The notes under the pieces are model-generated. The model searched no databases. It was not told the origin of the DNA and saw only the letters and a list, made by a program, of their open reading frames with translations. Of a stretch of 52,050 bases of DNA, positions 1-52,050 are shown piece by piece. Source of the stretch: a virus; IMG/VR virus record IMGVR_UViG_3300031749_000006, positions 1 to 52,050 of that record. One strand, given 5' to 3'. How positions within the stretch are numbered: the first letter of the stretch is position 1; each line of letters opens with the position of its first letter. The position numbers and the translations under genes are program-made.

Positions 1-19
1 CAGTCAAACCGAACCGCTT

Positions 20-37
20 GCTTGCTCATCAGCAAGC
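20..37. other. Hairpin upstream of the first gene
   Basis: Perfect inverted repeat GCTTGCT-CATC-AGCAAGC, 7-bp stem and 4-nt loop, about 50 bp before the plus-strand ORF at 86. No T-run follows, so it is not a standard terminator for either strand. It could be an operator or the remnant of a terminator of a gene outside the window. Confidence 0.4.
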
Positions 38-85
38 AGAAGAAATCTCTTGCCTGCAGCTTGAAATGGCGAACATGAGAGCGGC

Positions 86-700
86 ATGAGAAGCGGCGGT
101 ATTCAGTTCAAGCTTGACCTGACCGATTTGCTGGCGCGGGCACGGCGGCAGGTGACCGGTCGCTTGGGTGATGTGACGCTCAATCTTCCGTTCATCAGTA
201 TCGCCGTAAGTCCGAGGGACACGGAGCGCCAATTCGCTCGGGAGATCGTAATCCGGCTTCGGGACCGCCGCGTGCTTTCGGCCTGGGAGTGTTGCGACAA
301 CTGCATCGACAACGCGTTGGCGTCACTTCGGGAAATTAGGAAGACACTCGTGGACAAGCAGGTGGAGCTTGCCGAGTTGCAGGATGGACCGCTCTATTTG
401 CTGCTCGATGCGATGGGGGCGGGCATTCGCCAGTTCATGACGTTCGAGGAGCTATTGCGCCGGGACACGGATGCACCGCGGCATCCGCGCTTTGGTGAGT
501 TTCGTCGGCCACCAGATACGCGGCAGGCCTATTTCGATGCTCTGGAGGTCCTGCGCGGACATCTCAGCCGTTGCCTTGGGCAAATCGCGACCATTGCCGG
601 CATGCCAGTGCCCAACGAGGGGCTGATCGCCAACTATCAGGGTCCTTGGCAGCTTGATGCGTACCAGGCGCTACCCGAACGCTTATTGCCGCCAAGCTAA
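86..700 (+). CDS. Hypothetical protein, 204 aa
   Basis: I do not recognise the family. The protein is soluble and mixed alpha/beta, with a cysteine pair ECCDNC near residue 69, a predicted helical stretch (about residues 80-100, rich in E, K and Q) and no signal peptide or membrane segment. It begins MRSGGIQFKLDL and ends before the convergent broken DUF6915 gene. It is the only plus-strand gene on the left flank, so it is probably an independent cargo gene of the island. No motif supports a function. Confidence 0.6.
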   Translation: MRSGGIQFKLDLTDLLARARRQVTGRLGDVTLNLPFISIAVSPRDTERQFAREIVIRLRDRRVLSAWECCDNCIDNALASLREIRKTLVDKQVELAELQDGPLYLLLDAMGAGIRQFMTFEELLRRDTDAPRHPRFGEFRRPPDTRQAYFDALEVLRGHLSRCLGQIATIAGMPVPNEGLIANYQGPWQLDAYQALPERLLPPS

Positions 701-709
701 CCGAGGTTG

Positions 710-1171
710 TTAAGTTTCCGAGATTCTCAACTTTCGAGTGAGCAGCAACCTGTCTCTGTGTCCAGTGCGGTCTGCGTCGCGTGATGCGTCGTCGACTTGG
801 GTAAGGGTTCGGGCAGACACCGCAAACGGATCGACGTCCCTCTGGACTGGCTGCGCGCGGCCCATCCACAGCTCGGGGCGGATGCGGCGTGCCCAGTCGG
901 CGAAGCTCGGGATGAAGCCGAGGTCCTCGCGGACGTGCTGCTCGCCGATCAACCGCACTGGCACGACACGCCCGCTCGAGACGGTGATGGTCGGCCCGAA
1001 GAACCGCTCCGCCATGAAGATGCCTTCGGCATGATGCCGCAGCGCCCGATGTCAAAAATCCGCTGTCAGCATCTTCGACTCGTCGAACCAGGAGTGCAGC
1101 CGCAGGTAGTCGTCCGCGGTCCCGCCCCAAAGGCGCGCCGAGGACAGGGCGTGATGATACGGGTGAGCCAT
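710..1171 (-). pseudogene. DUF6915-like gene interrupted by an in-frame TGA
   Basis: The minus strand encodes MAHPYHHALSSARLWGG from the ATG at 1171, then ...SKMLTADF, then a TGA stop (1054-1052, codon 40), and continues in the same frame with HRALRHHAEGIFMAERFFGP to 710. The two parts read as one small DUF6915-type protein of about 153 residues, a family common on alphaproteobacterial plasmids and islands. There is no length change, so a single substitution (for example CGA to TGA) explains the break. A short restart product from the ATG at 1015 (101 aa) is possible. It is the last gene of the ParB-DUF6878 cluster. A sequencing error cannot be excluded. Confidence 0.7.
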
Positions 1172-1182
1172 TATCGCCTCCA

Positions 1183-1572
1183 TCAGAATTCGTGTTCGGA
1201 GTAGGAGGTCGTCATCAGGCGCTCCTTGTATTCCAAACGGATGGTGCGCTCGCCGACATCGAAGACGAATTCGCCATAGGCGCCGTCTTCGTTCTCCCAG
1301 CCGTCATGCACCTCTTCGAGGAAGTCGTAGGCCAGCTTTTCGATCGCGTCGCGCACCGGCATGGTCTCGGTCTGCACGCCGCTTCCGTCCCAGAGCCGGG
1401 TGCGGATCTCGATGGTGCCGTCGGGCAATTCGGCGGCGGTTTCGTCTGGGGCCGTCGCGTCGATGCTCTCGATCTGTCCGGAGTCACCGGCGCCGTCGAA
1501 GTGAACGGTGACACGCTGGATGCCAGCGGCCCGCAGGACGGCGAACAGCGCGGTCTTGTTTAGCGGTGTCAC
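1183..1572 (-). CDS. DUF6878 family protein
   Basis: 129 residues, acidic, beginning MTPLNKTALFAVLRAAGI and containing VTVHFDGAGDSGQIESI and an acidic alpha/beta core (YDFLEEVHDGWENEDGAYGEFVFD). This matches DUF6878 proteins found beside parB and ardC on alphaproteobacterial plasmids and islands; their biochemical role is unknown. The start is a GTG at 1572, directly after the TAG of the 24-codon ORF (1575-1573), so translation is probably coupled. It lies downstream of the disrupted ParB-like gene and may have lost its original promoter or now depend on prophage read-through. Confidence 0.75.
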   Translation of the reverse strand: MTPLNKTALFAVLRAAGIQRVTVHFDGAGDSGQIESIDATAPDETAAELPDGTIEIRTRLWDGSGVQTETMPVRDAIEKLAYDFLEEVHDGWENEDGAYGEFVFDVGERTIRLEYKERLMTTSYSEHEF

Positions 1573-1647
1573 CTAGCGCGCCAACTGGACGCGCAGCCGG
1601 GCCTTGGCCTCGTACTGCGCGAAGGCATCGTGCGGGTTGTCGATCAT
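1573..1647 (-). CDS. 24-residue small ORF between parB and the DUF6878 gene
   Basis: The ATG at 1647 opens a 24-codon frame (MIDNPHDAFAQYEAKARLRV...) ending in TAG at 1573, immediately before the GTG start of the DUF6878 gene. GGATCACCCCC precedes the ATG, giving a GGA-type ribosome site. The exact stop/start adjacency favours a translated leader or very small protein. It is too short for homology, so coding status is inferred from position only. Confidence 0.4.
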   Translation of the reverse strand: MIDNPHDAFAQYEAKARLRVQLAR

Positions 1648-1686
1648 GGGGGTGATCCTTCGGGGTCCGGGAAAGCCGAAGCTCGG

Positions 1687-1715
1687 AAGGCCCGAGGCAG
1701 GGTGCCCCGGGCCTT
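1687..1715. other. Strong intergenic hairpin downstream of parB
   Basis: AAGGCCCG (1687-1694) pairs perfectly with CGGGCCTT (1708-1715), and the loop contains a second GGCA/TGCC pairing. It lies 7 bp after the parB stop codon on the minus strand. There is no U-tract, so it may be an mRNA-stabilising 3' hairpin or a leader structure for the small ORF and DUF6878 gene rather than an intrinsic terminator. Confidence 0.45.
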
Positions 1716-1721
1716 CGCCCG

Positions 1722-2657
1722 TCACTCAGCGGCGATGGCCTGCGGCACGGCGGGATCATCGGCGTCGATCAGGAACGCCGGCAGTGCGGTGATTGCGTCG
1801 GCGTCACCGTCGGCCGCGCCCTCGGCTTCATCGTCACTGGCCGCGGGAGGGACGGCCGCAGCCTCAGGCAACCCGGGCGTGCGGAGTGGGTCGGGCAGCC
1901 AGCCGGTACCGGCAAGCAGCCGTTCGGCCTCCTGCGCCATCTCCGGCTTCTTCAGGTGGTCGATCAGCTGCGCGGCGTGCTCGCCCTTCGCCTCGCGCAC
2001 CGCCTCCAGGATGCGGGCCTTCGGCACCCGGCCGAGATAGGTCTCGACGGTCGGCGCCCAGCCCGCCGCCGTCATGTCGAGACCGACTGCCTGCGCCAGC
2101 CGATCGGCGTCGGCCAGCGCGCCCGGACGGCGGTTCCAGGGTTCGTGCAGCGCATTGATCGTCAGCGCCGCGCAATGCGCGAACAGCGCCGCGCGCGTGT
2201 CGGTGTCGAACCCGACGAGCGCGCCCCAGAGCTCTCCGGACGTCGCCGGCAACTGCTTCACCCACGCCTCGTGCCGCACGTCGATGGCCCTGGCGGATGC
2301 CGTGTCGTTCAGTCCCGGAGCCTGCGTCCCGAACCCGGCGCTCTTGGCCTCGATCTCCAGGCATGTGTCGGCGGCGGAGCGATAGAACAGGCGGAGACAA
2401 AGCGCGTGGAGCACGGCGAGGAACGCCGTGTCCCAATCGTTCCCCAAGGCTTCCCGTAACGCGAGCGTCCGGTGCGCGGTGAGTTCCGTCATCAGCCGCT
2501 CGGGCAGCGGCTTCAGCCCCTCGTCCTCCTCGGGCACCTCGGCGGACGGCTCCGCGGTCGTGGTGGTGGTGGTCGAGCGCGCCTCCGTGGCGGAGGGGTC
2601 CCGACCGGTATCGAGTACGGAGCTGGCCGGCTCCGCTGCATGATCGGGATCGTCGGG
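1722..2657 (-). pseudogene. parB: ParB-like protein, C-terminal fragment cut off by prophage insertion
   Basis: This is the 3' part of the ParB-like gene whose 5' part lies at 40989-42178. From the junction it reads DDPDHAAEPASSVLD, then an acidic linker, LKPLPERLMTELTAHRTLAL and a long helical C-terminal domain with an acidic tail. These are the C-terminal features of the long (about 700 aa) ParB/Srx-type proteins of alphaproteobacterial plasmids. The open frame extends back to an ATG at 2696, but the first 15 codons (MSGRNSRKQRP...) lie in prophage DNA. Joining APD from the other fragment to DPDHA across one CCCGA copy restores one frame of about 706 codons. Confidence 0.9.
2653..2657. repeat. 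Target-site duplication, right copy
   Basis: TCGGG on the plus strand (CCCGA in the parB direction) directly abuts the prophage terminus TGTAGCC. The identical 5 bp sit at 40989-40993 at the other end. A 5-bp duplication is the established product of Mu transposition. Confidence 0.9.
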
Positions 2658-2710
2658 TGTAGCCGGCCGCTGTTTTCTGGAATTCCTGCCACTCATTTCT
2701 GGAAAAATGA
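2658..2710 (-). repeat. Prophage right end with two transposase-site repeats
   Basis: Starting 12 nt in from the terminal TGT is CTGTTTTCTGGA (2670-2681), followed exactly 22 bp later by a second TTTCTGGAA-type repeat (ATTTCTGGAA at 2695-2704 against TTTTCTGGAA at 2673-2682). The left end carries CTGTAATCTGGA at the same 12-nt offset. Mu ends carry 22-bp transposase-binding sites in tandem, so these fit R1 and R2. The binding assignment is inferred from position and repetition. Confidence 0.7.
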
Positions 2711-2788
2711 GTTTTTGGGCAATTCCCTAACCTAGGGCGGTAACAAAGCGCACCCTAAGACGTCTCCAGAGACCCTCTGAAAGGCTCC
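2711..2788. other. Noncoding right-end segment
   Basis: No gene. It holds CCCTA-ACC-TAGGG (2725-2737), a short inverted repeat, and CCCTAAGA (2753-2760), related to TCCTAAGAG copies at the left end and at the prophage centre. The first could act as a terminator-like or binding element behind the last fibre gene. No function can be shown. Confidence 0.35.
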
Positions 2789-3097
2789 TTACAGAAGCGG
2801 AGCACCTTCAGCCGCTACGTCATCTGTATCGGGTGGAGGGGGTTCGACGTAAAGGGCGACAGGCACTTGCCATCCCCATACGCGCAATACGATCTGGCCT
2901 CCCCGATTGAGCATCTCGAGTTCAGCCGGCGTCGGCTCCCACGCTGATTCACAGAACTGAACGGCCGCTTTTCCCTCAAGCGCACGCGGGGGGAATACGC
3001 GTATTGGCAGCGCGCCGCACTCCCCCTCTCGCGCAGGATTCCACCCATGAGGCGCTCCTGGTGCAGCATTCCACCCGGCGATTACTTTCTTGAGCAC
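2789..3097 (-). CDS. Hypothetical phage protein, 102 aa, last gene before the right end
   Basis: The protein reads MLKKVIAGWNAAPGAPHGWN... with a tryptophan-rich middle (FCESAWEPTPAELEMLNRGG) and a proline/aspartate tail. The TPAELEMLNRGG segment resembles small proteins encoded beside phage fibre genes. It lies 23 bp after the preceding fibre-cassette gene and is the terminal gene of the late operon. No membrane segment or signal. Function unknown. Confidence 0.65.
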   Translation of the reverse strand: MLKKVIAGWNAAPGAPHGWNPAREGECGALPIRVFPPRALEGKAAVQFCESAWEPTPAELEMLNRGGQIVLRVWGWQVPVALYVEPPPPDTDDVAAEGAPLL

Positions 3098-3120
3098 GCT
3101 GGCCCTCCTACTTTCTCACC

Positions 3121-3669
3121 TCAGGCGGTAGGCCAGGTGCCCTTGGAGTTATCGAGATCGAGGGCCGCGATGCTGGCAGCGGTTGCTGTCGAGGCCATGA
3201 TCTGCGCCGTGAGATCAGCGGCGTGGAATTCATTGTCGGCCACGTAGTCACCTACGGCCGTTCCGAAAGCGACCATGTCCTGCGCGGTCGCAATGGGCAC
3301 GCCGGGATTGCCAAGCGCAAACGGCGGCCATGTGCGCGAGGTCCAAGTCACGGCGCTCCGGGCGGCGAGAATGTTTTCGGCCATGTTCGCGACGCGATCG
3401 ATCTTGCCTTGCGCGGCGTCGTCGCAGGCGACAAGAACGCCGCCGTATATGAACCCGGCCGCGATACGGGCCGCCAGCGTCGCGGCGACGGTCGCGAGGG
3501 CTTGCTGCTGGATTGCAGGGAGCGGATTATATGCTGCTGCGAGCGATTGCGCCTTGGCGAGATCGGACACGTAGAGCGTCGTGCCGATATAGCGTGGTGA
3601 CAGCCTAGCGGCAGACAGGGCGCTAAGCAACCCCGGCTGATCCACGTAATTTAAATACGCAGCGCTCAT
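3121..3669 (-). CDS. Putative tail-fibre-cassette protein, 182 aa
   Basis: Alanine-rich alpha-helical protein (MSAAYLNYVDQPGLLSALSA...). Its C-terminal part, IATAQDMVAFGTAVGDYVADNEFHAADL..., resembles the helical DUF4376-type domains attached to phage tail-fibre accessory proteins. Its ATG overlaps the stop of the upstream gene by ATGA, indicating coupled translation. It probably belongs with the receptor-binding apparatus, but no fold is certain. Confidence 0.55.
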   Translation of the reverse strand: MSAAYLNYVDQPGLLSALSAARLSPRYIGTTLYVSDLAKAQSLAAAYNPLPAIQQQALATVAATLAARIAAGFIYGGVLVACDDAAQGKIDRVANMAENILAARSAVTWTSRTWPPFALGNPGVPIATAQDMVAFGTAVGDYVADNEFHAADLTAQIMASTATAASIAALDLDNSKGTWPTA

Positions 3670-4397
3670 CGTTCAGCAACTATGATCGGGCGAGAGCCCT
3701 GCGTCTGATAGCTATTTTGCCCGGAAAACGTTGAATTCGCGGGAGGCGTCGTCGGCATCGCGCCGTATGACACTCCAGTCTGCGAGCTGATCAGAACTGG
3801 ATATTGATAGTATAGGCCCGTGGGGCCGCCGTAAAACGCTGCGGGCACGACTCCACCTCCGGAGGGTTGTGCGTTCTCAACAAGCAAATCAGGTGCAGTT
3901 GTTCCAATGAGAAGATCGAAAATATAAGCACCCGGAGAAAGGGTGCCTGAGACAGTATTTGTTCCGAACGCGGGGGTGCTTGCGGCGGTAGGCGAAAGGT
4001 CGCCGCTATCGTATAGCAGGGATCCGGCTTCTCCTGTTGTGAGGAACGGATAGAGCCCCAGGCGACAAATCGCCCCGGAAACTCCGGTGTTTGGAAGCAC
4101 CCCCAGATATTTCGGCGTGAAGGGATATTTCCACGCCATCGCAAAGCGGATCAACGTTCCGCTCGCCCACGTATTGCTGACGCTGCCCGACCACAATGTA
4201 TCATTGATGATGAAGGGCGATCCCGCGACCGCGTAGCCATAGGGCGCACCCGGAGCCGCGGCTGGCAGCATCGAGTTGTCCAGCAGTCCTCCGGACCCCA
4301 GGATCGGCACCTTCCCCGCATCCGCCGCGCCTGCGCTCGCGGCGACCCCCGCCAGCGCCTGGAGGCGCCCCGCAACAAGCTGAAGGATCGAGGCCAT
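3666..4397 (-). CDS. Putative receptor-binding or tail-fibre protein, 243 aa
   Basis: The N-terminus MASILQLVAGRLQALAGVAA...GGLLDNSMLP shares a pattern (hydrophobic helix, then a small/acidic linker, then hydrophobic-DxxML) with the next gene at 4407-4913, suggesting a common attachment module. The remainder is beta-rich and Gly/Thr/Ser-rich (AYIFDLLIGTTAPDLLVENAQ), as in phage distal tail proteins. Position at the end of the tail operon supports a host-recognition role. GC is visibly lower than in the structural genes before it, consistent with exchange of receptor genes. Exact function unproven. Confidence 0.55.
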   Translation of the reverse strand: MASILQLVAGRLQALAGVAASAGAADAGKVPILGSGGLLDNSMLPAAAPGAPYGYAVAGSPFIINDTLWSGSVSNTWASGTLIRFAMAWKYPFTPKYLGVLPNTGVSGAICRLGLYPFLTTGEAGSLLYDSGDLSPTAASTPAFGTNTVSGTLSPGAYIFDLLIGTTAPDLLVENAQPSGGGVVPAAFYGGPTGLYYQYPVLISSQTGVSYGAMPTTPPANSTFSGQNSYQTQGSRPIIVAER

Positions 4398-4406
4398 TCT
4401 ACCGCC

Positions 4407-4913
4407 TCAGTTCGTGATCGGGTCCGACGGCCGGAACATGACCGAGGTCGCGGAGAGTGCGGTCCCCACCATCTGGGTGATCGAGCCCGCCGCGGTAGGC
4501 GCCGCAGACACCAGGCCACCCACGGTCCCCAGAAACTGATACGCGCCCGGCGTGAGGCCGCTCAGCCCGGTCACGACGCCCTGGAGCGTAATGGTGCCGG
4601 TCGCGCCGCTGGCGATCGCCGCCAGCGCGAAGCCGGTGGCTTCTTTACCAGCCGCGGTGTTGTCGGCGTTGCGCACGCTCACCGTTCCGGCGTTGTTGTA
4701 GACGTTGACGATCGCCCCGGCCGAGATGGCCTCGCTCGCCGTTGCCGAGATCGATGCTTCGCCGGAGGCCGCGCCCAGCATGGTGGCGTCGATCTGCCCG
4801 GCGGAGTTGAGTGCCACGATGTCGCCGGCCGAGGCCGAGCCGGCCGACGACTGGACCGGAGAGAGTTGCTGGATGCGCCCGCTGACGAGCGCGAGGAATT
4901 TCTGAAGAGCCAC
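4407..4913 (-). CDS. Putative fibre or surface-decoration protein, 168 aa
   Basis: It begins MALQKFLALVSGRIQQLSPV and contains IDATMLG after a short linker, a pattern repeated in the neighbouring gene at 3666-4397. The rest is beta-rich with many Ala, Gly and Thr residues (ISAGAIVNVYNNAGTVSVRN, GATGTITLQGVVTGLSGL), like trimeric phage spike or decoration proteins. Encoded in the distal tail cassette. Specific role unknown. Confidence 0.55.
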   Translation of the reverse strand: MALQKFLALVSGRIQQLSPVQSSAGSASAGDIVALNSAGQIDATMLGAASGEASISATASEAISAGAIVNVYNNAGTVSVRNADNTAAGKEATGFALAAIASGATGTITLQGVVTGLSGLTPGAYQFLGTVGGLVSAAPTAAGSITQMVGTALSATSVMFRPSDPITN

Positions 4914-4921
4914 GATTCACC

Positions 4922-5377
4922 TCACAGGATTATGGGATCGCCGAGGGCGATCACGAGAGTCGTCGCGTCCTGAGCGACGCCGACGATTTGCAGGAAACCG
5001 GCCGCCGGGGGCGTTTGTGTCAGCACCCCCGCAGGCCCGACATACACGGGGGCACCAGGCGTCCAGGCCCATCCGCCGAATTCCATCTGCCCGGCCGCCT
5101 GGACCTCGAGCGAGCCGCCGGCGATGGCTGCCGTGGCCGCAATCCCCATCACCGCGCCGGCGATCGCCACCGTCCCCGAATCAGCCGGCACCACGCCGCC
5201 GCTAGATGCCGCGACGGCCAGCTGTCCGCTGATCGTGACGGCGGCCGTCGCGAGAAAGACATCCGCGCCAGTCCCGGCGCCGGCCGACGGCGGTACCGGT
5301 ACCGGCCCGCGCACCACTTCCGTCGAGGGGATGAGGACGTCCTGGGTGATCGTGATACTGGCGGGGAAAGCGACCAT
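4922..5377 (-). CDS. Hypothetical beta-rich structural protein, 151 aa
   Basis: An Ala/Gly/Val/Thr-rich sequence with no membrane-length charged boundary. The C-terminus PVYVGPAGVLTQTPPAAGFLQ...VIALGDPIIL resembles the repeat-like ends of phage fibre and capsid-decoration proteins, and parallels SVMFRPSDPIT at the end of the next gene. Its start overlaps the stop of the upstream gene at 5377 (TGATG type). Likely part of the distal tail. Confidence 0.55.
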   Translation of the reverse strand: MVAFPASITITQDVLIPSTEVVRGPVPVPPSAGAGTGADVFLATAAVTISGQLAVAASSGGVVPADSGTVAIAGAVMGIAATAAIAGGSLEVQAAGQMEFGGWAWTPGAPVYVGPAGVLTQTPPAAGFLQIVGVAQDATTLVIALGDPIIL

Positions 5378-5793
5378 CAGCCCACCGGTGCGAAAGGTGA
5401 CGGCGCCGGCGGCGGCGCACCGGCATCGCCGACGGGATCATAGGTCGCACCCGGCGGCGAGAGCTCGGTCACCGGCCGCTCGACGCGGATCCCGAACGCT
5501 TCGCTGATCGAGGCGGTGCCATCGGGATCCGTGACCACGATATCGCCGCGCAGAAGGCCGAGCGGCCATGCGGCCGTGCTCGGCACATACACGCTCGCGG
5601 CGCCGGCGACGGTCGACGCCTGCGGCTGCAGCACCTGCACCAGGTTGTCGCGCGCATCCCGCACGGTCCCCCCGAGCACCACGGTCGTCAGGTCGAACGC
5701 GCTCCCGTCCGCATTGGCGAACACGACATTGAGGCTGAGCGGCATCCCACGCTTGATGCGTACGTCCGTCACCAGGCGCCTTTCAGCAGCCAT
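5377..5793 (-). CDS. Hypothetical tail-cassette protein, 138 aa
   Basis: Start chosen at MAAERRLVTDVRIKRGMPL (5793), which overlaps the end of the preceding membrane protein gene by about 25 nt; the longer open frame upstream is a shadow. The protein has an immunoglobulin-like look (alternating beta strands, DLTTVVLGGTVRDARDNLVQ, DIVVTDPDGTASISEAF) and a proline-rich tail. Similar small beta proteins sit near fibre genes of tailed phages. Function unknown. Confidence 0.55.
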   Translation of the reverse strand: MAAERRLVTDVRIKRGMPLSLNVVFANADGSAFDLTTVVLGGTVRDARDNLVQVLQPQASTVAGAASVYVPSTAAWPLGLLRGDIVVTDPDGTASISEAFGIRVERPVTELSPPGATYDPVGDAGAPPPAPSPFAPVG

Positions 5794-6122
5794 AAAGCCG
5801 CGATCCAGAGACCTTTCAGAAGGAGCACGAGTACGAGCGCCACGATGGGCGGACCGAACACCAGGCAGAGCGCCGCGCGCACCTTGTTCATCGGTTTCAT
5901 CGGCACGCCGCCGGCGAGCTGGTTGGCGCAGTGGTTCCGCTGGATGAGCACCGAGAAGATCGCGCACGCCAGGTGCGCGAGGAACGCGCCGTGCCGGCTT
6001 TCCATCTCGGCGTAGAGTGACACCGTCTCGCCGCGAGGCGCGCCGATCGCGGCCGCCTCGGTGCGATCCAGCGCCACGAAGTCGGCCTCGAGAACCGCCC
6101 AGATGTCGCTCCAGTAGCTCAC
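5769..6122 (-). CDS. Small protein with a C-terminal membrane segment, 117 aa
   Basis: Start taken as the GTG at 6122, which overlaps the previous stop (GTGA); it reads VSYWSDIWAVLEADFVALDR. The C-terminus holds one long or two adjacent hydrophobic segments (LCLVFGPPIVALVLVLLLKG, then LWIAALWLLKGAW), preceded by basic residues. The N-terminal half is soluble. A membrane protein inside a fibre cassette is unusual. It could be a phage entry, exclusion or holin-like factor, none of which can be shown. Confidence 0.55.
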   Translation of the reverse strand: MSYWSDIWAVLEADFVALDRTEAAAIGAPRGETVSLYAEMESRHGAFLAHLACAIFSVLIQRNHCANQLAGGVPMKPMNKVRAALCLVFGPPIVALVLVLLLKGLWIAALWLLKGAW

Positions 6123-6631
6123 GGAATGGTTCCGAAATTCGACGCGGTCGGCAGCGCGGTGGCGATGCCGGCGATGCAATCTTCCAGCAGGGTCAGATAG
6201 TCGCCGAGCGTCTGATACAGCGCCTCGAATTGGGCCGGTGTCAGCGTATGAGGCTTACCGTCGATATCGGCGACGGTGATTGTGGGCGCCTTGTTCGGGA
6301 AGGTTCCGAATTTGTCGTAATATTGCAGGAGAGAGGCGAACCGAAGCTGCGTCGTGGCGGTCAGCTGGAACGTGCCGAGAGCGCCGTTCGCGGTGCTGGT
6401 GATGGCGAGACCGGCGCCGATGGCGCCGGCGGCTTGTTGAGCGAGCGTGGGTGCGGGCGCGACAGGCGCGACGAGGGCACCCTTGACATAGGACCATCCA
6501 GCGATGTCATGCGGTAGCTGGGCGTAAATCGAGGCCGGGACGCTGACCGCGCCGGTCGGGGCACCTGAAGCTGGGCCACTATATGCAGCACTAATGAGGC
6601 CAGCGGAATCGGTAACGAGGTATGTGGGCAT
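6119..6631 (-). CDS. Tail-fibre-associated protein with a DUF4376-like C-terminal region, 170 aa
   Basis: The N-terminal half (MPTYLVTDSAGLISAAYSGP, with WSYVKGALVAP) resembles small fibre-assembly proteins. The C-terminal half (LAITSTANGALGTFQLTATT, then TLTPAQFEALYQTLGDYLTL) has the layout of DUF4376 domains attached to phage tail-fibre assembly proteins. It starts by TGATG overlap with the fibre gene at 6631. Probably a chaperone or tip adaptor for that fibre. Confidence 0.6.
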   Translation of the reverse strand: MPTYLVTDSAGLISAAYSGPASGAPTGAVSVPASIYAQLPHDIAGWSYVKGALVAPVAPAPTLAQQAAGAIGAGLAITSTANGALGTFQLTATTQLRFASLLQYYDKFGTFPNKAPTITVADIDGKPHTLTPAQFEALYQTLGDYLTLLEDCIAGIATALPTASNFGTIP

Positions 6632-7557
6632 CAGGCGTTCCTCACTCGAAGATCAAGATGCGCAGAGTTCATTGCCATTTGGCCTGAACTGCCCCCACCT
6701 CCGGCAACCGCGACTGCAAGAGTAAACGTCACAGTAGTGCCGGGCGCATAGACTGTTGGCATGACGAAACTGCTTTCGACCCCACAACTGAGGCTGGCAT
6801 TTGTGAAGATGAGCCAATTAGTGCCATCTTCTGTCGTGGTACCATCTGATAGATGCAGTAGAAAATTTTGTTGCATGGCGGCGGTCGCACCGCCGATAAG
6901 CCAGCCATGCCCGTCCACGACAAAGCCATCCGTTTCGCTGTAACTTGGGAAGGTAACGGACTGCGTGACTAGCGTATAAGTCGAGTTGTTCGCCGTCGTG
7001 GTGCTTTGCGCGACCGTCTGCTGATAAAGCTCGCCTTGATGCGGCTTTGCCTCGTTCCACAAATAATGCCACGCAGCGCCCCCATCGTTGATGACGGCAC
7101 ATACTTGGCCCGGCAGCAAAACGTCCGTTAGAAGGTCGGCCGCATCGCCCGAAGCTGGCGCAATCGTCAGGGACGCCGTCCCCTGATTGGAAATCACGAT
7201 GGGGGCCGAATATGCAGCGGCTGCATTCGCCGCAGGAAGCGTGAAGGTCGCTGCGGATGCGCCGATAAAGAATACGATTGCGTTGGCGTGAGCGACTGTC
7301 AGCGTCGCTGAAGACGAATAACCCGCAGAGCCTCCGACAAACCCTACTTTACGGATGGCTTGAAGTACCTGCGTCTGGTCCGTCTCGCTCGGCGTGAGAC
7401 CGGCACCTTCCACCAGGTTGATGAGCTCATTGGTGACGTTGTTTGCCCACCGTGCCGTCCAATAAGTGCCCACCGGAATATTGAGCGCCGGGTTCGCGTC
7501 CTGGAACTGCGGAACGCCGTTGACAGTCACAGAGTAGGCGCCGTCGGTCCAATACAT
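6631..7557 (-). CDS. Tail fibre protein, 308 aa
   Basis: It starts at MYWTDGAYSVTVNGVPQFQD (7557). The N-terminal VGTYWTARWANNVTNELINL and TPSETDQTQVLQAIRK patterns are typical of Mu-like and P2-like tail-fibre N-termini that attach to the baseplate. The rest is beta-rich (AAYSAPIVISNQGTASLTIA) and ends in a Gly-rich, probably trimeric tip. It directly follows gp48, where Mu encodes its fibre gene S. Shorter than Mu S, so host recognition is probably shared with the downstream cassette. Confidence 0.75.
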   Translation of the reverse strand: MYWTDGAYSVTVNGVPQFQDANPALNIPVGTYWTARWANNVTNELINLVEGAGLTPSETDQTQVLQAIRKVGFVGGSAGYSSSATLTVAHANAIVFFIGASAATFTLPAANAAAAYSAPIVISNQGTASLTIAPASGDAADLLTDVLLPGQVCAVINDGGAAWHYLWNEAKPHQGELYQQTVAQSTTTANNSTYTLVTQSVTFPSYSETDGFVVDGHGWLIGGATAAMQQNFLLHLSDGTTTEDGTNWLIFTNASLSCGVESSFVMPTVYAPGTTVTFTLAVAVAGGGGSSGQMAMNSAHLDLRVRNA

Positions 7558-7561
7558 CAGA

Positions 7562-8182
7562 TCACCCCGTGTAGGAGAAATATGGCGTGGTGTGCGCGGG
7601 TGCACGCTGCTGGATGACGCCCTGCACCAGCGAAACCGGGAAGTAGGAAGATGGCTGACCGCACTGCAGAACGCCGCACTGGCCGGTCTGAAGTGCGGGG
7701 GCAGGCAGCGTCACAATCCAGGCGTAAGGGGTCGGCGCGTTCATGCATCCCGGCCCGGCCCCGCATTGCATGCGGCCGCACTCGCCGGGCGAGAATTCCT
7801 TGATCGTGATCGTTACCCCGAGGTCCGCAGCCAGCTGGATGAAATCAGCCGGGCGCACCCCGTATTGCTGCTTCCAGCGGGACGCCGCGAGCTGCTGGCG
7901 CTGGGCCGTCGTCATCAGCGCCGGATCGCGGCCGAACGGATCGGGCCCGAGCACGCGCTCATAATCGGGGAGGAGGTAGAGCGCCGAGGCTGGGTCGATT
8001 TCTTCATCGAAGGCCGAGAGCGTGCCCTCAGCATCCGAGAGCGCACCGGCGAGCGGGGAAAGCATTGTCGCCCAGGTCGTGTCGGCGGTCATGGGCATCG
8101 CGTCGCCGGAAGGGGATAGCGCGAGCAGGTCATCCAACGCCTGCTCTGGCGTCCGCGCGGTGAAGGTGCGGATGCCGCTCAT
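7562..8182 (-). CDS. Mu gp48-like baseplate protein (DUF2313/YmfQ family)
   Basis: 206 residues. It begins MSGIRTFTARTPEQALDDLL and has the family core DYERVLGPDP...LMTTAQRQQLAASRW, with VTITIKEFSPGECGRMQCG and a cysteine-rich C-terminal part (CGAGPGC, CGVLQC). The family caps the baseplate wedge and connects it to the fibre. It overlaps gp47 by ATGA. Confidence 0.85.
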   Translation of the reverse strand: MSGIRTFTARTPEQALDDLLALSPSGDAMPMTADTTWATMLSPLAGALSDAEGTLSAFDEEIDPASALYLLPDYERVLGPDPFGRDPALMTTAQRQQLAASRWKQQYGVRPADFIQLAADLGVTITIKEFSPGECGRMQCGAGPGCMNAPTPYAWIVTLPAPALQTGQCGVLQCGQPSSYFPVSLVQGVIQQRAPAHTTPYFSYTG

Positions 8183-9234
8183 GAGAAAGTCACCGTCCCG
8201 AGGACCGGGAGCGCCGTCGGCCCGGTCGCCGCCACATCCGCCGTGGGCGCGAGCAGCTCGTGATAGGTCTCACCGTCGGAATACTCGATGGCCGCCGACA
8301 GGCTGGAATAGTAAATCGGCGATCCGATGGCAGAAGCGCCCGCGAAGAACAGGGTCAGCGCGGCGTTCGCCGCCTGCTGAATGGCAACCGTGTTCGGCCG
8401 CACCTGGAGCGAGATATCAACGGGCTGCAGCGTCGCCGCGACGACGTTGACGGTCGCGCTGACGGGCCTCTTCTGGGCGATGTAGGCTGCGATGTCGGCC
8501 AGCTCGGTCGCGGTCGGCACGGTGGGCCCATTCATCGCCACCACCACCGTCACCGAACCGCCGGCCTGGAGTGAAGGCGGGCACGCGGCGAACGCGACGT
8601 TCGGGATGGCCGCGGTGGCCCATTCGACATAGTCGTCGGCCGACCCTCCCGCCGGCTCGAGGCGTATGCGCTCGAGGATGCGCTGGCGCCACGAATCGAG
8701 CGGCTCGAGATCGAGACCACCCGTGATGCCGTTCGCATCCACGGTCGCGGATTGAGGCGAGATCTCGCTGATCGGACTCACCGGATAGAGGACCGCCCCG
8801 GCCGGGAGGTTCCCAGCGCTTCCCGCGACCAGCGCCTGAAGCGGCACGGAGACGTTCGCGCCCAGCTGCACCGCCGCCGTGGTCACGTAGATCACCGGGG
8901 TCGCGCTTTGCGTCTGGAACTGCGTGCCAACCGGGAGGGTATCGCCGGGGACGCCCGAGAGGAGGACGTTGCCGCCGGCGAAGGTTGGCTGGACGCGGGG
9001 AACGCCCCAGATCTGAGCGTGGCGCGGCAGCCAGTCCGTGGCGGTGTCAGGCATCAGCTGCTCGGCGAGGTAGCCCTGCTCGTAATACAGGTCCTGCACC
9101 CCGAGTTCGGTCACCCGGCAGATCGCCGTGGCGCCCGTATTGTCCGACCGCGCATCGATGCCGGGGAGAGCCCTTTCGAAGACGGCCGCCGCCCGCGATG
9201 AAATCGAGCCGGGCGCTGGGATCGGCCAGGGCAT
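8179..9234 (-). CDS. Baseplate J-like protein (Mu gp47)
   Basis: 351 residues, starting MPWPIPAPGSISSRAAAVFE at 9234, where its ATG overlaps the stop of gp46 (TGATG). Typical J features are GNVLLSGVPGDTLPVGTQFQ, GSAGNLPAGAVL and the conserved LDSWRQRILERIRLEPAGGS. The protein forms the wedge ring of the contractile-tail baseplate. Confidence 0.93.
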   Translation of the reverse strand: MPWPIPAPGSISSRAAAVFERALPGIDARSDNTGATAICRVTELGVQDLYYEQGYLAEQLMPDTATDWLPRHAQIWGVPRVQPTFAGGNVLLSGVPGDTLPVGTQFQTQSATPVIYVTTAAVQLGANVSVPLQALVAGSAGNLPAGAVLYPVSPISEISPQSATVDANGITGGLDLEPLDSWRQRILERIRLEPAGGSADDYVEWATAAIPNVAFAACPPSLQAGGSVTVVVAMNGPTVPTATELADIAAYIAQKRPVSATVNVVAATLQPVDISLQVRPNTVAIQQAANAALTLFFAGASAIGSPIYYSSLSAAIEYSDGETYHELLAPTADVAATGPTALPVLGTVTFS

Positions 9235-9707
9235 CAGGCGACCTGCCGTTTCACGGTAACTGTGGTCGCGCCCACCTTGCACTTCAGCGCGAGCGTCGGC
9301 GTGGCCATGTTGTCGGCCCATGCGGCAGACACGGCGACCGCATACCCACGCACCGTCTGCAGCCAGCCAAGCGCCTCGGCACCATATTCGATCGCCGCCT
9401 GCCGTGTCTGATCCGTCGCTTTGCGCCGCTTGAGCAGCCACAGGCGCGAGCCGACCAGGGCGCCGGAGCTGGACAGGAAATCGCCGACCCACCCCCGCAT
9501 CGCGGTGAGTGTCGACGGCCGCGACCAGTCCGGCACGACGACGGGCAGCGGGTCATCAGGCCGCGCGCGGCGATCGACGAAGAGGGAAAACACCATCGCG
9601 CTCGCCGGCGTGGTGTCGAACACGAAATCGCTGCCGGCGAACTGATAATCAGCCCGCCGGTTCACCGGATCGTAGACCAGTGCGAAATCTCGTGTGGGAG
9701 TGACCAT
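9234..9707 (-). CDS. Mu gp46-like baseplate protein (GP46 family)
   Basis: 157 residues with DFALVYDPVNRRADYQFAGSD-type N-terminus, then SRLWLLKRRKATDQTRQAAI and LGWLQTVRGYAV, which are hallmarks of the GP46 family of baseplate wedge proteins. The gene is preceded by one of three palindromic late-promoter candidates (9745-9760), and the predicted +1 lies 2 nt before the ATG. Confidence 0.9.
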   Translation of the reverse strand: MVTPTRDFALVYDPVNRRADYQFAGSDFVFDTTPASAMVFSLFVDRRARPDDPLPVVVPDWSRPSTLTAMRGWVGDFLSSSGALVGSRLWLLKRRKATDQTRQAAIEYGAEALGWLQTVRGYAVAVSAAWADNMATPTLALKCKVGATTVTVKRQVA

Positions 9708-9715
9708 CGGGCGGC

Positions 9716-9760
9716 ATTGTCATGCCACGGCGCGGAGGAGGCGTCCTAACGCCGGTTAGG
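9716..9760 (-). promoter_or_regulatory. Late promoter candidate upstream of gp46
   Basis: CCTAAC-GCCG-GTTAGG (9745-9760) is a perfect 6-bp dyad. Exactly 23 nt downstream on the minus strand is GACAAT (9721-9716), matching TATAAT at four positions. Counting 7 nt on gives +1 near 9709, just before the gp46 ATG at 9707. The palindrome then covers -36 to -51, the position of Mor/C activator sites in Mu. The two other copies (31823-31838 and 21567-21582) have the same geometry. Confidence 0.65.
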
Positions 9761-9762
9761 AT

Positions 9763-10275
9763 TTAGTTCTGCATCGGCCCGGTCGTGCCGCCCTGCGCGT
9801 CGGTGTGGTCATGGTTCTTAACCGAGAGCGAGCCGATCGTCACGTCCTGATCGACGGCGACTGTGCCGGTGACGTGCAGATTGCCGTCGATCGTGCCGCC
9901 GTCGGGCGCGTGGATCGTGCATGTCTTCGCCCAGATCTCGACATCCCCGCCGGACTTCACATGCACCCGCGTCCCGTCCTGGGCGTAGAGAGCCGAATCG
10001 CCGGGAGAGAGGGTGCCCATCCGCGCGGCCGGGCATGCGACCGGGAGCGCGCGCAGGTTGGCCGGGTCGCCACCCACCGCCAAGACGAGGCAGATCGCCC
10101 CCTCGCTCGGCGGCATCGAGGCGAACCCGAATATCTGCATCACCTCGACCTGGTCGCGCACAACACCATCCGCGCAGTGGACGGTGAGCATTTGCGCCGG
10201 GCCGCTATCGTCCACCGCGATTACCAGCCCGAGCCCGCTGATCCCCCTAATCGCGCCGTAGATCTCGTCGAGCAT
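9763..10275 (-). CDS. Baseplate assembly protein V / central spike (Mu gp45)
   Basis: 170 residues. The N-terminal OB-like part (MLTVHCADGVVRDQVEVMQI) is followed by a beta-helical spike segment (VHVKSGGDVEIWAKTCTIHA, IDGNLHVTGTVAVDQDV) and ends near the C-terminus with NHDHTDAQGG. The HDH motif matches the metal-binding HxH at the apex of gpV/gp45 spikes, which pierce the outer membrane. Confidence 0.92.
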   Translation of the reverse strand: MLDEIYGAIRGISGLGLVIAVDDSGPAQMLTVHCADGVVRDQVEVMQIFGFASMPPSEGAICLVLAVGGDPANLRALPVACPAARMGTLSPGDSALYAQDGTRVHVKSGGDVEIWAKTCTIHAPDGGTIDGNLHVTGTVAVDQDVTIGSLSVKNHDHTDAQGGTTGPMQN

Positions 10276-10284
10276 GGTCTCTCC

Positions 10285-11496
10285 TCAGCCTTTCCTGGTC
10301 GGGCCGAGCACCCGATGGTGCCTGAAGATGCGGCCACGGCCGGTGCTCTCGTCGATCCGGTCGAACGCCGTGCGCCCCGCCAGCCCCAGCGTCGTGGTCA
10401 TCCCGTGATTGTCCGCCTGAAACTCGACGCTGGCGATCAGCATGTCCTTGTTGATCCCGAGATAGGCGTCCGTCACCGCGACCAGCGCGTTCGGCTTCCA
10501 CATCGCGCCCTGCACGTCCCAGCCCAGGACGGTGTATTCCGCCTGCTGGCTCATGCCGCGCGCGACACGTAGTGCCCATTCGGCTTGCGCCTGGACGGAT
10601 GATGCGCCCGATTGTGTGCGCACGCCGTTGACGGTCGGCCTCCAGCGCGTCACCGCCGGGTCGATCGCGTGCCCCGTCATCATGATCGCCTTCCCCTCGG
10701 CGGTCGTGGTTTCCGCGCCCGGCGCGGCCACGGGTGCCGAGGACGGGTCCAGCCCTGGCGTGATCGTGCAGTCAGTGAGCCCGCGCCATGGAGCGCTCTG
10801 CGTCTGCCCCTTCACGAAATAGTCGCTGAACCGTTCACGCCAGGAGCCGTGATAGTGGCGGCTGAGGATGTCGGCGTGCGGCTGCGGCACGAGGAAGCTC
10901 TCGTCGGTGAGTGCTCCCGGCGCTCGAGTTGAGCCGCCGCGTGTCAGCAAGAGCCCTCCGACGCCGTCCGATACCGCGAGCAGCGCGCGCTGCCGCGTCG
11001 CGCGCTCGATCGCCATCAGCACCGTCTCGTCGAGATTGACGCCGAAAACCGGGAAAGGCGCGCCGACATCCACGTCGGCCGTCACCTTGATGTTGAAGGG
11101 CGCCGCGAGCTGGGAAGCGATCTGCAATGCCGTCAGGTTGCGGAACTCGGCGGGGCCGTTCGGCACGGCCGCGCAGTCCACCAGGTCGCCCACTGCATCC
11201 CGGCCGGAGATATGCGCCTCGATCCGCGTGGCGTCCCAGAGGATGTCGACGTCGTCGATCCATCCCGTCAGGAGCACCTGGCCGAGATACGTCACCCGGC
11301 ACGCCATCCCCTCGGTGAGCGGCGTATAGGTGAGCGGGCCCGCCTGCGGTCCGAGCGCCGCGTCGATCCGCGCCTTGTCGTAATAGGTCAGATGGAAGCT
11401 GCCGGCGACGTCCCGCAGGTCGCGCCGGATGGCGACCTGTGTCCACCCGCCGAGCTGCTGGCCGGCGACTTCGAGGACGATGCCGGTCGTGCTCAC
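10285..11496 (-). CDS. Baseplate hub protein (Mu gpP / gp44)
   Basis: 403 residues with the hub layout: MSTTGIVLEVAGQQLGGWTQ, then RVTYLGQVLLTGWIDDVDI, HISGRDAVGDLVDCAAV and a C-terminal WALRVARGMSQQAEYTV followed by KPNALVAVTDAYLGINKDML. This is the late-control/gpD-like fold forming the baseplate hub above the spike gp45, which is the next gene. Neighbour order N-P-45 is identical to Mu. Confidence 0.9.
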   Translation of the reverse strand: MSTTGIVLEVAGQQLGGWTQVAIRRDLRDVAGSFHLTYYDKARIDAALGPQAGPLTYTPLTEGMACRVTYLGQVLLTGWIDDVDILWDATRIEAHISGRDAVGDLVDCAAVPNGPAEFRNLTALQIASQLAAPFNIKVTADVDVGAPFPVFGVNLDETVLMAIERATRQRALLAVSDGVGGLLLTRGGSTRAPGALTDESFLVPQPHADILSRHYHGSWRERFSDYFVKGQTQSAPWRGLTDCTITPGLDPSSAPVAAPGAETTTAEGKAIMMTGHAIDPAVTRWRPTVNGVRTQSGASSVQAQAEWALRVARGMSQQAEYTVLGWDVQGAMWKPNALVAVTDAYLGINKDMLIASVEFQADNHGMTTTLGLAGRTAFDRIDESTGRGRIFRHHRVLGPTRKG

Positions 11497-11500
11497 CTGG

Positions 11501-12826
11501 TCACGCCGCGTTCAGCACTTCGATGAGCCCAGGGCCGAGTGTCGCCGGCGCGCCCACGCCGTTGCGCGCGAGCAGATCCTGCCAGGTCGCAAACATCATC
11601 GAGGGCGAATCGCCGACGACGTAATGCGCCACGATCCATGCCGGCACGGCCGAGGAGAGCTCGATGTTCACGACCTGAGGCAGCGAGCCCACAAGGCTGT
11701 TGAAGTTCGTCGCCACCGCGCTTTTCAGATCCTGGAGCGATTGCCAGACGGAAGCGGCATTCAGCGGGTCCGTCTCCGCAAGCGTGGCGGCCGCGACGAT
11801 CGCGGCGTCGATCGCGGTCATGAGACGGCCGACTTCGGTCTCCGCGTCCTGCGCCGACACATAGGCGATCAAGGCGGCCGTCTGCGCGGCCTGGGCGACG
11901 CAGGCCGCCTGCAACCCCGCCGCCAGTGACGCGAGGGTGCCGACGCTCTGCCCGGTCGCGATCGTCCCGCTCGCCTGGGCGATCGTCGCGGCCGCCAGGA
12001 GCATCGCGGTCGTATCGCCAGGATCGGCCGCCGGCGCCGGGGTGGTGACGCCACCGGGCGCCACGGCGGCCGGAATGGGTGGAGAGGCGGCCGCGGCGAT
12101 CGCCGCCGGCACCGCGAGGACGGTCCCGACGGAGGTCGCTTGCCAGCCCGCGCTCGGCGCGCTGGTGGGCGCACTCAGTGTCGCGACGGCGCCGGCAGCG
12201 GCCGGACCGATGACGTCTCCCGACGGGCCGGTCTGGACCAGCGCGCTGAACTGGCCGGCGATCGAGGTTGTCCAGGACTGCACGGCCGAGAACGCGGCGA
12301 AGGCGTTCCGGAACGGCGTGAGCGCGGTGATCATGTAGGACTGCGCCGCGTCGATGGCGCTCGTCGCGGCGAGCTCGAGGCCGGCGATCGAGTTCGATGC
12401 CGGCAGGGACGGCGGCGTCCATGGGTAGAGCTGCACCTCGAAACGGGCGCAGCGGATTTCCTTGAACGAGAAAGTCACGCGGCCCGGCGCCAGCAGCACG
12501 ACCTGGATGTTGCCGAGCCATGGATGCACCAGGGAAAGCGGGCCCTGCGTGCGGAGCGCCGTGCGCAGAAGCGTCGCCTGCTGGACGTAGTCGGCACCGA
12601 TCAAGACGCCCTTCAGGGCGATCGGACCGTCCAGCGCGCCGAGATCCTCATATGCGGCGCCGTCGACGCCGGGAAACAGAAACCGCTGCAGCCGGCGCCC
12701 GACCTCGATAGACGTGTCGATGATCTGGAAGGGAATGCCGGCGATCGTCGCCTCGAGAAGCGCGCCCGAGAACCCCGGGACGGCGCCGTTCAGCAGCTGG
12801 GTCGAAATGCCTGATAAGCTCACCAT
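11501..12826 (-). CDS. DNA circularisation protein N (Mu gpN / gp43)
   Basis: 441 residues. The conserved N-domain is clear: GIPFQIIDTSIEVGRRLQRF, FPGVDGAAYEDLGALDGPI, then LVHPWLGNIQVVLLAPGRVT and FEVQLYPWTPPSLPA. The long C-terminal half is Ala-rich and helical. In Mu, N is needed for tail assembly and for protecting and circularising injected DNA. It sits between the tape measure and hub as in Mu. Confidence 0.92.
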   Translation of the reverse strand: MVSLSGISTQLLNGAVPGFSGALLEATIAGIPFQIIDTSIEVGRRLQRFLFPGVDGAAYEDLGALDGPIALKGVLIGADYVQQATLLRTALRTQGPLSLVHPWLGNIQVVLLAPGRVTFSFKEIRCARFEVQLYPWTPPSLPASNSIAGLELAATSAIDAAQSYMITALTPFRNAFAAFSAVQSWTTSIAGQFSALVQTGPSGDVIGPAAAGAVATLSAPTSAPSAGWQATSVGTVLAVPAAIAAAASPPIPAAVAPGGVTTPAPAADPGDTTAMLLAAATIAQASGTIATGQSVGTLASLAAGLQAACVAQAAQTAALIAYVSAQDAETEVGRLMTAIDAAIVAAATLAETDPLNAASVWQSLQDLKSAVATNFNSLVGSLPQVVNIELSSAVPAWIVAHYVVGDSPSMMFATWQDLLARNGVGAPATLGPGLIEVLNAA

Positions 12827-12836
12827 GAAACGTCTC

Positions 12837-14720
12837 TTAAGGCCGGTTTAGAAGAGGTCCGGACGGCGGGGTCTTGCGGGGGAGCCGCGCCGGATTGTGG
12901 GTGTGATGACGCCCAACCCCGTCGCCATTCGTGACGTGAACGTCCACAACATGCATCCCGAGGGCTCGGCCGATGGCGTCGCCGACTTCGGCGCCAGCCT
13001 CCCGGATCGAGTTCTTCATGCTGTCCTCGAGCTTGTTGCCGATCACGCCGGCGACAATGCCGGCGATCAGACCAGGCCAGCCGCCTTCGGCCGCGCCCTC
13101 TCCGCCTTCAACCACCGCGCGTTTGCCGGCGTCGACGACGTCGTCAAGGACCGATTCGCCGCCTTTGGCTTTCTTCCCAAGGATCCGGCTGCTGAGTGCG
13201 CCGAATGCCTTCAGCGTCGCGGCGCCGCTCCCGACGGCGACGATGAGGTTTCCGAGGCCGGTATTCAGCAACGGCAACTGAATTGTGTTGAGGTCCCGAA
13301 TCGATTGGCCGAACGCTCCCAGAACGAAGTTGGCCACCTCCAACGGCTTCAACAGGCCGCTCCCGATGTCGCGCTCAAGTTGGCGGAGCTGCTCGTCGAA
13401 TTTGGTGAGATCGGTATTCGCGCCTTTGAGCGCTGTCTGAAAGTCTGTCGCGCCGGTCTTCGAGGTCACCGTCCCGAGCATCTTGATCATGCCCTGGTAT
13501 TGCTTCCAGTGCAGCAGGATGGACTGAACAGTGGTGGCGGACTGGATGTTGCCAAAGATCGTATTCAAGAACTTTGCGCGGTCACCTGCATCCATCGGCG
13601 CGGTTACCCTGTGGAGATAGTTGAGGACGGCCGTTACCTCATTCTCGCCGTGCGCCTTCCCGGCGGCTTCGATCTGCCACAACCCTTCCGGCTTGATGTG
13701 ATACCGGTTGTAGAGCTCCTGAGTTGCTTCCAGCCGTCGCTTGAACAGGAGCCGTGAACTGGCCATCTGCGCCTGCGGCGAATTCAGTGATTTCATGAAA
13801 TCACGATAGTCGGCCGCGGCCTGTCCGGGTTGCGTGGAGTTCTTGATGACGGTCTCCAGGCCGGCTGCCACCATGTCGAGATTTCCTCGGCCCGTCATAT
13901 GAACGAGCTCGGTATAGCCGCCGATCTCCTTCAGATATTGACCGAAATTCCCCAACGAGAAGTGTGCTTGCTTCGCGGCCGTTGCCAGCATTTCGAGGGC
14001 CGGCAGCATTCCCTTCGGCCCGATCTTGAAGCTGTCATTGATCGCGAACGCCGCATCCGCCAGGTCATATGGGCTCACGTCATGCGCCGTTGCCATCATG
14101 CCGATGTCCGGCATGATCGCCTTCACGACCGCCGGCGGCATATGTGTGGTGATCATCCGGAAATACGCGTCCGCGAGACCTAGGCTCGGCTGTCGGTCCT
14201 TGAGTGCCAGCATATCGAAGAGGCCACTCAGGCGCGCCACTTCCGCATCTGCTTTGGGGCCGCTCAGTTTCTCGGTGATCGCGATCTGCCGTAAGGTTTT
14301 CTGGTAGTCACCGAGTTGGCGGATTGCCGACAAGCCGAGCGCGCCGGCGATCGCGCCCCCCAGCCAATCCACCGCATCGTCGGCGTTCTTCGGCCCTTCG
14401 AGGGACGCCGCCTCTGTAGCGGCGCCCCCGCGCACCGCGCGGCTCATGCCGGTGCCGCGGCCCATATCCCGGAGGCTCTTCGTCGCCTTCTCGGCCGCAT
14501 CGCTGACAGCAGTGGTCTCGGCCGCCAGTTCCTTCATCTGGTTGATGGGCTGCGCCGGCATCTTAAGGGCGTCCAGCTTTTCGCTGAGCTGCGCGACCGA
14601 TTTGTCGAGCGAGCGAATCGTCTTGTTCAGCCCCTCGAAGAGCTTCTTCACCTCGTCGAGGGGCCCGGCCATCTGCGCCCTCAGCCGGAGTGTGATTTCG
14701 GCTACGAGATCGTCCGCCAT
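12837..14720 (-). CDS. Tail tape measure protein (Mu gp42-like)
   Basis: 627 residues. The N-terminus is coiled coil (LFEGLNKTIRSLDKSVAQLS...LDALK), followed by a helical body with a phage tail tape-measure core (ADAYFRMITTHMPPAVVKAI, DLADAAFAINDSFKI), a hydrophobic region (about residues 490-560) and a His/Pro-rich tail. It sets the length of the contractile tail. Its ATG overlaps the stop of the frameshifted chaperone product (TGATG at 14722-14718). Length fits a Mu-size tail. Confidence 0.9.
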   Translation of the reverse strand: MADDLVAEITLRLRAQMAGPLDEVKKLFEGLNKTIRSLDKSVAQLSEKLDALKMPAQPINQMKELAAETTAVSDAAEKATKSLRDMGRGTGMSRAVRGGAATEAASLEGPKNADDAVDWLGGAIAGALGLSAIRQLGDYQKTLRQIAITEKLSGPKADAEVARLSGLFDMLALKDRQPSLGLADAYFRMITTHMPPAVVKAIMPDIGMMATAHDVSPYDLADAAFAINDSFKIGPKGMLPALEMLATAAKQAHFSLGNFGQYLKEIGGYTELVHMTGRGNLDMVAAGLETVIKNSTQPGQAAADYRDFMKSLNSPQAQMASSRLLFKRRLEATQELYNRYHIKPEGLWQIEAAGKAHGENEVTAVLNYLHRVTAPMDAGDRAKFLNTIFGNIQSATTVQSILLHWKQYQGMIKMLGTVTSKTGATDFQTALKGANTDLTKFDEQLRQLERDIGSGLLKPLEVANFVLGAFGQSIRDLNTIQLPLLNTGLGNLIVAVGSGAATLKAFGALSSRILGKKAKGGESVLDDVVDAGKRAVVEGGEGAAEGGWPGLIAGIVAGVIGNKLEDSMKNSIREAGAEVGDAIGRALGMHVVDVHVTNGDGVGRHHTHNPARLPRKTPPSGPLLNRP

Positions 14721-14875
14721 CAGCTGCTCCTCAGCGCCTCGTTATACTGCCCGACGGTCCCCATCCAGAACCGCAGGTCGGCCATGGTGAGGCTTTCCAG
14801 ATCGGCGCGCGGCCAGCCGTAGTGCCGCCCGACGGCGGCCAGCATCAGCCCCCAGTCCGCGGGGGCTTCGGCGAT
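14720..14875 (-). CDS. -1 frame extension of the tail assembly chaperone
   Basis: A 51-codon reading frame without its own strong start continues from the slippery site: IAEAPADWGLMLAAVGRHYG..., then WPRADLESLTMADLRFW, ending in TGA at 14720. It overlaps the zero-frame ORF for 31 bp and reaches exactly to the tape-measure ATG. It matches the second domain of tail chaperones that is made only by frameshifting (as in P2 E+E', lambda G-GT and Mu gp41). The fusion product would be about 181 residues. Confidence 0.8.
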   Translation of the reverse strand: MAEAPADWGLMLAAVGRHYGWPRADLESLTMADLRFWMGTVGQYNEALRSS

Positions 14876-15264
14876 AAAAAATTTACGAGCTCGAGGGCGC
14901 GGCCAAGGTCTACCCCGTCCAGCCGGTCGATCACCTGGGGCGCCCGAGCGGCCGGCAGATCGATGATGCGCTCCAGGATGAACAGGGCGCCATCCCCGCG
15001 CGAGGACGTCATCATCGCCCGCAGATCGCCGCCGTTCATACGCCGGGCGCGCAGGGTCTCGTAACGCTCCTCGCGCACCTTGTCGCCGCTCTTGAACTTG
15101 AGAGTCACGGGATAATCCAGCCGGATCTCGAAGCCGTCCTCGGTCGCGAGAATGCCGTCCGGCAGCCCCTCGGCCGTCTTCGGCGCGTCCTCCTGGATGA
15201 CGTCGTCGCCGGCGACGACGCCCGTCTCCGCCGCGCCGTGCTCGATGATGAAATCCTCGTTCAC
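14845..15264 (-). CDS. Tail assembly chaperone, zero-frame product (Mu gp41-like)
   Basis: 139 residues. Start taken as the GTG at 15264 (VNEDFIIEHGAAETGVV), overlapping the tube-gene stop as GTGA. The core has the family pattern YPVTLKFKSGDKVREERYET, RRMNGGDLRAMM and a helical end LGRALELVNFLSPKPP. It occupies the chaperone position between tube and tape measure. About 10 codons before its stop is TTTTTTA in the frame needed for -1 shifting. Confidence 0.82.
   Translation of the reverse strand: MNEDFIIEHGAAETGVVAGDDVIQEDAPKTAEGLPDGILATEDGFEIRLDYPVTLKFKSGDKVREERYETLRARRMNGGDLRAMMTSSRGDGALFILERIIDLPAARAPQVIDRLDGVDLGRALELVNFLSPKPPRTGG
14875..14881 (-). other. Programmed -1 ribosomal frameshift site TTTTTTA
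   Basis: On the minus strand the codons read AAT TTT TTA, so the heptamer T-TTT-TTA fits X-XXY-YYZ in the correct phase. After slippage translation continues in the 51-codon extension. Downstream GC-rich sequence (CGCCGAAGCCCCCGCGGACT) could fold as a stimulator. Phase, position in the chaperone gene and open extension all agree. Confidence 0.85.
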
Positions 15265-15623
15265 TGGAGCAGCTCCTCGGCTTCGCCGCCTTCCCATGTA
15301 AGGGTCAGCTTGCCGCCTTCGCCGCCGGTGATTTCCGGCTGGTCCACCAGGAAGGCGTTGGCGATGACGAAGGTCTGCCCGGTATCGCAGACGAACTGGA
15401 GTTCGCCTTCAGTGACACTTCTGATCGCGGCGATCGACATGCCGGTCATGAAAGGCGTCGAGCACTGCACGCGGCTCGCCATCATCTCCTGGCTGCGGCT
15501 GACCTGCGCGCCGGCTGTGACGGCCTTGTTCACCAGACCGCCCTGCCGGAACTGGGCGCCCTTTTCGCAGGGGAACTTCACCCCGGCCCAGACGACTTCG
15601 ACAACACCAAGGCTTTGCGCCAT
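15261..15623 (-). CDS. Tail tube protein (Mu gpM-like)
   Basis: 120 residues, beginning MAQSLGVVEVVWAGVKFPCE with GAQFRQGGLVNKAV and a beta-rich second half (VTEGELQFVCDTGQTFVIAN, then LTLTWEGGEAEELL). Size, fold pattern and location between the sheath and the chaperone fit Mu M. The tube forms the inner channel of the contractile tail. Confidence 0.88.
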   Translation of the reverse strand: MAQSLGVVEVVWAGVKFPCEKGAQFRQGGLVNKAVTAGAQVSRSQEMMASRVQCSTPFMTGMSIAAIRSVTEGELQFVCDTGQTFVIANAFLVDQPEITGGEGGKLTLTWEGGEAEELLQ

Positions 15624-15635
15624 CTCTGAGACTCC

Positions 15636-17174
15636 TTATGCCGCCGCGAATTCGAGATCGCCGGCCAGGATCATCAGGTTACCGATCAGGTTCACCTGCT
15701 GGCGCGAATTCATCCGGTTCGGGTCGTTGCTGTCGATCACGAAGGTGCTGGCGGCCACCGTCGCCGCCGTGTTCACGATCCAGCCGTTCTCGGCATAGAC
15801 GCGACACCTTCCGGCCCATGCACCGCGCATGCGCTTCGGCGTGACGACGGTGCCGTCGTATTCGGCCGCGAGGCTGCCGTCCGGCGCGAGCTTGTTGCGG
15901 GGGTAGACCAGGCTGACATAGCCGATCCAGTCGTAGCGGATCCGGCTCATTGTCGCCGGCACCATGATGTCGTGCCACGCCTGGGACGGGATACCGTTCG
16001 CGTCAGTGGTGTTCTCGGTCACCACGCGCTCGAGCTGGACGGTCCCATCCACCGCGACTGTGAAGGTCGACATGCCCGCGCCCAGGAGGATGTTGCGCTC
16101 GGTCTCGTCGTAGCGGTCCGCCGGCGCCGGCGGCAGGATGCCCGGCAGCGCTACGCCGCGCAGCTGGCGCGACGGATCGTTGGCCAGCTCATACGAGCAC
16201 GCGCCGGCATACGCGCCGCAGATCACCCAGGTCGGATGCATCGGGTTCTGGATCGGCAGCGTGGTCGCGTATTTGCTGTTGAGGCCCGTCTGCGCCGTCT
16301 GCACAGTGCCCGGCGTGCCGGCGATCACGCGGTAGCCCTTCGCGTCCAGCTGCCCCATGGCCATGTAGCGCGTGGCCAGAACCCCCTCGAAGATGCCGAC
16401 GTTGTTCGCGTCGTTCCAGCAGATGCCGATATCGGTGAACCAGGTGCTGGAGATCGCATCGAGCGCCGCGGTGACGACTGGGTCCGTCGCACCCCCGGCC
16501 ATGGCGGTGACGGTCACCGCCAGTCCGGCCGGCGTCGCGTCCCCGCGCTGCGCGTTGACCCGCAAATCGATGGTGTTGCCGAGGGTGCCACCGTGAAGTG
16601 CTGCAATCTCCAGCGCTCCGGTGCCGGCGGTGGGCGTGAACGGCAGAAATCCCTCACTGAAGGGAATGCCACCGAGGGTGGAGACGAGCTGCTCCGCCGT
16701 GGAGAGCGCGTTGGCCACAACCGTCGCCGCCGTGTCGCCGACAGAGACCGGGACCGCGATCCGGATCCCCGCGACATAGAGTGCCAGCGTGCCGGCCTGG
16801 GTGGCCGTGCCGGTGATGCCGAAAGATCCCGACGCCTTGGTCGCGGCGGTCGCATCCGGCACGCCGATGATCTCAAGCGGCAGCCAGGGATTGGCGCGGA
16901 TGAACGCCGCGGCCATCTGCGCGATGATCGACCCGCCACCCCCGAGCGCCTGCGCATCGGAGGCCGCGAACACCGGATAGGGCGTGTTCGGCTGGGCGGT
17001 GCCTGTCGGGAGCATCTGGCCGATCAGGAGTGCCTTGGCCGGATACGGCAGCAGGCCGGCTTGGCTGTAGTTCGCGCGGACCTGATAGAAGGCGCCCGGC
17101 ACCTGGAGATTGTAGGGGATCTCGTCCAGGGTGATTGTCTGGGTCGCCTGCGGCGACAACGTGTTCCCGCTCAC
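15636..17174 (-). CDS. Tail sheath protein (Mu gpL-like)
   Basis: 512 residues. The start MSGNTLSPQATQTITLDEIP and the N-terminal core PAKALLIGQML...VFAASDAQALGGGGS are typical of Mu-family sheaths, as is the C-terminal domain from ILLGAGMSTFTVAVDGTVQL through the conserved RIRYDWIGYVSLVYPRNKLA. It forms the contractile outer sheath. ATG overlaps the DUF2635 gene stop (ATGA). Confidence 0.95.
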   Translation of the reverse strand: MSGNTLSPQATQTITLDEIPYNLQVPGAFYQVRANYSQAGLLPYPAKALLIGQMLPTGTAQPNTPYPVFAASDAQALGGGGSIIAQMAAAFIRANPWLPLEIIGVPDATAATKASGSFGITGTATQAGTLALYVAGIRIAVPVSVGDTAATVVANALSTAEQLVSTLGGIPFSEGFLPFTPTAGTGALEIAALHGGTLGNTIDLRVNAQRGDATPAGLAVTVTAMAGGATDPVVTAALDAISSTWFTDIGICWNDANNVGIFEGVLATRYMAMGQLDAKGYRVIAGTPGTVQTAQTGLNSKYATTLPIQNPMHPTWVICGAYAGACSYELANDPSRQLRGVALPGILPPAPADRYDETERNILLGAGMSTFTVAVDGTVQLERVVTENTTDANGIPSQAWHDIMVPATMSRIRYDWIGYVSLVYPRNKLAPDGSLAAEYDGTVVTPKRMRGAWAGRCRVYAENGWIVNTAATVAASTFVIDSNDPNRMNSRQQVNLIGNLMILAGDLEFAAA

Positions 17175-17371
17175 TTACCTGTCTCCTGCACTTTGGCGCC
17201 CGTGGACTTTGGCGATGCGGGCGTGGCCTCGACGAGCACCAGGTCGCCGATCCGCAGCCATTTGCGGATCGTCCTGGTCTCCTCGAGCTCCATACCCTCC
17301 GCGGGCAGCTTGCGGCCGTCCGGTAGCCGCACGGTGCGCCCGGGGCCGGGCTTGACCATCAATTTCGGCAT
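17171..17371 (-). CDS. DUF2635 family protein (Mu gp38-like)
   Basis: 66 residues (MPKLMVKPGPGRTVRLPDGR, then RKWLRIGDLVLVEA). This short family always lies just before the sheath gene in Mu-like phages; its role is unknown. Start at 17371 overlaps the previous stop as TGATG. Confidence 0.88.
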   Translation of the reverse strand: MPKLMVKPGPGRTVRLPDGRKLPAEGMELEETRTIRKWLRIGDLVLVEATPASPKSTGAKVQETGK

Positions 17372-18009
17372 CAGCTGCTCTCCATCGTCGTCGGAATTCC
17401 GGCGACATCGTTCTGATCGTTGGCGCTCGAGGCGCCGTCGAAGTTCCAGTCGATCGCGAGTGTCTGGAACAGGCCCAGGTCGGCCGGGTTCGGCATCACG
17501 TCCGCGGGCTGGATGGTGGTGACCACGTCGCAATCGAGCACCGCGATCGCCTGATTCTCGTCGAAGTTCTCGCCGTGCGCATTCGCCACCCGGCGCACGA
17601 AGACGCTTCCGAGGCCGTTGCCATTGGCATCCGTCGTCTGCATGCCGTTCACGGCCGCCACGGCGATCTGTGCCAGGTGCAGCAGCCCGGGCGCCTGCGC
17701 GTCCCCGAAATACCGCTGCTGGAGACCGCGCGCGTTCATTACCGCGATGAAGATCGTCCAGGTGGAAGTGCCCTTGAACAGCGGGCTCTCGGTGCGGTCC
17801 TGAAGCACCGACCACCCAAGCCCGATGAACGGCGTCCGGTGGGTCAGCTTGTTCCACTCTTTCGCCGTCACATTCGCCGGCACGATCCCGAACTCGAATT
17901 TCGCGGGCGGGAAGACCTGCTGAAGCCGCGCCTGGATCGAGCGACCGATCCCCGGGAGCGGGCCGTCGGGAATGCCCGCGGCGAAAGCAGGAAGGCCGCC
18001 GCCGCTCAC
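17371..18009 (-). CDS. DUF1834 family protein (Mu gp37-like)
   Basis: 212 residues. It contains a conserved central region ESPLFKGTSTWTIFIAVMNA, GLLHLAQIAVAAVNG and VLDCDVVTTIQPADVMPN. The family sits between gp36 and gp38 in Mu and is thought to be a tail completion or terminator protein. ATGA overlap with the upstream DUF1320 gene. Confidence 0.85.
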   Translation of the reverse strand: MSGGGLPAFAAGIPDGPLPGIGRSIQARLQQVFPPAKFEFGIVPANVTAKEWNKLTHRTPFIGLGWSVLQDRTESPLFKGTSTWTIFIAVMNARGLQQRYFGDAQAPGLLHLAQIAVAAVNGMQTTDANGNGLGSVFVRRVANAHGENFDENQAIAVLDCDVVTTIQPADVMPNPADLGLFQTLAIDWNFDGASSANDQNDVAGIPTTMESS

Positions 18010-18461
18010 AGGCCACCATCCCAGAAGCCGGACGGCAGCGAGCCGCCGGACGCTCCCCCGTAGACGGGATCTCGCGAGCTCGTCTGCGCGTAGGACTGAT
18101 CGCCGACGGGAACCTCGTCCAGGTCGAGATGCACGGTGCCCCCCGCGATCGCCTTCAGCCAGGAGACGATCTGCTGCTGACCCGCCTGCACCTGGTCGGA
18201 CGGATTCCGCTGCCCACCAGTGGAGAGGTCATAGCGTGCCAGGATGCAGCACGCCCGACGCACTTCCGGGGGTGCTACCGTCAGGGGCATCCGGTAGCGG
18301 CGCCGCAGATAGGTGTCGATGAGCGCCGACGCCTCGTCGAGAGCCCGGTCGATCGGATCGGGCACGACCGCAACGAGATCCGCGCCGTCCGGCGTGGAGA
18401 GCCGGATCATTTCCGACTCCCCGAACCGGTCGATCATGTCGGCGATCGTCGCGTAAGCCAT
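18006..18461 (-). CDS. DUF1320 family protein (Mu gp36-like)
   Basis: 151 residues. MAYATIADMIDRFGESEMIR, then DRALDEASALIDTYLRRRYR and VRRACCILARYDL are diagnostic for DUF1320, a head-tail connector protein of Mu-like phages. Genome position just after the major head protein region fits. Confidence 0.92.
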   Translation of the reverse strand: MAYATIADMIDRFGESEMIRLSTPDGADLVAVVPDPIDRALDEASALIDTYLRRRYRMPLTVAPPEVRRACCILARYDLSTGGQRNPSDQVQAGQQQIVSWLKAIAGGTVHLDLDEVPVGDQSYAQTSSRDPVYGGASGGSLPSGFWDGGL

Positions 18462-18475
18462 GCTTCAGATGCCTC

Positions 18476-18811
18476 TCAGGCGCTCTTCTTCGCGCGCTTC
18501 GGCTGCCGCCCGGCGCCCTCCGCCGCGGCGCCCGTCTGGTCGCCGCCCTCGGCCGCATGCGCGTCCGACACCAGCGCCTGCTCCACAGCGGCCTGGGCGG
18601 CTTCACCGCCCTCTTCGAGCGCGCCCTCAAGCGCGTCGAGCGTCTCCTCGGTCGCGGTATCGCCGATCGCGAGATAGAAGACCGGATCGCGCCGCAGTTC
18701 GCGCAGCTCCTCGGCCGTAAAATGGTTGAGCGGATAGGCTGCCATCGGGGGATGCTGCATCCCGGCGCGGCGCCGGCCAGCGATACCGCAGAACACGACG
18801 AGCTTCTTCAT
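18476..18811 (-). CDS. HI1506/Mu gp35-like small protein, 111 aa
   Basis: It begins MKKLVVFCGIAGRRRAGMQH and contains PLNHFTAEELRELRRDPVFY, which matches the short domain of HI1506-related proteins encoded between T and gp36 in Mu-like phages. The rest is an Ala/Glu-rich acidic stretch and a basic tail. Likely a minor head or connector-associated protein; role unknown. Confidence 0.78.
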   Translation of the reverse strand: MKKLVVFCGIAGRRRAGMQHPPMAAYPLNHFTAEELRELRRDPVFYLAIGDTATEETLDALEGALEEGGEAAQAAVEQALVSDAHAAEGGDQTGAAAEGAGRQPKRAKKSA

Positions 18812-18900
18812 CGCCTGGTCTCCTCGGGGTAGGGCGCCCCGACGATTTCGCTCGCCGGGGCCGGAGGTGAGCCATCGATCCCTCCGTTATGGGGCAGCAC
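18808..18900 (-). CDS. Possible 30-codon ORF between T and gp35
   Basis: A GTG at 18900 opens VLPHNGGIDGSPPAPASEIV..., whose TGA overlaps the ATG of the next gene (ATGA at 18811-18808). The overlap is the only support. The 116-bp interval between the head gene and gp35 holds nothing else obvious apart from a GGAGGG motif. It may be noncoding. Confidence 0.25.
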   Translation of the reverse strand: MLPHNGGIDGSPPAPASEIVGAPYPEETRR

Positions 18901-18927
18901 GCCGATGGCCCCCGTCTATTCAGGCGC

Positions 18928-19860
18928 TCAGCTGAGCCAGGGGTTCTCCACCGGCTTCGCCAGCCCACGGAAGGTGTTGGACACCGTGCCGCCGGAGGCG
19001 AGCGGATCGCCGGCCGGCAGGAACTGGTTTTCGCAGTAGGCGCGCGCGGCGGGCGCCAGGGAGGGAGGCACCACGAGGAGAAGCCCGGTCATCCCGATGC
19101 CCATCGGCGCGCCGTTCGGGCGCCGCAGGCTCATCATCGTCGCGCGGGCGCTTTCGAGGTTCGCCAGCGTGAGCGCCGCGTCCGAGCGGAACGCCAGCTG
19201 CCAGAGGCCGTAGCCGGCGTTCGAGCGGCCATCGACACCCCACACGAACTCATCCTCGAAGAACGTGGTCTCGTCCGTGAGGCTGAATTTCGGGATCACC
19301 CGGAACGGACGGCGCGTCTGGTAGATGAACGGCTTCTGGATGCGGCTGCCGTCGATCAGATACCAGCTCGGATTGCCGGTGCCCGCCTGATAGTTGGCGA
19401 CCGTCGTCGCCGCGCCGGTGGCCGTATAGTTCGGGTGCGCGGTGTCGAAGAAGTTCTGGCCGTCATAGGTCAGTGTGGCGTGGCCCTGCGTGAAGAGCTG
19501 GCTGACCAGATTGTCGGGGACCTGGCCGGCGTCCTGGCCCAGCTGCTCGGCGATCGGACGCAGGATGCCGTAGCGATCGTCCTCGATGTCCTCGCGCTTG
19601 ATACCGATGGTCTCCTCGAACGTCTTGTTCGAGATCGAGAAGGTCTCAAGGCTCACGGTGTTGACGACGCGGTCGCCGATCCACTCGCGCAGGCCCGGCA
19701 GCATGTCGAGGCGCGGATACACCTCGGCGCGGCCGGTGCTCGGCTGTTCGTAGGTGAAGCTCTTGTAGATCGACGGCGCCGCGTAGAGCTGCGTGTCGAA
19801 CGCCAGGCTGACCGCGTCATTGATCGACTGGAGCAGCGGGAAGGTGATGACAGATGCCAT
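18928..19860 (-). CDS. Major head subunit (Mu gpT-like)
   Basis: 310 residues. The conserved start FPLLQSINDAVSLAFDTQLY, the YPRLDMLPGLREWIGDRVVN motif, SISNKTFEETIGIKREDIED and NFFDTAHPNY identify the gpT family. It forms the icosahedral capsid. No N-terminal scaffold is fused, in line with Mu, where the scaffold is the product of the I gene. Confidence 0.97.
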   Translation of the reverse strand: MASVITFPLLQSINDAVSLAFDTQLYAAPSIYKSFTYEQPSTGRAEVYPRLDMLPGLREWIGDRVVNTVSLETFSISNKTFEETIGIKREDIEDDRYGILRPIAEQLGQDAGQVPDNLVSQLFTQGHATLTYDGQNFFDTAHPNYTATGAATTVANYQAGTGNPSWYLIDGSRIQKPFIYQTRRPFRVIPKFSLTDETTFFEDEFVWGVDGRSNAGYGLWQLAFRSDAALTLANLESARATMMSLRRPNGAPMGIGMTGLLLVVPPSLAPAARAYCENQFLPAGDPLASGGTVSNTFRGLAKPVENPWLS

Positions 19861-19866
19861 GAGTTA

Positions 19867-20283
19867 TCAGGCCCCCTCGAGCAGAACCCAGGTCTGCCCG
19901 TTCTCGATGCCATTGATCTTGCCGATCGGCGCGGTGAAACCGGACGTCGGCGCGGTCAGGGTGAAGGTGTTGTCGTCGGTCGCGTAGACCTCGGCATTGA
20001 TGTTCGCGACCCCGGCCGAGCCGACCGCGAGAGCGAACGACCCGCGCTCGGCGACGATCGTCGCCCCCGCCGTGGCGGACGCCGAGTTGTCGTAGGTCGC
20101 CGTCGCGAGACCGGCGAACACCGCCGCTCCGGCCGTCTGCGGGCGCACAAGCTCGCCGCTGGAATTGAGGCAGACGATACCGCCGCGGAAGATCTTCTCG
20201 CCGGGCGCCACCGGATAGCCGAAGTCGCTGCGCCCGAAGCGCTGGCCGCGGCGCGGCACCTTGGCGTCGGATGTGAGTGCCAT
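19867..20283 (-). CDS. Capsid decoration or cement protein (DUF2190-like, between I and T)
   Basis: 138 residues, starting MALTSDAKVPRRGQRFGRSD, then APGEKIFRGGIVCLNSSGEL and FAGLATATYDNSASATAGAT. This beta-barrel pattern with two-strand repeats is shared with DUF2190 and lambda gpD-like decoration proteins. It takes the place of Mu gp33 between protease/scaffold and major head gene. Confidence 0.8.
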   Translation of the reverse strand: MALTSDAKVPRRGQRFGRSDFGYPVAPGEKIFRGGIVCLNSSGELVRPQTAGAAVFAGLATATYDNSASATAGATIVAERGSFALAVGSAGVANINAEVYATDDNTFTLTAPTSGFTAPIGKINGIENGQTWVLLEGA

Positions 20284-21558
20284 TTACGCCTCCTTTTCCC
20301 GCTCGGCGCGCTTCTTGCGCCACTCGGCGAGCTGCTCCTTGGTGAGGCCGAATTTCGACATCACCTCTTTGTCCTCGGCGCTCATCATCTCGGTGCCACC
20401 GCCAGACGGCGCCGGGGAGAAGCGCCCATCGGCGCCGCGCGCGTTGATCGACGGCATTTCGTCGATCATCTTCTCGGTCGCCTCCGGGTCCTGCGCGTGA
20501 AGCGCGATCATGCGATCGCGGACGCTCTGGGCCGCGATCGGCTTGCCGGCGGCGATGGCGCCGTCGACGAAGCGACGGGCGGCTTCTTCAGCAGCAGTCT
20601 TCACCATGGTGTCGACGCGCGCCTGCAGGGCGACATGCTCCTCGAGCGGCACATACTTCGTGCCGAGCTCGGCGAGCTGCTTGTCCTTGTCGGTCAGCTG
20701 CTGCGCCTGTAGCGCCACCTGCTGGCGCCCGGTTTCCATGGCGGCGAGGCAAGCCGCCTCGTCCGCCGTGTCCGGAAGGCCGAGAACCTTCCTGACGGTG
20801 GCGATGTCCATATCCGCTCCTTCCGAGTGTGCGGCGCCAGTCCAGCCGCTGGTGTCCATCCCGAGCTTCCGTGCGCGGGCGAGAATGCGACGACGCGCTT
20901 CCGCGCGCTCCGCATCGGTGAGGTCTGCCGTCCGATCCACCATGTCCCACGCCAGCTCGACGTGGTCGGGATCGCGGATGATCAGCTGCCGCTTCTCCGG
21001 GACCGCGAACATGTCGGCGGGGAGCTTCGCGCGCTCCTCGGCCGAGATCCGCGCGTGCAGGGACGCGAGCTGGGTCAGATTGGGGGCGTTGGTGAGGGCG
21101 GCGCGCAGGATCCTGGTGACGCGCCCACCCCGGGCGTGGGTGTAGACGGGGGAAATCCCGCGATACGACTTGTCGGCCATCAGCGCGGTGCCGGACTGCG
21201 TCCATTCGACGCGCCCCCAGATGCCACCCGCGCGCGGATCGTCGCCGCGGTTGGCGAGATCGACAATCCACCCTCGCGCCGGAGATTCGCCGCCACGCGG
21301 CGCGGCCAGGTCGGTCGCGTGGTTCTCGTCGATCGGCAGCTTGCCCGCTTCCATCGAGACGCGGATCAGATCGTCGGCATCGGCTACATGGTATGGGCCT
21401 CGCCCGTCCGTCCCCGAAAATGTGCCCGGCGGTAGCAGCTGGATCCACTCCGGCGGCGCAGCTTCCGCCGTCGCGTGCAGTGCCACGCCGGGCAAGTCCA
21501 AGAACAGGGAGGAAACGTTCGTCTGATCCACGCGCCCAACGTAGAGGCGCGACGGCAT
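20284..21558 (-). CDS. Prohead protease and scaffold (Mu gpI-like), 424 aa
   Basis: The N-terminal protease part shows DDLIRVSMEAGKLPIDENHA (with the family DENHA motif), GGIWGRVEWTQSGTALMADK and YRGISPVYTHARGGRVTRIL. The C-terminal half is a coiled-coil scaffold (QLTDKDKQLAELGTKY...). Between them is an extra segment of about 70 residues (PEKRQLIIRDPDHVELAWDM...ARKLGMDTSGW) resembling DUF6582, which is not part of Mu gpI. The long ATG start (21558) sits only 8 nt from a late-promoter palindrome. If the predicted +1 at 21531 is right, translation starts at the in-frame GTG there (codon 10). Confidence 0.9.
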   Translation of the reverse strand: MPSRLYVGRVDQTNVSSLFLDLPGVALHATAEAAPPEWIQLLPPGTFSGTDGRGPYHVADADDLIRVSMEAGKLPIDENHATDLAAPRGGESPARGWIVDLANRGDDPRAGGIWGRVEWTQSGTALMADKSYRGISPVYTHARGGRVTRILRAALTNAPNLTQLASLHARISAEERAKLPADMFAVPEKRQLIIRDPDHVELAWDMVDRTADLTDAERAEARRRILARARKLGMDTSGWTGAAHSEGADMDIATVRKVLGLPDTADEAACLAAMETGRQQVALQAQQLTDKDKQLAELGTKYVPLEEHVALQARVDTMVKTAAEEAARRFVDGAIAAGKPIAAQSVRDRMIALHAQDPEATEKMIDEMPSINARGADGRFSPAPSGGGTEMMSAEDKEVMSKFGLTKEQLAEWRKKRAEREKEA

Positions 21559-21582
21559 GCGGCCGTCCTAACGATGGTTATG
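21538..21582 (-). promoter_or_regulatory. Late promoter candidate for protease/head genes
   Basis: CCTAAC-GATG-GTTATG (21567-21582; one mismatch in the dyad) is followed on the minus strand, exactly 23 nt later, by TACGTT (21543-21538), a TAnnnT -10 element. The predicted +1 is 21531, the first base of an in-frame GTG. Position and geometry equal those at 31794-31838 and 9716-9760, and Mu also has a C-activated promoter before I. Confidence 0.68.
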
Positions 21583-21758
21583 ATAGTGGCTGGAGGAGAG
21601 GAGACGGCGCGGGACAGAAGAGCCGATTTTAAGGCCGCTGAGCGGCTTGGTCCGTCAGGACGTCCGGATGGAGCCTAGCACACCCGAAAACCTGATGAAT
21701 ACCGTCTTAGCGTCTCTTAGGAGGCATGTCGTCGTCGCCATGGCAATGAAGTGGCGCA
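21583..21758. other. Noncoding gap at the prophage centre, between G and I
   Basis: No gene. This is the largest minus-strand gap inside the late region and lies 65-240 bp from the prophage midpoint (21823). It contains the palindrome GCCGCT-G-AGCGGC (21634-21646), GTCC-GTCA-GGAC just after it, and CTCTTAGGA (21714-21722), which recurs at the prophage left end. In Mu the strong gyrase site that organises replicative transposition lies at the genome centre, between G and I. The location matches; no gyrase motif can be proven by eye. Confidence 0.45.
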
Positions 21759-22262
21759 TCAGACGCCCAGAAGGCGCCCGAGTAGCCGGTCGACGGTCTC
21801 CAGGATCATCTCCTCATCCTCGTCCGAGATGCCCAGATACGGCCGCGCCGGGATGGTCACCTTGCGGGCGAGGACCAGGTGGCCACCCATCTGGAAGGCG
21901 AGCGCCTTGGCGCGCACCGGCCGGATCGTCGCGCCCCACTGGTGGACACCGGCATAGATCAGCGGCGAGCCGATCCGCAGCGTGTGATAGCCGGCGCGGA
22001 AGGTGATCGACCGCATCAGGGCCGACGACTGGACGAGGGTCGGGCCCGGACGGCGGAACTCGGCATAGGCGGGATTGAGCGGCGCCCAGGGCGTGCCATC
22101 TGGCGCGGTGCCAGACTGAAACCGCGCCTCGGTCGACGCGACGAGGCCGGTGCCGATCGCGTCCAGGAGCGGCTTTGCGTCCCGGTCCAGCATGCGCAGG
22201 CGGTCCATCGCCTCAACAACGCGGCGATCGTCGAAGGTGATTTCAGCGGAGAGGCCGGCCAT
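21759..22262 (-). CDS. Virion morphogenesis protein (Mu gpG-like)
   Basis: 167 residues from MAGLSAEITFDDRRVVEAMD at 22262, overlapping the stop of the F-like gene (TGATG). Family features: STEARFQSGTAPDGTPWAPL, then SSALMRSITFRAG, YAGVHQWGATIRP and PARPYLGISDEDEEMILETV. Gp31/G is required for joining heads and tails. The longer open frame upstream is a shadow of the F gene. Confidence 0.92.
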   Translation of the reverse strand: MAGLSAEITFDDRRVVEAMDRLRMLDRDAKPLLDAIGTGLVASTEARFQSGTAPDGTPWAPLNPAYAEFRRPGPTLVQSSALMRSITFRAGYHTLRIGSPLIYAGVHQWGATIRPVRAKALAFQMGGHLVLARKVTIPARPYLGISDEDEEMILETVDRLLGRLLGV

Positions 22263-23479
22263 CAGCGCAGTGATCCCACCAGGATCGTCACCTGGTCGTC
22301 GTCCTTGCGCGCGACCGTCAGGCTGCACCGGTCCGAGACCAGGAAGAGTGCCCCGGCATTCGTGAACGTTGCGCCGCGCGTGCCCTTGGGCACGATGAGG
22401 CGCAGAAGAAAATCGCGGTCCTTGACGTCGAGGCGCGCGAGCTCGCGCACGATGCTCGCGCCGATCGGTGCGGACGGTCGCCATGCGTCGCCCGGATCGA
22501 GCAGCGCGAGCTCGCGCAATGTCTCTCCACCGATCACGTCCCATGCCGCCACATCCTCCGGCGTCTCGGCGCTTTCCAGTGCGTCCCGCACGGTCTCAGC
22601 ATTGGCGGCCGTCGGCCGCGCGATCGCCCGCTTCTGCTCATCTGTGAGGGCGCCACGCCACGCGTCGGCCTGGGCGCCCAGGATGCGGCGCGCCGCGGCC
22701 GTGGAACGGAATGAATGTGGCTTGGCCGGGAGCGGCACCTGGACGCCAGGGACGGCGCTCACCGGCTCGGCCGACACCGGCGCGCGGCGCCCTTCCTTCC
22801 AGATCTTGCCCGGATTGCCGACCCAGCCAGGATCGACGCCTTCCGGCACGCGGGTGACGACACCCGTCGTCTTGTTCACATACGTGGTCCACTTCGTTTC
22901 CGGGGCGGTGTCGGGCTTCGTCTTGCCCATCCGGCGCAGGCCGCCCTCCGATACGACGCTGGCGATGCACCGGCAGCCCCACCCTTTCGGCGGGTAATGG
23001 GTGTCCCACCACGGATCGTCGGCTTTCAGCGTCAGGCCATTCCACGCCAGGTGCATGATCCGCGGATGCGCCACCGGCGTATGCACGAACTGCCAGTAGG
23101 GAAACGCCTCGAGCGTCTCCGGCCGCGTCATCTGCGCGTAGCGGCCGGCGGCGTAGGCCGTGTTCATGTTGCTCTCGTAGATCACCCGCGCGCGCCATTG
23201 CGGATGACCGTGGTGGACCCATCCGTGGCGTTTCACGATGTCGTCGAAATCGCGCTTGAACGCGCCGAAGCCGGTGCCCTGGGAGATCGCCTTGTCGACC
23301 GCCTGCCGGAAATCCTCGATCAGCGCCTTCTTGGTCGCTCCAGCCACGGCGAAGGCCCGCGCATGCGCCTCGTCCATGACGGCGGTCCAGTGTGCCGAGG
23401 GCATGTTCGTCTTCTGCCGGAAATAATCGACCGCCTCGTCGAACGGCAGCTGGACGGCTTCGGCGGTCGTGCGCGTCAT
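22262..23479 (-). CDS. Phage head morphogenesis protein F (Mu gp30 / SPP1 gp7-like)
   Basis: 405 residues. The N-terminal two-thirds carry the Mu F motifs: FDEAVDYFRQKTNMPS, ARVIYESNMNTAYAAGRYAQ, MHLAWNGLTLKADDPWWDTH and YPPKGWGCRCIASVVSEGGL (paired cysteines). The final 140 residues form an extra domain (VSDRCSLTVARKDDDQVTIL at the end), possibly one of the small nuclease-like domains often fused to F proteins; this is a guess. It acts in capsid assembly close to the portal. Confidence 0.9.
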   Translation of the reverse strand: MTRTTAEAVQLPFDEAVDYFRQKTNMPSAHWTAVMDEAHARAFAVAGATKKALIEDFRQAVDKAISQGTGFGAFKRDFDDIVKRHGWVHHGHPQWRARVIYESNMNTAYAAGRYAQMTRPETLEAFPYWQFVHTPVAHPRIMHLAWNGLTLKADDPWWDTHYPPKGWGCRCIASVVSEGGLRRMGKTKPDTAPETKWTTYVNKTTGVVTRVPEGVDPGWVGNPGKIWKEGRRAPVSAEPVSAVPGVQVPLPAKPHSFRSTAAARRILGAQADAWRGALTDEQKRAIARPTAANAETVRDALESAETPEDVAAWDVIGGETLRELALLDPGDAWRPSAPIGASIVRELARLDVKDRDFLLRLIVPKGTRGATFTNAGALFLVSDRCSLTVARKDDDQVTILVGSLR

Positions 23480-23715
23480 TTGGCCTCGTCGGACTTTCGC
23501 GCCGCGGCCAGATCACTTCCCCTGATCTGGCAAACGACCTGAGCAACAGTGCGTACCCTGGGCGGGCTCACCTGGTAGAACCGCGCGAGCACCAAGATAT
23601 GCCCGGTCTGATCGGCGTGCCGCTTCGCGTTCGCCGCTGCATTGCGCCCCTCGAACATGCGGCCACAATCCACGCAGGAGGATTTCGACGTGCGCAGTTT
23701 CCGTTCACTTGCCAT
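23476..23715 (-). CDS. Small C2H2-type zinc-ribbon protein, about 79 aa
   Basis: From MASERKLRTSKSSCVDCGRM the spacing C-x2-C-x13-H-x5-H (CVDCGRMFEGRNAAANAKRH, then ADQTGH) suggests one zinc finger, followed by a basic tail. An ATG 9 nt upstream (23724) is an alternative start. It overlaps the portal gene end and the F start, so it belongs to the packaging operon. Partner and role unknown. Confidence 0.6.
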   Translation of the reverse strand: MASERKLRTSKSSCVDCGRMFEGRNAAANAKRHADQTGHILVLARFYQVSPPRVRTVAQVVCQIRGSDLAAARKSDEAK

Positions 23716-25414
23716 CCGGACCACTCGCGCGAGCCTCCGAGGAAATCTCGTCCAGCAACGCCGCCTGCCCGGCGAGGTGGGCCAGCGCCATGCCGCGCGC
23801 CATCGCCTCGGCGAACTCGTCGGCGTTCAGGTCGAGCGCCTGCAGCTTCTGCACCGCATCCGGTAGGCTATCCGCCGACTGGAGCGCCACGCGCACCTGG
23901 TCGGCGAGCCCGGCGAGCGCGCCGGTTGCCTCACGGGCGATCCGCGCCTCGAGCGCCTCGAAATCCGCCTGCGCGGGTGCGGCCGCCGTGGCCGCGTGCA
24001 TGGTCAGAAACTGGCCGAACGACCGGCGCGCATGGAGCGCCCGCGTCAGGCTGTCGGGGTTGATTTCCGGGTGCTGGTTGGCGCGGATCTTCAGCACCTC
24101 CTTCGCGATCGGGTTCGTCGTCGCCGGCGACGCGCCGGCAGCTCCACCTGCGCCGGCCGCTGGCATCGCCGGCATCCGGAGAACCTCGTCGTCGCCCTCC
24201 GGTTTTGTCAGCTGCAGCCGTTGCCGGATTTCCTCGGCCTTCACCGTCAGGCCAAACGGCGCGAGGTCCGCGACGCCGGCGATGACGGCATCCAGAGGCG
24301 CCTCTTCCGGCCGGCCGATCTCGATCGTCGGATATGCCTCCTGCGGGCCGAAACTGAACGCGATCATGGGCGCGATGATTTGCCGATCGATGGTGTTCTG
24401 CAGCAGGTCCGCGTCGAACCGCTCGACATCCTGCTCGGCCGCGCGGTGCTCCTGGCCCACGGCGTGGCCGCCATTGACCGCATCCGTGCCGGCCGTCCCT
24501 CCCAGCACGAGCTTCGAGACCTCGTAGTTCAGCCAGTTCGACCGTCCCTCGTAGACCTGAGCGCCCTTTTCGCCCTTGGCTTCGATGAACTCCACCTGCA
24601 TCGAATTCGGAATGATCGCCGCAAGGTCGCCGCCGATCGCGCTGACCGCGCGCCACAGCACGCGCTTGTCGCTCTCGCTCGCTTCCGGGCCGTAGCGCCC
24701 CACGCGCACCGGCATGCCGTAAGCCTGGCAGAAGATCGCCCAGTCGCGCAGCGTGTATGTCGAGAACATCCACATGAAGGCGACCGCCCGGGTGAGGCCG
24801 CTCCTCACGGCCTGTCCCGATTTGAACTTGTGCTGGTGCAGGACGAACTTGTGACGCGCGAGCGGCTCGAAGCCGGTATCGGTGCGTAGCCAGATCGTCT
24901 CGCCGTCCTCCCAGCTCACCTCGAAGAACCGCTGCGGCCGGTAGAGGATCTCGCGCGGCCGAACCAGACCAGGCTTCGTCTCCCAGTCGATCTCGCAGAC
25001 GGAATAGCCCTTGGCGACCGCGTCCAGGACGTCGTAGAGCGCGCTCTTCAGCACCTTGGTGTCGAGCCAGCGCCTCACGAAATCCGCGTGCTTCTCGCCG
25101 TCGGGCACGTCCTCCGCGGCCTTCACCGTGATCGGCAGCTGGCTGACCTGCCGCTTCCGCTTGCTCAGGACGGACGAATAATGCGGGTAGAGCTCCTCGA
25201 TCTCCTCGGCGAGGACCGCATAGTCGAGCGTGGACCCCTGATCGGCCGCCCGCAGGATCGTCGCCAGCCGGAAGGGATTCATCCCGAAGGCGACATGCTG
25301 CGGGAACGGCGGCCGTGCGGACACGAAGCTCGGCGCGGCGATCGACTTCGTCAGGGCGGACCGAGGAATCGGATGGCCGTCCTGGTCGATGATCCTCAGC
25401 ACGTCCTCGGTCAT
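23705..25414 (-). CDS. Portal protein (Mu gp29, DUF935)
   Basis: 569 residues starting MTEDVLRIIDQDGHPIPRSA at 25414 (ATGA overlap). DUF935 motifs include HVAFGMNPFRLATILRAADQ, VLSKRKRQVSQLPITVKAAE, VLDAVAKGYSVCEIDWE, WEDGETIWLRTDTGFEPL and YGMPVRVGRYGPEASESDKR. The portal forms the DNA entry ring. Terminase lies upstream and F/G downstream, as in Mu. Confidence 0.95.
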   Translation of the reverse strand: MTEDVLRIIDQDGHPIPRSALTKSIAAPSFVSARPPFPQHVAFGMNPFRLATILRAADQGSTLDYAVLAEEIEELYPHYSSVLSKRKRQVSQLPITVKAAEDVPDGEKHADFVRRWLDTKVLKSALYDVLDAVAKGYSVCEIDWETKPGLVRPREILYRPQRFFEVSWEDGETIWLRTDTGFEPLARHKFVLHQHKFKSGQAVRSGLTRAVAFMWMFSTYTLRDWAIFCQAYGMPVRVGRYGPEASESDKRVLWRAVSAIGGDLAAIIPNSMQVEFIEAKGEKGAQVYEGRSNWLNYEVSKLVLGGTAGTDAVNGGHAVGQEHRAAEQDVERFDADLLQNTIDRQIIAPMIAFSFGPQEAYPTIEIGRPEEAPLDAVIAGVADLAPFGLTVKAEEIRQRLQLTKPEGDDEVLRMPAMPAAGAGGAAGASPATTNPIAKEVLKIRANQHPEINPDSLTRALHARRSFGQFLTMHAATAAAPAQADFEALEARIAREATGALAGLADQVRVALQSADSLPDAVQKLQALDLNADEFAEAMARGMALAHLAGQAALLDEISSEARASGPDGK

Positions 25415-25614
25415 GTGTGGGCGCCTCCCGCGCCCGCGAGGCGCCGACGCGCCATCTCGGAAATCACGTTTTCCTGCCGCTGGACGGCAGCTTTTCGGGC
25501 GGCTGCCCATGCGCCCAGGCCGTCGATAAACTCGGCCGCGCGCTCGGCCTCCTGAGCTGAGGCGAACTCGGCCGCCAGTTCCTGCTCCGTCATTTCGACA
25601 AGCGGCTTTGTCAC
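25411..25614 (-). CDS. Small hypothetical helical protein, 67 aa
   Basis: Start taken as the GTG at 25614, which overlaps the previous stop (GTGA); MTEQELAAEFASAQEAERAA begins 7 codons later and is an alternative. Acidic, then basic amphipathic helices (MARRRLAGAGGAHT end). It lies between the terminase-associated protein and portal. No known family. Confidence 0.5.
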   Translation of the reverse strand: MTKPLVEMTEQELAAEFASAQEAERAAEFIDGLGAWAAARKAAVQRQENVISEMARRRLAGAGGAHT

Positions 25615-25931
25615 AGCTTCATCTCCCGCACGATCGGGTCCGCGGGATTGAGCTTGAGCGCGAGGCGCGCCGGCATCCGTCGTCGGTATGTCCACGCCAT
25701 CCGCTTCACCCGTTCGACTTCGGCCGCGGTCGGCTTCTCGCGCGCCACATTGATCCGCCGATCCATCTGCTCGAGGAATCGCGCGTCCCCGGATCCTTTC
25801 GGCAAGCCGATCTCCTTCAGCCTGGTGACGGTGAGGCCCAGGAGCGCCCGCTCGCTCTCGGCCATGCGCGCGGCGTCATCTTCGACCGAGGCCGCGTCCA
25901 TTGCGTCCGCGGTGTGCGACGCGAAGCTCAT
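25611..25931 (-). CDS. Hypothetical protein between terminase and portal, 106 aa
   Basis: Helical and charged (MSFASHTADAMDAASVEDDA, ARFLEQMDRRINVAREKPT, MAWTYRRRMPARLALKLNPA). ATGA overlap with the terminase gene and GTGA with the next gene indicate co-translation. Homologues in alphaproteobacterial Mu-like phages are likely, but I cannot name a family. Confidence 0.55.
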   Translation of the reverse strand: MSFASHTADAMDAASVEDDAARMAESERALLGLTVTRLKEIGLPKGSGDARFLEQMDRRINVAREKPTAAEVERVKRMAWTYRRRMPARLALKLNPADPIVREMKL

Positions 25932-27505
25932 CTGAGCATCCCTCCTGACAGATCCGGCAGCCAGCCAGTATTCGCGCGCGGCTCATCCTCGTACGGGTCG
26001 GGCCGGTCGCGCCACGCGCTGGGCGCCTGGCGCCGCACGGCGGCCTCATACTCGTAGACGGCCACGTCCCCACGCGAGGCGGCGTGCGCCAGGACGCAGG
26101 CGATCGCGGAGTCGCCGTGGCGCTTCTCGCCCTTGTCTCCGCTGCGCTCGACCACCTTGGCGATCCCGCGCACCAGCTGGACGGCACGATGGTCGGTCAG
26201 CACATCGCGGTCACGCGGCAGCACGATCGTCGCATCCTCGAAGGCCGCCTTCCAGGGCGGCATGTTCTCTCGATACCAGCCGTCGTTCAGCATCACCGCC
26301 TCGATGCGAGAGCCGAATTTCTGCACCGTCTCCTCGGCCAGCTGCATGCCGAGGCCAGTGGCGTCCATCTTGCCCGCGCGCAGGCGCGGAATGCGCTCGA
26401 GCACATACCAGAGGATCTGGCGCTGCTGGGCGAACGGCATGTTGCGCAGCTCGAAGGTGAACAGCGTGCGCCGCACCAGGTCGGACTGGGTCCCGAGAAA
26501 CCAGCCGGCGGAGAGATCACCGCGGCGCCCGACGTCGAAGCCGAATGTCACCGGCATATCCGGGTCGATCGCCGCCAGCACCGGCTTGAGGGTCTCCTCG
26601 CACCATTCGCGCGCCTCGGCGACGCGCAGGTGCTCCGGCTCCTGGTCGAACGCAGCGGGCGCCTTCCAGCGCAGCACCGGAATGTCGGGTTGCATCCGCG
26701 CCTCGATCAGCGCGCCCGGCAGGAACGAGCCGGAGGATGCGGAGGGAATGCAGAACAGCTCTTCGTCGGCGCCGCTGCCATAGAACTCGATCAGCTCCTG
26801 GCGCCACGCCGCCTCGGCCTCCTTTGACCAGGGCTGCCCGCGCACCAGGCAAACCCGCTGGTAAAGACCGTCTGCGAGCGCGTCGTCGAGCGTGACGCGC
26901 AGGAGGTGGTAGGGGCGACGCCCGGCACGGATATCCTGCACCAGCTGGTTGAACTTGTTCTCGTCGCCGTCATGCGTGCTGATCACCAGCACGCGGCCAC
27001 CCCAGATAAGCAGCGCGAAAGCCGCCTTCAGAACGCCTTCAAGATCCTCATGGAACGCGGCTTCGTCGATGATGACGAGCCCCTGCATGCCGCGCAGGGA
27101 CCGCGGCGACGAGGGGAGAGCCAGCACCTTGAAGCCGGAGGCGAAGCGGATGCGGAATGCCTGGATGGATTTCTCGGGGCGGTCATCCTCGAAGACGATC
27201 TCCTCGACCTCGGCGGCCGCCGGCTCGATCGCGCGCGCCCACTCCGCGACGTAGTCGATGAACTCGCGCGCCATCTCGAGATTGTAGCCGAGATAGAGCA
27301 CATCCATCCCGCCGGCGCCCTTCGTGGCGGAAGCCGTGAGGGCCGCGATCGCCGCGGCGGCCCATGAGTAGCCGATGCGGCGCGACTTCTCTGCGACGAT
27401 GACCGCGTGCTGCGAAACACTGGTCATCAGCAGCTTCTGGTAGTCCAGGAAGACGTCCGGGAGCTGGGTCACGACGCGCGCCTCCATCCGTCGCCGTTCA
27501 GCCAC
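25928..27505 (-). CDS. Terminase large subunit (Mu gp28-like)
   Basis: 525 residues. The ATPase part has a Walker A-like EKSRRIGYSWAA (near residue 40) and Walker B GLVIIDEAAFHED (near 145), then coupling motif ISTHDG. The C-terminal RNase H-like nuclease has GFDVGRRGDLSAGW, KMDATGLG and RHGDSAIA, giving the acidic metal ligands. It packages by headful from the integrated copy, as in Mu. The start overlaps the small upstream gene by 37 nt; a second ATG at codon 7 is possible. Confidence 0.95.
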   Translation of the reverse strand: MAERRRMEARVVTQLPDVFLDYQKLLMTSVSQHAVIVAEKSRRIGYSWAAAAIAALTASATKGAGGMDVLYLGYNLEMAREFIDYVAEWARAIEPAAAEVEEIVFEDDRPEKSIQAFRIRFASGFKVLALPSSPRSLRGMQGLVIIDEAAFHEDLEGVLKAAFALLIWGGRVLVISTHDGDENKFNQLVQDIRAGRRPYHLLRVTLDDALADGLYQRVCLVRGQPWSKEAEAAWRQELIEFYGSGADEELFCIPSASSGSFLPGALIEARMQPDIPVLRWKAPAAFDQEPEHLRVAEAREWCEETLKPVLAAIDPDMPVTFGFDVGRRGDLSAGWFLGTQSDLVRRTLFTFELRNMPFAQQRQILWYVLERIPRLRAGKMDATGLGMQLAEETVQKFGSRIEAVMLNDGWYRENMPPWKAAFEDATIVLPRDRDVLTDHRAVQLVRGIAKVVERSGDKGEKRHGDSAIACVLAHAASRGDVAVYEYEAAVRRQAPSAWRDRPDPYEDEPRANTGWLPDLSGGMLR

Positions 27506-27678
27506 GGCCAGCCCTCACGCCGCGCGCACCCGATGCCGCAGTAGGCACGCTCGATCGCACCATTGTCGTTGCGGCCCATGGCGAGGATCGTCACCCCGGG
27601 CGCCTCGCACACAACGCACGGCGTCTCGGCCATGCTGCCGCGAAACGGAACGACCTGAGCGGCCGCCCTCCGCATCAT
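27469..27678 (-). CDS. Small zinc-binding-like protein, 69 aa
   Basis: Two cysteine pairs, CVVCEAPG and YCGIGCARREGW, about 27 residues apart suggest a treble-clef or ribbon zinc site. It overlaps the DUF3486 stop by ATGA and the terminase start by 37 nt. Small cysteine proteins occur between gp27 and gp28 in related phages. Function unknown. Confidence 0.6.
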   Translation of the reverse strand: MMRRAAAQVVPFRGSMAETPCVVCEAPGVTILAMGRNDNGAIERAYCGIGCARREGWPWLNGDGWRRAS

Positions 27679-28253
27679 CGCGCGGAACCTTCCTCCGGCT
27701 TCACGCCGAAGATCCCCGCGCGGATGGCGTCCAGCGTCTCGGCCGTCATTCCGCCCGTCTTCTTCGCCACTTCTTCGACCGCCTTCGCCGCGGCCGCGCG
27801 GGCGCGCTCTTCCGCCCGCTTCTCGATCGCCGCGATGGCATCGACGTTGCTTTTCTGCGCGCGCCCCAGATGGTCGAGCGCCTTGGCGAGGAACATGAAG
27901 CCTTCCGGGTTGCCCTTCAGCGCATCCTGGCCGCGCGCATCCCCTTCGGTGCCCATGAACAGATCCAGGAGCGCCGAATGCAGCAGCTCGATATTGAGGC
28001 GGGCCGTCCGGCTTTCCGGCGCGTCGCCCAGCTGGCGCACAAGCGCCTCCGCGACCGAGCGGGACCGGCGCACCTTTTCACCGAGCTCGTCGAGCCCCTG
28101 GATATGGCGCCCAAGCGCCGACCGGCTCACCTGCGTCTGCATGTCCGCCAGATGCGCGAGGATCTCGTCGATCGTGTGCCCCTGCTCCCGCAGCTGCCCG
28201 ATCATCTCGCGGACCTCGGCGGGCAGCCGGGAAATTGATGATGGCCTCGGCAT
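27675..28253 (-). CDS. Terminase small subunit-like protein (Mu gp27, DUF3486)
   Basis: 192 residues. MPRPSSISRLPAEVREMIGQ, then EQGHTIDEILAHLADM and VSRSALGRHIQGLD (helix-turn-helix) are the DUF3486 signature. The C-terminal half is coiled coil. Located directly before terminase large subunit, it is taken as the DNA-recognition subunit of packaging. Confidence 0.92.
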   Translation of the reverse strand: MPRPSSISRLPAEVREMIGQLREQGHTIDEILAHLADMQTQVSRSALGRHIQGLDELGEKVRRSRSVAEALVRQLGDAPESRTARLNIELLHSALLDLFMGTEGDARGQDALKGNPEGFMFLAKALDHLGRAQKSNVDAIAAIEKRAEERARAAAAKAVEEVAKKTGGMTAETLDAIRAGIFGVKPEEGSAR

Positions 28254-28256
28254 GGC

Positions 28257-28577
28257 TCAGCCCGGCGGCCGGCGCGCGACGCCCGGGCAGCTTTCTCCGC
28301 CGACCACGTCCGCGCCCCTTTCCGTGAGGGTGCCGAGCCAGACAGTGGGCGCGTCCGGTGCACCATCGCCGCCCAGCTTCTCGATGCGGACCAGCCCTTT
28401 GTCCCGCAACCATTCCAGGTCGTGCCGGATCGTCGCGCGGCCGGCGGTATGCCCGAACCCCGCCAGCACCGATTTGAGCGTGAGGTCGTTCAGCTGGTAG
28501 CCGGTGGCTTCATTCAGCGCTTCCAGGATGAACCGCCGGCGGTCCTGCGCCAGGCGCTCCTCGAACGTGATGCTCAT
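28257..28577 (-). CDS. Winged-helix phage protein (Mu gp26 / VpaChn25_0724-like)
   Basis: 106 residues. FEERLAQDRRRFILEALNEA, then GHTAGRATIRHDLEWLRDKG and LTERGADVVGGES follow the family pattern and predict a winged helix. It is encoded between gp25-like and gp27-like genes as in Mu. Exact role unknown. Confidence 0.88.
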   Translation of the reverse strand: MSITFEERLAQDRRRFILEALNEATGYQLNDLTLKSVLAGFGHTAGRATIRHDLEWLRDKGLVRIEKLGGDGAPDAPTVWLGTLTERGADVVGGESCPGVARRPPG

Positions 28578-28942
28578 TCGTCACTCCCTCGCGCCTGCGC
28601 CAGCAGGTGTGTCTGGATCAGGTTCACGCTGTTGCTGATGCCCTGCATCATTTTCCCAAGCCCCTCGATCGACGCCTGGATGCCGGCCACGCTGCGCTCC
28701 AGCTGGACACGATGATCGTCGGCGTCGTTCTGTCGCGTCTCCAGCCGCTTGAAATCCTCCTTGGTGGGAAGCTGCCCAAATGCCCGCTCAAGATTTGCCA
28801 CCCGGTCCACGATCTTCTCACTCTTCAGAGATTCCGCGGCGGCCTTCTGGAACCGATATGAGAGCAGCGCGACGAGGGCGGTGAAAAAGAGCGCGCCGAC
28901 AGAGAGAAAGTCGGCGGCCACGCGCCAGTTCGGATCCATCAT
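28574..28942 (-). CDS. DUF2730 family membrane-anchored protein (Mu gp25-like)
   Basis: 122 residues, one N-terminal membrane segment (FLSVGALFFTALVALLSYRF) followed by a coiled coil (ESLKSEKIVDRVANLERAFG...). This is the DUF2730 layout. Start is MMDPNWRVAADF; either of the two first ATGs could be used. ATGA overlap with the next gene. Confidence 0.85.
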   Translation of the reverse strand: MMDPNWRVAADFLSVGALFFTALVALLSYRFQKAAAESLKSEKIVDRVANLERAFGQLPTKEDFKRLETRQNDADDHRVQLERSVAGIQASIEGLGKMMQGISNSVNLIQTHLLAQARGSDE

Positions 28943-29197
28943 TCAAGGCTTCCCGTCCGAAAAATTCCTGATCGCCGCGACCGTTTCGCTGCAATCCATC
29001 CAGGCCGCATGCAGCCTGATCACGTAGTCAGCCACCTGGCTTTGCAGCTTCGCATCCGGCACGGACGGCGCGCCCGCGCAGGAAAGGAGCGCCACGGGCA
29101 CGCGCTCGCGCACCACGACGGTGCGCGTGAGCGTCACCGGCGTGGGCGTCGCGCATCCAGCGAGAAAGACGGCAGCGGCGAGAGCGAGCCCCTTCAT
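28943..29197 (-). CDS. Rz1-like outer-membrane spanin lipoprotein, 84 aa
   Basis: Starts MKGLALAAAVFLAGCATPTP: a short hydrophobic signal ending in the lipobox LAGC, with cleavage before Cys15. The mature part is short and proline-rich, with CAGAPSVPDAKLQSQVADYV. It overlaps the stop of the inner spanin gene (ATGA). The pair would join inner and outer membranes and complete lysis after endolysin action. Confidence 0.8.
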   Translation of the reverse strand: MKGLALAAAVFLAGCATPTPVTLTRTVVVRERVPVALLSCAGAPSVPDAKLQSQVADYVIRLHAAWMDCSETVAAIRNFSDGKP

Positions 29198-29577
29198 TTG
29201 CCCCCCGCGATCGCGCGCAGCGCATTCGCCAGAACGGGCGCCACCGGCCCGTCGTTTCCGGGGAGGGTTGCATCGCGCTTGACCTGGGCTTCCGCGGCGG
29301 CCAACGACGCGCCGCCGGTCGATCGCTCCGCCGCGAGCGCCCCCTCGGCCGCATCCGCGCGCCTGTTTGCCGCCGCCAGCGCGGCCGCGGCCTCGGCATT
29401 CGCCTGGGCGACGGCGCTGGCGTTTGCCGCCTGCTGCCGGGCGACGGCCGCGCGCGCCTGCTCGATCGTCCCGAGGTCCAGCCGGTGCGCCACCCACGCA
29501 CCAGCCGCGAGGCCAATCGCGAGCGCCGCCGCGTAGGGGCCAAACCGCTTAAGAAGACTGATCAGGATTGCCGGCAT
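29194..29577 (-). CDS. Rz-like inner-membrane spanin, 127 aa
   Basis: From MPAILISLLKRFGPYAAALA at 29577: an N-terminal membrane segment (FGPYAAALAIGLAAGAWVA), then a long periplasmic coiled coil rich in Ala, Glu and Gln, and a short end LANALRAIAGGK. The topology is that of type II inner spanins. Longer open frame upstream is not used. Overlaps both neighbours. Confidence 0.78.
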   Translation of the reverse strand: MPAILISLLKRFGPYAAALAIGLAAGAWVAHRLDLGTIEQARAAVARQQAANASAVAQANAEAAAALAAANRRADAAEGALAAERSTGGASLAAAEAQVKRDATLPGNDGPVAPVLANALRAIAGGK

Positions 29578-29800
29578 TGCGGCTCCTTTCCAGCAGGGAG
29601 CGCAGACCGAGGCCGCCCGGGGCGCCGACAACGAACAGGGCGGCCGCGTCCCCGAAATCGCCAGGATGGAAGGGCTGCCGCATGACGACGACGGTCCATA
29701 CCTCCAGCCCGACGAACGCCAGGCCGATGACGATCGCGAGAAGGGCCTGCTCGTCGAGCTTACCCTTCCCGTCCTCGATCAGTTCGGCCCAGCGCGCCAT
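29549..29800 (-). CDS. Small membrane protein of the lysis module (holin candidate), 83 aa
   Basis: MARWAELIEDGKGKLDEQAL is followed by one clear membrane segment (LLAIVIGLAFVGLEVWTVVV) and a second weaker one (AALFVVGAPGGLGLRSLL), with a charged C-terminus. Placement between a membrane protein and spanins fits a holin, but no family match is certain. Confidence 0.55.
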   Translation of the reverse strand: MARWAELIEDGKGKLDEQALLAIVIGLAFVGLEVWTVVVMRQPFHPGDFGDAAALFVVGAPGGLGLRSLLERSRNAGNPDQSS

Positions 29801-29810
29801 CCGCCGCGCC

Positions 29811-30023
29811 TCAGAGATGCGACTTCAGGAAGGCGACGAGCGCCTGCTCATCATCAGCGATGTCACCCTCGATGCGGGCGAGAACGGTCTCGATCCGCTG
29901 CACGAGCGACTGTTTCGCGACCGTCGAAACGGCCACCGGCACGACCGCCCGGATCTTCGCGGGCGGCACGGGCGGATCGGGCAAGTTCGTGCCGGTCGAG
30001 CCGGCCACGGTGGAAGCACTCAT
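29811..30023 (-). CDS. Hypothetical protein in the lysis region, 70 aa
   Basis: MSASTVAGSTGTNLPDPPVP, then an amphipathic helix QRIETVLARIEGDIADDEQA and an end VAFLKSHL. Start at 30023 is chosen because the upstream frame is a shadow of the membrane protein gene. A GGAGAGA ribosome site lies 6 nt before the ATG. Function unknown. Confidence 0.55.
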   Translation of the reverse strand: MSASTVAGSTGTNLPDPPVPPAKIRAVVPVAVSTVAKQSLVQRIETVLARIEGDIADDEQALVAFLKSHL

Positions 30024-30033
30024 CGGTCTCTCC

Positions 30034-30618
30034 TCAGAGAATGAAAACGAAGCCCAAGGCAGCGCCGACAAGCATGCCGACGCCCACTTCGCCCCAGGAC
30101 TGGCCGTCGGCGAAATTCGGAATGGGGGGAAGCCCCAGCCGCGCGATGGCGTAGGGAACAGGAAAGGCCGCGCCGGCGAGCAGCTGCGCGGCCACGGATA
30201 CGGCCGACCAGCCGGACGCATACCCGCAGACGATCGCCAGAGGCGCCATGCAAACGAGCCCCGCCACGCACAGACCAACCGTGTCGTAGGCCATGGTTCC
30301 CTCGACCAGGCCGAGCGCGCGCGGAAACCAGCGCAGCCAGCTGCGCTCTGGCGTCAGCGGGACCGGCGGCGAAAGACCGTCGCCCTGGAACGGTCCCCAC
30401 CCGGTAGCCGCCAACCCCACCCACAGCGCAACGAACGCCAGGAGGGAGGCAATCAAACCAGCCCCGGCGGCCGCCAGAAGGCAGATCGCACCGGAGCACA
30501 GCGCTCGCGTGGCCTGTGTGCCCACGTCGACGCCCAGAAGGGTGCGCAGCGCGCCCCCGCGCAGGCGCCAGACAAAGCCGCACCAAGCGCAGAAGGCGAT
30601 GAAGCCCGCGATCGTCAT
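30034..30618 (-). CDS. Polytopic membrane protein of the lysis region, 194 aa
   Basis: At least four hydrophobic segments are visible: MTIAGFIAFCAWCGFVW, AICLLAAAGAGLIASLLAFV, TVGLCVAGLVCMAPLAIVCG and GEVGVGMLVGAALGFVFIL. The WRLRGGALRTLLGVDVGTQA loop is characteristic of a membrane protein family seen near lysis genes of Mu-like phages. Could contribute to membrane permeabilisation. No proven function. Confidence 0.65.
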   Translation of the reverse strand: MTIAGFIAFCAWCGFVWRLRGGALRTLLGVDVGTQATRALCSGAICLLAAAGAGLIASLLAFVALWVGLAATGWGPFQGDGLSPPVPLTPERSWLRWFPRALGLVEGTMAYDTVGLCVAGLVCMAPLAIVCGYASGWSAVSVAAQLLAGAAFPVPYAIARLGLPPIPNFADGQSWGEVGVGMLVGAALGFVFIL

Positions 30619-30643
30619 GCGAGCGCCCTCCGGCCGGACAGAC

Positions 30644-30672
30644 TTGCGCCTGACCGGCCTTCGGCTACCGTT
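30644..30672 (+). promoter_or_regulatory. Candidate promoter of the plus-strand moron gene
   Basis: TTGCGC (30644-30649), 17 bp, TACCGT (30667-30672) on the plus strand, ending about 30 nt before the ATG at 30704. Match to sigma-70 consensus is moderate. It is the only obvious signal upstream of a gene that faces against the late operon. Confidence 0.4.
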
Positions 30673-30703
30673 GCGATTTCCACACCAACAACGGGAGTTC
30701 CTA

Positions 30704-30966
30704 TGACCGAAGAAACACCCTCTCCGGACATGCGCGCGCTCGACCTGCGCGTTTTAGCCGGCCACATATACGCGTGCTCCCTTGTCCTCCGCCTAACGCT
30801 TGAAGCACTCGAGACAAAGGGGATCATGAACCTGCCCTCCCTTCGAGAGAACCTGGATCACGCGCACCTCTTGCTGTCCGAAATGTATCCGCTGACCGGC
30901 GACAACGCAGAGATTCTAAAAGCAACCGAGGATCAATTCGCAAAGATATTGGGGCGAGTTCGCTGA
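30704..30966 (+). CDS. Plus-strand small protein inside the late operon (moron candidate), 87 aa
   Basis: MTEETPSPDMRALDLRVLAG is followed by a helical body (SLVLRLTLEALETKGIM, NLDHAHLLLSEMYPLTGDNA) and a basic end. GGGAG lies 7 nt before the ATG. It is transcribed against all surrounding lysis genes and could be expressed in the lysogen. Comparable morons in other prophages are accessory genes, but nothing indicates its function. Confidence 0.6.
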
Positions 30967-31054
30967 CCGCGAGCACAACTCGTTCCAAAGAGGCAGCGCC
31001 TCCGGCGCGCTCATGAAATCTCGGAAACCGCTTGATCGGAACGACGCGGGTCAT
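30824..31054 (-). CDS. Doubtful 76-codon ORF, partly antisense to the moron
   Basis: The ATG at 31054 (MTRVVPIKRFPRFHERAGGA) overlaps the stop of the upstream gene by ATGA, which argues for translation. The last 47 codons are antisense to the better-supported plus-strand gene and the protein has no recognisable feature. At most the first 30 codons may matter. Confidence 0.25.
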   Translation of the reverse strand: MTRVVPIKRFPRFHERAGGAASLERVVLAVSELAPISLRIDPRLLLESLRCRRSADTFRTARGARDPGSLEGRAGS

Positions 31055-31242
31055 CGCGTCGTCTCCGCCGCAAGCCGCTCGAGATGAGCCGCGATGGAGG
31101 CCAGATGCCGTTCGGCGCTTTGCAGGGCGGCTGAGAGAGTGAAGAGCTCCGCGACGACAACGCGCACCGCAGCCGCCTCCGCAGCCTTCCCGATCTGCGC
31201 AGATTCGATGACGAGCTTGACCTTTTGCTCGATTGTCATCAT
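31051..31242 (-). CDS. Small helical protein downstream of endolysin, 63 aa
   Basis: Starts MMTIEQKVKLVIESAQIGKA at 31242, overlapping the endolysin stop (ATGATG). It is predicted to be two amphipathic helices with a leucine/alanine heptad pattern (LFTLSAALQSAERHLASIAA). No membrane segment. Function unknown; the longer open frame upstream is a shadow of the endolysin gene. Confidence 0.6.
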   Translation of the reverse strand: MMTIEQKVKLVIESAQIGKAAEAAAVRVVVAELFTLSAALQSAERHLASIAAHLERLAAETTR

Positions 31243-31787
31243 GCGGCCAGCCCCCGTGCGATCTGCATCCCCTCGAAGGGCAAGCGCGCGCAGCGGCGGC
31301 TCCAGCCGTCGCCGTCGTGTTCCCATGCGCTGAAACTCGGCATCTCCCGGATGCGCTCTGCCAGGGCGTTGGCGGCCAAGGCATTCGCGTCGGCGGCGAG
31401 CGCACGCTCGGCACACCCGCGCGTGATCGGACCGGGCACGCCGTCCGCCTTCACCAGGAGCGCACGCTGCAGCCAGCGCACCGCGCCCTCGACGCCGTGG
31501 TTCACGGCCGCGTCGAACATGATCAGCGAGAATGGGGCGTTCTGGAGCGGGACACCGAGCTTGTCCCAGTAATCGGCGATGTAGATCTGGCGCGCCTGGT
31601 CGAGAGTGAGATTCGGAATGTCGAGATCCGGATAAGCCGAGGCCGAAATCCCGAAATTGGTGCCCTTCAGAAGGCCCGCGCCGATCTCGCCGCCAGTCCA
31701 GTTGCCGGGATCCTGAGGGTCATCCGTGAAGCCACCCTCGGTGCCGACGACGATTGCAAAGCATCTGTTGAAGAGGTCCTGCGCCAT
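31239..31787 (-). CDS. Endolysin, glycoside hydrolase family 108
   Basis: 182 residues. The N-terminal motif EGGFTDDPQDPGNWTGG contains the catalytic Glu (residue 17) of GH108 N-acetylmuramidases, followed by GTNFGISASAYPDLDI and the conserved IYIADYWDKLG. A C-terminal GPITRGCAERAL region resembles a peptidoglycan-binding helix. No signal peptide, so it needs a holin. It is the first gene behind a late-promoter palindrome; the predicted +1 is the A of its ATG, so the mRNA may be leaderless, and no Shine-Dalgarno motif is seen. Confidence 0.93.
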   Translation of the reverse strand: MAQDLFNRCFAIVVGTEGGFTDDPQDPGNWTGGEIGAGLLKGTNFGISASAYPDLDIPNLTLDQARQIYIADYWDKLGVPLQNAPFSLIMFDAAVNHGVEGAVRWLQRALLVKADGVPGPITRGCAERALAADANALAANALAERIREMPSFSAWEHDGDGWSRRCARLPFEGMQIARGLAA

Positions 31788-31793
31788 GTCCGG

Positions 31794-31838
31794 ACGGTAG
31801 GGGGAGCGCAGCGGAGTGGCAGCCTAACCGTGGTTAGG
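31794..31838 (-). promoter_or_regulatory. Late promoter candidate upstream of the endolysin gene
   Basis: Perfect palindrome CCTAACC-GT-GGTTAGG (31823-31838). TACCGT (31799-31794) follows 23 nt later on the minus strand, and +1 falls on the endolysin ATG (31787). The palindrome thus spans -51 to -36. It lies just behind the Mor/C-type activator gene (stop at 31856), as the lysis promoter follows C in Mu. Confidence 0.7.
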
Positions 31839-31855
31839 ACGGCATCTGAGAGAGG

Positions 31856-32248
31856 TCAGAAAGGGAGATTGAGCTGCTCGGCCGACTGCCCCTCGCGGAG
31901 CCATTTGTAGACCGTGTTCTCGGTGACGCCGAGTTTGCGAGCGATTGCGCGGCGCGTCAGCCCTCGCGCAGTATAGAGCTTGAATCGCCAGTGCCTGGCA
32001 AGAGGGACGGCGAGGCGGTCGCCTCCGAAATATGCGATCAGCCGCGCCATGCCCGTATCGCCCAGCGCCTCGAGGAGGGCGTGAGACGGCGCCGGAGGGT
32101 CTTTCGGCACCCGGATCAGAGTGCCGCCAAACCCTTCGACCAGGGCGAGCGTCGTCTCGACGCCAAGCAGCTCCACGAAATCCTTCAGCTCCCCTTGCGG
32201 AACTGAAGGATCGCGCTCGGGCGCGCGCATGCGATCGCCGTCCATCAT
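31856..32248 (-). CDS. Mor/C-type transcription activator
   Basis: 130 residues. The N-terminal dimerisation part (PQGELKDFVELLGVETTLAL, LVEGFGGTLIRVPKD) and C-terminal helix-turn-helix LTRRAIARKLGVTENTVYKW are those of the Mor/C family, which activates middle and late promoters of Mu by binding a dyad at about -43. Only one such gene is present, so it may serve both roles. It is the last gene of the early operon (ATGA overlap with GemA). Likely targets are the three palindromes in front of endolysin, I and gp46. Confidence 0.9.
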   Translation of the reverse strand: MMDGDRMRAPERDPSVPQGELKDFVELLGVETTLALVEGFGGTLIRVPKDPPAPSHALLEALGDTGMARLIAYFGGDRLAVPLARHWRFKLYTARGLTRRAIARKLGVTENTVYKWLREGQSAEQLNLPF

Positions 32249-32718
32249 TCCGCAACCGCCGGCGACTTAGCCGCTGCTTTTGCCCGTTTCAGCCATGCCT
32301 TCAGCCCCTCGATCACGAGGTTCGCGTCCTCTGGATTGAGGAAGGCCGGATCGGCCACACCATCAGGATGCGCCGCGCTGCGCGTCTGGCGGCGAACGAA
32401 TGCGCGGAGCGCCGAATCGGACCCGTTCTCGAGATACGGCTTGAGCGCGTGCCAGAGAGCGAAGACCTTGCGCACATGCGGCTTCTGCGAAGCGGGACGC
32501 CACCGGCGAGGAGCGCCGTCATGAAATCCGAGCCTTTTGAACTCTTGCAGGACCGCATCGAGCTGGATGATATCCAATGCAGCCGATGTGTCATGCCCCG
32601 TTATGCGCCGCAGCAGCGCACGGTAGCTGTCCTCCTCCATCGCGAGCTTCTTGCGGGCGATGTGGATCTTCGCGAGCCGGGCACGTCTCTGGTCAGCCGG
32701 GCGCGGGTCGGCCGTCAT
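32245..32718 (-). CDS. gemA: GemA-like regulatory protein (Mu gp16, DUF1018)
   Basis: 157 residues from MTADPRPADQRRARLAKIHI at 32718 (ATGA overlap). ARKKLAMEEDSYRALLRRIT, then GHDTSAALDIIQLDAVLQEF and ALWHALKPYLENGSDSALRA are characteristic of GemA/DUF1018, which in Mu modulates host genes and supercoiling-sensitive expression. The longer frame upstream is a shadow. Confidence 0.92.
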   Translation of the reverse strand: MTADPRPADQRRARLAKIHIARKKLAMEEDSYRALLRRITGHDTSAALDIIQLDAVLQEFKRLGFHDGAPRRWRPASQKPHVRKVFALWHALKPYLENGSDSALRAFVRRQTRSAAHPDGVADPAFLNPEDANLVIEGLKAWLKRAKAAAKSPAVAE

Positions 32719-33224
32719 GACACGCCCGTGCCGCGCATCTGACGGTGGCCCTTGGCCAGGATCTGCTCGGGCGTCGGACCGCCCATGGAAAAGGGCCCGC
32801 GCTTGGGAGCGGAGGCTTGGGCCGGCGCGCGCGCCCAGGAGGGGAGCGACACGATGACGAGGTCCGACCCAGCGGTGACGGACGCCGGCGTCGGCTCCTG
32901 CGGCTTTTCCGGGAGACCAGCGAACGGCGGCAACGCCAGAACGATCGGGCGCCTGGATGGCTTGCCCGAATGCGGGGCGAGCTGGAAGCAGAAATCGCCC
33001 TGCTCGACGATCTTGACCATACCCGCGTGCTCGTCGAGCCCGACCTCGACGCCGACCTGTTTCCCGTAAGCCAGCCAGTCCGGGGCGCCCTGGATCAGCC
33101 ATGGGCGCAGCGTGAGGCGAAGACGCGGGCGGCCGCGCTTCGGAACCGTGAACGCAACAGTGACGGGCGCCTCTGCGACAAGGTGCGGCGACAGGCGCGG
33201 CGACTTCAGAACGAAGAAGCTCAT
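32715..33224 (-). CDS. Hypothetical early protein, 169 aa
   Basis: Beta-rich N-terminal region (LVAEAPVTVAFTVPKRGRPR, RLTLRPWLIQGAPDWLAYGK), then a proline-rich C-terminus ending in TPEQILAKGHRQMRGTGVS. It starts by ATGA overlap with Gam and ends by ATGA overlap with GemA, so it is firmly in the early operon. No family recognised. Confidence 0.6.
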   Translation of the reverse strand: MSFFVLKSPRLSPHLVAEAPVTVAFTVPKRGRPRLRLTLRPWLIQGAPDWLAYGKQVGVEVGLDEHAGMVKIVEQGDFCFQLAPHSGKPSRRPIVLALPPFAGLPEKPQEPTPASVTAGSDLVIVSLPSWARAPAQASAPKRGPFSMGGPTPEQILAKGHRQMRGTGVS

Positions 33225-33757
33225 GACCGCACATCTTCCAGCTCGGTCGAGAACGGCTCGATCACGAACTCCTCGACCTGGGAGATGCTGATGCCAGCGA
33301 TCTTCTTCACCGCCTCCGGCTCGGCGAGGATGGCATCCTTCGAGATCTCGACCTTCTCGCGGAGGAGCCGGTCCAGACCAGCCTTCCGCAGCGCGTGGAT
33401 GACCGCCTCCACACCCTTGATCGCGACCTTCGGTGGGGTGACGCGCCAGCGCACCTCACCGGAGGCGAACGAGGCCGTCTTCGTCTTGCCGCCTTGCGTC
33501 AGGGCGTCCCGGTTCGCTTCGCACCAGGTCTGAACGCCCGCCTGCAGATCCTCGATCGCGCGCCCATGCGGCTCGGCTTCGGTCTCGAAGCGCTCGCGGA
33601 TCCTGGCGAGCTCATCGTTCATCTCCGCCTGGATGCGATCGCGCTCACGCTGCAGCCTGCCGATCTCGGCGATGGCCGCGACGACTTCCATGCGGCTCTG
33701 CGGCACGCGGGCCGAGGCCGCGGTGGACTTGATTCGGGGGGTTGAGGAGCGTCCCAT
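33221..33757 (-). CDS. gam: Host-nuclease inhibitor Gam
   Basis: 178 residues. The long N-terminal coiled coil (MEVVAAIAEIGRLQRERDRI, NDELARIRERFETEAEPHGR), the core VQTWCEANRDALTQGGKTKT followed by FASGEVRWRVTPPKV, and the C-terminal SISQVEEFVIEPFSTELE match Mu Gam, a Ku-like dimer that coats DNA ends and blocks exonucleases. AAAGG lies 9 nt before its ATG. Confidence 0.93.
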   Translation of the reverse strand: MGRSSTPRIKSTAASARVPQSRMEVVAAIAEIGRLQRERDRIQAEMNDELARIRERFETEAEPHGRAIEDLQAGVQTWCEANRDALTQGGKTKTASFASGEVRWRVTPPKVAIKGVEAVIHALRKAGLDRLLREKVEISKDAILAEPEAVKKIAGISISQVEEFVIEPFSTELEDVRS

Positions 33758-33929
33758 CGGGAATGCCTTTCAAGGAGTGAGGGGGTTCGGGCTGCCGTTG
33801 CGCGCGAGCGGCAAGCCAGTCCTGGAATTCGATCTCCGCCGCACGCGCACAGCGCAGGCAGACGTCCGGCCAGTCCATGCAGGTGCCCCGGCAATCCGGG
33901 CAGTGCGCAGGATCGGGCCGGACGCGCAT
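33645..33929 (-). CDS. Small C4 zinc-finger-like protein overlapping gam, up to 94 aa
   Basis: MRVRPDPAHCPDCRGTCMDW continues to VCLRCARAAEIEFQDWLAAR: cysteines C-x2-C-x3-C-x7-C-x2-C suggest a zinc site. The ATG is 1 nt after the preceding stop. The frame stays open 113 nt into gam, and that overlapping tail looks like antisense-type coding noise, so the true protein may be functionally only the first 55 residues. Confidence 0.5.
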   Translation of the reverse strand: MRVRPDPAHCPDCRGTCMDWPDVCLRCARAAEIEFQDWLAARAQRQPEPPHSLKGIPDGTLLNPPNQVHRGLGPRAAEPHGSRRGHRRDRQAAA

Positions 33930-33930
33930 C

Positions 33931-34281
33931 TCATGTGACCTTCCCGAGAACAGGGAGACGCACGACGACACGATCGAGCGTGAACAGCCGCTCGATGTCC
34001 TCGTCCGTGAGCATGTCCAGGTCGATCGTCATGAGCTCGTCTGCGTCACCGCCGTCACGCAGCCACATGAGGAGGGCGCGGATCGCGCCGAGGCGCCGTC
34101 TCTGCGGGGAGGGATCGCGCCATGCGGCGTCGAGAGCGACGACAGCCGCGCTCATGATCCCCTCGGACGAGGCTTGCCCCGCCGCATATCGTCCGCATGC
34201 CGATTGAAAGCCAGGGTCGCGTGTCGCCCTCTGGATCAGCTCGTAGAGGGGAGCGCCGATGGGAAGAGAATGAACCGTCAT
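33931..34281 (-). CDS. Hypothetical early protein after the B gene, 116 aa
   Basis: MTVHSLPIGAPLYELIQRAT, then GRYAAGQASSEGIMSAAVVA and an acidic C-terminal segment DELMTIDLDMLTDEDIERLF. Mostly helical; no known motif. ATGA overlap with the ATPase gene shows coupling. Position corresponds to the small accessory early genes of Mu between B and gam. Confidence 0.6.
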   Translation of the reverse strand: MTVHSLPIGAPLYELIQRATRDPGFQSACGRYAAGQASSEGIMSAAVVALDAAWRDPSPQRRRLGAIRALLMWLRDGGDADELMTIDLDMLTDEDIERLFTLDRVVVRLPVLGKVT

Positions 34282-35231
34282 GCCGCCATCTCCCCGACGC
34301 CGGCGAGGCGCTGGAACGCGCGCTCGATCGCCTCCTCCGTCAGGTCCTCCGGATGGTCGGCGCTGATCATGCGTGCCAGGCGAAGCGTCTTGATCATTCC
34401 GCGCAGCGCGCCGGGCTTTGTGGCGATCGCCTTCAGCATGCGGCGGGGCGCGTCGCCCTCGATTCCGGCGGCGTCCAGAATGGCATTGATGTCGCCGGCG
34501 GTCGGGCGACCCTTCGTCAAGCGCATCCCGACGCGAGAAAACAGCTGCGCGAAATCGTTCTTGCGGCCGCCTCCATCCATGCGCGTCCAGAGGCCCTGGT
34601 TGCCCATGATAACGAGGCCGATTCCGGCGCGATCGTGCAGCGACCGGAGCTGCTCCAGGCCGTCCGTCCTCATGTGCTGCGCCTCATCGACGATGAGCAG
34701 GCCCATCGTGTCCACCAGGCGCTGGCTGATCGCACGAGACAGCTTCTCGCTGCGCGTCTCCTGCACTCCCAGCACCTCACCGATGTAGTGCAGGATCGCA
34801 TGGCCGCCGCGCAGCGAAGGGTCGGCCGTGAAGAGCCATACATTCGGACGGATGCTGGCGTAATGCTTTGCGCTGATCGTCTTGCCGATACCGGCGTTCC
34901 CCACCACCACGCCGATGTCGCCGGTCGCCTGGGCATACTCGAACACGTCGATGATGGCCTGGGAGGTCGGCGTGCGCGTCCAGGCAATCGGCGCCGGCAC
35001 GCTGCTGGCGCTGCTCGCCATCGCCTCCTGCGCATCAAGCCACACGCGCACCTTGTCGGACACCTGCCCGACGCGGCCTTCGTATGTGCCGTTCATCCAG
35101 GCGGAGAGTGTGCTGCTGCCAATGCCGGCGCGGCGCGCGATTGCCGCGAGCGAAACCGAATGCTTGGCGAGGTAGTCTTTTACCCGCTCGCGGAGCGTTT
35201 CGATTTCCTTGTGGGCCTGTTCTTCGTCCAT
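34278..35231 (-). CDS. Transposition target-DNA ATPase (MuB-like)
   Basis: 317 residues. An N-terminal helix-turn-helix (LAAIARRAGIGSSTLSAWMN, residues 28-47) precedes an AAA+ domain with Walker A GNAGIGKT (111-118), Walker B LLIVDEA (178-184) and sensor VIMGNQGLW (207-215). The C-terminal winged part (APRRMLKAIATKPGALRGMI) completes the MuB layout. MuB coats target DNA, activates MuA and gives target immunity. Encoded right after the transposase. Confidence 0.95.
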   Translation of the reverse strand: MDEEQAHKEIETLRERVKDYLAKHSVSLAAIARRAGIGSSTLSAWMNGTYEGRVGQVSDKVRVWLDAQEAMASSASSVPAPIAWTRTPTSQAIIDVFEYAQATGDIGVVVGNAGIGKTISAKHYASIRPNVWLFTADPSLRGGHAILHYIGEVLGVQETRSEKLSRAISQRLVDTMGLLIVDEAQHMRTDGLEQLRSLHDRAGIGLVIMGNQGLWTRMDGGGRKNDFAQLFSRVGMRLTKGRPTAGDINAILDAAGIEGDAPRRMLKAIATKPGALRGMIKTLRLARMISADHPEDLTEEAIERAFQRLAGVGEMAA

Positions 35232-35260
35232 TGTGGTTTCCTGTTCTGGTTGGTGGGTGG

Positions 35261-37255
35261 TCAGTCGTCGGTCAGAGCGCCCTTGATCAGACGCAGCCCC
35301 TTCCGAATGTCGTTTTCAAAGCGGAGATCCTCGGCTTCACGCTCGGTCATGGCGTCGTCGTCGAGGGACAGGTCCAGCGCGAGCGCGCTCTTGCGAGCCG
35401 GGATGAACGGCCGCACCGCGGCCGGCGCGGGGAGAGCAGCAGGGGCCTCATCTTCGGGCTGCAGCTTGGCGAGGTCCGCGAGCGTGAGCCGCTGCTCGGC
35501 AGCGAGCTGCTCTTTCACGCCACGCCGGAACTGGCGCCGCGCCTGCGCATGCTCGCGTGCCTTTGTGGTATCGTCGAAGCCGGCGGCCTCGAGCAGGCGC
35601 GCTTCACCGATCGGCTGACCATCCAGAGCGGCCACCTGGAGCGTTCCGTGCAGGCGGTCAGGATCGAAGCGCACGACCACGCGCTTGCCGCGCCACTCCC
35701 AGAGCGCCTCGTCGAAATACCGGTTGCCGAAGAGATGGACGGTCCCATCCGGGCGCACCGTCACGCCCTCCGCCGCCAGCAGGCACAGACGCCTCTGCGC
35801 TTCGGTTGCGCGCCGGATCAGGCTCTGCGCGAAGCTCGCGTCGAATGCTTCATCGAAACTGAGGCGGCCGCCACACACGCGCGACCGCCGCCCAGGACGT
35901 GCGTTGTGCGCGCGGATCTCGCGGTCGATGATCCTGACGAACTCGTCGAAGGGGATGGCCCGGCTGCCGTAATTCTCCGGCTTGGCCATCGGGCTGTTGC
36001 CGGTATAGGCGCCCTCGAACGCGGGGTGCTTGGCGATGTCGCGCGCGAAGTCGCCGAAGCCGCGCTCGATCGGCTTGCTCTGGCCGGCATACGGCGTCGT
36101 CCAGTGAATCTCAACGCCGAGCTGCGTGATGATCCCGGCAGGATCATCGTCCTTGACCTTGAACCGGTAACGGTTCGGGGTGCGGCCGGTCAGCCACTTC
36201 GAAGCGAAGGCGCGGCCGTTGTCGAGATAGAGATGATCGGGAATACCGTAGCCCGCGATCATGTCGCCGAAGGCGAGCCGAACGGAGTCCTTGTTCTCGG
36301 ATTTGGCTGTGCGCCAGGCGAGGAACTTGCCCGAATAGAGATCCTGGAAGGCGATCGTCAGCGGCCGCCCGATGGTGCCGTCCTCGAATTTCACGAAGAC
36401 GTCCCACTTGTGGCCGTCCGTGTTCACCGCCTGCAGCGAATGGAAGTGGGAGCGGTCACGCTCCTGGGCAGGATACAGCCGCTTGAGCGCGTCTTCGCCC
36501 TTTCGCGCGAGAATCACCGTCGGGCGCGGCAGCTCGTCGACGCGGCGGCGCAGTGTCCGGGCGGCAGGCATCGTCCAGCCATGCTCCCGCGCGATCGCCT
36601 CAGTGCGCCGGTAACAGCTCTCGAAGCTGGGCTCCGCCAGACGCATGTAATCGGCGTAGAAGACGCCCCAGACATTCTCGTCGATCTCGATCTTCTGCCG
36701 CGCGCCACCGCGTTTCGCGGGGGTAAGAGCCGCCATCCAGTCGTCGCGTCGCACGCCGCGTGTGCGCTCGATCCAACCGTAGATCGTGGAGGCGCCAACA
36801 TCGAATTCCGCGGCGACAGCGCGCACGGCATCCGTTGTCGTCATCTCGCGCTCCAGCGCGCCGATCCGCTGCAACGCCGCGAGGCGCCGGTGACCTTCGT
36901 CCTTGTTCTTGTCCGCCTGCCGCTCGAACCACGCCCACAGCGCGGCGCGGCCATCGTCATCGATGCGCCGCGTCTTCGGCTGGGGATCTGCCGCTGCGGG
37001 CGCAGGCGCCTCGTCAGATGCCTGCGCCTGGCGCATCGCCAGGAGCGCGGCCTGCGCGCTCTCTGGCAGAAGGCTGATGTGGTATTCCGTGCCGCCTCCG
37101 CGGCCGCTACGGCGGCGCGCCTTGTCCGTGCGGTCCCAGCCTTCGCGCTGGATGTATTTCAACGAACCTTGGCGAGTTGCCGGCAAGTCCGGCAATCCCA
37201 GAGCAGCGATCTCCGTCGCGGAAAGCCATTCACGATGGAGATCGCGCTTTGTCAT
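35261..37255 (-). CDS. DDE transposase (MuA-like)
   Basis: 664 residues, almost the size of MuA (663). Residues 1-75 form the Mu-type DNA-binding domain (LSATEIAALGLPDLP, TEYHISLLPESAQA). A second HTH follows (TTDAVRAVAAEFDVGASTIY). The catalytic core has Asp280 (NTDGHKWDVF), Asp345 (LYLDNGRAF) and Glu397 (QSKPIERGF), aligned with Mu D269, D336 and E392. NRYRFKVKDDDPAG is shared nearly word for word with Mu. The C-terminal Mu beta-barrel domain (TVHLFGNRYFDEALWEWRGK) follows. All catalytic residues are present, so it should be active. Confidence 0.97.
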   Translation of the reverse strand: MTKRDLHREWLSATEIAALGLPDLPATRQGSLKYIQREGWDRTDKARRRSGRGGGTEYHISLLPESAQAALLAMRQAQASDEAPAPAAADPQPKTRRIDDDGRAALWAWFERQADKNKDEGHRRLAALQRIGALEREMTTTDAVRAVAAEFDVGASTIYGWIERTRGVRRDDWMAALTPAKRGGARQKIEIDENVWGVFYADYMRLAEPSFESCYRRTEAIAREHGWTMPAARTLRRRVDELPRPTVILARKGEDALKRLYPAQERDRSHFHSLQAVNTDGHKWDVFVKFEDGTIGRPLTIAFQDLYSGKFLAWRTAKSENKDSVRLAFGDMIAGYGIPDHLYLDNGRAFASKWLTGRTPNRYRFKVKDDDPAGIITQLGVEIHWTTPYAGQSKPIERGFGDFARDIAKHPAFEGAYTGNSPMAKPENYGSRAIPFDEFVRIIDREIRAHNARPGRRSRVCGGRLSFDEAFDASFAQSLIRRATEAQRRLCLLAAEGVTVRPDGTVHLFGNRYFDEALWEWRGKRVVVRFDPDRLHGTLQVAALDGQPIGEARLLEAAGFDDTTKAREHAQARRQFRRGVKEQLAAEQRLTLADLAKLQPEDEAPAALPAPAAVRPFIPARKSALALDLSLDDDAMTEREAEDLRFENDIRKGLRLIKGALTDD
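37031..37230. repeat. Direct repeat copy 1 (5' end of the transposase gene)
   Basis: 200 bp, from GCGCATCGCC to GAAAGCCATT, repeated at 37273-37472 with long identical stretches and same length. It encodes the transposase DNA-binding domain in one copy and the free domain protein in the other. A tandem duplication of the 5' end of the transposase gene, followed by divergence in the middle, explains it. Confidence 0.85.
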
Positions 37256-37563
37256 TCAGCGGGCGCCTCAGTGCGCATCGCCATGAACGCGGCCTGATCG
37301 CTCTCGGGCAGAAGGCTGATGTGGTATTCTGTGCCGCCTCCGCGGCCGGCGCGCGGGCGCGCCTTGTCTGTGCGGTCCCAGCCTTCGCGCTGGGCAAGTG
37401 CCCAGACACCCTGTTGAGTCGCTGGCACTTGCGGCAGCCGAAATGCTGCGATCTCCTTCGCGGAAAGCCATTCCTTGCGATTTTTCGGCTGGAGCAGCCC
37501 CCTGCCGCTACCTGGCTGTTTGCAGATCCCGAGCTTGCGGATGCGATCCTCGACCGAAATCAT
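37252..37563 (-). CDS. Free Mu-type transposase DNA-binding domain protein, 103 aa
   Basis: Starts MISVEDRIRKLGICKQPGSG at 37563 (ATGA overlap with the HTH gene) and contains LSAKEIAAFRLPQVPATQQG and TEYHISLLPESDQAAFMAMR, clearly paralogous to residues 11-75 of the adjacent transposase. It has no catalytic core. In Mu the repressor and transposase share this domain and compete for the same operators, so this protein may bind prophage ends or the internal enhancer and tune transposition. That role is inference. Confidence 0.85.
   Translation of the reverse strand: MISVEDRIRKLGICKQPGSGRGLLQPKNRKEWLSAKEIAAFRLPQVPATQQGVWALAQREGWDRTDKARPRAGRGGGTEYHISLLPESDQAAFMAMRTEAPAE
37273..37472. repeat. Direct repeat copy 2 (free DNA-binding domain gene)
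   Basis: Second copy of the 200-bp repeat, 242 bp from the first. The two ends of the copies are most alike; the middle (recognition helix region, WALAQ against KYIQ) has diverged, as expected if binding specificity changed after duplication. Confidence 0.85.
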
Positions 37564-38054
37564 GATTGCCCGGGCCGTTTGATGCCGTAGCCCTCGAGCC
37601 ATTCGTAGAACGTCTTGTCGGTTAGACCGCGACTATGAAGCAGATTGAAATAAACTTGAGGACCATGTGCGGCGGCAAATCGGCGTTCAGCTTCCGCGCC
37701 GTCGCGCCATCCTTCGTCGTGTACTTCTGCGAATGTGTTTTGGAACAGACCATAGAGGCGCAGATCCCTCGCTTGCTTTACCTGCGGCTGGAGTGAGTCG
37801 CGCGTCCCTATTTGAAGCCATTCGAACGAAACATTGGTTGCCTGAGCGATCCGATGAAGCACCTGCCATGAGGGGCTTCGATGACCGTTGAGATACGCAC
37901 TCATGGTTGCGCGCGATACGCCTGCAATCTTGGCGAATTCAGCATCAGTTGCCGCCGCGCCCGTTGCCCGAACATGTCGAAGGCGTGCTGCAATTGAATC
38001 AGGTCCAACCTCAACGCTTGGGCGTCCTGGCCTGCCGTTCGAAAAATCGCTCAT
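37560..38054 (-). CDS. Early HTH regulator, 164 aa
   Basis: Start at MSDFSNGRPGRPSVEVGPDS (38054), overlapping the previous stop as ATGA. A Cro/C1-type helix-turn-helix is visible at EFAKIAGVSRATMSAYLNGH (about residues 41-60), followed by WQVLHRIAQATNVSFEWLQI. The C-terminal part (VYFNLLHSRGLTDKTFYEWL) looks like a second helical, possibly HTH, domain. It resembles the repressor at 39418 in design but is in the early operon, so it may be an antirepressor or second regulator. Confidence 0.75.
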   Translation of the reverse strand: MSDFSNGRPGRPSVEVGPDSIAARLRHVRATGAAATDAEFAKIAGVSRATMSAYLNGHRSPSWQVLHRIAQATNVSFEWLQIGTRDSLQPQVKQARDLRLYGLFQNTFAEVHDEGWRDGAEAERRFAAAHGPQVYFNLLHSRGLTDKTFYEWLEGYGIKRPGQS

Positions 38055-38200
38055 TGACCACCCATCAGCAGCGAGAGCGCGTAAAACGGCACCGACGCAT
38101 ATCGGATTGCCTCGAAGATCTGTTCGGGGAAGAGAATGAGCGCGAGCACCCAGATTCCGACGCTCAACCAGAACCAAGCAGGGAGGATGCGTTCGCCCAT
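38051..38200 (-). CDS. 49-residue membrane protein of the early operon
   Basis: Frame from the ATG at 38200 (overlapping the ParB-domain stop as TGATG) to a TGA overlapping the next ATG (ATGA at 38054). It encodes MGERILPAWFWLSVGIWVLA followed by a second hydrophobic stretch (YASVPFYALSLLMGG): one or two membrane segments with a short polar link. Start and stop are both coupled to neighbours, so it is very probably translated. Early small membrane proteins in phages often act in superinfection exclusion; that is only a guess here. Confidence 0.7.
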   Translation of the reverse strand: MGERILPAWFWLSVGIWVLALILFPEQIFEAIRYASVPFYALSLLMGGQ

Positions 38201-39033
38201 CACTTGCCTCCCTTTTTCTTGGCTTCGGCATTGATGAAGGCGACGATTAGGAGCCGCTCCGCTTGCTCAGCGTTGCTCCAGGCTTTTTTGACAGCTTCGA
38301 GGTTGCGAAGCGTGGCGGAAGGCAGAGCTTCCTTGGCGCCGGCGCTCCGTAGCGCATCCTCAAAACGCATGCCCGTATCTTGGACGAGCTTCAGGAGCGC
38401 AGACTGCTTGTCGCGACCAAGCCGAACAATTGCATCCAGCACAGATGCATTTCTTGACGCCGACGTCCCTTTGAGAGCGTTCCAGACATCCGCGTCGATC
38501 CCGTTTTTTCTCTTAAGGGAGCGCTGGACCGTCTTTAAATGAAGATTGAATTGGGCCGCGGTATCTTTCCAAAAGCGCGTGCCGTCTGGCTCACCATCAA
38601 AGGGACAAATTTGTCCCTTTGATCGACGATCGCCCCCGCGCGTCACTGGCCCGTGGATACGCGTCCAGACCTCGCGCCGTTCAGCGAGGAAGACGGCAAT
38701 ATCGTATGGCGTCAGTTCATGCCGATAGAGGTTCTCGTCGATTTCACGCAGCCGCAGCTCGTCTTCAGATCCCTCGATCACGACGGCCCGAAGGTGCTTC
38801 ACATTGAAACGGCGCGCTCCCTCAACGCGATGCGCGCCCGCAATCAATCGATATCGGTGCTCGCCGGGCCTCAGTTCATCATCGCCGTAGATCGGCGCCA
38901 CCATGATCGGCGTGATCTGACCGTTTTCGTTGATGGATGCGCCGATCCGCATCGCTTCGCCATCGTCGATTTCACGTAGCCGATTGGTGACCTCGATCTC
39001 GTCGATCGGGATCATGCGAACTTCAGACGTCAT
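38200..39033 (-). CDS. Phage ParB-domain protein, 277 aa
   Basis: The N-terminal ParB/Srx fold is clear: MIPIDEIEVTNRLREI, then SINENGQITPIMVAPIYGD and GEHRYRLIAGAHRVEGARRF (the nucleotide-binding box). A central helix-turn-helix (FWKDTAAQFNLHLKTVQRSL) and a basic C-terminus follow. It is encoded between Ner and the HTH gene in the early operon. It is unlikely to be a partition protein for an integrating phage without ParA; a regulatory CTP-binding role is more probable. Unrelated in length and sequence detail to the island ParB it interrupts. Confidence 0.85.
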   Translation of the reverse strand: MTSEVRMIPIDEIEVTNRLREIDDGEAMRIGASINENGQITPIMVAPIYGDDELRPGEHRYRLIAGAHRVEGARRFNVKHLRAVVIEGSEDELRLREIDENLYRHELTPYDIAVFLAERREVWTRIHGPVTRGGDRRSKGQICPFDGEPDGTRFWKDTAAQFNLHLKTVQRSLKRKNGIDADVWNALKGTSASRNASVLDAIVRLGRDKQSALLKLVQDTGMRFEDALRSAGAKEALPSATLRNLEAVKKAWSNAEQAERLLIVAFINAEAKKKGGK

Positions 39034-39326
39034 GCCGCATTTCCTTTTTGTTGACGGACGTATCCAATCGCGGGATGAGTCAGCCGCCGGCCGCGCGGAT
39101 CGATACGAATGGGTGAACCGTTGGCGTCGTATCGGCTCGGCCAGATTTCCTGCGGCGGAATGCCGAGGAAATCAGCGATCACCTGCTGAACGAAGGGAGC
39201 CCGGCGGCGTAAAGCGATGGACACAGCAGCACTTGAGAAACCCGCTTGGAGCCCGAGCTCCGTCAATGTCGATCCACGTTTGCGGATTGCTTCCTTCACT
39301 TCGTCAGGCGTCATGTCATGCTTCAT
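39030..39326 (-). CDS. ner: Ner-like early repressor (Nlp/SfsB family)
   Basis: 98 residues. MTPDEVKEAIRKRGSTLTEL, then GLQAGFSSAAVSIALRRR and IADFLGIPPQEIWPSRYDA are diagnostic of Ner, whose helix-turn-helix represses the early and repressor promoters after infection. First gene of the early operon, 91 bp from the divergent repressor gene. Confidence 0.93.
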   Translation of the reverse strand: MKHDMTPDEVKEAIRKRGSTLTELGLQAGFSSAAVSIALRRRAPFVQQVIADFLGIPPQEIWPSRYDANGSPIRIDPRGRRLTHPAIGYVRQQKGNAA

Positions 39327-39355
39327 GGGTCATTCGCCACTCCATCTAAAACAAA

Positions 39356-39385
39356 TGGATAGGCACGCGTCCCGATTCGTGTCAA
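39356..39385 (-). promoter_or_regulatory. Early promoter candidate (ner-A-B operon)
   Basis: On the minus strand TTGACA (39385-39380), 18 bp, TATCCA (39361-39356), about 30 nt before the ner ATG. The divergent repressor gene starts at 39418, and TATGAT (39387-39392, plus strand) next to this -35 could be its -10. The 91-bp region therefore must hold repressor and Ner operators. Confidence 0.6.
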
Positions 39386-39417
39386 GTATGATCCGTATCG
39401 AGATAAGGTTTCTCTGA

Positions 39418-39933
39418 ATGTTCTTTTATGATGCGGCTACGGGTCGAGAAGTACCCAAACCGGACTGGGACCAATACGTTCAGGTCGAGATCTCAAAACG
39501 AGCGGAGAGACTGAAAGAGGCTGTCCGGATTGGAGGAGGCGGCGCTGCGGTCGCGCGGAAAATCGGGATGCCAATGCCAACCTTGAACAACTACCTTGGT
39601 GGTCGGGACATGAAGGCATCAGCCATGGTGCTATTGGCGGAGGCTTCGGGTGTTTCCCTGGAATGGCTTGCGACGGGACGCGGCACGCCATCGGGCGCCC
39701 TTTCAACAGTCACCGCGGAGAAGGCCGACTTACTGCCCTCCGCAATTCTGGATGCGCCGGCGAATTTCTATATCCTCGACACATGCATCCGGAGCTGCCA
39801 GTTCTTCTTTTCAAAATTAGGCGCCGTGCCAACCCTCCGCGAAGTGCTCCAGTGGATCAGCAATCCTTATCGCCAAGGCATGGGGCTTCCCGACCGGCCA
39901 ATCGACGAAACAAATGGAGATTTCTTAAAATGA
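39418..39933 (+). CDS. Probable prophage immunity repressor, 171 aa
   Basis: Divergent from ner. The N-terminal helix-turn-helix region reads GGGAAVARKIGMPMPTLNNY, then LGGRDMKASAMVLLAEASGV and SLEWLATGRGTPSG, a Cro/C1 layout. The C-terminal half (FYILDTCIRSCQFFFSKLG) lacks a LexA-type protease motif (no Ser-Lys pair), so induction would not be RecA-driven. Opposite orientation next to Ner is the position of Mu c. The sequence is unlike Mu c, whose DNA-binding domain is transposase-related; here that domain sits in the 103-aa protein instead. Confidence 0.8.
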   Translation: MFFYDAATGREVPKPDWDQYVQVEISKRAERLKEAVRIGGGGAAVARKIGMPMPTLNNYLGGRDMKASAMVLLAEASGVSLEWLATGRGTPSGALSTVTAEKADLLPSAILDAPANFYILDTCIRSCQFFFSKLGAVPTLREVLQWISNPYRQGMGLPDRPIDETNGDFLK

Positions 39934-40499
39934 AACACCCCTCTCAGTGGGCCGTTGGTGCTGCGTTGGGCTGCTTTCTTCTAATTTCGCCGGGACGAGC
40001 ACTCTCAAAAACCACCTTTTCTATTCCAGATGGGGCGACTGCGTGGCAGAAAATGGAACTTATGAAACATCCGAAGCTCGTAAAAGAAGGTGAATTATAT
40101 TTGCTACCTTGCAGATTTTCAAAAACAAAAGATAAAAAGCAGATCTGCGAATCAAATAGAATCGATTTTCTGATAAATTACGTTGATGCGTTCTATAACC
40201 ATATAACTGCCCAGCAAAATGTCGCCTTTGAGCTGGGCGGAGACGGCGGCACGTTAATGCCCATGCCGGGAATTTTGATCAATCATTTACAGTCTTGTGC
40301 ATGGAGGTTGGCGATTCTCAGCTCCGGGGGACCCGCCGTCGATTCGAGCGATTTGGTTTATGCTCGCGGTGATTGCAATCAGATTTCTCCTGATCTCCGG
40401 GTGGCGGCGGCAGCTCGCGCTAAGGCTATCGATCGCGAGATCTCTCACACGATTTCGGATGGTTCTTCGCCAATCTTTACAGCCGATGAATTGCGTTGA
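39930..40499 (+). CDS. Secreted protein co-expressed with the repressor, 189 aa
   Basis: The ATG overlaps the repressor stop (ATGA at 39930-39933). MKHPSQWAVGAALGCFLLIS followed by PGRALSK is a signal peptide with probable cleavage after ALS. The mature protein is mixed, with cysteines at CRFSKTKDKKQIC, ACAWRL-type SCAW and GDCNQI, suggesting disulfides in the periplasm. AT-richer than the neighbours. As it is transcribed with the repressor it should be made in the lysogen, so lysogenic conversion or exclusion is plausible. No known family. Confidence 0.72.
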   Translation: MKHPSQWAVGAALGCFLLISPGRALSKTTFSIPDGATAWQKMELMKHPKLVKEGELYLLPCRFSKTKDKKQICESNRIDFLINYVDAFYNHITAQQNVAFELGGDGGTLMPMPGILINHLQSCAWRLAILSSGGPAVDSSDLVYARGDCNQISPDLRVAAAARAKAIDREISHTISDGSSPIFTADELR

Positions 40500-40988
40500 T
40501 ATGCCCTAACGTTATTCTCTAACAATTCCGGCACCCGCCTCCCTGCTTCGAGCTTTCATCATCGTATGTGAGTTTGCAGTTTTAGAAAATTTCGTTGTTT
40601 TTCAAGGTTGCAGTTCGTTGCGCGGCGTCTGTTTGCAGTTTCCAGTTCGCGCAACGGCTCTAAGGCTTAGTCGGCCGCCATTCGTGCCTCCGACAAACCG
40701 ATCGACGTGGTTAAGTGATTGGTGCGTGATTGAATATCCTTCGGTAGGAAGCGGCCTAAGGCGAAGCAGTCACGCTTTGGGGTGCTCTTAGGAGCCGATT
40801 GAGCGTGTCCTAAGAGGCCACTCGACAACGCGCCAGGGCGACCTTTAGATGAGCAGCCACCGCCAGCCCCGAACGCGCCGCGTCATATCGCGCGGTTCGC
40901 CGCGCCCCGTGACTTTTCAATGGTTTGTCCCACCAAATACCGGTTGATACCGTTCAATCCCGACTCCAGATTACAGTGTCAACGAACA
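40500..40988 (-). other. Noncoding left end of the prophage (489 bp)
   Basis: No gene. From the terminus inward it holds CTGTAATCTGGA (40976-40965), 12 nt from the end and matching the right end. Next come an inverted pair TCCTAAGAG (40808-40816) and CTCTTAGGA (40786-40794), and CCTAAGG at 40755. Three direct copies of TTGCAGTT follow (40574, 40608, 40633). These are candidate transposase, repressor or enhancer sites; Mu has three transposase sites at its left end. Confidence 0.6.
40964..40988 (-). repeat. Prophage left terminus with outer transposase site
   Basis: Minus strand TGTTCGTTGACACTGTAATC followed by TGGAG. The segment CTGTAATCTGGA starts 12 nt from the terminal T, the same offset as CTGTTTTCTGGA at the right end, with 10 of 12 bases identical. 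This symmetry supports both termini and an L1/R1 assignment. Confidence 0.75.
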
Positions 40989-40993
40989 TCGGG
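40989..40993. repeat. Target-site duplication, left copy
   Basis: TCGGG (CCCGA on the coding strand of parB), identical to 2653-2657 and directly flanking the terminal TGTTCG of the prophage. Confidence 0.9.
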
Positions 40994-42178
40994 CGCTGCC
41001 ACCGGCGGCTCATCCTCAGGCCGCACGTAGCCGCGCTCGACGCGCAGCGCGCCGCCACGGTCGATGCTGACGAAGGCGCCGGCGCGGACGATGTCGGCGG
41101 GGTCGAATTTCGGCGGTCGGTTCTGGAATGCCTCGATCGCCGCTTCGATTTCGGTCAGTCGTGCCTCGACCGCCTCGGGAAGTTCGTCGGCCTCGCCATA
41201 CTGCTCCTCCAGCGCGTCGTATTCGGCCTTCAGCGCATTGAACTCCGCCTGTTCGGCCTCGGTGAGGGGATTGGTGAAGGGCAGCGGGCGCAGCCCCTGC
41301 CGATGGCCGTAGGGGAAATCCGGGGCGGCCTCGACCCATTTCCAGCCTTCGGCGCGGATGGCGTCCGCCTCGCGGGCCAGCCGCTCGGCCACGAGCCGGT
41401 CGAGCAGCGCCGGATCCTGCAACCAGCCGCCCTCGTCCTCCTGGAACAGGTCGCGCATCACGATGCCGCCGGCGGCTTCGTGCGCCTCGATGCCGACGAA
41501 GCAGGCGCGCCGGTCGGTCGCGCGCACCGCGCCCTCGGTCAGCATGCGGCGGATGATGTGCGGCTCCTTGTTCCAGCCGCGCTGAACCGTCGCCCACACC
41601 TGCTCCTGCCGCGCGTGATCGTCGCTGACGCAGAACGCCATCAGCTGATCGAGCGTCAGCGCGCCCTCGGCATAGGCATCGAGCAGCGCCGGGCTGGCGG
41701 CGGCGAGCTTGAGCCGCTGGCGCACCACCGCGGCGGTGACGCCGAACGCCGCGGCGATCTCCTCCTCGCCCTGGCCCTTCGCGCGCAGCGCCTGGAAGGC
41801 GCGGAACTGGTCGAGCGGGTGCAGCGCCTCGCGGTCGATGTTCTCGGCGAGGCTATCCTCCTCGGCGAGGCCGTCGGTCTTGACGATGCAGGGGATGGGT
41901 GCGGTCTTGGCCAGGCGCTTCTGCCGGACCAGCAGTTCCAGCGCCCGGAAGCGCCGACCGCCGGCGGGCACCTCGAACATGCCCGTCTCATTGCCCTCGG
42001 CGTCCAGCACCGGGCGCACACTCAGGCTTTGCAGCAGGGAGCGGCGGGCGATGCTCTCGGCCAGCGCCTCGATCGAGACGCCGGCCTTCACGCGCCGGAC
42101 ATTGGCCTGGCTGAGGACGAGCTTGTTGAACGGGATGTCCCGGGACGGGTTCAGGACGATCTTCTGGGTCGCAGCCAT
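40989..42178 (-). pseudogene. parB: ParB-like protein, N-terminal fragment cut off by prophage insertion
   Basis: 397 residues remain, plus two codons and a stop supplied by phage DNA (TGA at 40979). They cover the ParB N-terminal fold (VLSQANVRRVKAGVSIEALA, FEVPAGGRRFRALELLVRQK with the nucleotide box) and the helix-turn-helix (QGEEEIAAAFGVTAAVVRQR), then an acidic linker (ALEEQYGEADELPEA). The C-terminal 309 residues are at 1722-2657. The product may still bind nucleotide and DNA but lacks its C-terminal domain. The gene is preceded by the shared 80-nt leader. Confidence 0.92.
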
Positions 42179-42182
42179 CGGT

Positions 42183-42265
42183 GATCTCCGCGGCGGGCCG
42201 GCCAGGAGCCTCTCTCCCAGCCCCTCGACCCGTCACGACAATCCCGTCCGCCCTCTCGCTCTCGG
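42183..42265 (-). ncRNA. Conserved leader, copy A (before parB)
   Basis: 83 nt ending 4 nt before the parB ATG. It shares TCTCCGCG, CGGGC, GAGCCTCTCTC, CCGTCACG and CTCTC-CTCTCGG blocks (plus-strand reading), in the same order and spacing, with copies B and C. On the mRNA, GUGACGGG (42236-42229) can pair with CCCGCCGC (42197-42190), with one mismatch, next to the GGAG ribosome site. Conserved noncoding leaders of this kind suggest a cis-regulatory RNA. Confidence 0.7.
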
Positions 42266-42279
42266 CGGCGGCGGGCGCC

Positions 42280-42675
42280 TCAGGCGCCGGGGGCATCCGT
42301 TGCCGTTTCGGGCAGGTTGACCACCTCGGCGCCAGCGGCGCGGTAGGCCGCCGCGACTGCCACCAGGGGCGCGTAGCTGAACGGGCCATGCGGTGGTGGG
42401 TCAGGCGGCGCGCCGACGGCGACCATTGGCCCGCGAATGACGAGCCGCGCCACGGCGTCGAAGGCGACGCCACGGCTGTCGATCACCGGCAGGCCGGCTT
42501 CAATGCAGGCCGCCTTGAGCGGCTCGGGATCGTATCCCAGGAGGCGGGAGCCGTTTCCATACCAGAGTATGAAGCCGCCTCGGCCGATCGAGAGGTGGCC
42601 ACCGTCGGTCGCCAGGGCTTCGGCGATCAGGTCGGCATGGTGGGAGTGGAGGTCGACGTTTTCGGCGGCACTCAT
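42280..42675 (-). CDS. Conserved island protein, 131 aa
   Basis: Start at MSAAENVDLHSHHADLIAEA (42675), set by the leader and GGAG site; the longer frame upstream is a shadow of ardC. Contains GFILWYGNGSRLLGYDPEPL and VIDSRGVAFDAVARLVIRGP; mixed alpha/beta, no membrane part. It sits between ardC and parB, an arrangement I associate with alphaproteobacterial plasmids, but I cannot name a family. It ends 14 nt before copy A of the leader. Confidence 0.7.
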   Translation of the reverse strand: MSAAENVDLHSHHADLIAEALATDGGHLSIGRGGFILWYGNGSRLLGYDPEPLKAACIEAGLPVIDSRGVAFDAVARLVIRGPMVAVGAPPDPPPHGPFSYAPLVAVAAAYRAAGAEVVNLPETATDAPGA

Positions 42676-42680
42676 GGCAG

Positions 42681-42762
42681 TTCTCCGCGACGGGCCGGCC
42701 GGAAGCCTCTCTCCCGACCTTTCGCCCCCGTCACGGAACGCCGACGGCCCTCTGGCTCTCGG
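42681..42762 (-). ncRNA. Conserved leader, copy B (before the 131-residue gene)
   Basis: 82 nt ending 5 nt before the ATG at 42675. It aligns block by block with copies A and C. Its 5' third (42731-42762) is also the last codons of ardC (PESQRAVGVP), so the leader overlaps a reading frame. GUGACGGG (42734-42727) and CCCGUCGC (42694-42687) are fully complementary with one U-G pair; the 3' strand touches the GGAGAA ribosome site. Confidence 0.75.
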
Positions 42763-43720
42763 GCGCCGAGGCCGGGATCGCGGGACCCGATGGAGCTTCC
42801 GGCCGATCCTCATCGGGCTGGAACGCCAGCAGATAGTCGGCGGCCTTCGAGGCGGCGCTGGCGGCGCGGATGATCGCGCGATCATCGTCGCGCAGCACCT
42901 CGAGCCAGGAACCGATGTAGTCGGCGTGCCGCACGGTCGGCACGACGCCGAGGCTCGCGCAGAGGAACGCCGCCGTCATCTCGGCGACCAGTTCTTCCTT
43001 CGCGTAGCTGGCGGAGCCGAAGCCGCCGGACATGTCGCGGGCCAGGCGATTGGGCGCGCCGGACCAGTGGCCGAGCTCATGCAGCGCGGTGCGATGCCAG
43101 TTCACCGGCTCGAAATAGGCCTGCGGCGGCGGCACCTGGATGAAGTCGCCGATGACTGAATAGAACGCGCGGTCGCCGCCGATCCTGATGTCGGCGCCAC
43201 TGGCCCGGATCAGCGCCTCGGCGTGTGGCAGAATGAGGCCCTCGGGAACCGGTGGTGCCGTGGACGCGATCGTGGCGGACAGGCCTTCGCACTGATCGGT
43301 GTTGAACACGGTGAAGCGCTTGAGGAACGGGATGGCGCTCGGCTCGTCGCCGTCGCGGTCGGCGCGCTCCCGCTCGGCCTCGGGGATGAAGCGGTCGGCA
43401 TAGACCACCGTGGTGCCGCGCTCGCCCCTGCGGACATTGCCCCCGAGCCCGAGCGCCTGGCGGAAGGTGAGCCAGGCCTGGCCGGCATAGCCGCGCTCGA
43501 TGACCGCGCCCCAGAGGATCAGCACGTTGATCCCCGAATAGCGCCGGCCGGTGGCGGCGTTCTTCGGCAGGCCGACGGCCGCCCCGGTGCCCGAGGAGCC
43601 CCAGGGCTGGACCCAGGGCAGGCGTCCGGCTTCCAGCTCGGCGATGATGTTGTCGGTGATTTCGGAATAGAGGCTCGCCCGGTCCTGACCGGTACGAGCA
43701 CGAGCGGATGGACGTGACAT
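42731..43720 (-). CDS. ardC: ArdC-type antirestriction / ssDNA-binding protein
   Basis: 329 residues. The N-terminal ssDNA-binding domain (LYSEITDNIIAELEAGRLPW, RYSGINVLILWGAVIERGYA, GERGTTVVYADRFIP) is followed by a metallopeptidase-like domain with HELGHW (214-219) and KEELVAEMTAAFLCASLG, giving His, His and Glu ligands. ArdC proteins of conjugative elements protect incoming single-stranded DNA from restriction. It is the first gene of the minus-strand ardC-parB run and carries leader copy C. Confidence 0.93.
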   Translation of the reverse strand: MSRPSARARTGQDRASLYSEITDNIIAELEAGRLPWVQPWGSSGTGAAVGLPKNAATGRRYSGINVLILWGAVIERGYAGQAWLTFRQALGLGGNVRRGERGTTVVYADRFIPEAERERADRDGDEPSAIPFLKRFTVFNTDQCEGLSATIASTAPPVPEGLILPHAEALIRASGADIRIGGDRAFYSVIGDFIQVPPPQAYFEPVNWHRTALHELGHWSGAPNRLARDMSGGFGSASYAKEELVAEMTAAFLCASLGVVPTVRHADYIGSWLEVLRDDDRAIIRAASAASKAADYLLAFQPDEDRPEAPSGPAIPASAPESQRAVGVP

Positions 43721-43724
43721 CGCG

Positions 43725-43804
43725 GATCTCCGCGACGGGCGCCGCGAGCCTCTCTCGCAGTCCTGAACCCGTCACGGCTGACCCGGCCGAACTCTCACTC
43801 TCGG
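43725..43804 (-). ncRNA. Conserved leader, copy C (before ardC)
   Basis: 80 nt ending 4 nt before the ardC ATG (43720). Blocks: GATCTCCGCGACGGGC, GAGCCTCTCTC, CCCGTCACGG, CTCTCACTCTCGG (plus-strand reading). GUGACGGG (43775-43768) pairs perfectly, with one U-G, with CCCGUCGC (43739-43732) beside the GGAGA ribosome site. No ORF overlaps this copy, so conservation here is not explained by coding. Confidence 0.78.
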
Positions 43805-44020
43805 ATGTCGCTGCGCCCCACCCGCAGGTTGCGCATTGTCGCGCCCACCCGTCGAGTTGTGGCAGCGGAGGTTTACCTGGAGTGGCCGCTTGAAAAGACG
43901 CTGGTGGTCGACGGCTCCACGGGCGACGAGACATAACTGCCCCATGCGGGCTTCCCATCCCGAGGTAAGCACCCCGTCGCCAATATGGACTTTGGATTCC
44001 GGCGGAGGCACAACCCTCTT
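43805..44020. other. Intergenic region between divergent ardC and the two-gene cassette
   Basis: Beyond the ardC leader I see no gene in this 216-bp stretch. It must carry the ardC promoter (minus) and probably the promoter of the plus-strand cassette, but no clear -35/-10 pair stands out. Sequence composition drops in GC toward 44000, marking the edge of the inserted cassette. Confidence 0.4.
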
Positions 44021-45160
44021 ATGGACGAGAGGAGGACCTTCCGGCTTCGCTACGTGGGCGCCCGCTTCGAGGGCGCGAGGATGCCGCTCGACGTCCTTCC
44101 AGATTTACCCGCATTTCGAGATCTTCTGGTGGCCTACGTCAAGGCCGGGTGGCGCGAAGCCCACACGGACCGCGAGCGGTTACCAAAAGGGTTCGTCCGT
44201 GGTCTCAAGTTCGACCTTGTCGGCATAGAGAACGGCAGCGCGGTTCCAGCGATTAAATGGGACAGCGACAACGCCCAGCTCCAGTTGCCAGAATTCAGGG
44301 ACGAGATCGAGGTTCTCGTTTCCGAGGCCTTCGCGAAGTTGGTGCGTCTTGTAGACGGAGCTGCGTCCCAGACAAGCACGGACAGCCTCAACTCGGAGGA
44401 GATCCGAGCGCTCAACAGGTTCGGGTCTGGTCTCCAGTCCGACGAGCGGATCGAGTTCGTCGACCAGAAAGACACCGCAGGGAATGTCATCTACCTGGAT
44501 GCCTATCGGCGTAAGCAGCTCCTTACCCGGGGAAGGAATTCATACGAGGTCCGCTTCGACTCGGTGGGAAAGCTGCTCGGGTCAGGCGTTGATGAGATGG
44601 ATCTAAATGGCCACATCGAGATCAGCACCACCGAACACGGCACCCTTAGACTGCCGATCTCGCCTGAACGGGTCAAGGACGAGTTTGACGGCAAGATAGG
44701 AGCCGACGTGCAATTCCGGCTGATGATCGAGCTGGACAAGAGTGACCGCTTTATGCACGTGGCGGATGTACTCGAAATCGACCTAATCGATGCCAAGGTC
44801 GTGGCGGACCTGGAGCGATGCCGCGGCCGGATTGACGCGCTAAGCTCGCTGGCAGATGGATGGCACGACGGGGCCGGTAAGGCTCCTACCCAGGCGTCCG
44901 TCGCGTCGGCTCATCGCCTCCTGGCGCGCAACCCTGGTTTGGCGGCAAGCTATAGTATCTTCCCAACCGACGACGGTGGGCTGTTATTCGAATTCATGCA
45001 CGGTGACTGGGACTACGCGATCAAGATCGGGCCGGATGGTCAGGCGGAAATCTATGGGGTGGAAAGCGGCGGCGAAGGCGAAATGGAGACGGGCATACTC
45101 GACGTGGACAGCGAGCGGTTCCGAGCCAAGTTCGATGAAGCGGCTGGGGGGCGCTGGTGA
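44021..45160 (+). CDS. Unknown protein, 379 aa, first gene of a two-gene cassette
   Basis: Start taken as the ATG at 44021 (MDERRTFRLRYVGARFEGAR); an ATG at 43985 in frame adds 12 residues. The N-terminal part (MPLDVLPDLPAFRDLLVAYV, LPKGFVRGLKFDLVGIENGS) is followed by a beta-rich middle (EVRFDSVGKLLGSGVDEMDL). The C-terminal domain, with LADGWHDGAGKAPTQASVAS, then SIFPTDDGGLLFEFMHGDWD, resembles a widespread uncharacterised domain with a PT-DGG-hydrophobic strand pattern. No catalytic motif. The 4-nt overlap with the next gene points to a paired function. AT-richer than the island genes around it. Confidence 0.75.
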   Translation: MDERRTFRLRYVGARFEGARMPLDVLPDLPAFRDLLVAYVKAGWREAHTDRERLPKGFVRGLKFDLVGIENGSAVPAIKWDSDNAQLQLPEFRDEIEVLVSEAFAKLVRLVDGAASQTSTDSLNSEEIRALNRFGSGLQSDERIEFVDQKDTAGNVIYLDAYRRKQLLTRGRNSYEVRFDSVGKLLGSGVDEMDLNGHIEISTTEHGTLRLPISPERVKDEFDGKIGADVQFRLMIELDKSDRFMHVADVLEIDLIDAKVVADLERCRGRIDALSSLADGWHDGAGKAPTQASVASAHRLLARNPGLAASYSIFPTDDGGLLFEFMHGDWDYAIKIGPDGQAEIYGVESGGEGEMETGILDVDSERFRAKFDEAAGGRW

Positions 45161-45606
45161 GCGACGAGACGACGCCGTTGCAGACAGGTGCGAGCCCAAT
45201 AGAGACACCGGCTCCACTGTCAGACGCGGCGGAAGTCCTGTTTCGGCAGATACATCCTGATCTATTTGACGGCGATCAGCCGGCGAGTTCCGCTTTTCTT
45301 CCAAGCCCGGGTGACCAGGACCAGCTTTCCACAGACCGTTCTTCGCTGACTACAGCAAAGGACGCTTATGAGCTGTACGTTGGGAACAGCCGCAAGTCGG
45401 TGGGCACCTTCGGTGTGACCGTTGGCGAATTCGGTGAGCAGGGGTTGAGTTGCTTCGCCGATCCAGTTTGCTCTGGCGGAACTATAACGGCCAACCCCGC
45501 CCACGCTAGAGTCGATTTCGGCTCACTCGGCACCAATCAGCAAAGAAAGGTGGCCAAGCGTTTGAAGAAGGCGGCTGTATCTCGAGGCATTCTTCATAGG
45601 CCCTGA
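45157..45606 (+). CDS. Unknown protein, 149 aa, partner of the 379-aa protein
   Basis: Start overlaps the preceding stop (GTGA; GTG at 45157). The N-terminal 70 residues are low-complexity and polar; then HPDLFDGDQPASSAFLPSPG and the conserved-looking core DAYELYVGNSRKSVGTFGVT, GEFGEQGLSCFADPVCSGGT, HARVDFGSLGTNQQRKVAKR with a basic C-terminus KRLKKAAVSRGILH. Two cysteines in CFADPVC could bind metal. The design (small basic protein behind a larger partner) resembles toxin-antitoxin or defence pairs, but no family is recognised. Confidence 0.72.
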   Translation: MSDETTPLQTGASPIETPAPLSDAAEVLFRQIHPDLFDGDQPASSAFLPSPGDQDQLSTDRSSLTTAKDAYELYVGNSRKSVGTFGVTVGEFGEQGLSCFADPVCSGGTITANPAHARVDFGSLGTNQQRKVAKRLKKAAVSRGILHRP

Positions 45607-45623
45607 ACGATGGCCCTAAGGAA

Positions 45624-45643
45624 TGCCTCGTGTGACCGAGGCA
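45624..45643. other. Hairpin after the two-gene cassette
   Basis: TGCCTCG (45624-45630), loop TGTGAC, CGAGGCA (45637-45643). A second, overlapping hairpin CCGAG-GCAGA-CTCGG (45636-45650) is mutually exclusive with it. It lies 18 bp after the cassette stop codon and could be a terminator or a switchable structure. No U-tract follows. The rest of the gap to 45767 holds nothing recognisable. Confidence 0.45.
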
Positions 45644-45767
45644 GACTCGGTCTGCACCCAATGTGCGATGTATTGTGCTCTTTCTAGAGGGTAATAATAA
45701 TCATTCAAGAATGGCGCAATCGGCCGGTCGCTTCCAGTCAGAACAGTCAGCGGGCAGGGGTGTATGT

Positions 45768-47972
45768 TTAGGCCGCCGTCGTTTGCATCGGCATCGTAGC
45801 CAACCACTCGCGCAGCTTCGACCACCGCCGCCGGCCCGATACATTGCGCACCGCGATCGCCACCGCCTTCCGGCTGCCGACCAGGACGACCAGCCGCTTC
45901 CCGCGGGTGATGCCGGTATAGAGCAGGTTCCGTTGGAGCATGGCGTAGTGCTGCGTCAGGACCGGGATCACCACGGCGGGATATTCCGATCCCTGCGCCT
46001 TGTGGATCGTCGCCGCATAGGCCGGCACCAGCGCATCCAGATCGCCAAGGCCATAGGTCACATCACGCCCGTCGAACCGCACGGTGATCTCGGCTTCCTC
46101 CGTGTCGATCGCCGCGATGAAGCCGATATCGCCGTTGTAGACCTCGCGGTCGTAGTCGTTCTCGATCTGCATGACCTTGTCGCCGGGCGCAAAGGTCCAG
46201 CCGAATTTCTCGACCTTTGGCGTCGCCTCGCCATTCAGCGCGGCCTGGAGGTCGATGTTGAGCGAGCGGGCGCCGACGCCGCCGCGCGCCATCGGGCAGA
46301 GCACCTGGATGTCGCGCACCGGATCGAGCCCGAACCGGCGGGGGATGCGGGTCTTCACCAGATCGATGATGCGCGCGACGGCCGTCTCCGGGTCGTCGGC
46401 CTGGACGAAGTGGAAATCGCTCCCGGCCTCGGCGCGGGTCAGGTCCGGCATCTCGCCGCGATTGATCCGGTGGGCGCTGGTGATGATCCGGCTGGAGGCC
46501 GCCTGGCGGAAGATCTCGGTCAGCCGCACCACCGGCACCGCGCTCGAGCCGATCAGGTCCGCCAGCACTTGGCCGGGCCCGACCGACGGGAGCTGGTTCA
46601 CGTCGCCCACCACCAGCAGGGCGGCCGCCGCCGGGATCGCCCGGGTCAGCGCGTACATCAGCGGCACGTCGACCATGGAAGCCTCGTCGATGACCAGCAG
46701 GTCGCAGTCCAAGGGGTGATCCGGTCCGCGCCGGAACCCGCCGGTGCGCGGGTCGACCTCCAGCAGGCGATGGATCGTCCGGGCCTCGAACCCGCTCGCC
46801 TCGCTCATCCGCTTCGCCGCCCGCCCGGTGGGGGCCGCGAGCAGGATGCGCACGCCCTTGGCGGCGAGGATGGCGAGGATCGCCCGCATGATCGTGGTCT
46901 TGCCAACGCCCGGACCACCGGTAATCACCAGCAGCTTCGAGGCAAGGGCAAGGGTGACCGCCTGACGCTGGCTCTCGGCGAGCGTCATGCTGATCCGCCG
47001 CTCGACCCAGGGAACGGCTTTTTCCCCGTCGATCGCCGGCCAGGGCAGCGCGCCGGCCGCGACCGCCCGCAGCCGTTCGGCGATGCCGCGCTCGGCGTGC
47101 CAGAGGCCGGCGAGGAAGACGCAGTCCGCCTCGCCGACGCGATCGGCGATGACCGCGCCGTCGGCCAGTTCGAGATCGAGCGCGGTGCGGATCAGCGCCT
47201 CCGGCACCTCCAGCAGGCGCTCCGCGAGCGGGATCAGTTCCGCGACCGGCAGCCCGCAATGGCCCTCGTCCATCGCCTCGGACAGCGCGTAGCCGATGCC
47301 GGCGCGGACGCGGATCATCGCGGTCTTCTCGATGCCGAGCCTGCCGGCGATGGCGTCCGCCGTCTTGAAGCCGATGCCGCGGATGTCGCGCGCGAGCCGG
47401 TACGGGTTCTCGCTCATCACCCGGATGGCCTCGGCTCCATAGGTCTTGAAGATGCGCACCGCGCGCGCGGTGCCGACGCCGTGGCTGTGCAGAAACACCA
47501 TGATCTCGCGGATCAGCTTCTGCTCGGCCCAGGCGTCGACGATGCGCTTCGCCCGGACCTCGCCGATCCCGCCCACCTCGCGCAGCCGCTGTGGCGCACC
47601 TTCGATGATGTCGAACACCGCCTCGCCGAAGCCGCGCACCAGCTTCTTCGCATAGACCGGGCCGATGCCGCGGATCATGCCGGAGGCGAGATAGCGCTCG
47701 ATCCCCTCGGCCGTGGTGGGCGCCGAGGACTTCAGGAAGCGCGCCTTGAACTGCTGGCCGTGGGTGCGGTCGTTCACCCATTCGCCGGTGGCGGTGATCC
47801 ACTCGCCGGCGGCGATGGCGGCGGCGTGGCCGACAACGGTGACGAGGTCGCGGTGCCCGCGCGCCTTCACCCGCAGCACGGCGAAGCCGCTCTCGGCATT
47901 GTAGAACGTCACCCGCTCGACGATGCCGGCGAGCACTTCGCCAGCGGGCCAGGGCGCTTGGTGCTCGGTCAT
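45768..47972 (-). CDS. recD2: RecD2-like superfamily 1 DNA helicase
   Basis: 734 residues. An N-terminal OB-like region (GIVERVTFYNAESGFAVLRV) precedes helix-hairpin-helix repeats (GIGPVYAKKLVRGF, GGIGEVRAKRIVDAW, DIRGIGFKTADAIAGRLGIE). Walker A is GGPGVGKTT (352-360) and Walker B LLVIDEAS (425-432). SF1 motifs follow (VGDVNQLPSVGPGQVL, LTEIFRQA) and a C-terminal TIHKAQGSEYPAVVIPV and LYTGITRGKRLVVLVGS. RecD2 is a 5'-3' helicase without RecBC. In islands it may act in transfer or repair. It starts 12 bp after the SRAP gene. Confidence 0.95.
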   Translation of the reverse strand: MTEHQAPWPAGEVLAGIVERVTFYNAESGFAVLRVKARGHRDLVTVVGHAAAIAAGEWITATGEWVNDRTHGQQFKARFLKSSAPTTAEGIERYLASGMIRGIGPVYAKKLVRGFGEAVFDIIEGAPQRLREVGGIGEVRAKRIVDAWAEQKLIREIMVFLHSHGVGTARAVRIFKTYGAEAIRVMSENPYRLARDIRGIGFKTADAIAGRLGIEKTAMIRVRAGIGYALSEAMDEGHCGLPVAELIPLAERLLEVPEALIRTALDLELADGAVIADRVGEADCVFLAGLWHAERGIAERLRAVAAGALPWPAIDGEKAVPWVERRISMTLAESQRQAVTLALASKLLVITGGPGVGKTTIMRAILAILAAKGVRILLAAPTGRAAKRMSEASGFEARTIHRLLEVDPRTGGFRRGPDHPLDCDLLVIDEASMVDVPLMYALTRAIPAAAALLVVGDVNQLPSVGPGQVLADLIGSSAVPVVRLTEIFRQAASSRIITSAHRINRGEMPDLTRAEAGSDFHFVQADDPETAVARIIDLVKTRIPRRFGLDPVRDIQVLCPMARGGVGARSLNIDLQAALNGEATPKVEKFGWTFAPGDKVMQIENDYDREVYNGDIGFIAAIDTEEAEITVRFDGRDVTYGLGDLDALVPAYAATIHKAQGSEYPAVVIPVLTQHYAMLQRNLLYTGITRGKRLVVLVGSRKAVAIAVRNVSGRRRWSKLREWLATMPMQTTAA

Positions 47973-47984
47973 CCCCCGGTTCCG

Positions 47985-48659
47985 TCAGGCGGCCGGAAGC
48001 GGGGCAAGCAGGTCGGCGGCGTTGTTGGCTGGCCGGTTGACCCGTGTGCTCACCGGCCAGACAAGCAGCGTGTCCTCGGCCGCCGGGTGCAGCAGCGATG
48101 CGGCGTCGCCCTCGGTCTCGCCGAGCCATAGCGGCCAGTCGGGCGGCTCGACGATCACCGGCATCCGGTCATGGATGGGCGCCATGGTCGCGTTGGCGGC
48201 GGTGACGATGATGGCGAAGCTGCGCAGCACTTCGCCCTCGGGACTGCGCCAGCCTTCCCAGACGCCTGCAAAGGCCAGCGTCTCGCCGTCACGCCGGGCA
48301 ATCGCGTAGGGTTGCTTGGGTCCGTTCTCGCTGCGCTGCCATTCGTAGAACGCCTGCGCCGGGATCAGCGCCCGGCGGCAGGCGAAGGCGTCGCGGAACA
48401 TCGGCGAGGTCGCCACCGTCTCCGCTCGCGCGTTGATCGGCCGCCGCGCCGCCCGCAGATCCTTGGTCCAGTGCGGCACCAGGCCCCAGGTCAGCAGGTC
48501 GAGATACCGCTCGCCGGTTTCCGGGTGCCGCCGCACCACCATCGCCTGCTGACTCGGCGCGACGTTCCAGGACGGGGCGACGTTGGGGCGCGCGCCGGCG
48601 GTCCGAAACAGCCGGGCGATGGCCTCAGACGGCAGGAAGCTGGCGTAGCGTCCGCACAT
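47985..48659 (-). CDS. SRAP-domain protein (YedK/HMCES family)
   Basis: 224 residues. Cys2 (MCGRYASFLPSEAIARLF) is the residue that crosslinks abasic sites in ssDNA after Met removal. Asn and Glu active-site motifs follow (NVAPSWNVAPSQQAMVVRRH, PINARAETVATSPMFRDAFA, CLIPAQAFYEWQ-like RRALIPAQAFYEW) and the C-terminal IHDRMPVIVEP with the conserved His. It shields AP sites, fitting the helicase and ArdC as ssDNA-handling genes. Full length. Confidence 0.94.
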   Translation of the reverse strand: MCGRYASFLPSEAIARLFRTAGARPNVAPSWNVAPSQQAMVVRRHPETGERYLDLLTWGLVPHWTKDLRAARRPINARAETVATSPMFRDAFACRRALIPAQAFYEWQRSENGPKQPYAIARRDGETLAFAGVWEGWRSPEGEVLRSFAIIVTAANATMAPIHDRMPVIVEPPDWPLWLGETEGDAASLLHPAAEDTLLVWPVSTRVNRPANNAADLLAPLPAA

Positions 48660-48669
48660 CTGCGCGCGA

Positions 48670-49320
48670 TCAGTGAAGCACCGGCCGGCGCGCCGGCAGT
48701 GCCGCCAGCATCTGCCTGCGTGCGCGGGTGCAGGACAGTACGGCTTCGTGCATCTCGTGCTCGGCGATGCGGGTCAGTTCCCGGAAATGACCGAGCGTGA
48801 CAACGATATCGTCAGAAACAGCCGGCTTGGTCGGGTCCTCCGCCAAGACCTGCGACGCTTCCAGCATCGCACGTATCTCCGCCAGGGTGCCGAGCGCCTT
48901 GTGTGCCCGTTCCGACAGGTCGAGGCTTTCCTTGTCGCCGAAAAGGCCTTCGACAAATCCCTCCAGCTCCTCGCGCCGCAGTCGGGCGAGCATTGCCATG
49001 CCTGCGCGCGTGGTGGGAACCTCCATGCGCGTCAGCCGGAACGGCGCCGAGCGTTCCTGATGGCGGGTGAGCCGGTTCCACAGGCCCATTACCAGCGCGC
49101 CGAGGAGCTCGTTGACGTCGTCGATATTGTCAAAAGGCGGCAATTCACCGCCCCATAGCGCCTTGACGTTCTCAATCGGCGAATCCCCAAGGCTAGGAGA
49201 GGCGATGTTGCCGAGGAAGCGCGTGCGCACGGCGTGGAACGGCACCGGGCAGTGGTAGCGATCGAGCAAGGCGCGCACCTCATCATCGCTTGCGGTCGGC
49301 GGTGTCGTGCGCTTGGCCAT
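48670..49320 (-). CDS. Conserved hypothetical island protein, 216 aa
   Basis: Helical protein: ASDDEVRALLDRYHCPVPFH, then SPSLGDSPIENVKALWGGEL, FDNIDDVNELLGALVMGLWN, LARLRREELEGFVEGLFGDK and a basic end ARRQMLAALPARRP. The middle resembles UPF0149/YecA-type small helical domains only weakly, and no SEC-C motif follows. 10 bp from SRAP and 4 bp from the DUF6880 gene, so one operon. Function unknown. Confidence 0.65.
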   Translation of the reverse strand: MAKRTTPPTASDDEVRALLDRYHCPVPFHAVRTRFLGNIASPSLGDSPIENVKALWGGELPPFDNIDDVNELLGALVMGLWNRLTRHQERSAPFRLTRMEVPTTRAGMAMLARLRREELEGFVEGLFGDKESLDLSERAHKALGTLAEIRAMLEASQVLAEDPTKPAVSDDIVVTLGHFRELTRIAEHEMHEAVLSCTRARRQMLAALPARRPVLH

Positions 49321-49324
49321 CGGC

Positions 49325-50728
49325 TTAACGTCCCTTTGGTTCGATCAACCCCCAGAACCCGTATTTCCGTCCATGCGCCTTCTGTAGCCGCGCGACGAAG
49401 GCTGCATGACTCTCGATCGATCCCGGCACCGGCAAGTGTGGCGCGAGACGCGCAGAGGATAGCAGATCGCGCGCGGCGTATTGGTACTGCTTCGATGAGC
49501 CGCGTTCGAGCACGCTCTCGATCAGGCGACGGTAGAGCAGACTGGCCGCTTCCGGGAACTTCTCTTCGAGGGCTTCCGCGGCCGGCCGCAGCACCTCATA
49601 GAGGCGACCGTCGAGCGCGGTCAGCCGCTCGCGCACCAGGCGGTCGGCGCGATCGAGCGCCCGCCATTCGATGAAAAACGCCAACCCCCGCGCGGCCTGC
49701 TTGTGCGCGGCGGCGACTCCGAGCGCCTTCTGTTCCGCCTCGAAATCCTCGAAATCCGGCAGGCGCTTCAGATAGGCCCGCAGATGGTCGGCGCTCAGGA
49801 AACGCTCGAAATGCCGCCAGCGGACCGCTTGCGCCTCGTCCTTGCGCCCGAGCGCCTCCAGCGCGGCGATCCGCAGATCGGTGTCGGCGCCATCATCGTC
49901 CTCGTCCTCGATGCGCCGGCGCGGCTTATCGAGCCAGTCCAGCGCCTCGGCCGGCCGGTTCGACGCAATCAGGCGCTCGGCGACATCCAGCGCATGCGTG
50001 CTCTCAATCTCGCCGGCGCGGATGGCGGCGATGAAGGCGTCGGCGTCGCGCTCAAGATCGGCGAGCAGCGCCAGTCGAAAGGCGAGATGGCGACGCTTCG
50101 CATCCGCGCGCCAGTCCTGCGGGCCGGAGGATTTTGGCGCTGCTTTCAGTGCGGCCTCGGTCGCGCGACGAATCTCGGCGCGTCCGCCCGCGGCCAGTGC
50201 CTCGGACATATGCCGAATCAGCGCGTCGGTCGCCCCGAAGCCGTCCCGCTCGCAGTATGCGAGCACCCGGCGAGCCAGCGCCTTCGTATCACCCCGAGGC
50301 TGCGTGGCCGAGAGCCGGCCGAGATCTTCCATCGCGGCGCCGAACACGTCTTCCACCTCGCCGATGCCGTCGCCGACGCGCTCCATCACCGCGTCCGCAA
50401 TGCCGATGAAATCCCACAGCAGTTCGATCGCCCGGGCGGCGTCCTGCTTGGCGAGCCGAGTCGCGATCGTCACCCGCAGATGGTCGAGTTCGTGCACCAG
50501 CGGCTTGCGCTTCTCCCAATCGACGAAGGAGCGGGAGCGGCCGATGGTTTTGATCCGTTTGTCGATCTCGGCGGCGAGCTTGCCCGGTCCCTCGGTGCCG
50601 GCGAGCAGCATGCCGAGCTTCTTGCGCAAGACCGGATCGGTCGCGGCGTGCGCCACCAGCACCTCGGCCAACGCCTCGGCGCCGAGGGCGGCCAGGGCTT
50701 CGGGTGTGACGGTTTTCGCGCGGGCCAT
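49325..50728 (-). CDS. DUF6880 family protein, 467 aa
   Basis: Start at MARAKTVTPEALAALGAEAL (50728); the longer frame upstream is a shadow of vapC. It has RIKTIGRSRSFVDWEKRKPL, then VDELDHLRVTIATRL-type HELDHLRVTIATRL, and a series of TPR-like helical repeats (LDVAERLIASNRPAEALDWL, AALEALGRKDEAQAVRW). The C-terminal part contains CYQYAARDL-type QYQYAARDLLSSARLAPHLP. DUF6880 proteins occur on proteobacterial islands; activity unknown. The TPR-like repeats suggest protein binding. Confidence 0.8.
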   Translation of the reverse strand: MARAKTVTPEALAALGAEALAEVLVAHAATDPVLRKKLGMLLAGTEGPGKLAAEIDKRIKTIGRSRSFVDWEKRKPLVHELDHLRVTIATRLAKQDAARAIELLWDFIGIADAVMERVGDGIGEVEDVFGAAMEDLGRLSATQPRGDTKALARRVLAYCERDGFGATDALIRHMSEALAAGGRAEIRRATEAALKAAPKSSGPQDWRADAKRRHLAFRLALLADLERDADAFIAAIRAGEIESTHALDVAERLIASNRPAEALDWLDKPRRRIEDEDDDGADTDLRIAALEALGRKDEAQAVRWRHFERFLSADHLRAYLKRLPDFEDFEAEQKALGVAAAHKQAARGLAFFIEWRALDRADRLVRERLTALDGRLYEVLRPAAEALEEKFPEAASLLYRRLIESVLERGSSKQYQYAARDLLSSARLAPHLPVPGSIESHAAFVARLQKAHGRKYGFWGLIEPKGR

Positions 50729-50736
50729 CGAGCGTT

Positions 50737-51144
50737 CTATCCGCCGTGCAGGGCGGCAACGACATCTGTCTGCCGGAACCGCTCGTCCCTGAACAGCAGG
50801 GGCAGGCCGACGGCTTGGGCCAGGGCGTAGGCAAAGCAGTCGCCCAGGGTCAGTGCGGCAGGCTCCCGGCCCGTGCCGAACCGGTTGAACGAATCGGCGG
50901 CGAGGTCCGCCTGCCACGGTGTGACCGCGGCGGTCTCGAAGTCGCCCTCGCGCAGCAGCCGTTCCAGGATCGTCCGACCGGGCGCACCTTTACGGCTCTC
51001 GATGGCGCAGGCGACCTCCGCCCGGGTCACCGCCGAGATCAGGCGAACTCGCGCGTCGGCGAGGGCAGCATCGAAGCGGGCGGCATCCGGTGCCCGAAGC
51101 AGGATGGCGATCAGCGCCGAGCTATCGACCACCATCAGCGCCAC
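50737..51144 (-). CDS. vapC: VapC-type PIN-domain toxin
   Basis: 135 residues. The PIN acidic residues are all visible: Asp7 ([12 protein letters not shown]), Glu43 ([12 protein letters not shown]), Asp102 ([11 protein letters not shown]) and Asp120 (LLFRDERF). VapC toxins cut RNA, often tRNA, and are blocked by VapB. It overlaps the vapB stop by about 10 nt. Start at MALMVVD; MVVD is an alternative. Confidence 0.92.
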
Positions 51145-51392
51145 ATCCCGGCTGCATCACGCCCAGGCCGAGCATCCGTCTCAGGTGCGGCCACGTCAGG
51201 CAGCGCGGCGCACTGCTCGCCGATCTCGCGTATCCGGCCAGCGAGGCCGCCCGGATGGCCCCGGCGGATCCGCTCGCGGTCCAGCCGCTCGGCCAGCGCC
51301 CTGCGGATCGCCTCCGTAAGCGTTTCCCCGGTCAGCGCCGCCAGCGCCCGGGCGAGGCGGTCGGTCTCAGGGTCCTTCAGACTCAGGGCCAT
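51135..51392 (-). CDS. vapB: VapB-type antitoxin (PSK/ribbon family)
   Basis: 85 residues. [20 protein letters not shown] followed by [20 protein letters not shown] is the standard N-terminus of the Rv0623/PSK-like VapB antitoxins. The C-terminal tail (toxin-wrapping) reads [20 protein letters not shown]. First gene of the pair, as usual; it should bind its own promoter, where a CTATAG repeat lies. Confidence 0.9.
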
Positions 51393-51407
51393 GTCGCGTT
51401 GTCGGTT

Positions 51408-51430
51408 CTATAGTTTCTGTGAATCTATAG
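51408..51430. promoter_or_regulatory. Candidate VapB operator
   Basis: Two CTATAG palindromes (51408-51413 and 51425-51430), 17 bp apart, 16 bp upstream of the vapB ATG. Paired short palindromes at this distance fit an autoregulatory operator bound by a VapBC complex. The element is also AT-rich in otherwise GC-rich DNA. Confidence 0.5.
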
Positions 51431-51625
51431 ATCGCCACATCAGGCGCGTCGAGCCACCGGAAGCCGCCATATCCGGGACTATGGACCGCCGAGAACGCGA
51501 TCGCCTAACCGGGGACGCGCCATCGAACGCTCAGATTCAGCTTGGAAAAGGCGTCCTCAGGGCTTCTCTAAGCAAAAGCGGCCTCGCACGGCCGCTTCGA
51601 AGTTCTTGATTTACCTGAGAAAATC
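51431..51625. other. Noncoding boundary segment of the island
   Basis: No supported gene between the vapB operator and the tRNA fragment. ORFs here are short and lack good starts. The sequence GGCCTCGCACGGCC holds a short hairpin, but nothing recognisable as an integrase gene or terminator is present. Confidence 0.4.
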
Positions 51626-51681
51626 TGGAGCGGGCGAAGGGATTCGAACCCTCGACCCCAACCTTGGCAAGGTTGTGCTCC
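51626..51681 (-). tRNA. 3' fragment of tRNA-Gly(GCC), probable attachment site
   Basis: The minus strand reads GAGCACAACCTTGCCAAGG, then TTGGGGTCGAGGGTTCGAAT and CCCTTCGCCCGCTCCA: the anticodon arm with GCC, variable loop, T-arm, acceptor 3' strand and CCA. The acceptor 5' strand and most of the D-arm are absent (replaced by unrelated CTCGGG). It cannot fold as a full tRNA. Tyrosine integrases commonly use the tRNA 3' half as att site, so this is most likely the att copy at the island end, with the intact gene elsewhere. Confidence 0.8.
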
Positions 51682-51728
51682 CCGAGATTTTTGGAGCGAA
51701 ACAGAATGGTCCCATTTTGACGCAAACA

Positions 51729-51920
51729 GGTCTCATTATCTCGGAAGCGCGCGAGAGAATTTAACCTTTGGTTCCCCGATTCTAAGCTTTGGGAGCTCTC
51801 GTACTAACCTATGGTTCCATCCAGACCATGCCGAAGAACGCCGCCACGGGGCACGGATTCTCGTTTAACGTAAAACATTCTTATTATTTTGTGGACGATT
51901 CTCATTATTTCGGAGAATCC
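51729..51920. repeat. Direct repeats between the tRNA fragment and gyrB
   Basis: TCTCATTATCTCGGAAG begins at about 51732, and TCTCATTATTTCGGAGA at about 51900; they share 14 of 17 bases in the same orientation, about 170 bp apart. Between them is AT-rich noncoding DNA. They may be remnants of an insertion sequence or recombinase sites at the chromosome-island junction. No gene is visible in 51682-51935. Confidence 0.4.
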
Positions 51921-51935
51921 CCACTCCAGCCGCGG

Positions 51936-52050
51936 TCACACGTCGAGATTGGCGACCTTGAGCGCATTGCCGACGATGAATTCCCGGCGCGGTTCGACGA
52001 CATCGCCCATCAGGGTCGAGAAGATCTGGTCGCTGTCCTCGGCGTCGCCA
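51936..52050 (-). CDS. gyrB: DNA gyrase subunit B, C-terminal end (partial)
   Basis: The last 37 codons read [20 protein letters not shown], then [17 protein letters not shown] and TGA at 51936. This is the conserved GyrB C-terminus (compare E. coli [20 protein letters not shown]). The gene continues beyond the right edge. It is a chromosomal housekeeping gene and marks the border of the integrated element. Confidence 0.92.

Follow-up and report, generated by a model that had tools for sequence, protein, structure and literature searches.

What is the function of a sequence that is repeated directly before three consecutive genes, on a stretch of DNA filed as a virus, and does it act as DNA or as RNA? 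The window (the whole stretch analysed, 52,050 nucleotides, positions 1 to 52,050 of IMG/VR record IMGVR_UViG_3300031749_000006) carries, on its minus strand, three copies of one element of 87-90 nt, placed before ardC, a 131-codon gene, and a parB-like gene. The sequence-only reading had described three segments of 80-83 nt ending 4-5 nt before the start codons, and this observation is confirmed: they stop 4, 5, and 4 nt short of the ATG codons at 43720, 42675, and 42178 (copies A, B, and C, respectively, minus strand). The features concerned are as follows.

43718..43804, minus strand: leader copy A, 5' of ardC (ATG at 43720), scoring 87.0 bits with covariance model R2
43792..43801, minus strand: 5' purine motif AGAGTGAGAG of copy A, with equivalents at 42750-42759 (copy B) and 42253-42262 (copy C)
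42673..42762, minus strand: leader copy B, 5' of the 131-codon gene (ATG at 42675), overlapping the 3' end of ardC
42176..42265, minus strand: leader copy C, 5' of the parB-like gene (ATG at 42178)
42731..43720, minus strand: ardC, 329 aa, with ArdcN and MPTase-PolyVal domains (Pfam)
42280..42675, minus strand: 131-aa gene of unknown family, with homologues bearing the same leader in loci L177 and L178
40979..42178, minus strand: parB-like gene, 399 aa, corresponding to the N-terminal part of the ~710-aa ParB-1 family

On both strands of the window, matches to AGAGNNAGAG are confined to the three copies, and the chance expectation of the 31-nt core common to copies B and C is 0.00 (shuffles). 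A covariance model (R1), built from copies A and C and their plasmid relatives with copy B excluded, recovered copy B with 73.5 bits (E=1.8e-18). Each window copy is predicted to fold into one long hairpin, with GGAG, the ribosome site, within and next to the base of the hairpin, and the shuffle z-scores of the fold are -2.8, -3.0, and -2.0 for the three copies. In copy B, the ardC stop codon is the UGA of GUGACGGG. This overlap with the ardC coding end, also pointed out in the sequence-only reading, holds and is peculiar to this locus: a leader overlaps the preceding coding end in only one of 74 consecutive leader pairs. Translational coupling via the ardC stop was, therefore, rejected as a general feature. 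Coding constraint was also rejected as the cause of conservation, as the elements are intergenic almost everywhere.

The element is found well beyond this locus. BLAST retrieved it in 164 plasmid records, the named ones being alphaproteobacterial, and 85 of these records are predicted to be conjugative (MOB-suite). An exact-pattern scan of genome contigs returned loci from at least Rhodobacterales, Sphingomonadales, Hyphomicrobiales, Caulobacterales, Acetobacteraceae, and others. When 385 genomes were sampled evenly from the class to which a Bradyrhizobium genome belongs (Alphaproteobacteria), 27 carried the element, usually in 1-4 copies each. Among 274 genomes of the class of a metagenome-assembled genome (MAG) that bears the label Gammaproteobacteria, the matches were limited to this MAG itself and a single degenerate copy. 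Phage records merely gave short chance matches (E 0.07 or worse), and viral contigs yielded one further record with the element, so that a phage feature was rejected; the element belongs to plasmids and islands. The window also contains a Mu-type transposase gene (DDE_2, Mu-transpos_C) at 35261-37255 on the minus strand, and this gene is probably why a plasmid or island contig was filed as a virus record.

A structured cis-regulatory RNA leader is expected to show a conserved secondary structure with compensatory changes, and a fixed place in the 5'-UTR of related or co-functioning genes. The first expectation is met. The fold is a two-part hairpin, in which P1 (GUGACGGG/CCCGUCGC) is topped by a stacked helix, P2 (GCYGGGAG-AGAGG-CUCCCGGC), formed around the AGAGG loop. 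The sequence-only reading had proposed the helix beside GGAG, which is present in all three window copies; the fold is larger than it had seen, with P2 as a second helix above. The compensatory changes that it had named as a check, together with a covariance model, were found in both helices. In P2, they are already visible among the three window copies. With 145 distinct copies in an alignment fitted to the structure, double-sided changes occur in 13 of 19 pairs. They amount to 128 cells, whereas shuffles gave 37 and slid structures no more than 38. As this alignment had been fitted to the structure, 241 copies were realigned by MAFFT without it: the five strongest covarying column pairs all fall in P1/P2, and a sixth helix pair ranks ninth. 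Outside these two helices, no covarying pairs stand out that would indicate a pseudoknot in the main leader type (structure-free alignment). Since many loci stem from the pattern scan, the count was also redone on 101 copies lying outside the scan pattern, in which 95% of pairs are standard and clear exchanges occur (e.g., A-U to G-C in P2); pattern-scan bias was, therefore, rejected as the source of the covariation. The structure is thus shown. Outside the stems, the 5' AGAGNNAGAG and the AGAGG loop are nearly invariant in the homologues.

The second expectation is also met. The 3' end falls on an ATG in 241 of the 249 distinct copies, and in 239 of these 241, a GGAG that is paired in the fold lies 7-10 nt upstream. 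The predicted unpaired probability of this Shine-Dalgarno (SD) sequence is 0.17, versus 0.48 when the 5' part is shuffled. Cells with G-U pairs greatly outnumber those with A-C mismatches (466 vs 42; 595 vs 90 when aligned without structure). It follows that the structured strand has the sense of the mRNA, and this speaks against an ssDNA promoter on the template strand. The strand, the fixed place at the start codon, and the predicted SD sequestration are shown, and the ATG-end position, the GGAG spacing, and the predicted SD accessibility place the element at translation initiation. A consensus scan found no sigma-70-like promoter at the three copies, a type of evidence that is weak, and no conserved -35/-10 was found upstream of most copies. 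The suggestion, made with the first description, that the element might act during entry as single strands is unsupported as a DNA mechanism, the strand test favouring RNA; timing in the entry phase remains an inference from gene functions.

Genes of at least five families bear the leader: ArdC, two ParB-like families (one of ~710 aa and a second one), a DUF932-like family (~397 aa, with a Pfam match under the curated cut-off), and an uncharacterised family of ~182 aa. Further bearers are the family of the 131-aa window gene and some singletons, an AlpA-like gene among them. In the 385 alphaproteobacterial genomes, the leader is found at 22 of 22 full-length ParB homologues scoring above 800 bits and at 11 of 11 ArdC homologues above 500 bits, and at none of 25 more distant ArdC; the search before other ardC and parB genes that the sequence-only reading had called for thus turned out in favour of the element. 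For R388, conjugation requires ArdC in the recipient (PMC7213743), and a number of these domains have been described as early-phase conflict proteins (PMC5512222), which is why the genes are called establishment genes here. The shared regulon is shown; its use just after DNA entry is inferred. Within a locus, leader identity is 0.677, against 0.671 after permutation, and it reaches 0.74-0.76 for the same family in other loci. Leaders, therefore, group by gene and not by island, and this comparison gave no sign of co-evolution within an island. The shared motifs thus look like a common constraint rather than recent copying, which fits a class-wide factor better than an island-specific repressor. 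A conserved factor encoded by the elements might also impose such a constraint.

Some of these genes have no assigned function. The ~182-185-aa family, without a match in Pfam or NCBIfam, has the leader at about 14 loci or more (L085:6795-7349, plus strand; L059, L023, L046, L008, L084, and others) and can tentatively be proposed as a new establishment or anti-defence gene. The 131-aa protein likewise has no Pfam or NCBIfam match; in L177 and L178, its leader-bearing homologues are followed by a leader-bearing parB-type gene. The AlpA-like regulator gene (L165:1670-2047, minus strand) bears the leader and lies upstream of ArdC in that locus.

Two related elements accompany the main leader type. 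A variant leader stands before the strawberry-notch helicase/methylase-helicase gene of the same islands in nearly all of about 36 loci. It has the same 5' AGAGNNAGAG, a GAGAGAG loop, and a different lower stem; its conserved CGCUCUCC adjoins the SD and might pair with the AGAG motifs. In addition, a GC-rich inverted-repeat block of ~95 nt, containing GGGGAAAGCCTTCCCC, GGCCGAG..CTCGGCC, and TGCGGGGAGACCCCGCAACGCCCC, immediately precedes roughly half of the ArdC and DUF932 leaders but none of those of ParB. This block, which at times occurs without a leader, has no Rfam match and was not seen in the window.

L249:22250-22359 and L248:26610-26720, plus strand: examples of the variant leader, with about 34 further loci
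L001:3915-4000, plus strand: ~95-nt block, also in L002, L031, L076, L082, and others

Taken as a whole, the element is likely an uncatalogued, cis-acting, structured 5' leader RNA that controls the translation of establishment genes through a factor conserved in Alphaproteobacteria. The leader would be a property of otherwise unrelated establishment and anti-restriction genes of alphaproteobacterial mobile elements. In this view, the hairpin would keep the Shine-Dalgarno GGAG in and beside P1, resulting in low default translation, and a trans-acting factor would read the unpaired AGAG motifs, i.e., the 5' AGAGNNAGAG and the apical AGAGG loop. Its binding would open or lock the hairpin, and all leader-bearing genes would respond together. 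The factor would probably be class-conserved; an RNA-binding protein or an sRNA of the host would qualify, as would the 16S tail of the ribosome itself. The sign of control and the identity of the factor are inferred, not shown. No expression, probing, or mutational data support the switch, and a paired SD in a predicted fold is no proof of repression; the constant AGAG motifs might also serve something other than a regulator. The sequence-only proposal of a cis-acting RNA co-regulating establishment genes is, to this extent, supported, the ligand and the effect of disrupting the helix being unproven. Antisense pairing with CCUCUCUC, in cis or in trans, was rejected in the window, as its occurrence outside the elements is near chance. 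Recognition of the CsrA/TRAP type was set aside on general grounds, as the loop lacks a constant GGA and the repeats are too few. Compared with riboswitches, the leader is a simple hairpin, in which no multi-helix aptamer was seen.

The rival that deserves most attention is a constitutive translation aid, in which the AGAGAGG loop and the purine tract at the 5' end are standby sites pairing with the alphaproteobacterial 16S tail CCUCCUUUCU, where ribosomes wait for the hairpin to breathe, without any dedicated regulator. This remains possible. Pairing of the loop with CCUCCUUUCU has a mean of -10.0 kcal/mol, versus -7.3 for the E. coli tail, that of the 5' motif is -8.8 versus -6.1, and such a mechanism would account for the restriction to Alphaproteobacteria. 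Nevertheless, the 5' motif does scarcely better than shuffles (-8.8 vs -7.3), the loop has just five unpaired bases, and the strong covariation of P2 is suggestive of a shaped recognition site. Of seven genomes, two yielded the pattern of the 16S tail; it was not found in the other five, possibly because these are drafts without rRNA. A role in mRNA processing or stability (e.g., as an RNase III site or a 5' end protector), without a translation switch, is less likely. The stem is indeed long and stable, and in multi-gene clusters every gene is preceded by a copy of its own, which would suit the separation of cistrons. However, such an element needs neither a fixed GGAG-to-ATG spacing nor a paired SD, both of which are seen in nearly all copies, and the near-invariant unpaired 5' motif would be just as unnecessary.

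Explanations at the DNA level are much harder to sustain. A structure on the incoming single strand, such as a promoter or priming site of the Frpo/ssi type, would suit hairpins that repeat before entry-phase genes, and the gene classes are like the leading-region genes of other plasmids (PMC11541004). Yet G-U pairs exceed A-C mismatches about eleven-fold, and on the template strand, which an ssDNA promoter needs, they would themselves be A-C mismatches; moreover, the three copies lack a sigma-70-like site, and the element contains the SD and ends at the start codon. This rival is, therefore, very unlikely. Equally improbable is a double-stranded operator or promoter for a regulator such as a ParB-like protein, despite the inverted repeats and the DNA-binding ParB-like protein encoded at many loci: base pairing on one strand only, rich in G-U and interrupted by an asymmetric internal loop, a constant spacing to ATG, one copy within the ardC coding end, and the lack of a conserved -35/-10 upstream of most copies all speak against it.

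The translational leader RNA thus remains the preferred reading, and it bears on how mobile elements turn on their establishment genes in time. This is known for few systems, in which control is exerted on DNA (ssDNA promoters, repressors). With an RNA leader that is widespread, supported by covariance, and common to unrelated establishment genes, an answer at the RNA level becomes testable. The leader offers a handle for finding the factor, and a sequence marker by which more genes of possible establishment or anti-defence function could be picked up; neither the ~182-aa nor the 131-aa family has an assigned domain. A bolder reading, slightly less likely than not, is that conjugative elements of Alphaproteobacteria run a post-transcriptional establishment regulon, with one RNA switch before at least five unrelated families, a class-conserved factor, and joint translation of anti-restriction and settling genes in the new host.

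Comparison with known systems supports analogy rather than membership. With Rfam 15, no match was obtained at the gathering threshold in the window or in eight further leader-bearing loci, in agreement with the earlier statement that no named family was known, and the sole permissive match in the element region has E=1 and lies on the opposite strand. EGeRS1 of the pLS20-family Bacillus plasmids (PMC8708921) is also a conserved sequence with inverted repeats, recurring at a number of establishment operons (ardC among them) immediately 5' of the RBS. However, it spans 400-600 bp, occurs in Firmicutes, and has an unknown mechanism, whereas the present leader is 87-90 nt long with mostly unconserved upstream sequence, is supported by covariance, and is built around the SD; the likeness is an analogy only. 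Frpo/ssi single-strand promoters (PMC11541004) are likewise hairpins common to the anti-defence genes of entering DNA, but they mimic promoters, with -35/-10 boxes, while the leader has no promoter-like site at its copies and, by the G-U/A-C asymmetry, is an mRNA-sense structure abutting the start codon. Among structured RNA candidates (PMC2864571), the STAXI motif (RF01728) also lies near ssb, antirestriction, and integrase genes, but consists of tandem pseudoknots and belongs to Enterobacteriales. The radC RNA motif (RF01754) is a proteobacterial candidate cis-regulatory RNA, and a radC gene type lies near some leaders (pEJ01), although a motif scan found no leader at the pEJ01 radC gene itself. 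Neither RF01728 nor RF01754 matched the leader at gathering score in the window and the eight loci. The nearest mechanistic likeness is to SD-sequestering translational operators, in which a hairpin also pairs the SD beside the start codon; in contrast, the present leader is common to at least five unrelated families on mobile elements, and its ligand is unknown. Such leaders are already known. In the open-licence literature searched, no prior description of this family was found, and neither the family nor its sharing among unrelated establishment genes nor its distribution appears to have been described. The bolder regulon reading, if true, would make it the RNA-level counterpart of Frpo and EGeRS.
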